Source: Sulfurimonas sp. (GTDB taxonomy: Bacteria > Campylobacterota > Campylobacteria > Campylobacterales > Sulfurimonadaceae). From it: DNA of 64,000 bases. The notes under the pieces are model-generated. The model worked only from the letters and a program-made list of their open reading frames with translations, was not told the origin of the DNA and did no database searches. The first letter of the stretch is position 1. Each line of letters begins with the position of its first letter. The position numbers and the translations under genes are program-made. The stretch lies in the NCBI GenBank assembly GCA_027013295.1, contig JALUXP010000023.1, forward strand, positions 29,964-93,963, read 5' to 3'. Positions 1-64,000 of the stretch are shown here, in pieces.

Positions 1-872
1 TTGAGTAAAAATGAGTTAGTTTTTCTCTCATCAAGAGGGTAGCAAAGTAAAACTAACAAAAGTTTGATGTTAGTTTGTGCATCTCTTGTTTTGTTAGTCT
101 GAAAATTGTCCAAAGACAAGAGAGCTTTTTGCAAAACGGCATCTTCAAAAACAAGTTCACTAAAAAAGTGAGTCGCACTAATATCTTTTAAAAAGTAAAA
201 TCCAAGTGATGGTCTCTGTGCTTTTAAAAAGAGTTTTTTAAATTCCTCGTAAATCCTCTCTTTTGGGAGTTCATCTAAGAGATTTTGGGCAACCATTTGA
301 TGGCATAATCTTAGCGTATCTCTCTGTACACTTAGCTCAAATCTAGCTACCATCCCCATGGCACGGAGCACCCTAAGAGGATCCTCTACAAAACTTTTTT
401 TATTTACAAATTTAAGTTTTTTGTTGCGGAGGTCATCAAGCCCATTAAATGGGTCTAAAATATTTTTATTGTAGGTATCATAACCCATTGAATTGATGGT
501 AAAGTCTCTTCTTGAAGATGCCTGACTAAAGTGAAGCTCTTTTTTGGTAGTAACTTGAAATCCGCGATGACCGCTAGAGGTCTTATTGTCAACTCTTGGC
601 ATAGAGAAGTCAAGATCTAACTCTTTGTAGTGAAGTTTACAGACTCCAAAGCTTTTACCAACAAGATTTACCTCACCAAACTCTTGAAGTATATCTATAA
701 GTGCATCTATCTTTGATAAACCAAAGACTTCTATATCTATATCTTTTGATTTTACTCCTAAAAAAAAGTCTCTTACATAGCCACCAACTATAATGACTTT
801 CAGATCGAAACTATCCAATTTATCAAATATTTCTTCTAATTCGTTTGGATATTCAAATTTTATAGAGTTCAT
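1..872 (-). CDS. cca: CCA tRNA nucleotidyltransferase / poly(A) polymerase family, C-terminal part cut by window edge
   Basis: Reverse-strand translation from ATG at 872: MNSIKFEYPNELEEIFDKLDSFDLKVIIVGGYVRDFFLGVKSKDIDIEVFGLSK...RRDFTINSMGYD...DPLRVLRAMGMVARF; GGxVRD..LG and RRDFTINSM motifs. Not in ORF track because it is open at the edge. Confidence 0.9.
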   Translation of the reverse strand, partial: MNSIKFEYPNELEEIFDKLDSFDLKVIIVGGYVRDFFLGVKSKDIDIEVFGLSKIDALIDILQEFGEVNLVGKSFGVCKLHYKELDLDFSMPRVDNKTSSGHRGFQVTTKKELHFSQASSRRDFTINSMGYDTYNKNILDPFNGLDDLRNKKLKFVNKKSFVEDPLRVLRAMGMVARFELSVQRDTLRLCHQMVAQNLLDELPKERIYEEFKKLFLKAQRPSLGFYFLKDISATHFFSELVFEDAVLQKALLSLDNFQTNKTRDAQTNIKLLLVLLCYPLDERKTNSFLL

Positions 873-995
873 ACCTTAGAAATTCCTATTATCTATTATA
901 CTCAAACACTTTATGGTAATAATAACATAATTTGGGTATAATTCGCGAAAATTAAGTCGGAATATTCCCACAAACCTACGAAGGAAACACTTAGC

Positions 996-2798
996 ATGCA
1001 AAAAATTAGAAATATCGCTGTTATAGCACACGTTGACCACGGTAAAACCACACTCGTTGATGGACTACTAGAGCAGTCTGGTACATTTAGTGATCATGAA
1101 CAACATGATGAAAGAGCAATGGACTCAAATGATTTAGAAAAAGAGCGTGGAATCACGATCCTTTCTAAAAATACAGCCATTCGTTACAAAGATTACAAGA
1201 TTAACATTATTGACACTCCGGGTCACGCTGACTTTGGTGGAGAGGTTGAGCGGGTTCTTAAGATGGTTGATGGCGTGTTAGTGCTGGTTGATGCTTATGA
1301 AGGTGTTATGCCTCAAACTAAGTTTGTTGTTAAGAAGATGTTAGCTCTTGGTAAAAAACCGATCGTTGTTATTAACAAAATAGATAAAGACTCTGCTGAT
1401 CCAGACCGTGTTGTGGATGAGATGTTTGACCTTTTTGCAGATATGGATGCTACTGATGATCAACAAGATTTCCCTATTATTTATGCTGCTGCTCGTGATG
1501 GTATTGCTAAGATGGATATGAGTGATCCTGATGGAAACTTTGAGTGTATTTTTGAATCTATCATCAACGATGTTCCAGAGCCAGAAGGTGATGCTTCTAA
1601 TTCACTTCAAGCACAAGTATTTACACTTGATTATGACAACTATGTTGGTAAAATCGGGATTAGCCGTATTTTCAATGGTACGGTTAACAAGGGTGACAAT
1701 ATCATGTTGGCAAAAAGCGATGGTGAGATGGTCAAGGGAAAAATCTCTAAACTCATCGGTTTTCATGGTCTTAACCGTATGGAAATTGACCAAGCAGAGG
1801 CTGGAGATATCGTAGCATTTGCTGGTATGGAAACTGTTGATGTTGGTGATACTGTTGCAGATCCTAGCAATCCAGTTGCACTTGACCCAATGCACATCGA
1901 AGAGCCGACACTTACAGTTGTCTTTGCAGTGAATGATTCTCCACTTGCTGGTAAAGAGGGTAAGCATGTAACAAGTAATAAACTTCGTGAGCGTTTAGAG
2001 TTTGAGATGAATACAAATGTTGCTATGAAGTTAGAGACTGTTGGTGAGGGTAAATTTAAAGTAAGTGGTCGTGGTGAACTTCAAATCACTATTCTTGCAG
2101 AAAATATGCGTCGTGAAGATTTTGAGTTCTCTATCTCTCGTCCAGAAGTTATTGTAAAAGAGATAGAAGGTGTTAAATGTGAACCATTTGAGCATCTTGT
2201 CATTGATGTTCCTGAAGAACTTTCAGGGACTGTTATCGAGCGTCTTGGTAAGAGAAAAGCTGAGATGAAATCGATGCTTCCTATGGGTGCAGGTTTTCAA
2301 AGAGTTGAGTTTGAGATTCCTGCTCGTGCACTCATCGGTTTTCGTGGACAGTTTTTAACAGACACAAAAGGTGAGGGTGTTATGAACCACTCTTTCTTAG
2401 AGTTCCGTCCATTTACAGGAAGTGTTGAGTCAAGAAGTTATGGTGCGCTTGTTTCTATGACACCTGGGTCTACTCTTGCTTTTTCACTCTTTGGTATCCA
2501 GGATCGTGGTGTTCTTTTCATCGGTGTTCAAACAGAGGTGTATGAGGGTATGATCATCGGTGAGCACTCTCGCTCAAACGACTTAGTTGTAAATCCTATC
2601 AAAGGTAAAGCACAGTCAAATGTTCGTTCATCAGGAGCTGATGAGGCTATCAAACTTGTACCATTTAGAAATATGTCTTTAGAGCGTGCACTAGAATGGA
2701 TAGAAGATGATGAGCTTCTTGAAGTAACTCCAAAATCCATCCGTATCCGTAAGAAATTTCTTACAGAAAACGAAAGAAAAAGAGCTAGTAGAAAATAA
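996..2798 (+). CDS. typA: Translational GTPase TypA/BipA
   Basis: [45 protein letters not shown]; full length 600 aa. Confidence 0.97.
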
Positions 2799-2830
2799 TT
2801 GTCAACTTGATAATTACCGTCATCCCCATC

Positions 2831-2937
2831 TTGTTCCCATCGTCCCCGATGGGAATGCATACACACACCTTAACCCATTTAGAAATAAACACTAACAAAG
2901 AGAGATATCCATTCCAAAGCTGGAGCTTAGGAACGAG
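2831..2937. repeat. REP/BIME-like pair of small palindromes
   Basis: TTCCCATCG-TCCC-CGATGGGAA (2834-2855, 9-bp stem) followed by TTCCaAAGCT-GG-AGCTTaGGAA (2912-2933), flanked by 'GTTCCCA..GGGAATGCATAC' and 'ATTCC..GGAACGAG' in inverted arrangement. Confidence 0.6.
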
Positions 2938-2974
2938 TGAAAACCACTAATTATTACAACAATCAAACCAATTG

Positions 2975-4279
2975 TTAGGCTTTACCATCAAGGTGTTGTG
3001 CAAGTCTTTCGAGTTTAGCTTTATACGCTTCAAGGTTAAAATCTTTCACACGAGCAACACCATCTTCAATAGCTGCTTGTGCAACTGCAGAAGCTACATA
3101 AACAAGCACTCTTCTGTCAAATGCTGAAGGGATGATGTAGTCATGTCCAAATGACATATCTTTACGGCCATTTGCTTTTTTTACATGTGCGGGAACTTCC
3201 TCTTTTGCGAGTGATGCGAGTGCGCGTGAAGCTGCTATTTTCATGTTTTCTGTGATTTTTGTTGCGCGAACATCAAGTGCACCTCTAAAGATTTGAGGAA
3301 AACCTAGTACATTGTTTACTTGGTTAGGATAATCACTACGCCCTGTTCCTATTATGATATCTTCTCTTGCAGCTTTTGCTACTTCTGGTTTTATCTCAGG
3401 ATTTGGATTTGCACAAGCAAAAATGATAGGACTCTCTTTAGACATACCTTTTACCATCTCGGGAGTGATAAGATCTGGTTGGGATAGACCAAGCACCATA
3501 TCTGCATCTTTCATTGCATCTTCTAAAGTTCTATCATCAGTATCAAAAGCAAAAAGTTTTTTGTACTCATTTAAGTCATCCCTACCATTGTGGATAACAC
3601 CTTTAGAATCAAGCATAGTAATGTTTTTTACACCGATAGATTTGTACATAGTTGCACAAGCAATCCCAGATGCACCAGCACCGATTACGACAACTTTAAG
3701 ATCTTGTGCATCTTTGCCACTCATCTCAATAACATTTAAAAGTCCTGCAGTTGTAATAACAGCTGTACCATGTTGGTCATCATGAAATACTGGAACATCA
3801 CAGATCTCTTTAAGGCGTCTTTCTATCTCAAAACATCTAGGAGCTGAGATATCTTCAAGATTGATACCACCAAAACTATCTGCCATAGCCGCTACGATGT
3901 TGATAATCTCGTCTGTATCTTTTGTATTGAGCTCAATATCTACTGCATCAACATTTGCAAAAGCTTTAAATAAAACACCCTTTCCTTCCATAACAGGCTT
4001 ACCTGCCAAATGACCGATGTCTCCAAGACCAAGCACTGCTGTACCGTCACTCACAACTGCAACAAGATTGCCTTTGTTGGTATATTCGTAAGCTTTTTCT
4101 GCATCCTTTTGTATCTCTAAACAAGGATACGCAACTCCTGGGCTGTATGCCATCGAGAGTTCCTCATTTGTATCACATGCTTTTGTTAGTAAAGTCCCTG
4201 TTTTTCCGTTTGTGTCAAATTCATTTTGTGTTCTGTGGTACTCTAAAGACTGCTCTTCAAATGTAGTATTTTCGCTCAT
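2975..4279 (-). CDS. maeB: NAD(P)-dependent malic enzyme
   Basis: YSPGVAYPCLEI, VSDGTAVLGLGDIG, FHDDQHGTAVI, GAGASGIACA. Confidence 0.93.
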   Translation of the reverse strand: MSENTTFEEQSLEYHRTQNEFDTNGKTGTLLTKACDTNEELSMAYSPGVAYPCLEIQKDAEKAYEYTNKGNLVAVVSDGTAVLGLGDIGHLAGKPVMEGKGVLFKAFANVDAVDIELNTKDTDEIINIVAAMADSFGGINLEDISAPRCFEIERRLKEICDVPVFHDDQHGTAVITTAGLLNVIEMSGKDAQDLKVVVIGAGASGIACATMYKSIGVKNITMLDSKGVIHNGRDDLNEYKKLFAFDTDDRTLEDAMKDADMVLGLSQPDLITPEMVKGMSKESPIIFACANPNPEIKPEVAKAAREDIIIGTGRSDYPNQVNNVLGFPQIFRGALDVRATKITENMKIAASRALASLAKEEVPAHVKKANGRKDMSFGHDYIIPSAFDRRVLVYVASAVAQAAIEDGVARVKDFNLEAYKAKLERLAQHLDGKA

Positions 4280-4386
4280 ATCATTCCTTTAATAATTGTT
4301 TTGGCTATTCTATCAAAGAGACTCTTAATGTTTTATTGCCTTGAGTCAATCTTTTATATTTTTCTTATATCTGATACTTTTAAGAG

Positions 4387-5316
4387 TTAAAACCTCTTTG
4401 TATATCCATGGCAATAAGGTATTGAGCCTTTTTTGGCATAGTAGTTTTGATGCCCTTCATCTGCAGGATAAAAATCACTTGCATCTCTTACTCGTGTCGC
4501 GACATCATAGCCATTTGAACGGAGTTGTTTGATGAGTTCATTTGTAGTTTCTCTCTCTTGGTCATTGTTGACAAATACGGCAGAGAGGTATTGATGCCCT
4601 ATGTCTGGACCTTGTCCATTTTTCTGTGTTGGGTCATGAATCTCAAAAAATGTTTTTGCTATCTGTTTGTAAGAGATTTTAGAACTATCGTAGATCACTT
4701 CTACTGCTTCTAGGTGACCTGTATCGGTGCGAACAACCTCATAATAGCTTGGGTTTTTCACATGACCACCCATAAAACCAGAGGTGACTTCACTCACACC
4801 AGCAAGCTTTTCTAAGTAGTACTCAACTCCCCAGAAACATCCACCAGCAAAGTATGCTTTTTTTATGTTGGGAGCGAGTGCTTTTTGCTCTTTTGGTTTG
4901 AGTTCGAGTGAGATAGAGTTAACACAGTGTCGTGTATTTTTAGTGGTATAACCCTCCCCCTCAAACACATGACCAAGATGCCCACCACAAGTAGCACATA
5001 CAATCTCTACCCGTCTTCCATCAGCATCAAGAACGCGTTTGACAGCACCAGCAATGGTGTCATCAAAACTAGGCCAACCACAATGTGAGTCAAATTTATC
5101 GCTTGATTTGTAAAGGGGTGTGCCACATATCTTACAGAGATAAACACCTGAAGTTTTTTCATCTGTATATTTTCCAGTATATGGGGACTCTGTACCCTTA
5201 CTAAGTAGTACATACTTTTCTTCATCACTGAGTTTTTCTATCTTGCCCTTATAAGGCGTGAGGTCAAATCCATTCATAATTGTAATCGCTAATATTAAAG
5301 TTAATAAAAACTTCAT
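4387..5316 (-). CDS. msrBA: Bifunctional peptide-methionine (R)/(S)-S-oxide reductase, MsrB-MsrA fusion with signal peptide
   Basis: MsrB: CKICGTPLY..HCGWPSF..CGGHLGHVF..RHCVNSISL; MsrA: YFAGGCFWGVEYYLE...TGHLEAVEVIYD; N-terminal hydrophobic signal. Confidence 0.92.
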   Translation of the reverse strand: MKFLLTLILAITIMNGFDLTPYKGKIEKLSDEEKYVLLSKGTESPYTGKYTDEKTSGVYLCKICGTPLYKSSDKFDSHCGWPSFDDTIAGAVKRVLDADGRRVEIVCATCGGHLGHVFEGEGYTTKNTRHCVNSISLELKPKEQKALAPNIKKAYFAGGCFWGVEYYLEKLAGVSEVTSGFMGGHVKNPSYYEVVRTDTGHLEAVEVIYDSSKISYKQIAKTFFEIHDPTQKNGQGPDIGHQYLSAVFVNNDQERETTNELIKQLRSNGYDVATRVRDASDFYPADEGHQNYYAKKGSIPYCHGYTKRF

Positions 5317-5468
5317 AAGCTCTCCTTTGAAATATGTGAAATTATATAGAGTTTGTTTTATAGGAGCTGTATGTAATCAATGTGCAGTAAAAAACTCAAG
5401 TTTGTTTAACCTTCCGTTGCTAAATAAAGTGCTATAATTGATTTTAAAAAATATAAAAGGTATCTGTA

Positions 5469-5906
5469 ATGTTAAAAATTTTTCTCTCAGTAATGATGCT
5501 CTCTTCACTTATGTTTGGAGCTACAAAAGCGAAGCCAACGGGTTGTGATCTCTCGCAAGATGGTAAGGTGGAATTAAATATCTTGGGATATGGAAGCTCA
5601 AAAGATGCACACTATCAAGCTGCCAAAAAAGTGGGTAAAAACTTCAAGGAGCTTTTTATTGGTACAAAGATCTCTTTTAGAGATGCACTTGTAAGCATCA
5701 CAGATATAAAAGCAAACAAAAGAGATAGAACATTACCTCGAACAGGTTTGCTCTTTATTGTACTGAAATTAAATGGAGTAGAAGAGAAGATCAAAATGAC
5801 CTATATGTACGAACAAGGTCACTTTATTGCACTTGGAAAACAAAAAAACAAAAGAGAGATTAACTTATCTTTGTACATCAAAGCTTTGCTTTGTTATTCA
5901 AAGTAA
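5469..5906 (+). CDS. Conserved hypothetical secreted protein
   Basis: ORF of 145 aa with N-terminal signal peptide (MLKIFLSVMMLSSLMFGA). Confidence 0.6.
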   Translation: MLKIFLSVMMLSSLMFGATKAKPTGCDLSQDGKVELNILGYGSSKDAHYQAAKKVGKNFKELFIGTKISFRDALVSITDIKANKRDRTLPRTGLLFIVLKLNGVEEKIKMTYMYEQGHFIALGKQKNKREINLSLYIKALLCYSK

Positions 5907-5947
5907 TACTTGCTATAATAATGAACTTTTTACAAATGGGGTAGATA

Positions 5948-6970
5948 ATGAATAGAAAAAAAATATATAATCCAGAATCAACAGAAGATGTCAATGACAG
6001 AAAAATATTTGGTGGAAATCCAACAGGTATCTTTGAGCTAAACAACATCAAATACCAATGGGCATACAACCTTTGGGAGGTGATGCTCAACAACACTTGG
6101 TTTCCAAAAGAGGTTGATATGACTCGGGATGTCAATGACTATAAAAATCTTACAGAGAGTGAAAAAGATGCTTACGACAAAGCACTTTCCCAGCTCATCT
6201 TTATGGACTCACTCCAAACAAACAATCTTATAGACAATGTAAATCCCTATGTAACTGCCCCTGAGATCAATCTTATCTTGGTGCGTCAGTCTTTTGAAGA
6301 AGCATTACATTCACAAAGTTATGCCGTTATGGTTGACTCTATCTCTACAAACTCTGAAGAGATTTATGATCTTTGGCGTAGAGATATGATGCTCAAACAA
6401 AAAAATGATGCTATTTTTCGTACCTACGATGAACTCTCTACAAATCCTACTGAGCATAACTTTGTCAAAGCATGTTTTGCAAATCAGATTTTGGAAGGCA
6501 TCTACTTTTATAGTGGTTTTGCTTACATCTATACGCTTGCACGAAGTGGTAAGATGCTAGGAAGTGCACAGATGATCCGTTTTATACAAAGAGATGAGGT
6601 GACTCACCTTGTGCTTTTTCAAAACCTTATAAATACTCTTAGAAAAGAGCGTCCAGACCTTTTTACAGATAAGTTAAAAGAGGAAGTTATAGCAATGTTT
6701 AAAGAGGCTGTCAAATTAGAGATAGAGTGGGGTCAGTACATTACGCAAGGTCAAATCCTTGGACTCACCAATGAGATTGTAGAGCAGTATATTAAGTTTT
6801 TAGCTGACGATAGACTTACTTCAGTTGGATTTGATGCACTTTACAATGTTGATAACCCTATCAAATGGGTAGATGACTTTGCAAAGTTTAATGACCAAAA
6901 AACAAACTTTTTTGAGGGAACTGTAGCAAATTACTCTAAAGGTTCTTTATCTTTTGATGATGACTTTTAA
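5948..6970 (+). CDS. nrdB: Class I ribonucleotide reductase beta subunit
   Basis: 340 aa; [52 protein letters not shown] metal-ligand helices. Confidence 0.94.
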
Positions 6971-6987
6971 ATAAAAGGAAAATAAAT

Positions 6988-7794
6988 ATGATAAGAGAGA
7001 TTACAAAGTATCCAACAACCCCAAGTTTAGAGTTTGGTGCAAATGTGAGGTTTTATGATGAAACTCTACATAGTTTGATAGATGACCTAAAAGATACGAT
7101 GGAAGCAAATTCTCTTGATGCTCTTGCCGCTTTTCAGATAGAATCACCACTTTGTGTCATAATCATCCAACAAGAAGATGGAACATACTTAGAACTCATC
7201 AACCCTAAGGTTTTAACAAGAGAGGGAACAACCCACCCTACAGAGACTACAGCATATTTTCCAGGGATAAGTGCCAAAACTATCCGCTATGAGAAGATTA
7301 AAGTTATGTATGAAGATAGAGATGGAGATCAGCAATTTTTAGATGCACAAGGGGATTTATCTATCACGATTCAAAGAAAGATAGATTATATCTATGGTTC
7401 AAATTTTCGAGTACGACTTGATAAAGAGGAGAAAAAACTTTTTGATTCAAAGTTAGAGTTTGGAACAGATGCTATCACAAAAAATGATTGCCCAACAGTC
7501 TTTAAAAGAGATATTATTATTAAGGTATTTAAGATACTCTTGCTTATCGGTGCTTTTGCTATCATAGCAAGTTTTTTTCTCTCTCAAGAGAATGCAGTGA
7601 TTGTATCTAGTTTACAAAATTATAATCTTGCAACGATGCTTGGTCTTATTATTGTCTACTTTTTTTATGCACAGTATGAAGGGAAGCAGTATAAACATTG
7701 TAGCTCTTGTCAGATAGGAAATATCATCGGTACCTCAATAACTCTTCTCATAAAATTAAGTGTTTTATTTGTCATCAATTATTTTGTAACATAA
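6988..7794 (+). CDS. Peptide-deformylase-like pseudoenzyme fused to C-terminal membrane domain
   Basis: Residues 1-160 align by eye with peptide deformylase (ELINPKVLTREG..., KIKVMYEDRDGD, DLSITIQRKIDYIYG vs LAICIQHEMDHLVG) but metal ligands are replaced; C-terminus contains about 3 hydrophobic helices and a CSSC motif. Confidence 0.75.
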   Translation: MIREITKYPTTPSLEFGANVRFYDETLHSLIDDLKDTMEANSLDALAAFQIESPLCVIIIQQEDGTYLELINPKVLTREGTTHPTETTAYFPGISAKTIRYEKIKVMYEDRDGDQQFLDAQGDLSITIQRKIDYIYGSNFRVRLDKEEKKLFDSKLEFGTDAITKNDCPTVFKRDIIIKVFKILLLIGAFAIIASFFLSQENAVIVSSLQNYNLATMLGLIIVYFFYAQYEGKQYKHCSSCQIGNIIGTSITLLIKLSVLFVINYFVT

Positions 7795-7804
7795 AGGGAA
7801 TGGT

Positions 7805-8548
7805 ATTAGAAATTTAAGTGCTAGTAGTGGATACACATTGTGTTCACTACTTTTTAAGACAACTTCAGAGTATGAAAAAAATCTTCAAACACTCCTCACT
7901 CTCATCAAACAAACTCCTGACAAATCTGTTATAGTAGCTTCAGAAGTTTGTTTGACGGGCTATGCTTATGATGACTTTGAAGCTATGGTAGCCTTTAGTA
8001 CCTATGCAACACAGGAGATACAAAAAATCTCTCAAGATAAAATCATCATCCTTACTATGCTAGAGAGAAAAGGGGAAGGTGTGTTTAACTTTGCCAAGGT
8101 TTTTCACAAGGGTAAAGTAGTATATAACCAAGCTAAGGCAAAACTCTTTAAGTTTGGTGATGAACACAAGTATATGAAAGCTGGAGATGATAACGGGATA
8201 AATATTATTGAAGTCGCTGGTATAAAGATAGGCATCTTGATATGTTTTGAGCTTCGTTTTAAAGAGCTTTGGCAAAAACTAGAAGGTGCAGATATCATTG
8301 CAGTACCAGCTTGGTGGGGGAAACTAAGAGAAGAGAACTTTACAACACTCACGCAAGCACTCGCTGTTATGAACCAATGTTATCTTGTAGTTAGTGATGC
8401 TCAAAACGAAGAATGTACAGCACAAAGTGGTATCATCACTCCTTTTGGCATCACTCATAGAAACGGGAATAAGCCTTGCTTAGAAGTACCATACGATACA
8501 AAAGAGATAAAAAAGATGAGAAAATATATGGCAGTTGGGATACAATAG
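7805..8548 (+). CDS. Carbon-nitrogen hydrolase (nitrilase superfamily); ATT start proposed (ORF track uses TTG at 7838)
   Basis: SEVCLTGYAYDDFE, GILICFELRF (catalytic Cys), VPAWWGKLREENF; in-frame extension upstream of TTG restores the first beta strand; AAAGGGA Shine-Dalgarno-like sequence precedes ATT at 7805. Confidence 0.75.
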   Translation: MRNLSASSGYTLCSLLFKTTSEYEKNLQTLLTLIKQTPDKSVIVASEVCLTGYAYDDFEAMVAFSTYATQEIQKISQDKIIILTMLERKGEGVFNFAKVFHKGKVVYNQAKAKLFKFGDEHKYMKAGDDNGINIIEVAGIKIGILICFELRFKELWQKLEGADIIAVPAWWGKLREENFTTLTQALAVMNQCYLVVSDAQNEECTAQSGIITPFGITHRNGNKPCLEVPYDTKEIKKMRKYMAVGIQ

Positions 8549-9188
8549 CTTGGATAAAATAACAGCAATCAAAGCAAAAAAGTTAGCAGAGCAGTGTCAT
8601 AAGGTTTTTCCACTCAGCAAAGCTGTACAAGATGCCATAGCTAACACTAACAGAGAGATGTTTGTACCAAATGGTTTTAAACATAATGCTTATAAGCTAG
8701 ATGCTCTGCCTTTGGGTTCTGCACAGTATATCAGTTCACCACTAACAGTCGCGAAGATGAGTGAGTACCTCAAACCAGATGGAGCAGATAGAGTTTTAGA
8801 GGTAGGATGTGGGAGTGGTTACCAAGCTGCTGTGTTATCGCATCTTTTTCGTGGAGTCTTTTCCATAGAGAGGATAGAGAGTCTTATCCTCGAAGCTAAA
8901 AAACGCTTTCGTGCTTTAAATATACACAATGTCCATACAAGACTCGATGATGGACAAAATGGTTGGATTCAGTATGCATCTTACGATAGGATACTCTTCT
9001 CTGCAACCGCAAAAGAGATACCTGAAAAACTATTTGAACAGCTAAGTGATGGAGGGATACTTGTAGCACCTCTTCAAGTTGGACAAAAACAAATCATCAC
9101 CCGTTTTACCAAAAGAGGAAGTAGCTTTTACAAAGAAGAGTTAGAAGAGTGCTCTTTTGTACCCATCTTAGATGGTATTGAAAAATAA
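8535..9188 (+). CDS. pcm: Protein-L-isoaspartate O-methyltransferase
   Basis: YISSPLTVAKMSEYLKPDGADRVLEVGCGSGYQAAVLSHL; 217 aa. Confidence 0.9.
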   Translation: MGYNSLDKITAIKAKKLAEQCHKVFPLSKAVQDAIANTNREMFVPNGFKHNAYKLDALPLGSAQYISSPLTVAKMSEYLKPDGADRVLEVGCGSGYQAAVLSHLFRGVFSIERIESLILEAKKRFRALNIHNVHTRLDDGQNGWIQYASYDRILFSATAKEIPEKLFEQLSDGGILVAPLQVGQKQIITRFTKRGSSFYKEELEECSFVPILDGIEK

Positions 9189-9451
9189 TACCAATCCCAG
9201 CTAAAAGGATGAATGTAAAACAGATATATTGTACTGGAGTACAAGGCGAAAGTTCGCAGGAGCTACTAGTAGCTTCAAGAATTTTCAACGAAGTAATCTA
9301 GTGCAATATATCTGCCCTTCGGGTAAAAGATAAGTCATCATCTGACTGCGTTAGAGGATCTTGAAGCTACTAGTAGCTCCTTCAATCCTCTGCCTTGCAG
9401 CTAATAACTTATCTTTTATTTTACATTCATCCTTTTAGCTGGGATTGGTAT
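9188..9451. repeat. 264-bp nested palindromic (MITE/cloverleaf-like) element
   Basis: Perfect 33-bp terminal inverted repeat ATACCAATCCCAGCTAAAAGGATGAATGTAAAA (9188-9220) / TTTTACATTCATCCTTTTAGCTGGGATTGGTAT (9419-9451); two internal arms each with a 14-bp perfect palindrome AGCTACTAGTAGCT (9261-9274, 9365-9378). Confidence 0.9.
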
Positions 9452-9507
9452 AACAATCCCTTTAAGAAAAATAGGGTAAAATGATATAAACAAACTTAGG
9501 GTAAAGT

Positions 9508-10335
9508 ATGGAAAATATGTATGGAATTGAGTATAGCAGACCAAAAGTTGTCTTAGTTCAAGATACTGGGATTGGGGTGGCAGAGTCAGCAGCAAGGACA
9601 TGTTACGATAGTTTTTCCGCTAGTGAAAACGAGGCTATCAGGTCTATAGAAACTGAGTTACCCACTGCTGAGATATGTGATGAGATGAACAATATAGAAG
9701 AGTCTTCTCTTTTAGATGATCTTGCTTGGACATACTTCCACCACTCCATTTTAGAACATGCAAACCTCTCCTACCTCATCCGTGGGACATCAAGAGGTGT
9801 CCTCCAAGAACATGCTCGCCATCGCATTCAAGCCATCAGTGTAAGAAGTACACGATATACCATGAGTTCAGTCATCAATGCTTATGTTGCTGCCATGGGA
9901 GATAAAGAGTTCTTTATCCAAAGAGTGCTTGAGTTTGATATGTTTGTTACAACCAATGAGGCATACAACCGTATAGAGATAGGCTCTATGTTTGATAAGT
10001 TGGCATATCAAGAGCAGATGCAAGATGACTTCTACTCTATAGCAGTTGCAAAAAGTTCACTGCCGTTGTTGCAGGAGTATAGCTCTGATGCACAAGCTCT
10101 TTTTGATGCACTTCAAAAAGGAAAGAAAAAAAGAAATGTTGGGGATGCATTTAAGCACATCATTGGTGATAATGTCAAAGTCGATATGGTAGTAACCTTT
10201 AATCTTAGAAGTTTGAAAAACTATTTTACCCTTCGAGATAGTGGTGCAGCCTATTTTCAGATACGCTGGTTGGCGGAGGAGATGAAGCGTGTCACTCCGA
10301 AAAAATATCTTGATCTGATCATCAAGCAAAAGTAG
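9508..10335 (+). CDS. thyX: FAD-dependent thymidylate synthase ThyX
   Basis: ThyX signature RHRIQAISVRSTRY (RHRx7S); 275 aa. Confidence 0.93.
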   Translation: MENMYGIEYSRPKVVLVQDTGIGVAESAARTCYDSFSASENEAIRSIETELPTAEICDEMNNIEESSLLDDLAWTYFHHSILEHANLSYLIRGTSRGVLQEHARHRIQAISVRSTRYTMSSVINAYVAAMGDKEFFIQRVLEFDMFVTTNEAYNRIEIGSMFDKLAYQEQMQDDFYSIAVAKSSLPLLQEYSSDAQALFDALQKGKKKRNVGDAFKHIIGDNVKVDMVVTFNLRSLKNYFTLRDSGAAYFQIRWLAEEMKRVTPKKYLDLIIKQK

Positions 10336-10343
10336 GTTTTGTT

Positions 10344-10577
10344 ATGAAAAAACCAATATTATATATCACTTTAAGTTTGATTGCGGTTCTATTTACAGCT
10401 TGTACTAATTTTACTTTAAATACTGCGATGTGTGAACAAATTGCATTGGATCCTCTTGCAACAATGCCAGAAGAGTGTAGAATTTACAATGAAGATGAAG
10501 CACAAAAGTCATTTGACAATACTCAAAACAAAAATATGGAGTCCAATGAGAGCATCGAATTTCATAACGAGAATTAG
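10344..10577 (+). CDS. Small putative lipoprotein
   Basis: 77 aa with lipobox LFTAC; follows thyX closely. Confidence 0.55.
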   Translation: MKKPILYITLSLIAVLFTACTNFTLNTAMCEQIALDPLATMPEECRIYNEDEAQKSFDNTQNKNMESNESIEFHNEN

Positions 10578-11741
10578 ATGAACTCTTTAAAGCTTATAGC
10601 CTTAAATTTTACTATCCCTATTGTGGTAGGTGTATTTTTTTTCCTTTTAAATATCTATCAAACATATTTATCGGATTATATTCTTTCTATTGTACCTTTT
10701 TTATTTTACCTTTTGGCGACTATTGTTTTAGTGGTCTCTTGGCACTTCAATCGAACAAAATTTATTTTTGCAATTTTGCCACTCATCCTTTTTTATGCAA
10801 GTTTTTCTTTTTTACCGCAAGACAAAAGTAGAGTTGTTTTTGAGTTGTTTAGTTTTATTTATCCAGTGCATCTTCTCATTTTTTTACTTTTTAAAGAGCG
10901 AGGACTTTTCACTCTTTGGGGTTATTTGAAGATTTTATTGTTTTTAACGGAAGTGGGTATAGTGGCTTGGTTTGTAGAGTTTCCAAATCAACTCCTTGCA
11001 GAGATATTGGGTGCAAAGATTTTTGCTTTTAACCTTGTCCCACTTTCAGACATCTCTTTCGTGACTGGGGTTGTGGTACTCCTTGTGATGCTCTTGTTAG
11101 TTTTATTTGGGCATCTGCTTATCTATTATGCATCTTATGTGGTGATACTCATCTCCTTTTACCTTGGTTTTTACTTCGTGAAGTATCCTCATGCCCTAGA
11201 GCATAGTTTCATAGCCATAGAGCTTATTGTCCTTATCCTCTTAGTGAGGGAGGCATATAGACTTGCATACTTTGATGAGTTAACCTCTCTACCAGGGAGA
11301 CGCGCCCTCATAGAAGATATGGCAAAACTAGGTCGTAAATACTCCCTTGCAATGGTTGACATAGACTTTTTCAAAAAGTTTAACGATACCTATGGACACG
11401 ATACAGGTGATGAGGTTTTAAAAATGGTAGCTACAAAGTTAGCCGAAGTGGGTGGTGGAAAAGCTTATAGATATGGGGGAGAAGAGTTTACCATTTTGTT
11501 CCCCTCTCGAGAGCTTGATGAATCTTATATATTTGCAGATATTCTGCGAGAAAATATTGCAACTTCACCTTTCATAGTGCGAGGTAAAAAGGCAAACAAA
11601 AAGATTTTCATCAATATATCTGTGGGAATTGTACAAAGTAGTTCTAAAGATAATGACCCTTTTGATGCAATGAAGAGAGCCGATAAAGCTCTCTACAAAG
11701 CAAAAGAATCAGGACGAAATAAGGTAGTCAAAGCGAAATAG
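10578..11741 (+). CDS. Membrane-bound GGDEF diguanylate cyclase
   Basis: Multiple TM helices then LTSLPGRRALIEDM...YRYGGEEFTILFP (GGEEF). Confidence 0.92.
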   Translation: MNSLKLIALNFTIPIVVGVFFFLLNIYQTYLSDYILSIVPFLFYLLATIVLVVSWHFNRTKFIFAILPLILFYASFSFLPQDKSRVVFELFSFIYPVHLLIFLLFKERGLFTLWGYLKILLFLTEVGIVAWFVEFPNQLLAEILGAKIFAFNLVPLSDISFVTGVVVLLVMLLLVLFGHLLIYYASYVVILISFYLGFYFVKYPHALEHSFIAIELIVLILLVREAYRLAYFDELTSLPGRRALIEDMAKLGRKYSLAMVDIDFFKKFNDTYGHDTGDEVLKMVATKLAEVGGGKAYRYGGEEFTILFPSRELDESYIFADILRENIATSPFIVRGKKANKKIFINISVGIVQSSSKDNDPFDAMKRADKALYKAKESGRNKVVKAK

Positions 11742-11772
11742 GTTATAATTTCAAAAAATAAAGGAATATTAA

Positions 11773-12282
11773 ATGTGTGAATTATGTTCAAGCGATGAAG
11801 AATTAAGTAGTTTTGTAGTGAGTGGCAGGGATGATGCAGAGGTAACTTTGTGTGTAACTTGTAAAACACAGATAGAGAGTGGGGAGTTAGATGAGACACA
11901 TTTTAACTGTTTAAATGATGCTATGTGGAGTGAATCTCCAGCTGTAAAAGTGCTGACATTTAGACTACTCAATAAACTAGGTCGTCAAGACTTAGTCGAT
12001 ATGATCTATCTTGAAGAAGATGAAAGAGCATGGGCAGAATCAGGACTAGATGATGATGCAGAGGATGTTTTAGTCTATAAAGATGCAAATGGTGTAACTC
12101 TAAGTGTAGGAGATACAGTAGTTATCACAAAAGATTTAGATGTAAAAGGGACTACCTTTGTTGCAAAACGGGGAACTGCAGTTCGCAACATCGCTCTTGT
12201 TCACGGGAATGCAGACCTTATCGAAGGGCGTGTTAACGGAGTTAAAATTCAGATTTTAACGAAGTTTTTGAAAAAGTCGTAA
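11773..12282 (+). CDS. PhnA/YjdM-like zinc-ribbon domain protein
   Basis: MCELCSSDEEL...CVTCKTQ... and C-terminal DANGVTLSVGDTVVITKDLDVKGTTFVAKRGTAVRNIAL typical of PhnA domain. Confidence 0.85.
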   Translation: MCELCSSDEELSSFVVSGRDDAEVTLCVTCKTQIESGELDETHFNCLNDAMWSESPAVKVLTFRLLNKLGRQDLVDMIYLEEDERAWAESGLDDDAEDVLVYKDANGVTLSVGDTVVITKDLDVKGTTFVAKRGTAVRNIALVHGNADLIEGRVNGVKIQILTKFLKKS

Positions 12283-12296
12283 GGTCAATTATAATA

Positions 12297-15200
12297 ATGA
12301 TTAATAAAGGAAATTTTAAGCAAGTATTATTGAAGTTGGGGTTTACACTTACAAATGATAGTTATACTAAAAAATTTTCTGAATTTAATACTGAGCTAAA
12401 AGTTGATTTTGAAAAACAAGAACTTATTTACCCTGAAAAAGATGGTTTCACAGTCAACGAAAGACAGACTTGTAACTTTAAACAGGCTGAAAATTTTGTA
12501 GTCTTTGAGTGTGTAGATAGGCTCCTCTCCCAAAAATACAATCCAAAACACATAGAATTAGAACCAAAGTGGCAAGTAGGACATGGGGCAAGTGGTGGCC
12601 GTGCAGATATTCTCATAAAAGACAATGATGAAAATGCACTTCTCATTATAGAGTGTAAAACAGCAGGTGCAGAGTTTACAAAAGCATGGAACACTACACA
12701 GGTAAAACCTACACAACTCTTCTCTTATGTCCAACAAACACGAAGCACGAAGTTTATAGCACTTTATGCAAGTGACTTTGTAGATGAGAAAGTAAAAGCA
12801 GACTACTATCTTATCAATGTATCAGACAATAAAAAACTCCTAGAGAGTGATAAAAGTCTCAAAAGCTATGCAGATGCAAATACAGTAGATGAGATTTATG
12901 CTGTTTGGGTAGATACCTATAAAAAAGATTATGCGACTATAGGGCTTTTTGAAGATACACGAGCTTATGAGATAGGAAAAGAGAAGTACTCAGTTGATGA
13001 TTTAAAACAAGTAAGTTCAAGAGATATTCAAGGGAAGTATCATGAGTTTGCAACGATTATGCGTCAGCATAATGTCAGTGGTCGTGAAAATGCTTTTGAT
13101 AAACTTGTCAATCTTTTTCTCTGCAAGGTTGTAGATGAAGCAAACAACCCTCAAGAGTTAAAGTTTTTTTGGAAGGGTGTCGCTTATGATGACCCTTTTT
13201 CTATGCAAGATAGACTCAACCACCTCTACAAAATAGGGATGAAAAAGTTTTTAGGTGAAGATATAACCTACATAGAGAACTCTCAGATAGACTCTGCCTT
13301 TAGTGTCTTTGCAGATAAGCCAAATATGACAAAAGAGATCATAGAGGGCTTTTTTAAAGAGCTGAAGTTTTTCACTAACAATGACTTCTCTTTTATAGAT
13401 GTTCACAACGAACCACTTTTTCATCAAAACTTTGAAGTACTTCTCAAAATACTCAAAATGCTTCAAGATATAAAACTCACAGGAGCAGATGAGGAGCATC
13501 AGTTCTTAGGTGATATGTTTGAGGGCTTTTTAGATAATGGCATTAAACAGAGTGAGGGGCAGTTTTTTACTCCTATGCCGATAGTCAAGTTTATAGCAAA
13601 CTCTCTTCCACTAGAGAGCATCCAAAAAAAGCAAGATAATCCAAAAGCGATAGATTACGCTTGTGGTGCAGGGCATTTTTTAAATGAAGTAGCAAACCAT
13701 TTTCCTAAAGAGTACCATAAAAATATCTATGGAATAGAGAAAGAGTATAGACTCTCTAAAGTAGCAAAAGTGAGCTCTTTTATGTATGGGCAAGATGATA
13801 TTAACATCATCTATGCTGATGCACTCTCCTCTCAAAGCAAAGTGCAAAACGATAGCTTTTCAGTTTTGGTCGCAAACCCACCCTACAGTGTCAAAGGTTT
13901 TTTAGAGACACTTGATGAGGGAGATAGAGATGCGTTTGAGTTGCTCAAGAGCATAGAAGCCAAAAGCTACACAGCAAACAACTCCATAGAGTGCTTTTTC
14001 ATAGAGCGTGCAAAGCAGTTACTCCAAAAAGATGGAGTAGCAGGCATCATCCTCCCAAGTTCCATACTCTCAAAGGGAACACAAAACATAGCAACAAACA
14101 AGAGCAATATCTATGTAAAAACAAGAGAGATACTTTTTAAGTATTTTGACATCATAGCCATAGCTGAGTTTGGCAGTGGGACATTTGGAAAAACAGGGAC
14201 AAATACAGTCACACTCTTTTTACAACGCCGCCCAAATAACCCAGATATGCAAAAGCATCTTGAGTATATGCTAAAGAGTTGGTTTAGTGGGGACTTCACA
14301 ACCAATGAGATGTTTAAAGATAAAGATCTACTTCAAGAGTATGTAAAACACATAGAGGTAGATTTAGCAGATTATAAGTCACTTTTAGAGGGGAAGCCAA
14401 ACGAAAATCTTCTTAAAAACGAGATGTTTGTAGAGTACGCTGAAGAGTTCTTAAAACTCACAGAGACAAAAAATCGTAAAAAACAAAAAACTTATAAAGC
14501 CCTAAGTGCAGACAAACGCCAAGAGATAGAGCATAATGAGCTAGTCAAATATATGCAACTTATAGAAGAAGATAAATTCTACTACTTCTCTTTAGCATTT
14601 CTCAACAAAAAAGAGGTACTCATAGTGAAAGCACCCTCTGATGGTGCAAAAAACAAGAAGTTTTTAGGCTATGAGTGGAGTGGTAGAAAGGGTGATGAGG
14701 GTATAAAGTACATCACAAGCAGTGCTACAAAAGCAGAAAAGCAAGAGGACAGCGAGAGTGAGACACTAGAAAACATCTTAAACCTCAGTAGTATCCAAAC
14801 ACCACTCTATAATCCAAATGATAGAGAGGATGAGAGTAAGATAAACTCACTCATATCTAAAAATTTCTCTGATGAGGTTGTAGAAATACCAGAGCATTTA
14901 AGTGAGTTTGTGAATAAGGCTCGGCTTGTGGATATGCTAGACTTCTCTAGGGGTGAGTTTGGCAAATACATTAATACAAGTCCAAAAAGAAATATTACAC
15001 TTAATAGTCGGTGGAAATTTGTAAAATTGATGAATGAATGTGATGTTAGAGATGGTACACATGAGAGTCCAAAATTTTATGAGCAAGGCTATCCTTTAAT
15101 CACATCAAAAAATCTAGTTGAAGGAAGAATTGATTTTAGTGATATAAAATATATTTCAAAAGAAGACTATCTATCATTTAATAAACGCTCAAAAGTTGAG

Positions 15201-16100
15201 GAAGGAGATGTCTTATTCGCAATGATTGGAACTGTTGGAAATCCAGTTATAGTAAAGACAGATGTAGAAATTGCAATTAAAAATGTTGCATTATTCAAAG
15301 AGATACAAGGGACAAAACTACTTAATAGTTATTTAACATTACTTTTAGATTATGAAATTGTCAAAGTACAATTAGAATCTGAACAAAGAGGTTCAAATAG
15401 AAAATTTGTGTCACTAACAATTTTGCGTAACTTACAAATCCCCCTCCCACCCCTAAACATCCAAGAAAAGATAGTAAAAGAGTGTGAAGTTGTAGATAGG
15501 GATGTGCAAAAAGCAGAGAGTGAGATAGAAAAATCAAAAGAGAGTATAGAAACACTCTTTAAAGAAACACTCTCTAAGGCAACACAGAGTTTTAAACTTA
15601 GTGATGCAAACAGTTTTAGTGTCTCTATAGGAAAACGCATACTCAAAAATGAGTTTACACAAAATGAAGATGATATACCTGTCTATAGTGCAAATGTCTT
15701 TGATCCATTTGGGACTATAAACAAAGATTTACTCAAAGACTTTAGTATTCCATCAGTTTTATGGGGCATAGATGGGGATTGGATGGTAAACTACTTAGAA
15801 AAAGAGCAACCATTCTATCCAACTGACCATTGTGGTGTTTTGAGAGTAAAAACTGATGAAGTACATCCTAGATATTTAACATGGGTACTCAAACAAGAGG
15901 GCGAAAAAGTCCGTTTTTCAAGAACACATAGAGCCTCAATAGATAGAATAAAAGGCATAACAGTAAATGCTCCATCAAAGAAAGAGCAGGAAACTTTAGT
16001 AAAAGAAGTCCAAAAACTAGAAGAAAAGATAGCAACAGCTCAAAAAACACTAGAGAGTTCAAGTGAGAAAAAACAGGCTATTTTAAAGAAATATTTGTGA
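12297..16100 (+). CDS. Single-polypeptide restriction/methylation/specificity enzyme (Type IIG/IIB-like, R-M-S architecture)
   Basis: N-terminal PD-(D/E)XK-like ADILIKDNDENALLIIECKT; MTase motif I AIDYACGAGHFLNEV and motif IV NPPYSV; two HsdS-like TRD/coiled-coil units near residues 900-1080 and 1110-1267. Confidence 0.88.
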   Translation: MINKGNFKQVLLKLGFTLTNDSYTKKFSEFNTELKVDFEKQELIYPEKDGFTVNERQTCNFKQAENFVVFECVDRLLSQKYNPKHIELEPKWQVGHGASGGRADILIKDNDENALLIIECKTAGAEFTKAWNTTQVKPTQLFSYVQQTRSTKFIALYASDFVDEKVKADYYLINVSDNKKLLESDKSLKSYADANTVDEIYAVWVDTYKKDYATIGLFEDTRAYEIGKEKYSVDDLKQVSSRDIQGKYHEFATIMRQHNVSGRENAFDKLVNLFLCKVVDEANNPQELKFFWKGVAYDDPFSMQDRLNHLYKIGMKKFLGEDITYIENSQIDSAFSVFADKPNMTKEIIEGFFKELKFFTNNDFSFIDVHNEPLFHQNFEVLLKILKMLQDIKLTGADEEHQFLGDMFEGFLDNGIKQSEGQFFTPMPIVKFIANSLPLESIQKKQDNPKAIDYACGAGHFLNEVANHFPKEYHKNIYGIEKEYRLSKVAKVSSFMYGQDDINIIYADALSSQSKVQNDSFSVLVANPPYSVKGFLETLDEGDRDAFELLKSIEAKSYTANNSIECFFIERAKQLLQKDGVAGIILPSSILSKGTQNIATNKSNIYVKTREILFKYFDIIAIAEFGSGTFGKTGTNTVTLFLQRRPNNPDMQKHLEYMLKSWFSGDFTTNEMFKDKDLLQEYVKHIEVDLADYKSLLEGKPNENLLKNEMFVEYAEEFLKLTETKNRKKQKTYKALSADKRQEIEHNELVKYMQLIEEDKFYYFSLAFLNKKEVLIVKAPSDGAKNKKFLGYEWSGRKGDEGIKYITSSATKAEKQEDSESETLENILNLSSIQTPLYNPNDREDESKINSLISKNFSDEVVEIPEHLSEFVNKARLVDMLDFSRGEFGKYINTSPKRNITLNSRWKFVKLMNECDVRDGTHESPKFYEQGYPLITSKNLVEGRIDFSDIKYISKEDYLSFNKRSKVEEGDVLFAMIGTVGNPVIVKTDVEIAIKNVALFKEIQGTKLLNSYLTLLLDYEIVKVQLESEQRGSNRKFVSLTILRNLQIPLPPLNIQEKIVKECEVVDRDVQKAESEIEKSKESIETLFKETLSKATQSFKLSDANSFSVSIGKRILKNEFTQNEDDIPVYSANVFDPFGTINKDLLKDFSIPSVLWGIDGDWMVNYLEKEQPFYPTDHCGVLRVKTDEVHPRYLTWVLKQEGEKVRFSRTHRASIDRIKGITVNAPSKKEQETLVKEVQKLEEKIATAQKTLESSSEKKQAILKKYL

Positions 16101-16172
16101 AATATTGCAATATGACATATTTTGATACTCAAGTTTATTTTTTCTGTATAATTGAGGAAAAAGGTTAATTTT

Positions 16173-16445
16173 ATGACTAAAAATGTACTTTTAAAAGCAA
16201 AGGATTTTGCAACGGAGATAACTATTCATAATGCAAGAGAAAATATGATGAGTACACAACATCAAATATCTCAAGAGCATATTACAAACAACAAGGCAGT
16301 AAGAAGTACACTTATATCTCGTGGAATTACACCAGAAAATCTTCCTCCTGAGGTTGATGTAAAAAAAGTTGAGAGAAAGATAAACTCCGATGAAAAGAAA
16401 GTATTGAAAAATATAAAAACTTTAAATAAAGATGATAATAGATGA
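16173..16445 (+). CDS. DinD C-terminal-like fragment (DNA-damage-inducible protein D remnant)
   Basis: FATEITIHNARENMMSTQHQISQEHITNNKAVRSTLISRGITPENLPPEVDVKKVERK resembles the C-terminal segment of DinD; the N-terminal BRO-like domain is absent. ORF-track start 16152 is a non-ATG extension. Confidence 0.7.
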   Translation: MTKNVLLKAKDFATEITIHNARENMMSTQHQISQEHITNNKAVRSTLISRGITPENLPPEVDVKKVERKINSDEKKVLKNIKTLNKDDNR

Positions 16446-17542
16446 AAGCAAATGATAGATTTCACGAGATAGATAAAGATTTTCGTAACCCCTATGCTCG
16501 TGATAGAGATAGGGTGATCCACTCTGGTAGTTTTAGAAAGTTAGAGTACAAAACTCAAGTTTTTTTAAATCATGAGGGGGATTTTTTTCGTACCCGTCTC
16601 ACTCACTCTATTGAGGTCTCGCAGATTGCTCGTTCTATCACTTCTCATTTTGGACTCAACGAGTCTTTAGCGGAAGCTATAGCTCTCTCTCATGACTTAG
16701 GACATACACCTTTTGGTCATGTGGGAGGCGATACCTTAGATACCTGTTTAAAAAAAGATGGGTTTAAAAATGGTTTTGAACACAACTTTCAGTCCTTCCG
16801 TGTAGTCTCTTCTTTAGAAAAACGCTATAATGGTTTTGATGGACTTAACCTTACTTTTGCAACCCTAGAGGGGATCTTAAAGCACTCATATCCTTACAAA
16901 AAAAGTTTTCTTCCCCCTAGCATCCATGAACAATTTAATCTCGATACCCACCCCTCCATCGAGGCGATGATAGTAGATAGAGCCGACGAGATAGCCTATA
17001 TGTCTCACGATATTGATGATGGGGTTAACTCTGGTTTTATCCGTTTTGAAGATCTCAAGAGTAGTGAATTAGCACGAGAAATCCTCCAAAAGGTAGAAGA
17101 AGAAGGGATTACTGAAGAAAATTCTGAGATGTTTCGCTATCGTTTTAGTTCCCACCTCATCAATCATCTTGTATATTCACTTTTAGAGTATTCACAAGGC
17201 AAGTTTGATGCAAAAGAGATATACTGTGCATCTATAGATGCACAAGAAAATTTACCCATTGGTTTCGAGCCAAGTTTAGAAACGAAAATAAAAAAACTCA
17301 AAAAGTTATTGTTTGAAAAACTTTATCAACATAAAAATATAACACGAAGAATGTATGCTGGAAAAAAGGCAGTAGAGGGCATCTACAAGGGCTTAATGGA
17401 TGAGGATAAAATGCTTCCAAAATTTTACTACGAGCAGTTAAGTAAAAGAGCAAAACATAGGGTTGTAGCAGATTATATTGCTAGTATGAGCGATAGATAT
17501 GCTCTGAGTTTTTACAATGAGATGTATGGAAAACTTAAATAG
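16442..17542 (+). CDS. dgt: Deoxyguanosinetriphosphate triphosphohydrolase-like protein (HD domain)
   Basis: RDRVIHSGSFRKLEYKTQVF, RTRLTHSIEVSQIAR, LSHDLGHTPFGHVG, MSHDIDDG. Confidence 0.93.
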   Translation: MKANDRFHEIDKDFRNPYARDRDRVIHSGSFRKLEYKTQVFLNHEGDFFRTRLTHSIEVSQIARSITSHFGLNESLAEAIALSHDLGHTPFGHVGGDTLDTCLKKDGFKNGFEHNFQSFRVVSSLEKRYNGFDGLNLTFATLEGILKHSYPYKKSFLPPSIHEQFNLDTHPSIEAMIVDRADEIAYMSHDIDDGVNSGFIRFEDLKSSELAREILQKVEEEGITEENSEMFRYRFSSHLINHLVYSLLEYSQGKFDAKEIYCASIDAQENLPIGFEPSLETKIKKLKKLLFEKLYQHKNITRRMYAGKKAVEGIYKGLMDEDKMLPKFYYEQLSKRAKHRVVADYIASMSDRYALSFYNEMYGKLK

Positions 17543-17588
17543 ATAGAAGTTTGATTGGAGGAGGAAGATTTAGCCCGAAGGCTAATTC

Positions 17589-17801
17589 TTATAGGCGTGA
17601 TTCGTAGCGTCTCATCATATAAAGACGCTTAAGCATTTTCTTACGAGAAGCTATTTTGAATTTCTTACGCTTTTCTGTTTCAGTTTCGTGGAAACGGCGA
17701 GCACGAGCTTCAGTAACGATTAAGTTACGGTCAGTCTGCTTCTTGAAACGGCGGTAAGAAGCATCAAAATTATCATCTGAACGAAGTACTATTCCTGGCA
17801 T
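17589..17801 (-). CDS. rpsU: 30S ribosomal protein S21
   Basis: [48 protein letters not shown]. Confidence 0.93.
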
Positions 17802-17868
17802 ATCACATCACCCACTTTCTTTTAATATTAATACCCGAGAGTATTTGAACTCGCATTATAGCCAAATT

Positions 17869-18216
17869 TTAGTGTCCTGTATAGTTCTCACCTTTTATTT
17901 CACCATATATATCAATAAATATATAGATAGTAGCTCTTTTTTTCTTTTTGATTTTTTCATTGTAAAAGCTAACTTCCCAGTCATTAGAACTTTGATGGTT
18001 TAATTTTTCTGCAGAGAGGACAGGTACATCTCTCCAGTTTTTTGGAATTTTTTTCGTAAGAGTAAGTCTTTTGATCTCCTCTTTTGCGATTCTAATAATG
18101 GCAGTTTTATTGAGTTTTTCATATTTGTCACCATTCGCGTAGTAGTAATAGCTATAACCATTTTTTGCAGATAAGGTGCTAACAATAAGAATAAGGGTAA
18201 GTAATAGAGTTTTAAT
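17869..18216 (-). CDS. Small exported protein (possibly DUF6488-like), ATT start overlapping the crp/fnr-type gene stop
   Basis: Translation from ATT at 18216: (I/M)KTLLLTLILIVSTLSAKNGYSYYYANGDKYEKLNKTAIIRIAKEEIKRLTLTKKIPKNWRDVPVLSAEKLNHQSSNDWEVSFYNEKIKKKKRATIYIFIDIYGEIKGENYTGH*; GAGGAG Shine-Dalgarno 7 nt upstream; ORF track lists only a spurious overlapping frame here. Confidence 0.75.
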   Translation of the reverse strand: MKTLLLTLILIVSTLSAKNGYSYYYYANGDKYEKLNKTAIIRIAKEEIKRLTLTKKIPKNWRDVPVLSAEKLNHQSSNDWEVSFYNEKIKKKKRATIYIFIDIYGEIKGENYTGH

Positions 18217-18847
18217 TGAAGAACTCCTCTAACTTTTCTTTATCAATTCTTTTAGATTTTATATCAATGATGTCGTGATCTTTAAAAAACTTGAGTATTC
18301 GTGAAAGTGTCTCTGGTGAGACACCTAGCATCTCAGCGATCATGATATTTTTTGTCTCAAAAAAATCATCCGCATGAGAATAAAGATACTTTGCAACTCT
18401 CTCTTTGGAGTCTAGTACCAAGTTTGTCGAGATGATATTTTCTAGGTTTTTAATCTTTTTGATGAGAGATGTTTGAATTTGAAAAAGAAGTTTTGGATTT
18501 TTAAGCATAATTTTTTTGAGTTTTTCAAAATCTATTTTAAGATACTCCACATCAGAGTGTGCTTTTGCAGTTGCTGGATAAGGGATATGCTCAAAATTGG
18601 CTACTTCACCTATGAGTTCATATCCTTGAAAATATTTGAGCACTATCTCTTTATGATTGGAAGAGGTTTTGAAGAGTTTTATGATGCCGTTTGTGAGTAA
18701 ATAAAGATACTCAGATTTGTCACCTTCGTAAAATATAAGCCCATCCTTTGCAATCCTATGTTCCGTGCTAAAAGACTCTATTTCAGAGATGGTTGCATCA
18801 TCTAATTCGCTAAATAAAAGTATATTTTGTAGCTGTGTTCTCATCAA
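18212..18847 (-). CDS. Crp/Fnr-family transcriptional regulator (Nss-like), cysteine-free
   Basis: cNMP-binding fold EGDKSEYLYLLTNGIIKLFK; HTH KNIMIAEMLGVSPETLSRILKFFKDHDII; divergent from nos operon. Confidence 0.9.
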   Translation of the reverse strand: MMRTQLQNILLFSELDDATISEIESFSTEHRIAKDGLIFYEGDKSEYLYLLTNGIIKLFKTSSNHKEIVLKYFQGYELIGEVANFEHIPYPATAKAHSDVEYLKIDFEKLKKIMLKNPKLLFQIQTSLIKKIKNLENIISTNLVLDSKERVAKYLYSHADDFFETKNIMIAEMLGVSPETLSRILKFFKDHDIIDIKSKRIDKEKLEEFFN

Positions 18848-18906
18848 GATTCCTTAGGACAAAATTATACGCTCTTTTTGTTAAATTGACCTTACCTATT
18901 TATGAA

Positions 18907-18920
18907 TTGATATAAATCAA
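18907..18920. promoter_or_regulatory. FNR-type box 1
   Basis: TTGATATAAATCAA, perfect match to TTGATNNNNATCAA. Confidence 0.85.
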
Positions 18921-18969
18921 GAAAAGTATTTCTAAGTATATGTTTAAGTTATGAAAAATATATTATATA

Positions 18970-18983
18970 TTGATAAGAATCAA
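18970..18983. promoter_or_regulatory. FNR-type box 2
   Basis: TTGATAAGAATCAA, perfect match to TTGATNNNNATCAA; followed by TGCTATAAT extended -10 (TATAAT 19007-19012). Confidence 0.88.
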
Positions 18984-19044
18984 CACCTAAAACTTAAGAA
19001 ATATGCTATAATCTTTTAATTAATTATGTTTTAAGGACACTATA

Positions 19045-19827
19045 ATGCATTCAAGTATAAAAAAAGCAAGAATCTTCGCCACTGTAGCACTGCTTATCTT
19101 AACATTTGCCTTTACTCTTCCTATGATAGCTTTCAATGGAGCGTTAACTCAAATAGACAATCAAAAGGGTGATGAAATATCTCCTTTAACTACAGAGATA
19201 TGGAATCTCTATAACCACGGTCGTTACAAGAGCCAATCTATTCCTAAAGACGCGCATAATAATCTAACAAAGATGATAGAAAGTACATCAGAGATAGGTG
19301 TTGCTTCACTCCCAATCTGGGCTGTATCACTTGAAGCTCCAAACTACCCTAAAGAAGCTTTCCCAGAGGGTATTCCAGTTTTCTTTCACTTTGATGGTTT
19401 TAGTGGAGAAGTGCATGAGATGAATACAATCAACCATTATGTTGGTATGGACCCTATGTGGGTTGGCGGGACATTTGAGCGAAGTGTTGGTACTTATGCT
19501 TTACTTCTTTTATCTTTAATTATGATTTATTTCATCGCGTATAACAATAAAATACTCAATTATTTGATGTTGATTCCTGCTTCTCTTCCACTTTTATTTA
19601 TAGCGGATTATTCCTACTGGCTTTATTGGTTTGGACACAATCTTCATAACTGGGGTGCCTTCAAAATCAAACCATTTATGCCAACAGTTTTTGGTGATGG
19701 GAAAATTGCACAGTTTACAACACACTCCTATCCAACCATAGGTTTTTACTGTTTAGTTGTGATTAGCTTATTGAGTCTTTTAGCTTTCTTTGCAAAGCAA
19801 AAAGCACTTAAAGAGATGGAAGCTTAA
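19045..19827 (+). CDS. nosB: NosB-like membrane protein of nitrous oxide respiration cluster
   Basis: Multi-TM 260-aa protein immediately upstream of nosD, as in the epsilonproteobacterial nosZ-B-D-G-C1-C2-H-F-Y-L order. Confidence 0.75.
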   Translation: MHSSIKKARIFATVALLILTFAFTLPMIAFNGALTQIDNQKGDEISPLTTEIWNLYNHGRYKSQSIPKDAHNNLTKMIESTSEIGVASLPIWAVSLEAPNYPKEAFPEGIPVFFHFDGFSGEVHEMNTINHYVGMDPMWVGGTFERSVGTYALLLLSLIMIYFIAYNNKILNYLMLIPASLPLLFIADYSYWLYWFGHNLHNWGAFKIKPFMPTVFGDGKIAQFTTHSYPTIGFYCLVVISLLSLLAFFAKQKALKEMEA

Positions 19828-19835
19828 TCGTTACG

Positions 19836-21053
19836 ATGCCAAATATTTTCATAACTTCTTTTCTTTTCTTTGCTACTATCTTAAGTGCGGGTGTACTTCA
19901 AGATGCCATAGATAAAGCTCCTGCTGGTTCTATCATAAAGTTGCCAGCTGGTGTTTATGAAGGTAGTATAGTGATTAACAAGCCTTTAAGTATTATAGGT
20001 AAAGAGAAGGGTGTTATTTTAGATGGGATGGGAAAAGGTACAGTTGTCACATCGAAGGCCTCTTTTGTCACTTTAAAAAATCTTACCATTAGAAATAGTG
20101 GAGCAAGAAGTGATAAGGTAGATGCTGCTATAAAAATGTCTAATGCTTCGCAATGCGAGGTAAGTCACTGCACCATTAAAGATTGTTTATTTGGTATTGA
20201 TTTTCAGATAGTAAATAATTCTATAATTGCTGATAATAACATAACATCCAAAGATTTCTCACTTGGTTTGCGGGGAGATGGTATCCGCATCTGGGAATCC
20301 AATGATAATATCATCAAAAATAATTCGTTGATAAAATCTAGGGATTTAGTAGTATGGTACTCAAATGGTAATCTTATAGAGGGAAATGTTGGTGAGCATA
20401 ACCGATATTCACTCCACTTTATGCATGCTGGAAAAAATATAGTAAAAAACAATCATTTCGCTTACAATAGTGTAGGGATATTTTTCATGTATTCAAAAGA
20501 CACTATCGCTACTGGGAATGTGATCAAAAGTTCTCTTGGAGCTACAGGTATGGGCATAGGTCTAAAAGATGTATCAAATTTTATTCTCAAAGATAACACT
20601 ATTATATATTGTGCACAAGGGATTTACATAGATAGAAGTCCGTTTGAGCCAGATACACATAACTGGATAGAGGACAATAAAATTTTGTACAATGCAGAAG
20701 CTATGCATTTTCATTCGCTGAGTGAAAATAATATTATAAAAAATAATGTTATTATGGGCAATATAGAAGATATAGTAAATGATTCTCGTGCTAGTAAAAC
20801 AGATAGAAATGAGGTGGTGGGTAATTATTGGGACAATTATAGTGGTTTTGATAGGGATGGCGATAATGTAGGAGATACTCCGCATAAAATATATCAATAT
20901 GCGGATCAACTTTGGGTGTTTAATCCTGATGTGAAGTTTTTTTACGGCTCTCCTGTTATCTCTTTACTTAATTTTTTAGCAAAATTAGCTCCATTTACAA
21001 AACCTCTTTTTATATTAGAAGATGCAAAACCTAAAGTAAAACTTAAAGGATAA
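19836..21053 (+). CDS. nosD: NosD periplasmic copper-maturation protein
   Basis: Right-handed beta-helix; GDGIRIWESNDNIIKNNSL..RDLVVWYSNGNLIEGNVGEHNRYSLHFMHA; C-terminal NYWDNYSGFDRDGDNVGDTPHKIYQYADQLW. Confidence 0.92.
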   Translation: MPNIFITSFLFFATILSAGVLQDAIDKAPAGSIIKLPAGVYEGSIVINKPLSIIGKEKGVILDGMGKGTVVTSKASFVTLKNLTIRNSGARSDKVDAAIKMSNASQCEVSHCTIKDCLFGIDFQIVNNSIIADNNITSKDFSLGLRGDGIRIWESNDNIIKNNSLIKSRDLVVWYSNGNLIEGNVGEHNRYSLHFMHAGKNIVKNNHFAYNSVGIFFMYSKDTIATGNVIKSSLGATGMGIGLKDVSNFILKDNTIIYCAQGIYIDRSPFEPDTHNWIEDNKILYNAEAMHFHSLSENNIIKNNVIMGNIEDIVNDSRASKTDRNEVVGNYWDNYSGFDRDGDNVGDTPHKIYQYADQLWVFNPDVKFFYGSPVISLLNFLAKLAPFTKPLFILEDAKPKVKLKG

Positions 21054-21062
21054 GGGATAAAT

Positions 21063-21800
21063 ATGGCAAAGGTAAAAACAGATAGAAGAAAATTTATGAA
21101 ATACTCATCATTGGGTGTTTTGGGTCTTGTCCTTGGCGGTGGTATAGTATTTTCACCCTATCCAGTTCAAGCTGAAAACAGACTTCGCCCTCCAGGTGCA
21201 GTTGATGAAGAGAGATTTCTAGGTCTATGCATCAAGTGTGGGCAGTGTTTGCAAGTGTGTCCATACCATTCCATAAAGTTATCAGATATAGTAAAAGGTT
21301 ATGGTGTTGGGACACCCTACATAGATGCAAATGAGCGGGGTTGTTTCGCTTGTTCTGCTGTCCCTTGTGTTCTTGCATGTCCAAGTGGAGCACTTGATCA
21401 TCATTGTGAAAAACCTGAAGATATTCACATGGGTGTAGCTGTACTAGAATTTCCAGATACTTGTCTTGCGATGAATAATACGCCAATTCCAGAAGGCTTT
21501 AGTAATAGGATGCACAAGTTTACAGACTCTGTAAGAGATGTAACACAATTAGAGTTAGATGTGGTAAAAAAACTTGATGAGTTTGAGGGTAAACAGTGTA
21601 CGCTTTGTGCAGATATGTGCCCAATTCCAAATCCAATGAGTGCCATAGCGATGGTTTATGATAGTAGCGCGGGTGGTCATAAACCAGAGATTTATGATGG
21701 CTGTATAGGTTGTGGCGTATGTCAAGAGGTATGTCCAACGCAGACACCATCAATAGTAGTAAAACCAAGGGAGACTTATGAATCAGTTTATCAAAGTTAG
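21063..21800 (+). CDS. nosG: NosG, NapG-like periplasmic polyferredoxin
   Basis: Tat-like signal DRRKFMKYSSLGVLGL; CIKCGQCLQVCP, CFACSAVPCVLACP, CTLCADMCP, CIGCGVCQEVCP. Confidence 0.88.
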   Translation: MAKVKTDRRKFMKYSSLGVLGLVLGGGIVFSPYPVQAENRLRPPGAVDEERFLGLCIKCGQCLQVCPYHSIKLSDIVKGYGVGTPYIDANERGCFACSAVPCVLACPSGALDHHCEKPEDIHMGVAVLEFPDTCLAMNNTPIPEGFSNRMHKFTDSVRDVTQLELDVVKKLDEFEGKQCTLCADMCPIPNPMSAIAMVYDSSAGGHKPEIYDGCIGCGVCQEVCPTQTPSIVVKPRETYESVYQS

Positions 21801-22392
21801 TAGTGTAGCATTAGTAGTGAGTGCATCAATAATATTAGGTGGATGTAGCAGTGAACATGATGAAAATGCAAAAGAGGTAAAGACTCATGTTGCTACATCA
21901 GCGGGAATAGAAGTAGTAGCAAATACTCATGCAAATGAGATTAAAGTTGCACAAAAAGAGAGTGGAACTTCTGACGATAAGGCATACTACATGGACTATG
22001 GTGTTAAGTCGGCGTATCCAGAAGATGCAAAACCTGCCAATAAGGATGCATCAGTACGAATGAAACCAAGAACAAATATGGATGCAAATCTTCATGTGAG
22101 AAGTCCCTATGAACAAGTAACTGTTGCCATGATGGTCAATAAGCTCTCTAAAAAGTTTATAGTGAAGTGTTCAGCTTGTCATAGTGACTATGCCAATGGG
22201 ATTATCGGGCCATCACTTTTAGGCAAAGATTCGGATTATATATACAAAAAGTTAATATCATTCAAAAAAGACAAAACACTTAATGTCCTCATGAGTGGTT
22301 TAGTTTCACAAATGAGCGATACTGAGTTACGAGAGATGGCTAATGAAGTATATAAATTTAACTTAAAGATTAGAAAGATGAAGGAACAATAA
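21778..22392 (+). CDS. nosC1: NosC1 monoheme cytochrome c (lipoprotein)
   Basis: Lipobox LGGC; single CSACH; position between nosG and nosC2. Confidence 0.82.
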   Translation: MNQFIKVSSVALVVSASIILGGCSSEHDENAKEVKTHVATSAGIEVVANTHANEIKVAQKESGTSDDKAYYMDYGVKSAYPEDAKPANKDASVRMKPRTNMDANLHVRSPYEQVTVAMMVNKLSKKFIVKCSACHSDYANGIIGPSLLGKDSDYIYKKLISFKKDKTLNVLMSGLVSQMSDTELREMANEVYKFNLKIRKMKEQ

Positions 22393-22889
22393 TGAAAAAT
22401 ATAATTGTAGGAAGTTTAACGGCTTTAATATTGGGTCTTATGGTGTTTATAATGATGGATGATGCAGTTTATCAGGGTGGTGAACACGCAAAGGTTATTC
22501 ATGATTTTGGTGATAAACAAAATATCAGTGTTAAAACTGTAGTTGTCCAAGACAAATCAGATAGAGAAAAAGAAAATGATGAGCTCAAAGCTTTACAGGA
22601 GAAGGCTGGAAGTACGAAAAAGTTTAAAACATCACTTGAGTATAAACGAAAATGTTCCTCTTGCCATGGCGTAACAGGGAGTGGGTATCAAAATGGTAGA
22701 AAGATGATGGGTCCAAAACTTTTTGGACAAAGTGAAGCAGAGCTTTATAAAAAACTCTCAGATTTTAAAGCGGGAAGAACTGAAAATCTTGTGATGAAAG
22801 GTCTTCTTATCAAAAATACTGATAAGGATTTAAAACGATTAGCAAAAGAGATTAGTGAGTTTAAAGTAAGAGCGGCAGCTGCAAAGTAG
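22392..22889 (+). CDS. nosC2: NosC2 monoheme cytochrome c
   Basis: N-terminal anchor, single CSSCH, GPKLFGQSEAELYKKLSDFKAGR. Confidence 0.82.
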   Translation: MKNIIVGSLTALILGLMVFIMMDDAVYQGGEHAKVIHDFGDKQNISVKTVVVQDKSDREKENDELKALQEKAGSTKKFKTSLEYKRKCSSCHGVTGSGYQNGRKMMGPKLFGQSEAELYKKLSDFKAGRTENLVMKGLLIKNTDKDLKRLAKEISEFKVRAAAAK

Positions 22890-22902
22890 ATGGAGATAAA
22901 AT

Positions 22903-23808
22903 ATGGATAAGTTTAACTCAAGAGAGACCATAGCAAATACAACATTCTGGTCCACTTTTTTTAATACTACAAAAGATGGTAAAAGAATCTTTAGTTATAG
23001 AATGAAAAGATGGATCCTTGTTATCAGCATACATCTGTTGTTTTTCTTGTCTTTTTTTATCGATTTGCAGGTGCTGGAGGGGACTTTGAATGGTTCTCGA
23101 TTCTTAGGCTTTCACATGATAGATATCTATACCAATCTTCAAGTGATCGTAGCTACACATCATATACCAGTAAATATGATTATAGGGAGTTCGACAATAC
23201 TTGTTGTTTATCTTCTTGTTGGTGGGAGAAGTTATTGTTCATGGGTTTGCCCCTATGGTATCATTAGTGAGATAGGCGAGAAGATAAACAACGCTCTTGT
23301 AAAGAAAAAAATCATTAAAAAAAGAGATTTTGACCATCGAGTAAGATATATCTTTTGGGTTGCTTTTTTACTTATGTCTGCTTTTAGTGGTTATCTGGTT
23401 TTTGAGACATTTAATGTAGTGGGGATTCTCTCTCGGATGATAGTCTATGGTTGGTCTTTGGCTTTTCTTTGGGTAGTAGCTGTTTTTCTTATAGAAACTT
23501 TTTACTCACGCCGTGCTTGGTGTACCTATGTCTGTCCAATAGGGACAACTTACGGAATGATAGGAAAAGCCTCAGCACTGAGAATAGAGTGGAATGACAA
23601 CTGTGACCACTGTATGGTGTGCCATGATGTATGTTTTGAAAATCAGGTCTTAGAGATAACAAAAGCGAAGTATGATAAACAAAGAGAAGAGAAGAACATA
23701 ACCAAAGAATACATTACTGGTGCAGATTGTACGCTTTGTGGTAGATGTGTTGATGTTTGTCATGAAGATGCTCTTAACTTTGATTTTAGATTAAAAAGTT
23801 TGGTGTAA
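22903..23808 (+). CDS. nosH: NosH, NapH-like membrane ferredoxin
   Basis: CSWVCPYG, CTYVCPIG, CDHCMVCHDVC, CTLCGRCVDVC, multiple TM helices. Confidence 0.87.
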   Translation: MDKFNSRETIANTTFWSTFFNTTKDGKRIFSYRMKRWILVISIHLLFFLSFFIDLQVLEGTLNGSRFLGFHMIDIYTNLQVIVATHHIPVNMIIGSSTILVVYLLVGGRSYCSWVCPYGIISEIGEKINNALVKKKIIKKRDFDHRVRYIFWVAFLLMSAFSGYLVFETFNVVGILSRMIVYGWSLAFLWVVAVFLIETFYSRRAWCTYVCPIGTTYGMIGKASALRIEWNDNCDHCMVCHDVCFENQVLEITKAKYDKQREEKNITKEYITGADCTLCGRCVDVCHEDALNFDFRLKSLV

Positions 23809-23810
23809 AT

Positions 23811-24452
23811 ATGATAAAAGTAAATAATTTAACAAAGAAATTCGGGCAAAATATCTCACTTAATAATGTATCATGTGAATTTAAAAAAAATGATTATATC
23901 GCACTGATGGGTGCCAATGGTGCAGGTAAAACAACTCTGATCCGTTCTATACTTGGATATTATCACCCAGATGAAGGTAATGTTCTCATAGATGGTCTGG
24001 ATCCTATTAAACAGCGTGTTGAGGTACTTACAAACATCTCTTTTGTGCCACAACTTCCACCTCCTATCAAACTTTCCATTGAGGAGTTAATGAACTATGT
24101 ATCTATAAGTAGCGGGATTGACAAAGATCTTATCAAGCACTACTCAAACGAGATGAAACTAGATATCAATGCAAACATGAACAAATCATTTTTTAAACTT
24201 AGTGGAGGGATGAAACAAAAACTTCTTATCGCTATAAGTCTTGCTAAAAAAAGTGGCATTATCATCTACGATGAGCCAACAGCCAACCTTGACCCAAAAG
24301 CAAGAGATGATTTTTATAGACTTTTAAAACAAAATGAAGAGGATAAAGTATTGCTTTTCGTGACACACAGACTTGAAGAGGTAGAGGAGTTGGTAAATCG
24401 ACAAATCTACATGGACTTAGGCACAATAACATCAGATGAGAGGGTATCATGA
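23811..24452 (+). CDS. nosF: NosF ABC transporter ATP-binding protein
   Basis: GANGAGKTTLIRSILG, LSGGMKQKLLIAISLAKKSGIIIYDEPTANLDP. Confidence 0.9.
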   Translation: MIKVNNLTKKFGQNISLNNVSCEFKKNDYIALMGANGAGKTTLIRSILGYYHPDEGNVLIDGLDPIKQRVEVLTNISFVPQLPPPIKLSIEELMNYVSISSGIDKDLIKHYSNEMKLDINANMNKSFFKLSGGMKQKLLIAISLAKKSGIIIYDEPTANLDPKARDDFYRLLKQNEEDKVLLFVTHRLEEVEELVNRQIYMDLGTITSDERVS

Positions 24453-25276
24453 AAAATCTATATCTAATTGCATATCTTGATCTCAAAGAATCTATGCGGG
24501 CTAAATGGTTCTTGGTCTATTCGCTTGTATTTGGCGGTTTAATCGCTTTGTTTTTCATAGCAGGGGTAACAGAGTCGCAGGTGATGGGTTTTAGTGGACT
24601 GAGCCGTCTTTTGCTTATGTATATCCAGATTACCATCGTAATCTTACCTATATTTATCCTCATAACTACTGTGCGTTCCATCAGTGGAGATAGAGATAAC
24701 CACATCTTAGAGTATATGCTCTCTTTTGCTATCTCATTGAGACAGTATTACTGGGGTAAAATTATAGGTCGTTTTGTGACTGTATATATGCCTGTATTTT
24801 TAGCGATGGTTATCGCCATAGTATATGGCTGGGCTATTGGTGCAGCGATTCCTTGGGGTATATTTTTCCTCTATACTGGTTTACTCTTTTCCCTTTCTTC
24901 TGCTTTTTTAGGGATAGCATTTTTTATCTCTTCGTTTGTAAAATCAAGTGAAGTAGCCTTAGGGGTAGCATTTTTTATATGGATATTTTTACTTGCCTTT
25001 ATTGACATCGCACTTATCTCTTTGATGATGCAAAACAGATTTAGTGAGGAGCTTATTATCACTTTAGCACTGCTAAATCCTATGGAGATATTTCGTATAG
25101 CTGCGATCTCCTTGTTTGACCCAGAGCTAACAGTGATGGGACCTGTTGCATTTACTATATTGGATACTATGAGTCAAATGAAGTTTGTTCTTCTCTCTAT
25201 TGGGTATCCCATAGTTTTAGGTTTAGCATTTGCATATGCAGGTTTTAGTATATTTAAGAAAAAAGATTTGGTTTAG
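24449..25276 (+). CDS. nosY: NosY ABC transporter permease
   Basis: 6-TM protein directly after nosF with 4-nt overlap; VRSISGDRDNHILEYMLS. Confidence 0.87.
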   Translation: MKNLYLIAYLDLKESMRAKWFLVYSLVFGGLIALFFIAGVTESQVMGFSGLSRLLLMYIQITIVILPIFILITTVRSISGDRDNHILEYMLSFAISLRQYYWGKIIGRFVTVYMPVFLAMVIAIVYGWAIGAAIPWGIFFLYTGLLFSLSSAFLGIAFFISSFVKSSEVALGVAFFIWIFLLAFIDIALISLMMQNRFSEELIITLALLNPMEIFRIAAISLFDPELTVMGPVAFTILDTMSQMKFVLLSIGYPIVLGLAFAYAGFSIFKKKDLV

Positions 25277-25282
25277 GAGTCA

Positions 25283-25756
25283 ATGATGAAAAAAATTGTT
25301 TTAATGTTTGTGATGCTTAGTAGTTTAGTTTTGGCTTATGAGATGGACTATACAAAAGATACGAAGTGCGAAGTAAGGCATCTAAAGCTATATAAAGCAC
25401 CAAAATGGACATCAAAGATAGAGCTTCAAAATGGAAAAAAAATCTTTTTTTCCTCCCCAAAATCTATGTTTGAATTTTACTTTAGACCTGCCAATTGGGC
25501 ATATATCGGTGTAAAAAGTGAAAAAGATTTTAAAGATATCTTGGTTACTGATTATAATACAGGTAAGATCATAGAAGCAAGAGGTGCATTTTTTGTTTAT
25601 GGTTCAAATGCTACCTCTCCAGCTGGAGATGACCTAGTCCCTTTTGACTCTTATAAACAAGCAAAAGAGTTTGCTAAAAAATATAATGGAAAAAGAGTTT
25701 TTGGATTTAAAGAGGTGAGCGAAGGATTAATCAATTGGCTCAACGATGATGTATAG
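25283..25756 (+). CDS. nosL: NosL-family copper chaperone (exported, non-lipoprotein)
   Basis: Signal peptide; NGKKIFFSSPKSMFEFYF, DYNTGKIIEARGAFFVYGSNATSPAGDDLVPFDSYKQAKEFAKKYNGKRVFGFKEV. Confidence 0.8.
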   Translation: MMKKIVLMFVMLSSLVLAYEMDYTKDTKCEVRHLKLYKAPKWTSKIELQNGKKIFFSSPKSMFEFYFRPANWAYIGVKSEKDFKDILVTDYNTGKIIEARGAFFVYGSNATSPAGDDLVPFDSYKQAKEFAKKYNGKRVFGFKEVSEGLINWLNDDV

Positions 25757-25768
25757 AGGAAAAAAACG

Positions 25769-26293
25769 ATGAAAAAGCCAATGCCAAAAGATGAAGAGAT
25801 AGTACTTGATCCAAAGAGATATATAGTAAGTGAAACAGATGAAAAAGGAAAGATTACTTTTTGTAATGATTATTTCATGGAAGTCTCTGGCTACAGTGAA
25901 GAGGAACTCATAGGGAAACCGCACTCTATTGTTCGTCATCCAGATATGCCTAAGGTTGTCTTTAAGCTTTTATGGGAGACTATCTCTGCTGGAAAAAATA
26001 TCAATGCAGTGGTTAAAAATCTTGCAAAGGATGGAAGATACTACTGGATTTTTACAGAGTTTGAGATTAGAAAAGATACAGATACTGGTAAGATTATAGG
26101 GTATCATGCATCGAGAAAAACTATAAGTCCACATGTGATAGAAATCATCGCAAATTTGTACGCAGAGTTACTCAAGATAGAAAAGTCTGATGGAGTAGAA
26201 GCTTCACAAATTTACCTTATTAACTTTCTAAAAGAAAAAGGTGATGATATGAATTTCGCAAATATTATGGAAGAGATACATAGATTTTATTAG
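25769..26293 (+). CDS. Stand-alone PAS domain protein (Aer-like PAS)
   Basis: TDEKGKITFCNDYFMEVSGYSEEELIGKPHSIVRHPDMPKVVFKLLWETISAGKNINAVVKNLAKDGRYYW; no output domain. Confidence 0.88.
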   Translation: MKKPMPKDEEIVLDPKRYIVSETDEKGKITFCNDYFMEVSGYSEEELIGKPHSIVRHPDMPKVVFKLLWETISAGKNINAVVKNLAKDGRYYWIFTEFEIRKDTDTGKIIGYHASRKTISPHVIEIIANLYAELLKIEKSDGVEASQIYLINFLKEKGDDMNFANIMEEIHRFY

Positions 26294-26299
26294 GTCAAT

Positions 26300-27505
26300 A
26301 TGAGATTTTTTTTAGCACTCTTGCTACCATTATTAACTCTTCTTGCAAACCCTTTGCAAGAAGCAATTTCCCATTCAAAGCCCTACTCAACGATTAAACT
26401 TTCAGATGGGATATATCTCGGCTCCATAGTCATAAATAAGCCAATCACCATCATTGGGGTAGGAAATGGCACTGTGATAGATGGAGAGGGAGATGGTACT
26501 ATCATCACTATCAATAGTTCAGGAGTTACACTCAAAAACCTAACGATTCAAAATAGTGGATCTAGGATAGATAATCTAGATAGTGCCATCGCTCTTAATA
26601 GTGTTGAAAATATTACTATTGAAAGTTGTGCTCTTTTGGATACACTCTATGGTGTTGACATGAATATTGTAAAAAATTCTAAAATTCTAAATAACTATAT
26701 TACCTCAAAAGATTTTGATATAGAACTGCGTGGTAATGCGCTTAAGTTATACTATGCATCAAACAATGTTATCACTAACAATGTTATAGATAGTTCAAAG
26801 GATTGTACCCTGAATTACTCTCATGACAATAATTTTACTAACAACACATTTGTGAATAACAGGTTTGCAAATCATATTAGTTTGAGCCATAGAAATAGGT
26901 TTGTAGGGAATTATTATTCGCACAACTCTGTTTCACAGATGTTTATGGGTGCAAAAGATACTCTTGTAACGCATAACAAGATATTGAGTTCAGATGGGGC
27001 AGCGGGTATTGGTGTAGTGATAGGTCATGTCGCAAACTTTCGTTTTGAACATAATGTATTGCGATACAATGCAAAAGCGATATATATCGACTCAAAAGAA
27101 AAAGCCAAAGGGATGAAACGATATATCAACTACAATGAGATAGCTTATAACGGTGAGGCACTTCATTTTCATGTAGCCATCAAAGACAACACCATAACGC
27201 ACAACAAAATCTTTGGAAATATAGATGATGTTGTCAAAGACATAGCAGGGCGTTTTAGCAATACAAATATAGTGGAGTATAATTATTGGGATAGATACTC
27301 AGGGTTTGACAGAGATGGGGATAACATAGGTGATTCACCCCATGCCATCTATCAGTACGCAGACCAACTCTGGCACTATAACCATCGACTCAAATTTTTC
27401 TATGCAAGCCCCATCATGAGTATGCTTAACTTTCTTGCAAGACTTGCCCCTTTTATAGAACCAAATCTTTTATTAGTAGATGCTAAGCCCATTATGAAAG
27501 ATTAG
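26300..27505 (+). CDS. NosD-family paralog (NosD2), diverged in core motifs
   Basis: Same length and fold as upstream NosD, matching C-terminus YWDRYSGFDRDGDNIGDSPHAIYQYADQLW, but the central conserved block is divergent. Confidence 0.85.
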   Translation: MRFFLALLLPLLTLLANPLQEAISHSKPYSTIKLSDGIYLGSIVINKPITIIGVGNGTVIDGEGDGTIITINSSGVTLKNLTIQNSGSRIDNLDSAIALNSVENITIESCALLDTLYGVDMNIVKNSKILNNYITSKDFDIELRGNALKLYYASNNVITNNVIDSSKDCTLNYSHDNNFTNNTFVNNRFANHISLSHRNRFVGNYYSHNSVSQMFMGAKDTLVTHNKILSSDGAAGIGVVIGHVANFRFEHNVLRYNAKAIYIDSKEKAKGMKRYINYNEIAYNGEALHFHVAIKDNTITHNKIFGNIDDVVKDIAGRFSNTNIVEYNYWDRYSGFDRDGDNIGDSPHAIYQYADQLWHYNHRLKFFYASPIMSMLNFLARLAPFIEPNLLLVDAKPIMKD

Positions 27506-27993
27506 TTTCCGCCACACTTCCCAGCACCACATTTCATGACTGGTTCTTTTTTTGTGTCTTTTGCAAGGATACGCTTGATAATTTCATCATAGTCAAGAAA
27601 TTGTGTTTTTGCTTGAAGTTCATCTTTTGATTTGTATGCTGAAAATCCAAAAGACATTGGGGTGATATTGCCTGTAGTATAGTAAGCTTTTCTTGCATCT
27701 ATCCACTTTCCATTTTTAGCATCATTAACCCAAATCTTGACGCTGTCTTTGTAAGAGGGGTTGGTGTCTTTGAGCCAGATAGCCATACATCCAATATCAT
27801 CAAATACATATTGTTTATGGGTCTTTGGGTCTTGTAGTTGAACAGTATGCTCACGATCACTAACAACCATAACACAACGGGTACACATATCTCTATCCCA
27901 ATGTATTTTGGCAATACCTGAGTCAGATTTCTCTTGACAACCTAAAAAAAGTAGCATTAAAAGTGGAGTAAGGATGAGTTTAATTGTTTTCAT
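27502..27993 (-). CDS. nosL: NosL lipoprotein (copper chaperone), start corrected from ORF-track 28086
   Basis: MKTIKLILTPLLMLLFLGCQEK lipobox; IHWDRDMCTRCVMVVSDREHTVQLQDPKTHKQYVFDDIGCMAIWLKDT; C-terminal MKCGAGKCGGN. Confidence 0.88.
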   Translation of the reverse strand: MKTIKLILTPLLMLLFLGCQEKSDSGIAKIHWDRDMCTRCVMVVSDREHTVQLQDPKTHKQYVFDDIGCMAIWLKDTNPSYKDSVKIWVNDAKNGKWIDARKAYYTTGNITPMSFGFSAYKSKDELQAKTQFLDYDEIIKRILAKDTKKEPVMKCGAGKCGGN

Positions 27994-28027
27994 GGTTAAA
28001 GTATAGCACTCATGAAATAAAATCTTA

Positions 28028-28041
28028 TTGATATATATCAG
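28028..28041 (-). promoter_or_regulatory. FNR-type box upstream of nosL
   Basis: TTGATATATATCAG on + strand (CTGATATATATCAA on -), 9/10 match to the TTGAT/ATCAA half-sites; TGCTATACT extended -10 follows on the minus strand (28000-28008). Confidence 0.75.
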
Positions 28042-28073
28042 AAAATTTAAATTCTTTTTATCTGCCCTCTTAC

Positions 28074-28451
28074 TTAATTTAGCCATGTGATTGCATCATC
28101 ATAATTATCAAAATATTTTATTTCGCCAGATACAAACCAACTACCAATTTTTGCAGCCATTTTTTGCCAATCTTTATTTCCATAAATAGCAATTTTCTCA
28201 AACTCATTACCATGTTTAAGTCCAAGTTTGAAATCATCCCACGCTGCCCTTGGCTCCCATCCATTTAATTCTGTCCCATCAATTAAGGCTTTTACCTTTG
28301 GTTCTTTAACTTCCTCTAAAGCTGCATCAATCATAGGTATGATTATTTCATAATCCTTATGAGTAAGTGTCCCTTGTGGCTTAAGAGATAAAAAGAAGTT
28401 ACCATTAACTCTTTCTATACCGATAGATAATCCATGTCTTTGTAATTTCAT
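28074..28451 (-). CDS. SpoIIAA-like (STAS/SEC14-type) protein
   Basis: GTLTHKDYEIIIPMIDAALEEVKEPKVKALIDGTELNGWEPRAAWDDFKLGLKHGNEFEKIAIYGNKDWQKMAAKIGSWFVSGEIKYFDNYDDAITWL. Confidence 0.85.
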   Translation of the reverse strand: MKLQRHGLSIGIERVNGNFFLSLKPQGTLTHKDYEIIIPMIDAALEEVKEPKVKALIDGTELNGWEPRAAWDDFKLGLKHGNEFEKIAIYGNKDWQKMAAKIGSWFVSGEIKYFDNYDDAITWLN

Positions 28452-28609
28452 TTTGCATTCCTTACTTTAGGTAGTGGTTAAGTTCTACAATTGTAACAAA
28501 GTTTACTTCAAATTTTACTTAGGCACTTAAACCCTCTATTATAAAAAATTGAGTAAAATGTCAAACTTCAATGATGCAAATTTAACAACTTCAATAAAGG
28601 CAAATAGAT

Positions 28610-29938
28610 ATGGTAGAAAGATATTCACGACCAGAGATGGCAGAAAAATGGACACAATATGCACGATATGCTGCATGGTTAGAAGTAGAAAAAGCTGCTG
28701 TAAAAGCTTGGGCTAGACTTGGTAAGATTCCTCAGGATGATGCAGATAAGATTGTAAAAAATGCAACATTCTCAGTAGAACGCATAGAAGAGATAGAAGC
28801 AGTAACGAAGCATGACCTTATCGCTTTTAACACAAGTGTCTCTGAGAGTCTTGGTGATGAGTCACGATGGTTTCATTATGGTATGACATCTTCTGATGCA
28901 GTAGATACTGGTGTAGCACTTCAGATGAGAGACTCACTCAATATTGTTATAGCTGATGTAAAGATGCTTATGGAGTCTATTAAAAAACGGGCGATGGAGC
29001 ACAAGATGACTCTTATGGTCGGTAGAAGTCATGGTATCCACGGAGAGCCTATCACTTTTGGTCTTGCTCTTGCTGTTTGGTATGATGAAGTTGCGCGTCA
29101 CCTTTTAAACCTTGAGCAGACTATGGAAGTGATAGCTGTTGGTCAAATCTCTGGAGCTATGGGTAACTTTGCACATGCACCATTAGAGCTTGAAGAGTAT
29201 GCTATGGAAGAGTTAGGTCTTAAATCAGAGCCATGTTCAAACCAAGTAGTGCATCGTGACCGTTATGCAAGACTTGCTACTGCTTTAGCACTCCTTGCAT
29301 CTTCTGTAGAAAAGTTTGCCGTTGAGATAAGACATCTACAAAGAACAGAAGTATATGAAGCAGAAGAGTTCTTCGCAAAAGGACAAAAAGGGAGTTCAGC
29401 TATGCCACATAAGCGTAACCCTATCTTGAGTGAAAATATCACAGGTCTAGCAAGAATCATACGCGCATACGCAAATCCCGCTATGGAAAATGTAGCACTC
29501 TGGCATGAAAGAGATATTTCTCACTCCTCAACAGAGCGTTTTTGGCTACCTGATGCATTTATCACTATGGACTTTATGCTTCATCGTATGAACAATGTTA
29601 TTGCAAACCTTACAGTATTTCCCCAGAACATGATGAAAAATCTTAACCTTACGGGTGGACTTGTATTTTCTCAGCGTGTATTACTTGAGCTTCCACTTCA
29701 AGGTGTAAGTCGTGAAGATGCGTATAGAATCGTTCAAAGAAATGCTATGAAAGTTTGGCAAGAGATACAAGCTGGTCGTGCAACTACAAATGAGGGTGGA
29801 GAGTCTCTTTATCTTAACCATCTTTTAGCAGATGATGAGTTAAGAGAGTCACTCAGTGAAGAGGCAATTCGTGAGTGTTTTAACTATAGCTACTACACGA
29901 AAAATGTTGATGCCATCTTTAAGAGGGTGTTTGCCTAA
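28610..29938 (+). CDS. purB: Adenylosuccinate lyase
   Basis: HYGMTSSDAVDTG, GRSHGIHGEPITFG, KGSSAMPHKRNPILSENITGLAR. Confidence 0.95.
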   Translation: MVERYSRPEMAEKWTQYARYAAWLEVEKAAVKAWARLGKIPQDDADKIVKNATFSVERIEEIEAVTKHDLIAFNTSVSESLGDESRWFHYGMTSSDAVDTGVALQMRDSLNIVIADVKMLMESIKKRAMEHKMTLMVGRSHGIHGEPITFGLALAVWYDEVARHLLNLEQTMEVIAVGQISGAMGNFAHAPLELEEYAMEELGLKSEPCSNQVVHRDRYARLATALALLASSVEKFAVEIRHLQRTEVYEAEEFFAKGQKGSSAMPHKRNPILSENITGLARIIRAYANPAMENVALWHERDISHSSTERFWLPDAFITMDFMLHRMNNVIANLTVFPQNMMKNLNLTGGLVFSQRVLLELPLQGVSREDAYRIVQRNAMKVWQEIQAGRATTNEGGESLYLNHLLADDELRESLSEEAIRECFNYSYYTKNVDAIFKRVFA

Positions 29939-30046
29939 AATAATTCAAAAATTTCAACTAAAAATTATCCTTATTTCGATAAAATCTACAACTTAAATCT
30001 TCGAATATTTCGATAGTCAAATAGTTATAATTTATTAGGGAAGTAC

Positions 30047-32410
30047 ATGATCACAATTATAAAACGAAATGGTAGAACAGAACCATTGGATATCTCAAAA
30101 ATTCAAAAATACACATCTGCAGCTGTTAAAGACTTAGCCAATGTGAGTCAAAGTGAACTTGAAGTTGATGCACAGATTCAATTTCGTGATGGGATAACCT
30201 CTAAAGAGATTCAACAAACACTTATCAAAACGGCTGTTGACAAGATAGATATTGATGCTCCTAACTGGACTTTTGTTGCATCAAGGCTTTTCATATTTAA
30301 TCTTTACCATCAAGTCAATGGTTTTACTGGCTACTGCTCACTTGAGAATTATTTTGACCGTGGTGTTAAAAATGGTCGTATCCTTTTAGGCTTAAAAGAG
30401 ATGTATGACCTTGAAAGACTTGAAAAAGAGTTAGTGCCTGATAGAGATTTTCAGTTTAACTATCTTGGTGTAAAAACTCTTTACGATAGATATCTCATAA
30501 AAGATAGTGATGGCAACCCTATAGAACTCCCCCAACACATGTTTATGGCTATTGCAATGTTTCTAGCACAACGGGAAAAGAACAGAGAAGAGTGGGCTAT
30601 CAAGTTTTACCATATGATAAGTCAGTTTGAAGTGATGTTAGCGACACCTACACTCTCTAATGCCAGAACAACAAGGCATCAACTCTCCTCATGCTACATC
30701 GGTTCTACCCCTGATAACATCGAAGGTATCTTTGACTCTTACCAAGAGATGGCGATGCTAAGCAAATTTGGTGGAGGTATCGGTTGGGATTGGACTGGTA
30801 TCAGAAGTATGGGTTCATTTATAGATGGACATAAAAATGCAGCTGGTGGGACTGTCCCATTTCTCAAAATCACAAATGACATTGCTATTGCCGTAGATCA
30901 ACTAGGAACTCGTAAAGGTGCTATCGCTGTATATATGGAGCCATGGCATATCGACATCAATGACTTCCTAGATCTCAAGAAAAACTCAGGAGAGGAGCGT
31001 CGCCGTGCCCACGATCTTTTCCCAGCAATGTGGCTTAATGACATCTTCATGGAGCGTGTCCAACAGGATGCTATCTGGACCCTTTTTGACCCTTATGATG
31101 TTCGTGACCTAACAGAGCTTCATGGTGCAGAGTTTACAGCAAGATATGTCGAGTATGAAAATGATGACTCTATCATAAAAGAGCGTATCAAAGCAAAAGA
31201 TCTATGGAAAAAGATTTTAACCTCTTATTTTGAAACGGGTTCACCTTTCCTTTGTTTCAAAGATAATGCAAATAGAGCAAATCCAAATTCCCATAAGGGT
31301 GTCATCAGAAGTTCAAACCTCTGTACCGAGATATTTCAAAATACAAATCCAAATCGCTATAAGATAAAATTTATCTTTGAAAATGCAGAGAGCATCTCCT
31401 ATGAAGAGGATGAGATAGTCAAAGTTGATAGTGGTTTAGAAAAACCAGCGAAAAAAGTAACAGCTCTTGACTCCATAGGTGGACTCCCTATCTATGTAGT
31501 GGAAAAAGAGAAGATAAATGGAGATACCGCTGTGTGTAATCTCGCATCAGTAAATCTTTCACGCATCAATACAAAAGAAGATATAGACCGTATCGTTCCA
31601 ACTGCTGTTCGATGCTTGGACAATGTGATAGACCTAAACTTCTACCCTATTGAAAAAGTAAAACGGACAAACCTCAAGTCTCGCTCTATTGGGCTGGGTG
31701 TTATGGGTGAGGCACAGATGTTAGCTGAGTCTGGCATAGTATGGGGGAGTCAAGAACACTTTGACAAGATAGATGAGGTGATGGAAGCTGTTTGTTATAA
31801 CACGGTAAGTGCATCATCGGATCTTGCAGTAGAAAAGGGATGTTATGCTGACTATGAAGGTTCAAAATGGTCACAAGGTATCATGCCACAAGATCACGCA
31901 ACCGCAGAGGTTATCAACCTAGTTGATCGTGGTGGACTCTTTGCTTCTGTTTATGAATGGGATGAACTTCGCTCAAAAGTAAAAAAACAAGGGATGAGAA
32001 ATGGTTATCTTATGGCAGTCGCTCCAACCTCTTCCATCTCTATTCTTACAGGGACAACGCAGGCAATTGAGCCAGTATTTAAACGCAAATGGTTTGAAGA
32101 AAATTTAAGTGGACTTATCCCTGTTGTTGTTCCAAAACTCTCTCCTGAGACTTGGGCTTATTACACACCTGCTTATGAACTTAACCAAACTGTACTCATC
32201 AAAGCAGCTGCTATCCGTCAAAAATGGATAGACCAAGGACAATCGCTCAACATCTTTATCACTTTAGATAAAGCTAGCGGAAAATACCTCAATGAGATCT
32301 ATATGCTTGCATGGAAACTTGGGCTTAAGTCAACTTACTATCTCCGCTCACAATCTCCAGAGATTTCTGATGTTGAAGACAGAAGTATGGAGTGTGTAGG
32401 TTGTCAATAG
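30047..32410 (+). CDS. nrdA: Class I ribonucleotide reductase alpha subunit
   Basis: ATP cone KRNGRTEPLDISKIQKYT; NLCTEI, C-terminal MECVGCQ. Confidence 0.95.
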   Translation: MITIIKRNGRTEPLDISKIQKYTSAAVKDLANVSQSELEVDAQIQFRDGITSKEIQQTLIKTAVDKIDIDAPNWTFVASRLFIFNLYHQVNGFTGYCSLENYFDRGVKNGRILLGLKEMYDLERLEKELVPDRDFQFNYLGVKTLYDRYLIKDSDGNPIELPQHMFMAIAMFLAQREKNREEWAIKFYHMISQFEVMLATPTLSNARTTRHQLSSCYIGSTPDNIEGIFDSYQEMAMLSKFGGGIGWDWTGIRSMGSFIDGHKNAAGGTVPFLKITNDIAIAVDQLGTRKGAIAVYMEPWHIDINDFLDLKKNSGEERRRAHDLFPAMWLNDIFMERVQQDAIWTLFDPYDVRDLTELHGAEFTARYVEYENDDSIIKERIKAKDLWKKILTSYFETGSPFLCFKDNANRANPNSHKGVIRSSNLCTEIFQNTNPNRYKIKFIFENAESISYEEDEIVKVDSGLEKPAKKVTALDSIGGLPIYVVEKEKINGDTAVCNLASVNLSRINTKEDIDRIVPTAVRCLDNVIDLNFYPIEKVKRTNLKSRSIGLGVMGEAQMLAESGIVWGSQEHFDKIDEVMEAVCYNTVSASSDLAVEKGCYADYEGSKWSQGIMPQDHATAEVINLVDRGGLFASVYEWDELRSKVKKQGMRNGYLMAVAPTSSISILTGTTQAIEPVFKRKWFEENLSGLIPVVVPKLSPETWAYYTPAYELNQTVLIKAAAIRQKWIDQGQSLNIFITLDKASGKYLNEIYMLAWKLGLKSTYYLRSQSPEISDVEDRSMECVGCQ

Positions 32411-32411
32411 G

Positions 32412-32750
32412 ATGAAACCCTTACACCCAAATGATTTAAAAAGCTTTTTAAACAGATTTGATGACTTTAAGGGTTCTGAATTTAGACACTTAGAGATTCT
32501 CTCTCCTACTAGTTTCATAATCACTTTAGCAACACAAGATAGTGCTAGGGGATATGACTGGATAAGTGTAGACCTTGAATTTTCCGATGCTAATGCTGCA
32601 AACCTACTCGATAATTCTAAGCTTACCCTCATTGATATGACCGATGGTGTGGAAATTTCCCATCATGGTACTAATTTTGCTTTTAGTATTCTAAAATCAA
32701 CATTCTTTATCGAATGTGTATATATTAAGTACCAAGAGGGTGCATTTTAA
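32412..32750 (+). CDS. Conserved hypothetical protein
   Basis: 112-aa ORF one nucleotide after nrdA stop, likely cotranscribed. Confidence 0.6.
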   Translation: MKPLHPNDLKSFLNRFDDFKGSEFRHLEILSPTSFIITLATQDSARGYDWISVDLEFSDANAANLLDNSKLTLIDMTDGVEISHHGTNFAFSILKSTFFIECVYIKYQEGAF

Positions 32751-32760
32751 AGGAGAGTTA

Positions 32761-33147
32761 ATGAGTTATGAAATAAAGAGTCCAATATTGGGTTTTGAGA
32801 ATATGATGAATGTCGAAATCAAAGATACTGATGAGATGTTTTCAACTATGTATGATGCCAAGAACAAAGATATATCTTTTACCATAGTAAATCCATATAT
32901 TCTCAGAGAGTATTCATTTGATGTGCCTACAGATGTAAGAATCTTGCTAGAGATTAAAGATAACTCTAACTTAAGTGTTTATAACATAACACTTATACAA
33001 AATCCGTTAGAGAGTTCTACTATTAACTTCTTAGCCCCAATCATCGTGAACAATGATAACAAAAGAATAGCTCAGATTGTACTAAGTAAAGAGAGACATC
33101 CTAATTTTGGAATGCTAGAAAGCATAGAATCATTTGGTAAAAAATAG
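32761..33147 (+). CDS. fliW: Flagellar assembly factor FliW (start corrected to ATG 32761)
   Basis: SPILGFENMMNVEIKDTDEMFSTM...FTIVNPYILREYSFDVP...NPLESSTINFLAPIIVNNDNKRIAQIVL. Confidence 0.9.
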   Translation: MSYEIKSPILGFENMMNVEIKDTDEMFSTMYDAKNKDISFTIVNPYILREYSFDVPTDVRILLEIKDNSNLSVYNITLIQNPLESSTINFLAPIIVNNDNKRIAQIVLSKERHPNFGMLESIESFGKK

Positions 33148-33243
33148 CCTTCTTGTTTACCATTTGTTAGGTAAACATTAGGTTTTCATATACTTTTGCG
33201 TTATAAACTTCTTTAAGTAAATTATTTTATTTAAAGGAAAAAC

Positions 33244-34626
33244 ATGAAAAAAACATTATTAATACTTACATTAACTTTGGCAATGTCACTTATGGCAGAC
33301 ACTGTCAAGTTTAAATACTCTCAAAATGATACAAGAAAATTTCCAGCACAGCAAGACTATATTCTCTCTTACGCAAACATCTTGGACAAAGTAAAAACTA
33401 GTGTGGTGAACATATCTATCAAGAAAAGTGTCACCACAAATGCACAAAATCCAATGATGAACAACCCCTTCTTTCGTGAATTTTTTAGAAATCAACGAAA
33501 TATCCCAAAAGAAAGAATACAAAGAGCTCTTGGGAGTGGCGTTATTATCTCTAAAGATGGTTATATCATAACAAACAACCATGTAGTAGATGGAGCAGAT
33601 GAGATAGTTGTCAACTTAGTCAATGATAAAAAAGAATACAAAGCAAAACTCATAGGTAAAGATAAAAAAAGTGACTTAGCAGTTATCAAGATAGAAGCAA
33701 AGAACCTTAATGCAGTAACCTTTTACAACTCCGATAAAGTAAGAGTAGGTGATGTTGTTTTTGCTCTTGGAAATCCTTTTGGATTACATGAAACAACAAC
33801 ACAAGGTATAGTGTCTGCAACAAGAAGAACTGGCGTTGGTATAACAGAATATGAAAACTTTATACAAACAGATGCTTCGATCAACCCTGGAAACTCAGGA
33901 GGAGCTCTTATAAACTCTAAAGGTGATCTTATAGGTATTAACTCTGCCATCCTTTCAAAAAGTGGAGGTAATGTAGGCATCGGTTTTGCTATCCCCTCAA
34001 ATATGGTTACAACAGTCGCGAAACAACTCATAGAAAATGGTAAATATACTCGTGCTTACTTAGGTGTAGCCATCTCTGATGTGAGTGAAAGCATGAGTAG
34101 CTTTTATAATAATAACTATGGTGCACTTATAACAGCTGTAGAGGAAGATACGCCTGCGAAGAAAGCTGGTCTTAAAAGAGGTGACCTCATAGTAGCATTA
34201 AATAATATAGAGATAAAAAGTGCTAGTGGACTTAAAAACAAAGTAGGCTCATTAGCGCCCAATACGGAAGTAACTATCAAGGTCTTACGAGATAAAAAGT
34301 TAAAAACATTTGATGTAAAACTTGGTGAATTGAGCGGTGTTAGTCCTGATGGGAATGTTAGTTATGCAGGTTTGGAAGTACAAAATATCACTCCACAACT
34401 AAGAACGCAACTTAGAGTATCTCCAAATGTAAATGGCGTGTTAGTTAGTCGTGTTGACCCTACATCAAAAGCTGGGCAACTTGGTGTGTCAAAAGGCGAT
34501 ATAATAATTCAAGTAGAAAACAAAGAGATTAAAAATCTTGGTGAATTTAAAAAAGCAACAAAAACAAAAACAAAAAAACGCATTTATATCTACCGAAGAG
34601 GTGGAGTTTTTGCAGTAGTGTTATAG
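33244..34626 (+). CDS. degP: DegP/HtrA (Do) family serine protease
   Basis: GSGVIISKDGYIITNNHVV, DLAVIKI, SINPGNSGGALIN, two PDZ domains. Confidence 0.93.
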   Translation: MKKTLLILTLTLAMSLMADTVKFKYSQNDTRKFPAQQDYILSYANILDKVKTSVVNISIKKSVTTNAQNPMMNNPFFREFFRNQRNIPKERIQRALGSGVIISKDGYIITNNHVVDGADEIVVNLVNDKKEYKAKLIGKDKKSDLAVIKIEAKNLNAVTFYNSDKVRVGDVVFALGNPFGLHETTTQGIVSATRRTGVGITEYENFIQTDASINPGNSGGALINSKGDLIGINSAILSKSGGNVGIGFAIPSNMVTTVAKQLIENGKYTRAYLGVAISDVSESMSSFYNNNYGALITAVEEDTPAKKAGLKRGDLIVALNNIEIKSASGLKNKVGSLAPNTEVTIKVLRDKKLKTFDVKLGELSGVSPDGNVSYAGLEVQNITPQLRTQLRVSPNVNGVLVSRVDPTSKAGQLGVSKGDIIIQVENKEIKNLGEFKKATKTKTKKRIYIYRRGGVFAVVL

Positions 34627-34755
34627 TTTGTTCTGTAAATTGCAAGGTTTGACTCAGAAAATTTTTGGATTTAGACGAAAAAGTTAGGTAAAAAAAATGT
34701 TATAATAATATCTTATAGAAATAGAAGGGTAAATAGATTACACGGAAAAAAGAAA

Positions 34756-37700
34756 ATGGCAAGAAAAACATATGGAACAACAATCTGGGGAGTAGCTTTT
34801 TTAAAGGCTATTGAAAGAGAAACTGATTCAGGTAGACTGAGTCGTGGGAAAAGTTATGCTAATACAGGAAAAGTGTACGATATCAAACTTCAAGATAAAC
34901 GCATTGCTGCAAAAGTAAGCGGTAACTATCAACCTTTTTACCAGACAGCACTTAACTTTACCCCATTTGTAAAAGGTGATAAGCAGTTTATCATAGATCA
35001 CATTGATGAGAATCCTCTTATTTTAGCAGAGATTATGAATGCAAAACTTTCACCCGAACTGTTGGACTTTTTGAGGAAGAATGAAATTGATCTTTTTCAT
35101 GGCTTTGATATGCAGTGTACATGCCCTGATTTTTATGGTGATTATGCTTGTAAGCATATTGCTGGACTCTACTTTATACTTGTTAATGAGATAGATAAAA
35201 ATCCATTTCTACTTTTTGCCCTGCGAGGTCTAGATCTTATAAAGCACTACAACATCCAAAAAGATTTAGAGATACCCTACCCCATAAAAATAGAGTATAA
35301 GGCAAAAGAGAATGCTCTTGAAAAAGTTAAAGATTCAAATTTAGATTTTACGCTCTTACAACTTCCAAATCAAAAGAATTTTATCCTATCTATTTTAGAA
35401 TCTAATCCTCAATTTGCACCTATTGACTATAGGGAAGTGTTAGAAGAATTTTATAAAAAAACAGCAAAAGAGTTGCCACTTGTAATCTCTGCTGTGCATA
35501 ATGAAGATATTACAATTATTCAAAGAATACTACAAGAAGCAGAAATCTCTATAGAATTCTTCAAAGATATTACAAATACTAACTTTCAAGTTGCATCAAA
35601 TCTATTGGGTTTAGCTGATGTTAGCAAGGCGTTTCAGCCATACATAGAGATAGATACAAAAAATAGTATTACCATCACTCCAACACAGCTTTTTAACCTT
35701 TTCATATCGTTTGAAGATGATAAGGGTAGTGATATGTACCGTTATCTTTTTTATCTCTACCGTGTGGCTTATATTGTTTTGCAAAGTAGTGCTTTTATCC
35801 CCTCTGTGTATGATGAAAAAGGTTTTTTTAAAATATTTTATAAACCTATCTTCTCATTGGAAATCATAAAAGAGCAACTCAAACATCTCTCAAATATAGC
35901 TCCAACTTTGGCTAGATTTGAAAAAAAAGAGTTAACACAGCTCTCTCAAACACAAATGCTACTCTCAGCAGTTCTCAGTGATATTGTTCCACATTTTAAC
36001 TTTATACATAAAAAACTCAAAAACAATCCACCCCCTATCTCATCTACTTTCTTCGGGGCAAAGAGCTATAAGGTTAACAGTTTTGAGGAAAAAAATCTTG
36101 CTCTAAGTATTAACAACTATTTTGCAGTGTTTGAGATAATACAGAGTGAGTATAGATACAAACTCTTTATCAAAAAAGAGGATGAGAGCAATGATAAATA
36201 TGCCCTTTCATTTCAAGTTGAGGAGCAGAAATCTCAAACAAACTATTTACTAAGAGATGCTATAAAACACTACAACAAGATGCATATCCTGCGTTTTGTC
36301 TCCTTTTTACAAGCTTTTCTTTCACAAGTTGCCCTACTCTTGCAAAAAGAGAAGATTCTGCTCTCACAAGAGATTTTAGAAGAGTTTCTACTACGAACAG
36401 CGACTATTATCTCAAATCTTGGGGTAGATGTCATCTTGCCAAAAGAGTTAAGAAATCTTCTTAAGCCAAAACTCTCTCTTAAAGTCAAAAACAACGGCTC
36501 AAAAAGCTTGCAATCATTTTTTACTCTTGATGGTATGCTTGAGTACGATTGGCAGATAGCAATTGGTGATACATTTGTAAGTGTGAGTGAATTTGAGATG
36601 CTTTTAGCAAATGCAGGCGAACTTATAGCCTTTAAAGATAACTTTGTAGTGATAAGTGCAGAGGAAGCAAAAGCACTCTTTGCTCAAATCAATCGTAAAA
36701 CTAAACTCAATAAGTTTGATATTCTTCAAGCAAAACTAAGCGGTGAAGCTGAGTTTGATATAGATTTGGAAAACTTTTTTGAGCAGATACTCAGTGTGAG
36801 AAGCGTTACACTACCAGAATCACTCCAAGCCAACTTAAGAGAATATCAGCAAAGAGGTTTTGAGTGGAATATCAATAATCTTTTAAATGGCTTTGGGACA
36901 ATTCTTGCCGATGATATGGGGCTTGGTAAAACTATTCAAGCTATTACAACCCTACTCTATCTCAAAGAGAATGGTTACATAAAAAAGAGAATTGTTGTTG
37001 TCGTTCCAACATCGCTACTCAGTAACTGGGAGAAAGAGATAGAGAAGTTTGCACCTACGCTTACATACTTCTCTTATTATGGCACTAAACGCATAATCCA
37101 AGAGAGTGATATTTTACTCACAAGTTATGACATAGCAAGAAGAGATAGTGATGTACTCAAAAAAGTGGGCATTGACTGCCTCATTATAGATGAAGCACAA
37201 AAAATCAAAAATAGTGATACCACCATTGCAAAAACACTCAAATCTTTTAAAGCAAAATATAAAATGGCCTTGAGCGGTACACCAGTGGAAAATAACCTTA
37301 GCGAACTTTGGAGCCTCTTTGATTTTACTCTTCCCAAATATTTAAAATCTCTCAAAGAGTTCACTAAAAACTATGCACAAGATATAGAGATAAACAAAGA
37401 TAGGCAAAAGATAAAAAAACTCAAACAGATTACAGCACCTTTTATGTTACGCCGACTTAAAACCGACAAGAGCATCATCAATGACCTTCCAGATAAAATT
37501 GTCATCGATGAATATGCGACTATGACTAAAGAACAGGCAAGTCTTTATGAGAGTGTTGTTAGTGAGAGTATGAAGCGATTAGATGAGGGTGATGCTAAAG
37601 GGCTTATCTTTAAGCTCATTATTTCGCTCAAACAAATCTGTAATCATCCTAGAAACTTTGACAAGAAAAGTCCTCTTAAAAAAGAGCTTTCAGGAAAAAG

Positions 37701-38217
37701 TGAACTTCTCCTTACTCTTCTTGATACTATATTGCAAAAAGATGAAAAAGTTTTAATTTTTACACAATATGTAGAGATGGGAAATATTTTAGTGAAACTT
37801 ATCCAAGAAGAACTCTATACAGAGCCACTTTATCTTAAAGGCGATATGAGCAAAAAGCAAAGAGAAGAGACTGTAGAAAAATTTCAAACTGACAACAGAT
37901 ATAAAATCTTTATCCTCTCTTTAAAAGCTGGAGGTACTGGACTTAACCTAACCGCTGCAAATCATGTCATCCATTATGATCTGTGGTTTAATCCTGCAGT
38001 AGAAAATCAAGCAACAGACAGAGCCTTTAGAATAGGACAAACAAAAAAAGTAACAGTGCATAGATTTATCACAAAAAATAGTTTTGAGGAAAAAATAGAT
38101 AAAATGATACAAGCAAAAAAAGAGCTCTCAGATTTAAGTGTCAATATTGGTGAGAGTTGGCTCAAAGATATGGATATTGAAGAGATTAAAAGTGTATTTA
38201 AAGGGTCAGGCACTTAA
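34756..38217 (+). CDS. SNF2-family helicase with N-terminal SWIM zinc finger
   Basis: SWIM CTCPDFYGDYACKHIAG; DDMGLGKTIQAITTLL, DEAQKIKN, FTQYVEMGNILVKL, FNPAVENQATDRAFRIGQ. Confidence 0.93.
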   Translation: MARKTYGTTIWGVAFLKAIERETDSGRLSRGKSYANTGKVYDIKLQDKRIAAKVSGNYQPFYQTALNFTPFVKGDKQFIIDHIDENPLILAEIMNAKLSPELLDFLRKNEIDLFHGFDMQCTCPDFYGDYACKHIAGLYFILVNEIDKNPFLLFALRGLDLIKHYNIQKDLEIPYPIKIEYKAKENALEKVKDSNLDFTLLQLPNQKNFILSILESNPQFAPIDYREVLEEFYKKTAKELPLVISAVHNEDITIIQRILQEAEISIEFFKDITNTNFQVASNLLGLADVSKAFQPYIEIDTKNSITITPTQLFNLFISFEDDKGSDMYRYLFYLYRVAYIVLQSSAFIPSVYDEKGFFKIFYKPIFSLEIIKEQLKHLSNIAPTLARFEKKELTQLSQTQMLLSAVLSDIVPHFNFIHKKLKNNPPPISSTFFGAKSYKVNSFEEKNLALSINNYFAVFEIIQSEYRYKLFIKKEDESNDKYALSFQVEEQKSQTNYLLRDAIKHYNKMHILRFVSFLQAFLSQVALLLQKEKILLSQEILEEFLLRTATIISNLGVDVILPKELRNLLKPKLSLKVKNNGSKSLQSFFTLDGMLEYDWQIAIGDTFVSVSEFEMLLANAGELIAFKDNFVVISAEEAKALFAQINRKTKLNKFDILQAKLSGEAEFDIDLENFFEQILSVRSVTLPESLQANLREYQQRGFEWNINNLLNGFGTILADDMGLGKTIQAITTLLYLKENGYIKKRIVVVVPTSLLSNWEKEIEKFAPTLTYFSYYGTKRIIQESDILLTSYDIARRDSDVLKKVGIDCLIIDEAQKIKNSDTTIAKTLKSFKAKYKMALSGTPVENNLSELWSLFDFTLPKYLKSLKEFTKNYAQDIEINKDRQKIKKLKQITAPFMLRRLKTDKSIINDLPDKIVIDEYATMTKEQASLYESVVSESMKRLDEGDAKGLIFKLIISLKQICNHPRNFDKKSPLKKELSGKSELLLTLLDTILQKDEKVLIFTQYVEMGNILVKLIQEELYTEPLYLKGDMSKKQREETVEKFQTDNRYKIFILSLKAGGTGLNLTAANHVIHYDLWFNPAVENQATDRAFRIGQTKKVTVHRFITKNSFEEKIDKMIQAKKELSDLSVNIGESWLKDMDIEEIKSVFKGSGT

Positions 38218-38373
38218 AGCGGGGTTGTTAGCAAGTAGAGTATTTTTTTTTGCATAAAAAAGTTTAATTCATTTACTCTTGTTTGGCTATACTACCTACA
38301 TGCTTGTTTGAGACTAAAAATAGCTACCTACAAGTTGCTAAATATGACATTAAAAGAAATTAGAAGGAGTATT

Positions 38374-39138
38374 ATGAGCGAACTTACTGAAGGATACTTG
38401 GGCATAACAGCTAGCGGAGGAAAGAGTAGAGTACCAGCAAAACTGGATTATATTCAAAGTTTTACGGGTGGTTTTTTAGCACTCTTTATGTGGGGGCATA
38501 TGTTGCTTGTCTCCTCTATCCTCATTTCAAACGATTTTATGTACTCAGTTACAAAAACTCTTGAAGGCAACTTTATCATAGACGGTGGGAGTCCACTTCT
38601 TGTTAGTATTTTTGCTTTTATCATTTTTATCATTTTTGTTGTTCATGCGACAATGGGCATTAGAAAAATGCCTGCAAACTTTAAACAGTACCAAGTCTTA
38701 AGAGCCCACGCAAAGAGTCTAAGACATGGTGACACAAACCTTTGGCTTACACAAGCTTTTACGGGTTTTGTGATGTTATTCTTAGGCTCAGTACATTTAT
38801 ACATCATGATGACTAACTCTTCAGATATTGGTCCATACTCTTCTGCTGATAGAGTCTGGAGTGAATGGATGTGGCCTTTATATATTTTACTTCTTTTAGC
38901 TGTCGAATTTCATGGTACTATTGGTTTGTATAGATTGAGTGTAAAATGGGGTTGGTTTGATGGTAAAAATCCTCGTTCAACTAGGGTACGGCTCAAACGA
39001 CTTAAGTGGATATTAACAGTATTTTTTTTAATTCTCGGTTTTGCTTCTCTTGTAGCGTATATTAAAATCGGCATAGAGCATGTAGATCATGTAGGAGAAA
39101 AGTATATACCCACTTCTCTTACGCAAGGAGCAATATAA
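38374..39138 (+). CDS. frdC: Fumarate reductase cytochrome b subunit (start ATG 38374)
   Basis: Multi-TM; precedes frd[38 protein letters not shown] before ATG 38374. Confidence 0.9.
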
Positions 39139-41120
39139 TGAAAATCACATACTGCGATGCACTCATAATTGGTGGTGGATTAGCTGGACTTCGTGCAAGT
39201 GTAGCTACTCAGAAAAAAGGTTTAAATACTATTGTTTTATCTTTAGTGCCGGTAAAGCGTTCTCATAGTGCAGCTGCTCAAGGTGGCATGCAGGCTTCTT
39301 TAGCAAACTCAAAAATGTCTAAGGGAGATAACGAAGACATACACTTCTCAGACACAGTTAAGGGAAGTGACTGGGGTTGTGATCAAGAGGTTGCTCGAAT
39401 GTTTGTGCATACTGCACCAAAAGCAATTCGTGAACTTTCCGCTTGGGGTGTTCCATGGACAAGAGTTCAAGAAGGTTCGAGAGAAGCTGTTATCAATGCC
39501 AAAAGGACAACTATTGTCGAGGACAAAGAGAGACATGGTCTTATTATGTCACGAGACTTTGGCGGTACAAAAAAATGGAGAACCTGCTATACATCTGATG
39601 CTACAGGGCATACGATGCTTTTTAGTGTAGCTAATGAAGCACTTAAACATAAAGTAGATATTCGTGACAGAAAAGAGGCTATAAGTCTTATACATGAAAA
39701 TCAGAGATGTTACGGAGCGATTGTACGAGACCTTATTACAGGAGAACTTGAAGCCTATATTGCCAAAGGCACTTGCGTTGCAACAGGTGGCTACGGCCGT
39801 ATATATAAGCAGACTACAAATGCTGTTATTTGTGAGGGGATGGGAGCAGCAATAGCACTTGAGACTGGAGTGGCAACATTAGGAAACATGGAAGCTGTAC
39901 AATTTCATCCAACTCCCATAGTACCCTCTGGAATCCTTTTAACAGAAGGATGTCGTGGTGATGGTGGTATTTTACGAGATGTAGACGGACATAGGTTTAT
40001 GCCAGATTATGAACCAGAAAAAAAAGAGCTTGCTTCTCGTGATGTTGTCAGTAGAAGAATGATTGAGCATATTAGAAATGGTAAGGGTGTTCCTTCTGCT
40101 TATGGTGATCATATTTGGTTAGATATTTCTATTTTAGGTCGTGAACATATAGAGAAAAACCTTCGTGATGTGCAAGAAATATGTAAAGTATTTAATGGTA
40201 TTGACCCTGCTGATGAAGGTCCAAAAGGTTGGGTACCTGTTCTTCCGATGCAACACTACTCTATGGGTGGTATACGAACAAAAAAAACAGGCGAATCACA
40301 AAAACTTCATGGTCTTTTTGCTTGTGGAGAAGCCGCGTGCTGGGATATGCATGGTTTCAATAGACTCGGAGGAAACTCTGTTTCAGAAACTGTTGTTGCT
40401 GGTATGATTATTGGTAATTATTTTGCTGATTACTGTTTGGAAAATGATCTAGATATTAAAACACAAACCATAGAGGCATGCCTCAATAAAGAGAGTGACA
40501 AAATCGACAAACTACTTGCACTTGATGGTAAAGAAGATATTTTTGCTATTAAAAATACAATGCAAAACTTAATGGATCAAAAAGTGGGTATTTTTAGAGA
40601 TGGTGAAAACCTTTCACAAGCAGTAGATGAGTTACAAGAGCTTCTTAAAAAGACAAACAACATTACTGTAAAATCAAAATCAAGAGCTGGAAATCCAGAG
40701 CTAGAAGAGGCTTATCGTGTGCCAAAAATGCTTAAACTTGCACTTTGTATAGCTAAAGGTGCAGAGCAAAGAACAGAATCAAGGGGAGCACATTATAGAG
40801 AAGATTTTCTCAAACGCGATGATAAAAATTGGCTCAAACGCACACTTACGCATTGGGCAAATGAAGAGGATAGTTTACCAACTATTACCTATGAAGAGTT
40901 AGACATTATGAACATGGAAATGCCTCCTGCATTTAGAGGGTATGGTGCAAAAGGTATGATTATAGAAAATGAACTCTCTGCACAAAGACAAGAAGAAGTT
41001 GATGATATAAAAGAAAAAATGGACGATGAAGGTAAAGACAGACATGAGATACAAGATGCACTTATGCAGTTTGATCTCCCCATGAACTATAGAGAAAAAA
41101 ATGAAAGAGTAGGAGAATAA
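39138..41120 (+). CDS. frdA: Fumarate reductase flavoprotein subunit
   Basis: [43 protein letters not shown]. Confidence 0.95.
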
Positions 41121-41122
41121 GT

Positions 41123-41851
41123 ATGAGTCAGCAAAAAGATATAACAATATCAGTACTAAAATTTAACCCAAGAGACAAAGAATCTCATCCTAAGTTTGTT
41201 GAATATACTCTTCAAGAGACTCCTGGTATGACTCTGTTTATAGCACTCAGTAAAATTCGTCAAGAGATGGATCCAGACTTAGCCTTTGATTTTGTTTGCC
41301 GTGCAGGTATCTGTGGTTCTTGTGCTATGGTTGTTAACGGAAAGCCAACCCTAGCTTGTAGAACTCTCATTGCTAACTATCCTGATGGAAAACTTCAACT
41401 TATGCCTATGCCTGCATTTGAGCTTATAAAAGACTTATCTGTAAACACAGGAAAGTGGATGGACAATATGTCCAATAGAGTAGAATCTTGGATAGTAGAT
41501 AATGAAAAAGAGATAGATATTACCAAAATTGAAGAAAAAATGGAACCAAAAATTGCTGAAGAAATTTTTGAACTTGACCGTTGTATAGAGTGTGGTATTT
41601 GTGTTGCTTCATGTGGGACAGCACTTATGAGACCAAACTTTGTAGGTGCTGTTGGACTTAATAGAGTCGCAAGGTTTCAAATGGATCCTAGAGATAAACG
41701 AACAGACGAGGATTTTTATGACCTTGTTGGGGATGATGATGGCATCTTTGGTTGTATGTCTCTTCTAGCATGTGAAGATCATTGCCCTAAAAATTTACCA
41801 CTTCAAAACAAGATTGCTTATATGAGAAGAAAACTTGTATCTGTAAAATAA
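41123..41851 (+). CDS. frdB: Fumarate reductase iron-sulfur subunit
   Basis: [41 protein letters not shown]. Confidence 0.95.
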
Positions 41852-41870
41852 CTGTGAAAAATGAGAGAAA

Positions 41871-44189
41871 ATGAGTTTAGCAAATGACTACTTTTTGTTG
41901 TATCATGGCATCTCTTTTGAAGAACAAAATAGTTCTCAACACTTAAGCATTACTTTTCATGAAGAGACTTTAAGTCTCTTCTCTCTTGTACTCATTACCA
42001 CAAGAAAAGAGTTTGACAAATACATCTCTTTGCAATCTTTTCTCTCTCTTTTCCCTTTGCTTAAACAAACAAAACCAAAAAACATGCAAGCCCTCTATCT
42101 TTTACAGTATAAAATAATACAGTTTTTTCAAAGCAATAATTCTCAAAAAAACAGTGCATTACTACAAAAGTATTTTGCAAAGTTAAAGGAAGAAGAGATT
42201 CTTAGTTATGATAATTATAAAAAAATCAATTCTTTATTTGCATATGCTGAGAATAGTGTTTTAAAGTACAAACAAGAGCCACAAAATGAGTTTGTATTTC
42301 AAAAAGAGAAAGAAAAACTTCTACAACATATAAAAACCCTGCAAATACAGATGCAAGATAAGGAACTTTTACAAGAACTTCAAAGAACATTTGATTACTT
42401 GCATAATCAAAAGTTTTCCATTGGTATTACAGGAGTTATCAATGCTGGAAAGTCCACTATGCTTAATGCTCTTTTGAAAAAAAAGTTGCTTGGTAGTTCT
42501 GTTGTTCCTGAAACTGCTAATTTAAGTGTCATTAAGTATGCTCAAAAAGAGGAAGCCCGTATTTTCTACTGGAATACTATGGAGTGGCAAAAACTTTTAG
42601 AGGCTGCCCAAGAGACACAAGCAATGCACGAGTTTATACAAGAGACTCAAGATCTATTTGGAGATGAACTTCACTCTCTGATACTAGAAAAATCTAAAGT
42701 ACAAAAAGTAGCCGTACAAGAACTCTCTGTATTTACATCTGCAAAGTCTCCCAAAAAAATCTGTAATCTCATAAAGTATGTAGAACTTAGCACACCTCTT
42801 GATTTTTTACAAGATGGCATTGAAATAGTCGATACTCCTGGTCTTGATGACCCTGTTACTCAAAGAGAAGAGATAACAAAAGAGTATATTAATAACTGTG
42901 ACATGATGCTTCACTTAATGAATGTCTCACAAAGTGCGACTATTAAAGATGTCGTTTTCATTATAGACGCCCTTCTCTACCAAAATGTTACAAAACTTTT
43001 AGTAGTCATTACTAGAGCGGATACTGTTTCAAAAGAGGAACTCCAGCAGGTTATAACATATACAAAAGAGTCCATCAAACAAGAGCTATATAAACAAAAT
43101 AAAGATGCTAAACTTGACTATATTTTACAAACCATAGAGTTTATACCCATCTCTGCTTTGATGGCTTTATTGCATAGAACGGGACGAGAAGAAGAAGCAC
43201 TAAGAGATGGTTTTTCACTTGAAGATACGGGAATTCTTCAAATCGAAGAGTACCTCAAAGAAAATCTTTTTGGTGCTTCTAGCATTAAAAGTGAACTTAT
43301 CATTAAATCTGCTCAAACACAGGTTTTACAGACTATAAACAAACAAAAGAATGCCCTTGTTTATGAACTACAACTCTCTACAAAATCAAAACAAGAGTTA
43401 CAAAAAGAACTTGATGCTTTAGAGATCAAAAAAGAGAAAGACATGCAATATATTGCACTTATTTATGAAGATATACTTGCATATAAACAGAGTCTCCAAA
43501 GAGAGCTTCAAAGCTCAAACAACTTTTTACAAGTAGAATTTCTTGAACTTAAAACGCGAATAAAACAAAGAGTTGTTTCTGATGTCAGATATTCTCTTCA
43601 ACAGAACAATACCTCTCCAAAGGCATCAAGAATAGAGGCTATAATCCAAACAGCAGTAAAAGATGGCATTATTGATATTGTTCGAGACTATAGATACAAA
43701 CTCATTAAAAAAATTCATGCTATTTCAGAACAGTATCTTTTAAAATATCAAGATTTTGCTTCTAGTTTTGATGAAGATATAGAGGTGTATGATATTGACA
43801 CTCTTTTTCTCAAAGAGTTTAAAACTGGTTTTTTACTCTCAAATAATGAGTATATCGTTCATCCTATTGTGGAACTCCTTAAAGATGTTAAACTTAAAAA
43901 GATAGAAAGTTTTGATGCATCGGTAGATAACTCCATACAAACTACGAATAAAACTTTACAAGAGAACACACAACAAAGAGCAAATAATCTTGCTTCAGAA
44001 TTAATTCAGTTCTATTTTATGCAACTTGCTTTACCTATTCAAACAATACAACAGAAACTTCTCCATGAGCAGGAAAGCCTTAAGAGATACCTAGCTGAGG
44101 ACACATCCCTTGAGAGTTCTCTTGAAATTCATGCAAAAATCAAAAAACTTGATACTTTAAAGAATAACATTCAAAGTGAAATTTCATGA
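41871..44189 (+). CDS. Bacterial dynamin-like GTPase 1
   Basis: P-loop GVINAGKSTMLNALL; DTPGLDDP; long coiled-coil; downstream of frdCAB. Confidence 0.88.
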   Translation: MSLANDYFLLYHGISFEEQNSSQHLSITFHEETLSLFSLVLITTRKEFDKYISLQSFLSLFPLLKQTKPKNMQALYLLQYKIIQFFQSNNSQKNSALLQKYFAKLKEEEILSYDNYKKINSLFAYAENSVLKYKQEPQNEFVFQKEKEKLLQHIKTLQIQMQDKELLQELQRTFDYLHNQKFSIGITGVINAGKSTMLNALLKKKLLGSSVVPETANLSVIKYAQKEEARIFYWNTMEWQKLLEAAQETQAMHEFIQETQDLFGDELHSLILEKSKVQKVAVQELSVFTSAKSPKKICNLIKYVELSTPLDFLQDGIEIVDTPGLDDPVTQREEITKEYINNCDMMLHLMNVSQSATIKDVVFIIDALLYQNVTKLLVVITRADTVSKEELQQVITYTKESIKQELYKQNKDAKLDYILQTIEFIPISALMALLHRTGREEEALRDGFSLEDTGILQIEEYLKENLFGASSIKSELIIKSAQTQVLQTINKQKNALVYELQLSTKSKQELQKELDALEIKKEKDMQYIALIYEDILAYKQSLQRELQSSNNFLQVEFLELKTRIKQRVVSDVRYSLQQNNTSPKASRIEAIIQTAVKDGIIDIVRDYRYKLIKKIHAISEQYLLKYQDFASSFDEDIEVYDIDTLFLKEFKTGFLLSNNEYIVHPIVELLKDVKLKKIESFDASVDNSIQTTNKTLQENTQQRANNLASELIQFYFMQLALPIQTIQQKLLHEQESLKRYLAEDTSLESSLEIHAKIKKLDTLKNNIQSEIS

Positions 44190-46222
44190 GTTCATTTGCA
44201 AATATATTTCTAAACTTCATTCAAGAATACAAAGAGGCTTATAGTAAAAAAGAACTTACCTACGAAAACTCTTTTTTAGGTGATGTTCATAAGATAAAAG
44301 ACAAACTCCTCAATGAAAGATTTTTGCCCTCTTTAGAGCTCAAACAAGTTTTAGATAAACAAATTCGCCGTTGTATGTACCCTATGGAAGTGGCTATTGT
44401 TGGACAATTTTCCTCAGGAAAGTCTACTTTTTTAAATGCCCTACTCTCCAAAGATATACTTCCCATAGGGATTACTCCTGTTACATCAAAGGTAAACTTT
44501 ATAAACTATGGTGCAGAATATAAACTCAAAATCACTTATAACTCAGGGGGACAAGAGTTCTATCCTATTGAGAGTATTTCGCAGTTTACAGACCAAAGAG
44601 TTTCTTATATTGATGACATAAAATATCTTACAATTTATGCTCCTTTAGAAATTTTAAAAGATATATCATTTGTAGATACGCCAGGGCTTAATTCTCAGTC
44701 TCAAAGTGATACACAAACAACAAAAAATGTCCTTAAAGATGTAGGTGGTATTATTTGGTTAAGTATGATAGACAATGCTGGTAAACTCAGTGAACAAGAG
44801 ATATTAGATGAATACATGCCCTCTTTTCAAACAAAATCACTCTGTGTCTTAAACCAAAAAGATAAATTTACTCCAGAGCAGGTGGAGACCACAAAAGAGT
44901 ACATACAAGAGAAGTTTTCAAAGTATTTCTCTCAAGTAAGTGCCATCTCTGCAAAAATGGCACTTGATGCAAGAGCTTTGGAAAAACATATTCTTATTGA
45001 AAATTCCTTAGACAAAGTTATTAAAGATTTCACTTTAAATCTTAAAGAAAATTTTAATGCACAAAGCCTCAACTTTTTTGAAAAAAACTTTGGAGCATTT
45101 AAAGAGGAAATAAAGTCTATACAGAGTAAAGATATTACAAAGAACAAAGCACTTATAAAAGAGTCCAATATCCAAGAGGTTTTAGACTTTATTAACAATA
45201 TAATGCAACCGAATGCTACAGTAGCTAAGGAAAATGCTATCAAAAATGATTTAACGAATATCTGCAATATTTTATATACAGAGTATGAAACGATGCTAGG
45301 TGTTTATGATTCGCTTATTTTTGTTTTGCAAAACGCAAAAGAGCCTATAGAAAAATCTTTTCAAAACATAAATAGACTCTATTCTACTCAACTACTTGAT
45401 GTTTTCAATAGTCTTGAGGAAATTCTTCAAGAAATTGCTTCGCAAATCTATACCAATATAACAATACAAAAAATAAAAAAATATCAAACATCTCAGAGTG
45501 CTTTTTTGAAACAAGAAAAAATACAAAAGATAGAGTTTGAAAGTTTTTTTATTGATACAGATGCTGTCTTAAAAAACTTATTTTATGATGATGAAAAAAT
45601 AGCAAAAATGATAAAACGCTCTATGAAAAATCTTACACTTATAGAATCTAAAATCAGTAATTCCCTTGAGAATATTTATGAACAAACGCATACACAAGTC
45701 TCGCAATGGAAGGCACATTACCTACTCATAAAAAAAAGTAGAGCAATAGGTTCTGATCTAGAATTTTCAAATATAAGAAGGTTTGCCTCACAAACTTATG
45801 AAAGCATTTTAGAAGATTTTCACATTTGTATACTGGCAGATATTTCTCATCTTAAAAGAGAAAACGCCTACTTTAACGCAACTCTTTCTTATAGTAATCA
45901 ACAAAAAGTGCTTTCTTGTATGCTTCACTTTGAGGAACAGATAAAACAATCTGAAGAGTTGCATGCAAAAAATCCAAGTCAATTTACTATACAAAAACCA
46001 CGAGAAGATGAAATCTTAGAAAAACTCAAAGAGAACTTCTCCTTTTTAAAAGTAGAAGAGTTCTTATCCATACATAGAAACTACCTCTTTAAAATACTTA
46101 AAAAATCTCAAGCTAATTATTTGCAAATTAATGAGGAAAAAATCAAGTTTTTACTAGAGTGCAAAGAACCCTACCTTAAAAAAATCTCTATTTTACAAGA
46201 GATTTCTGAAACTTTTATATAG
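44186..46222 (+). CDS. Bacterial dynamin-like GTPase 2
   Basis: P-loop GQFSSGKSTFLNALL; DTPGLNSQ; NQKDKF; overlaps the preceding gene by 4 nt. Confidence 0.88.
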   Translation: MSSFANIFLNFIQEYKEAYSKKELTYENSFLGDVHKIKDKLLNERFLPSLELKQVLDKQIRRCMYPMEVAIVGQFSSGKSTFLNALLSKDILPIGITPVTSKVNFINYGAEYKLKITYNSGGQEFYPIESISQFTDQRVSYIDDIKYLTIYAPLEILKDISFVDTPGLNSQSQSDTQTTKNVLKDVGGIIWLSMIDNAGKLSEQEILDEYMPSFQTKSLCVLNQKDKFTPEQVETTKEYIQEKFSKYFSQVSAISAKMALDARALEKHILIENSLDKVIKDFTLNLKENFNAQSLNFFEKNFGAFKEEIKSIQSKDITKNKALIKESNIQEVLDFINNIMQPNATVAKENAIKNDLTNICNILYTEYETMLGVYDSLIFVLQNAKEPIEKSFQNINRLYSTQLLDVFNSLEEILQEIASQIYTNITIQKIKKYQTSQSAFLKQEKIQKIEFESFFIDTDAVLKNLFYDDEKIAKMIKRSMKNLTLIESKISNSLENIYEQTHTQVSQWKAHYLLIKKSRAIGSDLEFSNIRRFASQTYESILEDFHICILADISHLKRENAYFNATLSYSNQQKVLSCMLHFEEQIKQSEELHAKNPSQFTIQKPREDEILEKLKENFSFLKVEEFLSIHRNYLFKILKKSQANYLQINEEKIKFLLECKEPYLKKISILQEISETFI

Positions 46223-46309
46223 CCTATATTCATCTATTCACTTATCTCAAATGTTTTACAAGCAAAATGTTTCATGAGCGAATAGTTTGCAGTTTACACA
46301 ATAAAAGCA

Positions 46310-46331
46310 AAATGTTTCATGTGAAACATTT
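46310..46331. promoter_or_regulatory. Putative parS site 1 (ParB-binding), intergenic
   Basis: AAATGTTTCATGTGAAACATTT; core TGTTTCATGTGAAACA differs by one base from consensus parS TGTTTCACGTGAAACA. Confidence 0.75.
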
Positions 46332-46403
46332 AACGCCAAAAAGAAAACAGACCCTAAAGTAAAAAACAGTATAATTGTATCTATATATACAGTAGGTAAA
46401 CAT

Positions 46404-47162
46404 ATGAACTATTTCGCAAAAAGAATCATCCCTTGTCTTGATGTCAAAGATGGACGCGTTGTAAAAGGTGTCAACTTTGTAGGACTCAAAGATGCAGGAG
46501 ATCCAGTAGAGGTTGCAAGTCGCTACAATGAAGAGGGTGCTGATGAACTTACATTTTTAGACATTACCGCTTCAAGTGACAATCGTGATACTATAGTAGA
46601 TATTGTCGCTCAAGTTGCAAAAGAGATATTTATACCTCTGACAGTAGGTGGTGGTATCCGTAAACTTGAGGATATCTACAAACTTCTCAATGTTGGATGC
46701 GATAAGGTAAGTGTCAACTCCGCTGCTATCAAACGCCCAGAACTTATAGATGAAGGGGCGAAACGCTTTGGAAGTCAATGTATTGTCACAGCGATAGATG
46801 TAAAAAAAATAGGCAATAGTTATAATGTCTATCTCAATGGTGGACGCGTCGATACTGGCATAGATGCACTAGAATGGGCGAAAGAGGTGGTGGAGCGTGG
46901 CAGTGGTGAGATACTCCTTACTTCGATGGATGCAGATGGTACAAAAGCTGGCTTTGAACTCGATATCACAAGTCAGATATCAAAAGCTGTCGATGTCCCT
47001 GTCATAGCAAGTGGCGGTGCTGGAACGATGGAACACATCAAAGATGCTTTTGATGCTGGTGCTGATGCAGCACTCGCCGCAAGTATCTTTCACTATAGAG
47101 AGATAGATATTATGGATCTAAAACATTATCTCCATGACAACAACATCCCAGTGAGACTCTAA
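46404..47162 (+). CDS. hisF: Imidazole glycerol phosphate synthase subunit HisF
   Basis: [49 protein letters not shown]. Confidence 0.96.
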
Positions 47163-47165
47163 GAG

Positions 47166-47708
47166 ATGATAATTTGTGCTGGAAATAGCGAAACATTTAA
47201 TTTTGCCGAGCCTATGGGCGTTGGTCTCATAGAGACTGCTATGAACCTAACAAGACTTTGTCTCTTTGATAAACCAGAGTTTTTACTCTTTGTTGGGAGT
47301 GCAGGGAGCTATGGAGATGCTAAGATATTTGAGATCATCGAGTCAAAAACTGCAGCCAATATTGAACTCGCATTTTTAAGCAACGATGCTTATACCCCAC
47401 TCGATAATGTAGTCTCAACAAATACTGAGGGTAGCGAAGACATCGTTGTCAACTCCTCTAACTACATCTCAACTAACCAAGAACTCTCAGCAAAATTTTT
47501 ACCATTTGGAGTAGGGATTGAGAATATGGAGTTTTATGCTGTTTTAAAGATAGCACAAGAGTTTAATATCCCTGCTGGTGGAGTTTTCTGTATAACAAAC
47601 TACACTAACGCTAACGCACATGCTGACTTTATAAAGAATCACGCTAAAGCAAAAGAGCTACTAACAATCCATATAAAAAATCGTATTAAAGAGCTTACAA
47701 CATCATGA
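47166..47708 (+). CDS. Purine-nucleoside phosphorylase-like protein
   Basis: [48 protein letters not shown]; between hisF and rlmN. Confidence 0.75.
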
Positions 47709-48769
47709 AAAAATCACTCCTAGACTACACACAAAAAGAACTTACAGAACTGATCCAACCAAAATTTCGTGTCAAACAAATTTTTGGTTGGATCTATCAT
47801 AACTATGCACAAAGCTTTGAAGATATGAAAAATATCCCAAATTCTCTTAAAGAGGAACTTTCACAAAAGTACATAGTCAATCCAATGCAAATCATCAAAA
47901 AAGAGGTGTCCACTGATGGAACGATAAAGTATCTTTTTGAACTTCAAGATGGCAAAACTGTGGAAGCTGTTTGGCTAAAAATGAAAGATGAGAAAAGAGA
48001 TGCACAAGGTGAAGTCACCCAAGAAGCGAGATACACCATCTGTGTCTCAACACAAGTTGGATGTAAAGTAGGGTGTTCATTTTGTTTGACTGCTAAAGGT
48101 GGCTTTACAAGAGATCTTACTGCTGGTGAGATAGTCGCACAGGTGGTCAATCTCAAAAGAGACAATAACCACAAACATAACCGTATGATAAATATAGTCT
48201 ATATGGGTATGGGTGAACCACTCGACAACTTAGACAATCTTGCAAAAGCTATAGAGATATTTAAAGAGGATGAGGGTCTGTGCATCAGTGGTAAACGCCA
48301 AACTGTCTCCACCTCGGGTCTGAGCAACAAGATAGACCAACTCGGACAGATGGATCTTGGTGTTCACATCGCTATCTCACTCCACGCAGTAGATGATGAA
48401 CTGAGAACGGAACTCATACCTATGAACAAGGCACATAACATCAACTCTATCATAGAGGCTGTAAAACGCTTCCCCATAGACACTAGAAAGCGTGTTATGT
48501 TTGAGTATCTTGTTATCAAAGATAAAAATGATGATTTGGGTTCAGCGAAAAAGCTTGTAAAACTATTGCACGGTATCAAAGCCAAAGTAAATCTTATCTA
48601 TTTTAACCCGTATCCAGATACACCTTACGAGAGACCTCAGCTCAAAGATATGGTAAATTTCCAAGAGTATCTAGTAAACCATGGCTTGCTTTGTACTATA
48701 CGAGATTCTAAAGGGATGGACATCAGTGCCGCCTGTGGTCAACTTAAAGAAAAGGAAAATAAAAAATGA
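47705..48769 (+). CDS. rlmN: 23S rRNA (adenine(2503)-C(2))-methyltransferase RlmN
   Basis: [45 protein letters not shown]. Confidence 0.96.
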
Positions 48770-48873
48770 GTTTCGTTGAAATATTTCAATTGATTTTTTT
48801 ACTTGCTGTTTTTGCAGTAGGAATAATAGGTTTTATAAAAGTTGCTACAAGTGATGATGATCAAAAAGATTAG
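48766..48873 (+). CDS. 35-aa single-TM microprotein
   Basis: [39 protein letters not shown] overlap with rlmN stop; below ORF-track length cut-off. Confidence 0.7.
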
Positions 48874-48878
48874 TAAAT

Positions 48879-49667
48879 TCAGGATGACACTCTTTTAGTA
48901 AACAAAGTCCCTTTAGAGTATTTTCCATCTCCAAGTAAAAGCTCTTTTGCTGAAGTCAAGTCATATCCACTGCACAAAAACATCTCTCTGTTGCGTTGCA
49001 ATAAAAACTTTGCTGCTTTGAGTTTTGTTACGATGCCACCAGTAGCAAATTCATGTGATGGAGTATGCTCTTCATCTAGTGCATTTTTAGATATCTCATC
49101 TATTTTAGAATACATCTTAGCATCTTTGTTGGTTGATGGATTTGAATCATAATAACCATCTATATCACTAAGTATTACCAATATATCTGCATTTGTATGG
49201 TGTGTGACATGTGCTGAAAGCTGGTCGTTATCTCCAAAGACCTGTTCCGATGTTGTTGAGATATCATTTTCGTTAACTATGGGTAAGATACCATTATCGA
49301 GTGTTGTATTGATTATACGGCGAAATATCTCTGTACGCCTTCTTGAATCAAAATCATCCTCCGTTAAAAGTATTTGCGAGGTATCAATACCGTAAAGCTC
49401 AAACTTTGACTTATAACTACTCATTAGAATAGGCTGTCCGACAGATGCCAAAACTTTTTTAGAGATCTTTATCTTTCTATCAAGCTTTAAAGCGGTATAA
49501 CCAGCTGCAACAGCTCCAGAAGTCACCAAGACAACCTCATAGTGTTTTTTTAGCTCTGAGAGCATAGAGACAAGACTCATCATCCTATCTTTAGCTATAG
49601 AATTTTTTTCAGTTAAAACACCAGAACCTACTTTAAAGACTATTCTTTTATATTTTCTTTGACTCAT
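48879..49667 (-). CDS. proB: Glutamate 5-kinase (no PUA domain)
   Basis: KRIVFKVGSGVLTE; VTSGAVAAGY; NENDISTTSEQVFGDNDQLSAHV; FATGGIVTKLKAA. Confidence 0.93.
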   Translation of the reverse strand: MSQRKYKRIVFKVGSGVLTEKNSIAKDRMMSLVSMLSELKKHYEVVLVTSGAVAAGYTALKLDRKIKISKKVLASVGQPILMSSYKSKFELYGIDTSQILLTEDDFDSRRRTEIFRRIINTTLDNGILPIVNENDISTTSEQVFGDNDQLSAHVTHHTNADILVILSDIDGYYDSNPSTNKDAKMYSKIDEISKNALDEEHTPSHEFATGGIVTKLKAAKFLLQRNREMFLCSGYDLTSAKELLLGDGKYSKGTLFTKRVSS

Positions 49668-49778
49668 GTTATTTGTATTTCCCTGTAAAGCAAGATTTTC
49701 TTCTTAGCATTATAGCATCTAGCACTTAAAAACCATTATTATGATAAAATACTAAAAACAAAAAGGAAGTATATTATT

Positions 49779-50018
49779 ATGGCTGAAAAGAAAACAAATA
49801 CACAGCGTATAAAAAGAATCTATAATCTATGCGAAGAACACTTTGGTGATGTTCGCTTTGTAGGTATTAAGTATCATAAAAAAATTGGTTGGATAGCAAA
49901 AGCACAATTTGAAGAAGGATTTGAGAATCTTACTGCAGATGGAGAAACAAGTGTTCAAGCGTTAAGAAATCTGAAGAATCGTGTTAAGAAAATCATTAAG
50001 AGGTATAACGGCGTTTAA
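49779..50018 (+). CDS. Conserved hypothetical protein (79 aa)
   Basis: Complete small ORF with SD (AAAAAGGAAG) upstream; lysine-rich. Confidence 0.6.
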   Translation: MAEKKTNTQRIKRIYNLCEEHFGDVRFVGIKYHKKIGWIAKAQFEEGFENLTADGETSVQALRNLKNRVKKIIKRYNGV

Positions 50019-50090
50019 AAAGAAATTTTAAGTTGTTCATCAGGCTGTATTTTCATAAATGAAAATCCGCTTCTCTTCATTATTTGTATA

Positions 50091-50167
50091 TACTTTAAAT
50101 TCATTTACTGTAATTCTACGGGTATTATATTTTCTGCGAAAATACGAACTCATACGAATTTAAAGTA
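50091..50167. repeat. 12-bp perfect inverted repeat spanning 77 bp
   Basis: TACTTTAAATTC (50091-50102) / GAATTTAAAGTA (50156-50167). Confidence 0.6.
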
Positions 50168-50547
50168 GCAAAACGACCAACACACCAGGGAGGTCGTCTA
50201 TAAACGCAATCATACCCTCTTATCCTTAATAAAAAATAATCCCCCAATCAAAATTTTAATCTCTTAAATTAATCTAACGCAATTAAAAAATTCATTAATT
50301 TATCTAAAGTGTGTACTATTCACACATTGTTGTAAGTTGTGAATAGAATGGTTTATTAGAAGAGATAAATTAGAAAATTTCTCTTAAAATTAAGAATTAT
50401 TTTATATAAATTTTCTCTTAATTTCAAGAACTTTATCATTGCTTAAATCCCTATAAACAGGGCTCTTGAAGCAAATCATATATTTATAGTATAAATCAAA
50501 AAATCAACTTTTTATAATAACAAAAAAAGTTATTCACTTCAAAGCCC

Positions 50548-51465
50548 TTATTGTTGGGGTTTTAGATATTTTAAACATGTTTTAGCAAAGTTTTCTTGCG
50601 ATTTTATATGATGCTCTACTCCATAAAGGATGAACTTTAACTCATTAGCATGGAGAAGTAATCTTGTTGCCCCACTTTTTTTAAGCCTTTGCTCATTTGT
50701 TATCGTTTTATCTAAAAATCTCAAAACATCTTCTTCGCTTTGTCCATAAATGGGGTCACCAACAATTGGATGTTTCACATGAAACAAATGGACACGAATC
50801 TGATGCTGTCTTCCTGTAAACGGTTGACACTCAACTAAAGTCATATCTTTCTCTGCGAAGTATTTCAAAGGAGATATTGTTGTTTTAGATGCTTTACCAT
50901 CTGGATGCACTTTAACCACCATCCGCACAATAGCACTATCATCTTCCTTTCTAAGTAGTGGCTCCTTAATGATAAGCTCTTCTTTGAGCTCACCATGTAC
51001 CAATGCCAAATATTTTTTTTGAATGTTTCGACTCTCAAAGAGCATCTTAAGATCTTTTTCACTTTGTTTATCTCTAGCACATAAAACCAGTCCACTTGTT
51101 TCTTGATCGATGCGATGAGCGATGTTGGCTTGTAAACCAAACTGATATTTGAGTTCATCTACAAGGGAGTACTCCGTATCTCTATTTTGAGGATGTATAA
51201 GTACTCCACTAGGTTTATTGAAAATTACAAAATGTTTTTCCACGACATCAGCTTGAAGTTCTCTCGTGCTTGGCTCATACTGAATAAACTCAAACTCACC
51301 TTCTATCTCAAGAGTAGGGGTAACCATAGGCTCTCCACCTATAAAGAGCCTACCGTGAGCTATGAGTCTTTGTGCTTCTTTTTGTGTATAACCCAATTCA
51401 TGAATGAGGAACATAAATGCGCGTTGTTTTTCTTGAACAAAAAATTTTCTTTTTATAAATGGCAA
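50548..51465 (-). CDS. RluA-family pseudouridine synthase
   Basis: S4-like N-terminus; NKPSGVLIHPQ; AHRIDQETSGLVLCARDKQSEKDL; FTGRQHQIRVHLFHVKHPIVGDPIYG. Confidence 0.9.
   Translation of the reverse strand: MPFIKRKFFVQEKQRAFMFLIHELGYTQKEAQRLIAHGRLFIGGEPMVTPTLEIEGEFEFIQYEPSTRELQADVVEKHFVIFNKPSGVLIHPQNRDTEYSLVDELKYQFGLQANIAHRIDQETSGLVLCARDKQSEKDLKMLFESRNIQKKYLALVHGELKEELIIKEPLLRKEDDSAIVRMVVKVHPDGKASKTTISPLKYFAEKDMTLVECQPFTGRQHQIRVHLFHVKHPIVGDPIYGQSEEDVLRFLDKTITNEQRLKKSGATRLLLHANELKFILYGVEHHIKSQENFAKTCLKYLKPQQ
50771..50786. promoter_or_regulatory. Putative parS site 2, inside the rluA-type CDS
   Basis: TGTTTCACATGAAACA = exact reverse complement of the 16-mer at 46313-46328. Confidence 0.75.
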
Positions 51466-51573
51466 AAATATCCTTTAACTCAAATTATACAATTAAAAAT
51501 TAAGAATTCAAATAGAAGAGAAGCTTTTAGAAGCACTTAAGAGGGCATTAAGTTGGAGGGGGAAGTGTTTTCT

Positions 51574-51600
51574 TTCACACTCTTAAAAGAGGTGAAAGTA
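51574..51600 (-). terminator. Hairpin directly after the heme-porin stop codon
   Basis: CTTTCAC-ACTCTTAAAAGAG-GTGAAAG stem-loop adjacent to the stop at 51601; no clear U-tract. Confidence 0.45.
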
Positions 51601-52776
51601 TTAGAGTGCTAAATCTAAAGCAAGCATAAGATTGTGTTTATTGCTATCTTTATCGAGCAGATACATATAACCAAATCTAAATTGGACATTTTCTCTATAA
51701 AAATATCTTGCACCAATCAAAGTTGCATCATCAGAAGAGTTAGCCACCTTACCGTTATTTGCTATCTTATAGCCTGCTGAGAGCATAAATACTCTTGGTA
51801 TCACAGCTACTTCACTTGAAAGTGTCGCTGAATTTTTATCTTTAAATGTTACTGCATAGAGTGAGTTTTTATTATGTTTTGCATTTGCATAGTCAGCAAA
51901 AATGCTAAGAGGAACAGTTCCTACAAGACCACGAGCTTGAATTTTTAAAGCGTAAGAATTTGTACTTTGTTTCAAAACAGATGCATTCTTTGCTGAACCT
52001 AGTATCTGTGAAGTTCCCCACCACATCTCTGCCCCAAAGTCTATGTCCCAACTTCCAACTTGAGGAGTAAGCGCTAGACTTGCAAAGTTTGCAGGTTTTA
52101 CTTGACTAACACTTCCATTTGTTGGTACCCATACAGAGTAAGCTGCATTCCATAAGTCATTGTATACATAGAGCGAAATTCCTTCTGCTGGTAGATCTCC
52201 ATTTTGTACATAATTTTGAGATGCGAACATATCTCCAAGAGAAGTCACAACGCTCCCTGCATTAAGTAAATTTGTAACAGAAGAGGGACCATCGCCATCT
52301 GTTAAATATGGCACAACGCCGATAGTGTAGTCTGAAACATTGTAGATAAAAGGTAGACGCATATTTGCGAGTCCAAATGTACTCGTTTGTGCATCATAAC
52401 CCATCTCTGTAAAAGTACCTACTCCATTTGCTATACGCCCACCAACAAATACAGAAGCTTCATTAGGAATGTTAAGTACTGCTGATGATGAGCTTGATTT
52501 TGTAATACCAAAATTTGCCATCAATGACATATTTAGCATGCCTGTTAAAGACATGAACTTATCTTTCTCACTATCTTTAATAGTTGCTTGTGTTCCTACC
52601 ATTGTATAGCCACTTGCTTTAAATGAACGACCAAAACGATTGAGAGCAGGGTAACCACTCTGTGAATGACAGGCACTACAAGATACACCCATTTGTCTCG
52701 AAAATGCTGGTAATGCTATGGCATTACTGACAAAAACTGATAAACCTAAGAACCCCATTATGATAATTTTTTTTAT
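51601..52776 (-). CDS. Outer-membrane beta-barrel with N-terminal monoheme c motif (Cyc2-like fused cytochrome-porin); ATA start at 52776 proposed (ORF track ATG 52758)
   Basis: Signal (KKIIIMGFLGLSVFVSNAIA)LPAFSRQMGVSCSACHSQSGYPALNRFGRSFKASGY then amphipathic beta-strand sequence ending in LMLALDLAL. Confidence 0.75.
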   Translation of the reverse strand: MKKIIIMGFLGLSVFVSNAIALPAFSRQMGVSCSACHSQSGYPALNRFGRSFKASGYTMVGTQATIKDSEKDKFMSLTGMLNMSLMANFGITKSSSSSAVLNIPNEASVFVGGRIANGVGTFTEMGYDAQTSTFGLANMRLPFIYNVSDYTIGVVPYLTDGDGPSSVTNLLNAGSVVTSLGDMFASQNYVQNGDLPAEGISLYVYNDLWNAAYSVWVPTNGSVSQVKPANFASLALTPQVGSWDIDFGAEMWWGTSQILGSAKNASVLKQSTNSYALKIQARGLVGTVPLSIFADYANAKHNKNSLYAVTFKDKNSATLSSEVAVIPRVFMLSAGYKIANNGKVANSSDDATLIGARYFYRENVQFRFGYMYLLDKDSNKHNLMLALDLAL

Positions 52777-52882
52777 TTTATCTCCTTATGCAACTTTCTT
52801 TATGAAAAAGCTTTCATTATTCTCAATTAAGTGCTTCTTCTCTGGAGAGGCACTTATAATGATTGATTATAACATAAACTTT

Positions 52883-52921
52883 AGTAGATAAATTTAAAAT
52901 TGGATTTTAAATTTATCTACT
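52883..52921. repeat. 18-bp perfect inverted repeat with 3-nt loop in divergent promoter region
   Basis: AGTAGATAAATTTAAAAT-TGG-ATTTTAAATTTATCTACT. Confidence 0.8.
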
Positions 52922-52951
52922 TATTAGTAAAAATGTGATAGACTCCTTTTT

Positions 52952-53740
52952 ATGAACAGTAATGCAGTGATAGCTAAAAAGAGATTTGGACAAAATTTCT
53001 TAAAAGATGTAAGTGTATTGCATAGGATCATCCAATCGATGCCCAATAACAACAACAAAGTTGTAGAAATTGGACCTGGTTTAGGTGATTTAACTAAATA
53101 TTTAGTAGATGTCAAAAGTGTAGAAGCTTTTGAGGTCGATACCGAATTATGTAAAATATTGCAAGATAAGTTTAAAGACGAGATCAACACCAAACAATTC
53201 CAGCTTCATTGCGGGGATGTGCTCAATGTTTGGCAGACTAGCTCAGATGAATGTTTGATAAAAGAAAGTTATGATTTGGTGGCAAACCTACCATATTATA
53301 TAGCTACAAACATCATTTTAAAAGCACTCGCTGATCCAATGTGTAAAAACATACTTGTGATGACTCAGTTAGAAGTTGCAGAAAAGTTTTGTGCGTCAGC
53401 AGGGGAGAAAGTATTTGGTTCTTTGGGTATTATAACCCAAAGTGTAGGAACAGCACGCATTATAGTGAAAGTTCCCCCAACTGCTTTTGAACCACCGCCA
53501 AAGATTAACTCTGCAGTTTTCTTAATACAAAAAGATAAAAATAGAAGAGACAAAGAGTTCGAGGATATGCTTAGAATTGCATTTACACAACCTCGAAAAA
53601 CTTTGCTTAAGAATTTATCTTCAAAGTATGACAAAACTGAACTTCTTCATATTTTTGAAGAATTAAATTTTACATTGACGATTCGTCCTCACCAAGTTTC
53701 TACCTCAGACTATCACCACCTATATAAAAAAATAATATAA
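52952..53740 (+). CDS. ksgA: 16S rRNA (adenine(1518)-N(6)/adenine(1519)-N(6))-dimethyltransferase
   Basis: KKRFGQNFLKDVSVLHRI; VVEIGPGLGDLTKYL; NLPYYIATNI. Confidence 0.94.
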   Translation: MNSNAVIAKKRFGQNFLKDVSVLHRIIQSMPNNNNKVVEIGPGLGDLTKYLVDVKSVEAFEVDTELCKILQDKFKDEINTKQFQLHCGDVLNVWQTSSDECLIKESYDLVANLPYYIATNIILKALADPMCKNILVMTQLEVAEKFCASAGEKVFGSLGIITQSVGTARIIVKVPPTAFEPPPKINSAVFLIQKDKNRRDKEFEDMLRIAFTQPRKTLLKNLSSKYDKTELLHIFEELNFTLTIRPHQVSTSDYHHLYKKII

Positions 53741-53752
53741 GGTGTATACACA

Positions 53753-55723
53753 ATGCAAGACAATAAAAGTAACGCACAACCAAGCGTGAAGCCAGAAGTA
53801 GATGGTAATGTAAAAGAGGTGCCAAAAGATGGCAACCGTACTCCAAGCAAACCAAGAAGCAATAACCAAAATCGTAATAATCAAAACAAACCAAGAAATA
53901 ATAGTGCCTCAAAGCCAAACAATAACCAAAACCGAAACAAAAGTGGAGGAAGAGGGCGTCGTCGTCAAAGCACTCCTGTGGATGAAAATCTTAAAAAATA
54001 TGTAACTCTTAATCAAGAAGCACACAAGCAAAGACTGAACCCACATTTTAAACTTGATCTCAATTCAAAAGCAAAAATTCGTATCACTCCACTTGGTGGA
54101 CTTGGTGAGATTGGTGGAAATATCACTGTATTTGAAACAGAAAATGAAGCAATTTTAATCGATGTTGGAATGAGCTTTCCAGACGAAGATATGCATGGTG
54201 TCGATATCTTAGTCCCAGATTTTACTTATATTCGTGAGATAAAAGACAAGATTAAAGCAGTCATTATTACACATGCTCATGAAGATCACATTGGTGCAAT
54301 GCCGTATCTTTACAAAGAGATGCAATTCCCAATTTATGCTTCACCATTACCACTCGCAATGATTGGTAATAAGTTTGATGAGCATCACATTAAAGAGTTT
54401 AGAAAATACTTTAACCCAATCGTAAAGAGAGAGATCTATGAGATAGGTGAAGATTTTAAAATCGAGTGGATGCACATGACTCACTCTATCTTAGATTCAT
54501 CTTCACTTGCTATTACGACTGATGCAGGGACCATTATCCATACTGGTGATTTTAAAATCGATCATACTCCAGTGGATGGATATACAGCAGATATACATAG
54601 ATTAGCTTACTATGGAGACAAAGGTGTACTTTGCCTTTTGAGTGACTCTACAAACTCATATAACCCACTGCCAACTCCATCAGAGCTTAGTGTCGCACCA
54701 GCATTTGATAGAATTTTTAGTAAAGCAACTGGTCGTGTCATCCTTTCAACCTTTAGCTCAAATGTCCATCGTGTACAACAAGCTATCCAATACGGTGTAA
54801 AATATGGTCGTAAAGTATGTGTGATAGGGCGTTCAATGGAGCGTAATATTGAGATTGCTATGCAGTATGATTATGTAAAACTCAATAAAAATATCTTTAT
54901 TGAACCAGAACAGGTTGCCCATATGAGTGATCATGAAGTGCTTATCATAACAACAGGTTCTCAAGGGGAACCAAGTTCTGCGCTTTTTAGAATGAGTATT
55001 GGCGAGCACAGACACATTAAGATTAAACCAACAGATCTCATTGTGCTTTCTTCTCGTGCTATTCCTGGAAATGAGGGAAGTATCTCTGGTATGTTAAATC
55101 ACCTACAACGAGCAGGTGCTACTATAGCAAGAGACAAAGATATCCATGCTTCTGGCCACGCATCTATAGCAGAGCAAAAACTTATGCTTCGTTTGACTAA
55201 TCCTAAATTCTTTTTGCCTATCCATGGGGAATATAATCATGTAATGGCACATAAAGAGACTGGTATGATGTGTGGAGTTCCAGAAAGAAATATTCATATC
55301 ATGAATGATGGCGATACCATAGAAGTAGCTCCAAAATATATGAGAAAAGTCAAATCTGTGCGTACTGGTAAAACCTACATAGACAACCAAAATAATCACA
55401 AGATTGATGATGATGTTGTACTTGACCGTCAAAAATTAGCTTCTGATGGTGTAGTTATGATTGTCGCTCAGGTAGATAGACAACATACGAAAATGACCTC
55501 TAAGCCAAGAGTGACAACATTTGGTATTGTACCTGACAAGCAAGATAAGCAGTTTGCAAAAGAGATGGAAGATATCTTAGAGCAATTTCTCCTTCATATG
55601 AAAGGTGGACTACTCGACAATACAAGAGCTTTAGAAAATGATTTACGCCAAATAATCCGTAAACATATCTTTAGAAAAATGAAAAAATATCCACTCATCG
55701 TTCCAAATATAGTTGTTATGTGA
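53753..55723 (+). CDS. rnj: Ribonuclease J with Asn/Arg-rich disordered N-terminus
   Basis: LGGLGEIGGNITVFE; THAHEDHIGAMPYL; GSQGEPSSALFRMS; HASGHAS. Confidence 0.94.
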   Translation: MQDNKSNAQPSVKPEVDGNVKEVPKDGNRTPSKPRSNNQNRNNQNKPRNNSASKPNNNQNRNKSGGRGRRRQSTPVDENLKKYVTLNQEAHKQRLNPHFKLDLNSKAKIRITPLGGLGEIGGNITVFETENEAILIDVGMSFPDEDMHGVDILVPDFTYIREIKDKIKAVIITHAHEDHIGAMPYLYKEMQFPIYASPLPLAMIGNKFDEHHIKEFRKYFNPIVKREIYEIGEDFKIEWMHMTHSILDSSSLAITTDAGTIIHTGDFKIDHTPVDGYTADIHRLAYYGDKGVLCLLSDSTNSYNPLPTPSELSVAPAFDRIFSKATGRVILSTFSSNVHRVQQAIQYGVKYGRKVCVIGRSMERNIEIAMQYDYVKLNKNIFIEPEQVAHMSDHEVLIITTGSQGEPSSALFRMSIGEHRHIKIKPTDLIVLSSRAIPGNEGSISGMLNHLQRAGATIARDKDIHASGHASIAEQKLMLRLTNPKFFLPIHGEYNHVMAHKETGMMCGVPERNIHIMNDGDTIEVAPKYMRKVKSVRTGKTYIDNQNNHKIDDDVVLDRQKLASDGVVMIVAQVDRQHTKMTSKPRVTTFGIVPDKQDKQFAKEMEDILEQFLLHMKGGLLDNTRALENDLRQIIRKHIFRKMKKYPLIVPNIVVM

Positions 55724-55734
55724 GAACCGTAAAG

Positions 55735-55759
55735 AAAATGACACCTGCGTGTCATTTTT
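55735..55759 (+). terminator. Rho-independent terminator of rnj
   Basis: AAAATGACAC-CTGC-GTGTCATTTTT hairpin with T-run 12 bp after the stop codon. Confidence 0.8.
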
Positions 55760-55790
55760 AGGTTCCCAACCACAGCCATTGTCTGAAGGA

Positions 55791-57719
55791 CTAGAAAATA
55801 AAGTTTCCAGTTGCAAATGGTCCATGCCAAATATCATATCTACTCATCTCAAGTTCTAATTCATTTTGATTAATGGTACTGTCACTCTTAGGGTCTTGTC
55901 CTGTAGCGGTGTATGCACCTCGAACTCTGTATCCAGCAGTAAAAGAATAGCCAAGACCACGAGCTGATTTATATCTTTGTTGAAAGATATAGCCTAGTTC
56001 TAATTCTCCATTAAAAACTAAAGAACCTGTGTAGTTGATTTTTTTTCCTTTGCCTTGAGCAGAACTTAAGACAGCTTTTTTAGCTTCAGATGAGAGTTTA
56101 TAGTCAGCCCAGCCGATACCACCTAAAGCTTGGACATACCAGCGAGCTAAATTTACTTCATACCGCTTTGCATAAGAGATTTCATCATATCCAAAAACAA
56201 ATGAATAATAATTGATTTTAAAATTTTTATCCATTCCATGGACTACGATATTTTTTGAACTATCTGAAAAACCAATGGCAGATGGGGTAGTGTAATTGGT
56301 ATATTCTAATCCAGCATACATCCCTCTTTCACCCATCATATAAGCTCCATAAGTAACAAGCTCTGATGAAAATTCTTTAGTTTGTCCTCCTTGAGTGATA
56401 GCTGATCCCCCACCATTGTTATTTTCTACATAGGTAGCAACACCATTAATATTTCCCTTAAGCACTTTAAGTCTTAAAGCACTATTGTCAGAGATTAGAC
56501 CATCAAAATCAACTAGAAAGTTAAGCATTTTGCTTGATTTTGCGGCTAGTCCACCTATCTGTTTAGCTTCATTTTGTAGATAAGCAACAGAGAGATGCAC
56601 TGTATCAAAGCGACCTTCAAAGTAAAGTGATTTGTAGAGTGATCTACTAATATCGTATTTTACCTTGCCATAGACGATCTTCGAATCTTTTGCTGGATCA
56701 TCAATACTAGAAGAAGCATTCCAGTAAATTTGAGAAGCACCAACACCCACAAGGAGGTCAATAATACTCTCCTCCTCAAAGCCTTTTATGTGCTTTGGTA
56801 CTTCATCGCCAAGAGCAGCATACTCTTTAAATGTGATAACTAATTCTATATCAGTTCTATTGGTAGTATCTTTTGTACCTAGGTAAAATACATTTTTTTG
56901 TATATAGATGTCTGGATCAAAACCTACATTTCTCTCTGCTGAATTAAAGATCCAGCCTTTTTCAACTTTTTTATTTTTAAAGTTTACATGGGCACTAACA
57001 AGCCCTTTATTGTAAATATTTACATTTTTATATACAGCCATATAAACATTCTCTTCATCTTTTGGATAGACACTGATAACTCCATCTCTATCACCATGTT
57101 TTGAAAGAATAACATTAGTGCTAATCCATTGAGTAAGATTGGTTACTATGATTTCATCTGAGAGATCAAGGATAGCTGCTATAGCTATATCTCCTTGTGG
57201 ATTGTTAGCAATTGTCGCTTTGTCAATTGTCTCATTTTCGAGAATTGTTTCCCCATTTTTATAAACAGCATTGAGTCCAATCTGAATAATATCTCTGTCT
57301 TTTGTGATTAGAGATGGACCGGAAGCAAATAGACTTCTCTGTGGAAGATCATATTCTCTGTGTTTATGGTCGACTAAATAGTATTTAGTCTTTCTATCTT
57401 TTTTAGGTCCATAAGTATAGGAGTAGTAGAGATAAGCAACTTTATCATAACGACCCTTAGCGATGCTGCTAACACTATCTGATGAAGAGAAAGATCTAAT
57501 TACTTGTCCATCTTGATTTTCTATGACACTCCAACAATCACCCTTTTTAGGACATCTAATTCCAACTGAAACATTTGGAATTCCAATTTGATTAAAGTAG
57601 GCATTTCTGCTTATCTTTTGGTTAGAAATTTCCCCTAGCACAAACTCCTCTTTTTCTTGAACCACTTCCTTGGCAAACATACTTAACATAAAGATAGCTA
57701 GTAGTAAAACTATACGCAT
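55791..57719 (-). CDS. Hypothetical outer-membrane-associated protein (642 aa)
   Basis: Signal peptide MRIVLLLAIFMLSMFA; C-terminal half rich in alternating aromatic beta strands (YSFVFGYDEISYAKRYEVNLARWYVQALGG), ends in F (GPFATGNFIF). Confidence 0.65.
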   Translation of the reverse strand: MRIVLLLAIFMLSMFAKEVVQEKEEFVLGEISNQKISRNAYFNQIGIPNVSVGIRCPKKGDCWSVIENQDGQVIRSFSSSDSVSSIAKGRYDKVAYLYYSYTYGPKKDRKTKYYLVDHKHREYDLPQRSLFASGPSLITKDRDIIQIGLNAVYKNGETILENETIDKATIANNPQGDIAIAAILDLSDEIIVTNLTQWISTNVILSKHGDRDGVISVYPKDEENVYMAVYKNVNIYNKGLVSAHVNFKNKKVEKGWIFNSAERNVGFDPDIYIQKNVFYLGTKDTTNRTDIELVITFKEYAALGDEVPKHIKGFEEESIIDLLVGVGASQIYWNASSSIDDPAKDSKIVYGKVKYDISRSLYKSLYFEGRFDTVHLSVAYLQNEAKQIGGLAAKSSKMLNFLVDFDGLISDNSALRLKVLKGNINGVATYVENNNGGGSAITQGGQTKEFSSELVTYGAYMMGERGMYAGLEYTNYTTPSAIGFSDSSKNIVVHGMDKNFKINYYSFVFGYDEISYAKRYEVNLARWYVQALGGIGWADYKLSSEAKKAVLSSAQGKGKKINYTGSLVFNGELELGYIFQQRYKSARGLGYSFTAGYRVRGAYTATGQDPKSDSTINQNELELEMSRYDIWHGPFATGNFIF

Positions 57720-57850
57720 CTAATTCCTTTGATTAAAATTGAACGGATTATGCTATTTTTTATGTTAAAATTAGCTTTTATAATAAAAATATATTAAGCA
57801 TCCTATACTTTTATTGTATAATTGCTACAATAATAAACAAAGGCTTTATC

Positions 57851-58435
57851 TTGTTTGATTCAAAAGAAAAAAAGTTTGAAAATGCAGTAAAAACTATGAT
57901 CACTTATGTAGGTGAGGACCCCAATCGTGAGGGTTTAGAAAAAACTCCCCAAAGAGTGAGAAAAGCGTATGAGTTCATGTATGGTGGGTATAAGCAAGAT
58001 CCAAAAGAGATTCTTTCATCGGCACTTTTTACATCTTCAAATGATGAGATGGTTCTCATCAAAGATATAGAATTTTATTCTACTTGTGAACATCATCTTC
58101 TCCCTATTATTGGGCGTGTGCATGTTGCGTATATCCCAGATGGAAAAGTGGTAGGACTTTCTAAAGTTCCGCGTGTTGTAGATATCTTTGCTCGTCGTAT
58201 GCAGATTCAAGAGCAACTCACTGAGCAGATAGCAGATGCCATAATGGAGACGATAGCTCCTAAGGGAGTGGCTGTTGTTGTTGTCGCTCGTCATATGTGT
58301 ATGGAGATGCGAGGGGTTGAGAAGATCAACTCTACAACAACCTCTTCAGCACTTCGAGGTTTGTTTAAAAAAGATGAAAAAACTCGTAGTGAATTTTTCT
58401 CACTTATTAATTCCCCATCAGGGTCGCGTTACTAA
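57851..58435 (+). CDS. folE: GTP cyclohydrolase I
   Basis: [58 protein letters not shown]. Confidence 0.96.
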
Positions 58436-58448
58436 GGTGAGGTACTAA

Positions 58449-59753
58449 ATGCCTCTCTCTTCACTTAAAAGTAAGATCTCATCACTGAACCACTCTATCC
58501 ATTTTGGTAAAGTTGTAAAGATAAATGCAACTGTTATTACCGCAGTAGGTCTCAATGTAAGCATTGGTGATATGGTAAAAATCATCTCAAATGAATCATC
58601 TCAAGAAACGGTTGGTATGGTTACAGAGATAGATGGCGATACTTTTTTCATCACCCCTTTTAGTTTTGTAGAGGGTTTTAGTGCGGGTGATAAAGTATAC
58701 ATAGATTCAAATGGTCTCAATATCCCTGTCAGTGATGCACTTATAGGTAGGGTGGTTGACCCTTTTATGCGTCCCATAGATGCTAAAGGGAGCATAAAAA
58801 GTACAAAATATGCCCCTATTATCAAGCCACCTATTGCTGCTATGAAACGAGGTATGATAGATGAAGTATTTGGTGTTGGTGTCAAGAGCATCGACGGACT
58901 TCTTACTTGTGGAAAAGGTCAAAAGCTTGGTATCTTTGCAGGAAGTGGAGTAGGAAAATCAACTTTGATGGGGATGATTGTGCGTGGTTCAGATGCCCCC
59001 ATAAAGGTCGTAGCACTCATCGGTGAGCGTGGGCGTGAAGTCCCAGAGTTCATAGAAAAAAACCTTGGTGGCAATCTTGAAAATACCGTCATCATTGTAG
59101 CAACCTCAGATGACTCACCCTTGATGCGTAAGTATGGAGCTTTTGCAGCTATGAGTGTTGCAGAACATTTTAAAGATCAAGGGCATGATGTCCTTTTCAT
59201 TATGGATTCGGTGACAAGGTTTGCTATGGCTCAACGCGAAATTGGTCTAGCACTTGGTGAACCACCAACCTCAAAAGGGTATCCACCATCTTCACTGACA
59301 CTCTTACCTCAGTTGATGGAACGAGCTGGAAAAGAGGAGGGTAAAGGCTCTATTACTGCATTTTTTACAGTATTGATTGAGGGTGATGATATGAGTGATC
59401 CAATCGCCGACCAATCCCGCTCTATCTTAGATGGGCATATTGTACTCTCTCGAGAACTGACCGACTTTGGTATCTACCCACCCATCCACATACTTAACTC
59501 TGCATCGAGGGTGATGAATGACATCATCACTGAAGAGCATCTTGGTGCTGTACTAAAATTTAGAAGGATGTACACCCTCCTAAAAGAAAATGAGATGCTC
59601 ATCCGTATAGGTGCATATACAAAAGGCACTGATCCAGAGCTAGATGAAGCGATGGAGAAAAAAGAGGCGATGGAGGAGTTTATGTCACAAAAGGCTGATA
59701 ACCAAACTTCGTATGAGGAAACTACAGCAAACCTAATTGCTATAGTAAGTTAA
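58449..59753 (+). CDS. fliI: Flagellum-specific ATP synthase FliI
   Basis: GIFAGSGVGKSTLMGMI; GERGREVPEFIE; FIMDSVTRFAMAQREIGLALGEPPTSKGYPPSSL. Confidence 0.92.
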   Translation: MPLSSLKSKISSLNHSIHFGKVVKINATVITAVGLNVSIGDMVKIISNESSQETVGMVTEIDGDTFFITPFSFVEGFSAGDKVYIDSNGLNIPVSDALIGRVVDPFMRPIDAKGSIKSTKYAPIIKPPIAAMKRGMIDEVFGVGVKSIDGLLTCGKGQKLGIFAGSGVGKSTLMGMIVRGSDAPIKVVALIGERGREVPEFIEKNLGGNLENTVIIVATSDDSPLMRKYGAFAAMSVAEHFKDQGHDVLFIMDSVTRFAMAQREIGLALGEPPTSKGYPPSSLTLLPQLMERAGKEEGKGSITAFFTVLIEGDDMSDPIADQSRSILDGHIVLSRELTDFGIYPPIHILNSASRVMNDIITEEHLGAVLKFRRMYTLLKENEMLIRIGAYTKGTDPELDEAMEKKEAMEEFMSQKADNQTSYEETTANLIAIVS

Positions 59754-59876
59754 ACTCTTTTTTAGCTTGATTGTGATAATTTTTAGCTAAGGTGTTGTAA
59801 GATATAATCTCTTTAATCCAAATTATGCAATAGAAATTTCTAAAATTTGGGTTTAAATTAACGCTAAGGTTTTCTC

Positions 59877-60677
59877 GTGCAGATAGTCACAGAAGCACTA
59901 CTTCAACTAGGTCTTGATAAATCAAATACCATAAACGCCGAGCAGCTTGTTCTTTTAGGTCTTAAGGAGGGTGATGTAGAGAACTTCACAGCTCTCTCTC
60001 TTGGTAAAGAGCTCTCCGATGCTCGTGCAGAACTTTTTGTACTCCTTGCAAACATCAAAGCAAAAACTACTAGAAAAACAATAATCTCTAACTATAAAGA
60101 TTTACAAAAGTTTAGAGCAGGAGAGAGCTCTTTAGAAGATGAGACGATTCTAAGCCAAAAAGGTGATGTATGCATCTATTGTGATGGTGGATGTAACCCA
60201 AATCCAGGAAAGGCAGGGAGTGGAGTTGCTATCTATCGTGGGGAGAAACTCTCTGAACTTTGGTATGGTCTCTATGAGCCAATGGGTACAAATAACACTG
60301 CAGAATTAGGAGCGCTCTATGAGTCTCTTATGATTGCTAAACATGAAACAGAGTTAGGCAATAAAGTAGAGATAAAATGTGACTCAAAATACTCCATAGA
60401 CTGTATCCAAACTTGGGCTATCAACTGGGAGAAAAAGGGCTGGACAAAAAAGGGTGGCGAGATAAAAAATCTTGAGATTATCAAAAAAGCCTACTTTCTT
60501 TACAATGAAATAAGCGCAGAAGTAAACCTCTCCCATATAAAAGCTCATGCAGGATTTCAAGGTAATGAACTTGCAGATAGAATGACTATGTATGCTATAG
60601 ACAAGAAGAGCAAAGAGTTTGTGCGTTATCCTGAGCCTATCGATGTCATCAAACTACTAAAGATGCGAGTTGGATAA
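59877..60677 (+). CDS. rnhA: Ribonuclease HI with about 95-aa N-terminal extension
   Basis: VCIYCDGGCNPNPGKAGSGVAI; NNTAELGALYESLM; CDSKYSIDCIQTW; HAGFQGNELADRM. Confidence 0.88.
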   Translation: MQIVTEALLQLGLDKSNTINAEQLVLLGLKEGDVENFTALSLGKELSDARAELFVLLANIKAKTTRKTIISNYKDLQKFRAGESSLEDETILSQKGDVCIYCDGGCNPNPGKAGSGVAIYRGEKLSELWYGLYEPMGTNNTAELGALYESLMIAKHETELGNKVEIKCDSKYSIDCIQTWAINWEKKGWTKKGGEIKNLEIIKKAYFLYNEISAEVNLSHIKAHAGFQGNELADRMTMYAIDKKSKEFVRYPEPIDVIKLLKMRVG

Positions 60678-62010
60678 GAAGTTGAAAAAAAATAGATTTA
60701 AAAAATATGATTTCTTCTTGATTATGTTCTTATCCATAGTAGTAGGCATAAGTGTCGGTTTTATCGTTTCACTTTTTCATCTCTCAATCGATTGGGTTTT
60801 ACTCAATAAATCACATTTCATCGATACAACTTGGCCATGGAAAGAATATAGGTATATAGCATATATGTCAATAAGCTCACTTATGATTTTTGTTTCTGTT
60901 TATGTAGTGAAAAAATATGCTCCAGATACTGCAGGAAGTGGTATTCAGCACATTGAGGGTATTCTTGGAAATAAGTTGAGCATGAGGAGTATTCGAGTTA
61001 TCATTGTAAAGTTTTTTGGAGGCGTTCTCTCTCTTGGTGCAGGAATGACTATGGGCAGAGAAGGACCTTCTGTTCAGATTGGAGGGGCTTTAGGACACCT
61101 GATATCTAAAAAATTTCCAATAAATAAAGAAAATATAAATCTACTCATAGCAGCTGGTGCAGGAGCTGGTTTAGCTACAACTTTTAATGCACCTTTGGCT
61201 GGAATACTTTTTGTTTTTGAAGAGATGCATGATGGGATAAAATATAGTGATATCCCCATCAAAGCAATTACAACTACATCAGTAGTAAGCGTTATCACTC
61301 TGCATGCAATAGTTGGTAATAATATATCAATTCCAATAGAGACTTTAACCCCACCAAATCTCTACAATTTATGGATATTTATTGTCTTTGGTGCCTTTTT
61401 CGGTTTCTTGGGCTTTATTTTCAATAAGTATTTAGTAGATTTCTCAACAAAGATATCAGAGATAACTGGTTGGAAATTTAATCTTTTTATCATTGTGATA
61501 GGTGCTTTAATAGGTCTACTCTTTTATATCTATCCAAATAGTGTAGGAGGTGGTGATCGCGTTATTCATGCTGCACTAAATGGAGAGTTAGCGCTTAAGG
61601 CAGTAGTTATACTATTTATTCTTCGTTTTTTTACGACTATGATCTCTTACGGAACAGGTGCACCAGGTGGAATTTTTGCACCTATGCTTGCGTTGGGTAC
61701 ACTCTTTGGCATCTCTTTTGGGCTTGTCGTTCAGGACCTTATACCCTCCTTGCATGTAGAACTTTTAGTATTTGCTGTTGTTGGGATGAGTGCTCTCTTT
61801 AGTGCAACTGTTCGTGCCCCACTTACAGGGATTGTCCTTGTTGCTGAGATGACAAATAGTTTTAACCTCTTAATCCCCTTGCTAATCACCTCTTTAGTAG
61901 CTGTCACTACTGTTAATGCCTTGGGTGGAAGGGCTATCTATACTATACTGCTAGAAAAAGCATTAAAGATTTCTAAACTTGGAGATGTAAACGATAAGGG
62001 TGCAAGCTAA
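60670..62010 (+). CDS. ClC-family chloride channel/transporter
   Basis: GSGIQHIEGILG; GMTMGREGPSVQIGG; GTGAPGGIFAPMLALGTLFG. Confidence 0.93.
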   Translation: MDKKLKKNRFKKYDFFLIMFLSIVVGISVGFIVSLFHLSIDWVLLNKSHFIDTTWPWKEYRYIAYMSISSLMIFVSVYVVKKYAPDTAGSGIQHIEGILGNKLSMRSIRVIIVKFFGGVLSLGAGMTMGREGPSVQIGGALGHLISKKFPINKENINLLIAAGAGAGLATTFNAPLAGILFVFEEMHDGIKYSDIPIKAITTTSVVSVITLHAIVGNNISIPIETLTPPNLYNLWIFIVFGAFFGFLGFIFNKYLVDFSTKISEITGWKFNLFIIVIGALIGLLFYIYPNSVGGGDRVIHAALNGELALKAVVILFILRFFTTMISYGTGAPGGIFAPMLALGTLFGISFGLVVQDLIPSLHVELLVFAVVGMSALFSATVRAPLTGIVLVAEMTNSFNLLIPLLITSLVAVTTVNALGGRAIYTILLEKALKISKLGDVNDKGAS

Positions 62011-62051
62011 AAAATATGCCCTCTTACCTCTACCTCTTGCATAATTTGGGT

Positions 62052-63881
62052 TTATTGTTTTAGCAACTTTTTTAGCTCTTTAAGTATCACTACAGGAGGA
62101 CTAGGTAGTTGAGGAAAAGCTCTTTGAACTGCATCTGTAACCCATTGAGGATAGATTCTAAAATTGAGTTTTATCTCAAGAGTTAGAGGGTATTTTAGAT
62201 TTGCTGCGTTAGGGATGGCATAGACCTCTTCGCGTCTCTCTCCTGCTGGTATCCTTGTATCGCTGAGTAGTTTTTTATAACGCCAAAAAAGTAAGCCGAC
62301 AGGTTTGCCATCCTCATCTCCAAATACTTTCATAAAAGGTCGTGCATCTCTACCCAAATTGCCATCTTTTTGAAGTTTGCCACTACTAAAAACAATCTTA
62401 CCATCTCTGTCTTTGAGGGTGATGTCAAGCCAAAGCTCTCTAAAGTCTGAAATCCCAGTTGGCAAGTGATGCCCTGCACCGACATTTTTAACACCAGCGT
62501 AGATCTTGCCATCTTTGATGGTGGCATCTATCTCTGCTGAGGTGCGAAGGAGTTGGAGGGTTTGGTCTTCATTCTTTTTACTTTTAAGCCCAGATAAAAA
62601 GTGGTTTGCACCTGCAAAATAATGCACTTTGATATCTTTTTTCAGTGTCCCACCCTCTGTAGAAGTTCCAACAAGTGGTGCGAACTTTCCATCATCTAAG
62701 TTTGTCATGTGGCAGTCAATGCAATCTTTATGTTTGCTAGGCTCTTTTGGGTTATTAAAAGGAGACTTTTCCCACTCTTTAAAGGTAGAAACGATAGCTC
62801 TTTTAGAATTATCTGGTAAAAACTCATCATGACATGATGCACAGTAGGCACTTTTTTTGTAGATATCTTTTGAGTAACTTGCCTTGTGCATCTTCGGATT
62901 TGCATTGATAAACTTCTCACTGAGCCAATGTTGAATGCCTGAGGTAGAACCTTCAAACACATATTCTTCTCTATTGGTGATGGCTAAAGTGTAAGAGCTA
63001 TTGCCTTTTGACTCGACTTTTTTGATGCGGTGACAAGTGATACACGATACACCCTGTTCGAGTCTTGAGTTCCCATGGATTTGTAACTCTTTAACTAGAT
63101 CTTTACCCCCACTCTCAAACAGGACATTGGGCATAGAGTTTACTGCCATCTCATGTGTAGTTCTTTTTTGCTTTGTAGTAACTGCACTTGGGTTATGGCA
63201 TCCCATACACCATTGACGAAACTCATCCCCTTTATCTGCCCCTGCTAAGTTTTCCATCACCATATAGTAAGGATTCGTTGCTGTAAGATGTCTATGGTTT
63301 GAGTCAGCCCATTGTGCAAATATCTTTGGATGACAAGATTTGCATTTTGCGGAGTTAGTCCAGTCTTCATTATGGTATCGACTAACACCGTTTTCTAACT
63401 TTATGTTAGTAAGTTTTTCAGTGTTATCGCTGTATGATGCACTAGGATAGGCTAAAGAGAGGGTAGTGATAACCATAACAAGAGGTTCTATTTTTAAAGC
63501 TAAGCGTTTTTTTGCATGGATAAAAAGAAAAATTAAAAGAACAAATGAACCATATAGATGGAGGTAAAAGGAGAAACTTCCTAAACTATCTCCACCGCGA
63601 TTTCCAACAAAAAAGAGGTAAAAACCACTCAAGACAATAAAAAGAAGTAAGAGACCAAGAAGGATGCCACTGGCACTTTTTGCTTTTTTTACTATCATGT
63701 ATTCGTAAGTATGTTTGTTGACATAAGGGATAAGTAAAAAGATAGCTATGAGAGCTGAACTCACTATGTGTACTGCTTGAATCATCCTAAAATATTCCCA
63801 GTCGATGTTGAAAATACTCCATTGAAAAATGCCACTGATAAACATAAACAGTATAAGAATCTTCATAGTTGCATTTTTCAT
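62052..63881 (-). CDS. Membrane-anchored pentaheme cytochrome c
   Basis: N-terminal hydrophobic helices (about 4 TM) then CKSCH, CMGCH, CITCH, CASCH, CIDCH. Confidence 0.85.
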   Translation of the reverse strand: MKNATMKILILFMFISGIFQWSIFNIDWEYFRMIQAVHIVSSALIAIFLLIPYVNKHTYEYMIVKKAKSASGILLGLLLLFIVLSGFYLFFVGNRGGDSLGSFSFYLHLYGSFVLLIFLFIHAKKRLALKIEPLVMVITTLSLAYPSASYSDNTEKLTNIKLENGVSRYHNEDWTNSAKCKSCHPKIFAQWADSNHRHLTATNPYYMVMENLAGADKGDEFRQWCMGCHNPSAVTTKQKRTTHEMAVNSMPNVLFESGGKDLVKELQIHGNSRLEQGVSCITCHRIKKVESKGNSSYTLAITNREEYVFEGSTSGIQHWLSEKFINANPKMHKASYSKDIYKKSAYCASCHDEFLPDNSKRAIVSTFKEWEKSPFNNPKEPSKHKDCIDCHMTNLDDGKFAPLVGTSTEGGTLKKDIKVHYFAGANHFLSGLKSKKNEDQTLQLLRTSAEIDATIKDGKIYAGVKNVGAGHHLPTGISDFRELWLDITLKDRDGKIVFSSGKLQKDGNLGRDARPFMKVFGDEDGKPVGLLFWRYKKLLSDTRIPAGERREEVYAIPNAANLKYPLTLEIKLNFRIYPQWVTDAVQRAFPQLPSPPVVILKELKKLLKQ

Positions 63882-64000
63882 AGTGCATCCTTCTTGTTTG
63901 TTATATTGTAATCAACTATCTCACCCTCAAGTGTTTTTAAAAACTCTACTATCTCATCTAGCTGTTTGTTTGTAAAGTGCATCCCAAGCTGATGTTTCCC
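63878..64000 (-). CDS. Cytochrome c peroxidase-like protein, C-terminus only (runs off window)
   Basis: Reverse-strand peptide GKHQLGMHFTNKQLDEIVEFLKTLEGEIVDYNITNKKDAL* resembles C-termini of di-heme cytochrome c peroxidases; ATGA overlap with the downstream pentaheme gene. Confidence 0.65.
   Translation of the reverse strand, partial: GKHQLGMHFTNKQLDEIVEFLKTLEGEIVDYNITNKKDAL

Follow-up and report, generated by a model that had tools for sequence, protein, structure and literature searches.

The closest described relatives of the protein studied here are the Cyc2 proteins, among them Cyc2 of A. ferrooxidans, Cyc2-PV1 of Mariprofundus and Cyt572 of Leptospirillum (PMC8406198, PMC7029218). Cyc2 proteins have a signal peptide, a single N-terminal CxxCH and a 16-stranded outer-membrane porin domain, and they are at least 365 residues long (PMC8406198). 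The motif AxPxFAR[QK][TY] upstream of the CxxCH has been called unique to Cyc2, and in the consensus a PxL follows four residues after the heme histidine (PMC8406198). Cyc2 sequences have been sorted into three clusters, and the potential of Cyc2-PV1 is 208 mV (PMC8406198). Cluster 1 sequences are known from Campylobacterota (PMC12442345); one Sulfurimonas study reports no Cyc2 (PMC10066037).

The heme-porin gene and its relation to Cyc2

Here we describe a Cyc2-like gene in a 64,000-nucleotide stretch of Sulfurimonas DNA (the window). The gene is a single frame of 391 residues on the minus strand, where the 391 codons count an ATA start, and its stop codon lies at 51603-51601. The locus has the following features:

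51601..52776, minus strand: Cyc2-like monoheme cytochrome-porin of subfamily A (translation, full-length orthologues, profile match to canonical-type Cyc2-like proteins)
52714..52776, minus strand: predicted signal peptide, residues 1-21, ending in SNAIA before LPAF (sequence and orthologue alignment, judged by eye)
52600..52716, minus strand: heme domain motif, residues 21-59, ALPAFSRQMGVSCSACHSQSGYPALNRFGRSFKASGYTM (contains the majority of the invariant residues of a 38-member alignment)
52666..52680, minus strand: CSACH heme attachment site, residues 33-37 (sequence, 38-member alignment)
51604..52575, minus strand: predicted outer-membrane barrel, residues 68-391 (profile match of this region alone, weak porin matches)
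52782..52787, minus strand: Shine-Dalgarno site AAGGAG (conserved in the nearest orthologue, L022)
52774..52776, minus strand: ATA in the place of the ancestral start codon (L022 and L024 have ATG)
51572..51598, no strand assigned: palindromic hairpin directly 3' of the stop codon (conserved in L022)

The reading frame, the heme motif, their coordinates and the Shine-Dalgarno site had been proposed in a first-pass annotation, and all are borne out on the sequence. Full-length orthologues exist, with identities to the window protein of 86% (L022), 69% (L024) and about 44-46% for further ones. Between the window gene and L022 dN/dS is about 0.21 (0.075/0.356). Hence we are dealing with a real gene, and a chance reading frame is ruled out. 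The gene is under purifying selection and, apart from its start codon, appears maintained.

The host genome (G000) is of the Sulfurimonas type, 2.06 Mb in size, 99% complete and split into 134 contigs. The window gene is its sole match to the query protein, and it stands alone. A pseudouridine-synthase-like gene follows 3' on the same strand, and on the 5' side rsmA and an RNase J-like gene lie divergently (neighbours named by reading their sequences). No T run follows the hairpin behind the stop codon, the terminator scan did not list the hairpin, and no Rfam RNA was found near the gene. Elsewhere in the window, a nos-type accessory cluster occupies positions 18212-28086, with genes that by eye are of the NosD, ferredoxin, cytochrome and ABC types; the sole nosZ found lies on the same contig, about 43 kb from this cluster (G000:C23:3983-5776). 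Two adjacent large genes at 41871-46222 give the impression of a dynamin-type GTPase pair.

The first-pass annotation had read the product as a Cyc2-like fused monoheme cytochrome-porin, and profile comparisons agree. The subfamily profile matches plasmid and Campylobacterota group C sequences over the full length (hhalign 99.7%, E=1.5e-25, 337 columns). The barrel region alone still matches the canonical-type profile (92%, E=6e-7), whereas reversed controls stay below 1%. In the 38-member alignment the invariant residues fall mostly in the heme region (A21, F25, Q28, C33, C36, H37, L45, G49, R50 and F52). The window protein and a canonical-type Campylobacterota query also retrieve the same nine plasmid Cyc2-like records. 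An incidental CxxCH in a non-heme porin is rejected because the heme region contains the majority of the residues that are invariant among the 38 relatives and because both queries yield the same plasmid loci.

Further evidence on the barrel comes from porins. The 38-member profile weakly matches the C-terminal barrel of DcaP/OprP-type porins (DcaP, 6eus, E=0.005), which differ from the window protein in having no heme domain, and a few relatives match porin models. The amphipathicity of the barrel region is marginal (P=0.08), and an AlphaFold model built from two sequences only has a pLDDT of 27. Searches of Pfam, NCBIfam and, with the single sequence, PDB gave no match to the window protein, and a scan of viral contigs gave no relative. 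Homology thus supports the fused heme and barrel reading well, the barrel itself being predicted.

How close is the window protein to Cyc2? Both are single chains of similar length with an N-terminal CxxCH, an F-x-RQ before it, a P-x-L after it and a barrel region that matches in profile. The 391 residues of the window protein exceed the minimum length of Cyc2, and its only CSACH lies near the N-terminus behind a hydrophobic leader (by eye). However, its motif ALPAFSRQM departs from the Cyc2 motif at two positions, with S for A and M for T/Y. Relatives regain the A at the first of these positions, and several keep the M. The P-x-L is present as PAL five residues past the heme histidine, one residue further than in most canonical-type sequences.

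Plasmids carry Cyc2-like genes labelled 'cytochrome C' in Caballeronia, Paraburkholderia, Ideonella, Methylocystis and Acidithiobacillus (best tblastn E=4e-11 for the window protein as query). They have the same heme motif and barrel architecture, with an identity of about 28-44% that refers to the matched N-terminal part only. In contrast to the window gene, which has no cytochrome gene next to it, the plasmid genes are accompanied by c-type cytochrome genes, either adjacent or nearby.

Relatives across Campylobacterota carry the Cyc2-like heme region. In a tree of 42 proteins, a branch with 100/100 support splits groups A, B, D and E from a canonical-type group, which here means plasmid sequences and Campylobacterota group C. 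The window protein is a member of the Cyc2-like superfamily and lies in a divergent clade of Campylobacterota, apart from the canonical-type proteins sampled. Subfamily A may still fall into Cluster 3 of Cyc2, which is very diverse. Therefore we call it Cyc2-like and not Cyc2.

In group D (L055, L056, L061), Cyc2-like genes occur as tandem pairs with an adjacent small monoheme cytochrome gene, an arrangement more suggestive of an electron-transfer unit. One group B gene is apparently split into two frames, as by a frameshift (L119 5519-6849, G507). Copies of the G452 type were seen in another family (L138, L139, L140, L047), with a SHOCT-domain lipoprotein-like gene directly adjacent.

Start codon and state of the window copy

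An ATA at 52776, upstream of the first in-frame ATG, had been suggested as the start of the gene. The two nearest relatives, L022 and L024, have an ATG at exactly this position, and in L022 the AAGGAGATAAAAT spacing of the Shine-Dalgarno site is identical. The in-frame ATG at 52758 lies far from the Shine-Dalgarno site, and the two relatives together with the spacing in L022 rule it out as the ancestral start. The suggested position is thus confirmed. Since both relatives have an ATG there, either the start codon changed to ATA on the window lineage or the consensus of the 134-contig assembly is wrong here.

The window copy could then be a stray that is weakly expressed or silent and heading for loss, whatever its relatives do. 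Beyond the ATA in place of the ATG of the orthologues, the homology to L022 spans only the stretch from the Shine-Dalgarno site through the hairpin, and the flanks differ. Upstream of rsmA in 11 relatives (flanks of up to 1.5 kb) we found neither the heme-porin gene nor the pseudouridine-synthase-like gene, and a clean empty site is not defined. The window branch is also longer than the L022 branch, with 26 against 8 amino-acid changes and 26 against 14 synonymous changes. However, the excess of amino-acid over synonymous changes is not significant (p=0.32), the frame and the heme motif are intact, and the ATA may be a mistake of the assembly or may serve as a weak start. Overall we regard a decaying copy as rather unlikely. 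Such a fate concerns the window copy and can go together with any function of the family.

Copper genes beside members of subfamily A

Six of the 13 subfamily A loci have copper genes as neighbours (CopA oxidase, CopB, Cu-ATPase, YtkA, DUF302 or Cus efflux). These loci come from three genera and show three gene arrangements. G406 and G402 carry the gene in a copper cluster, flanked by copB and a DUF302 gene. The cluster comprises YtkA, a DsbD-like protein, CopA (TIGR01480, 785 bits), CopB, DUF302 and a copper-type P-ATPase, and G448 has the heme-porin gene in the same cop setting. In another genus (G572) the gene adjoins DUF302. In a third (G533) one of two copies adjoins genes for a Cu-type ATPase, YtkA and TolC/CusB/CusA. 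In L022 it is followed by a YtkA gene whose product is 70% identical to the YtkA of the cop cluster. The assembly of G448 holds two versions of the cop/Cyc2-like cluster on different contigs (L062 and L097), perhaps a strain mixture.

The remaining seven loci (the window, G490, G452, the second copy of G533, G670, G673 and G700) have no copper genes in the flanks examined. Of the loci in G670, G673 and G700, two adjoin a two-component system that in NCBIfam comes closest to the heavy-metal CopRS/CusRS type, at a score below the cut-off. Because G402, G406 and G448 represent one lineage, the copper settings reflect few independent events. At the genome level, co-occurrence with CopB is borderline (p=0.05, nine genomes including two group E members). 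The same cop cluster is present without the heme-porin gene in G009 and G452. Hence the heme-porin gene is an accessory to the cluster.

The CopA/CopB (PcoA/PcoB) system shares its gene cluster with the heme-porin in G402, G406 and G448, and copper in the periplasm or at the outer membrane would be the target of both. Neither the multicopper oxidase CopA nor the outer-membrane protein CopB, which has no heme, is homologous to the heme-porin. PcoAB (CopAB) has been discussed as a possible porin-oxidase pair (PMC5566968). The window genome gave no match to CopA or CopB, and the window copy is far from any copper gene. A Cus-type efflux cluster is present in this genome. Its P-type ATPases were considered as counterparts of the cop-cluster enzyme and set aside as remote (36% identity or less). 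In the heme-porin itself no copper-binding motif is evident.

Candidate functions and their implications

Our tentative preference, held at somewhat less than an even chance, is that the window protein is a divergent Cyc2-like outer-membrane heme-porin that oxidises a metal ion and feeds its electron into the respiratory chain, with copper as the best-supported candidate. The copper role is inferred from the genes around relatives; the copy in the window stands alone, has a changed start codon and belongs to a genome that lacks CopA and CopB. For the mechanism of subfamily A we take the published Cyc2 model as an analogy (PMC8406198). Everything here goes beyond homology: we infer the topology of the barrel, the position of the heme, the direction of the electron, the copper substrate and the expression of the window copy.

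The single c-type heme, in the N-terminal part, would lie where a one-chain outer-membrane barrel opens to the periplasm. A small metal ion in its reduced, dissolved form would enter the pore, give one electron to the heme and so become oxidised. The electron would then move from the heme to periplasmic cytochromes of the respiratory chain; the genome encodes several small cytochrome c domains as possible acceptors. In subfamily A the candidate ion is copper, which would be oxidised from Cu(I) to Cu(II); the potential of this couple is close to the 208 mV of Cyc2-PV1. The heme-porin may complement or replace the oxygen-dependent CopA, including during respiration without oxygen, and Cu(I) oxidation would be possible when oxygen is too scarce for CopA.

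Instead, the protein could work like canonical Cyc2, as a porin that oxidises Fe(II) or takes up electrons more generally; soluble Fe(II) would reduce the heme in the pore, and electrons would flow to periplasmic cytochromes. Iron oxidation is known for three diverse Cyc2 proteins, Campylobacterota have Cluster 1 Cyc2 (PMC8406198, PMC12442345), and the Cyc2-like homology runs over the full length. However, the clade is separate from the canonical-type group sampled, the Cyc2 motif is altered at two positions, and the cytochrome gene that accompanies the plasmid genes is absent. Several relatives also lie near copper genes rather than iron-oxidation genes. In the first-pass annotation, Fe(II), sulfide or cathodes had been put forward as sources of the electrons. 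This proposal finds no support here because the protein falls into a separate clade, lacks cytochrome genes beside it and has relatives with copper neighbours. We consider iron oxidation unlikely. Copper-detoxification genes often surround the closest relatives, so a role in copper chemistry is no less likely than one in iron oxidation.

Copper may also be involved in another way. As a heme-bearing metal channel of the outer membrane, the protein would use its heme to sense or gate copper transport, or to reduce Cu(II) for uptake, and would not feed respiration. The copper-gene neighbours fit such a channel, and so do other Cyc2-like groups of Campylobacterota that sit inside cobalamin gene clusters, a setting in line with general metal handling. 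These are L053, L057 and L059 in group C and L048 and L049 in group E, whose clusters contain BtuF/BtuC/BtuD-like uptake genes and CobB/CobQ-like genes. These cobalamin settings, seen in two different groups, also suggest metal handling rather than iron oxidation. A channel is nevertheless quite improbable, as the characterised relatives are electron-transfer proteins (PMC8406198).

Metal oxidation with copper as the favoured ion can be extended to the whole subfamily and beyond. Subfamily A would then oxidise Cu(I) and deliver the electron to the respiratory chain as an oxygen-independent alternative to multicopper oxidases. The Cyc2-like proteins of Campylobacterota would broadly serve metal homeostasis (copper here, cobalt/cobalamin elsewhere) and not energy-yielding iron oxidation. 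In this full form we hold the proposal to be doubtful. Judged by titles and the beginnings of abstracts, none of the papers listed in searches of one open-access library describes a copper-associated Cyc2-like group.

The gene cyc2 serves as a marker for microbial iron oxidation. If a copper-tied Cyc2-like clade exists, iron oxidation could be wrongly ascribed to Sulfurimonas and related bacteria when it is called from the motif. Such a clade would also point to an anaerobic route of copper detoxification.
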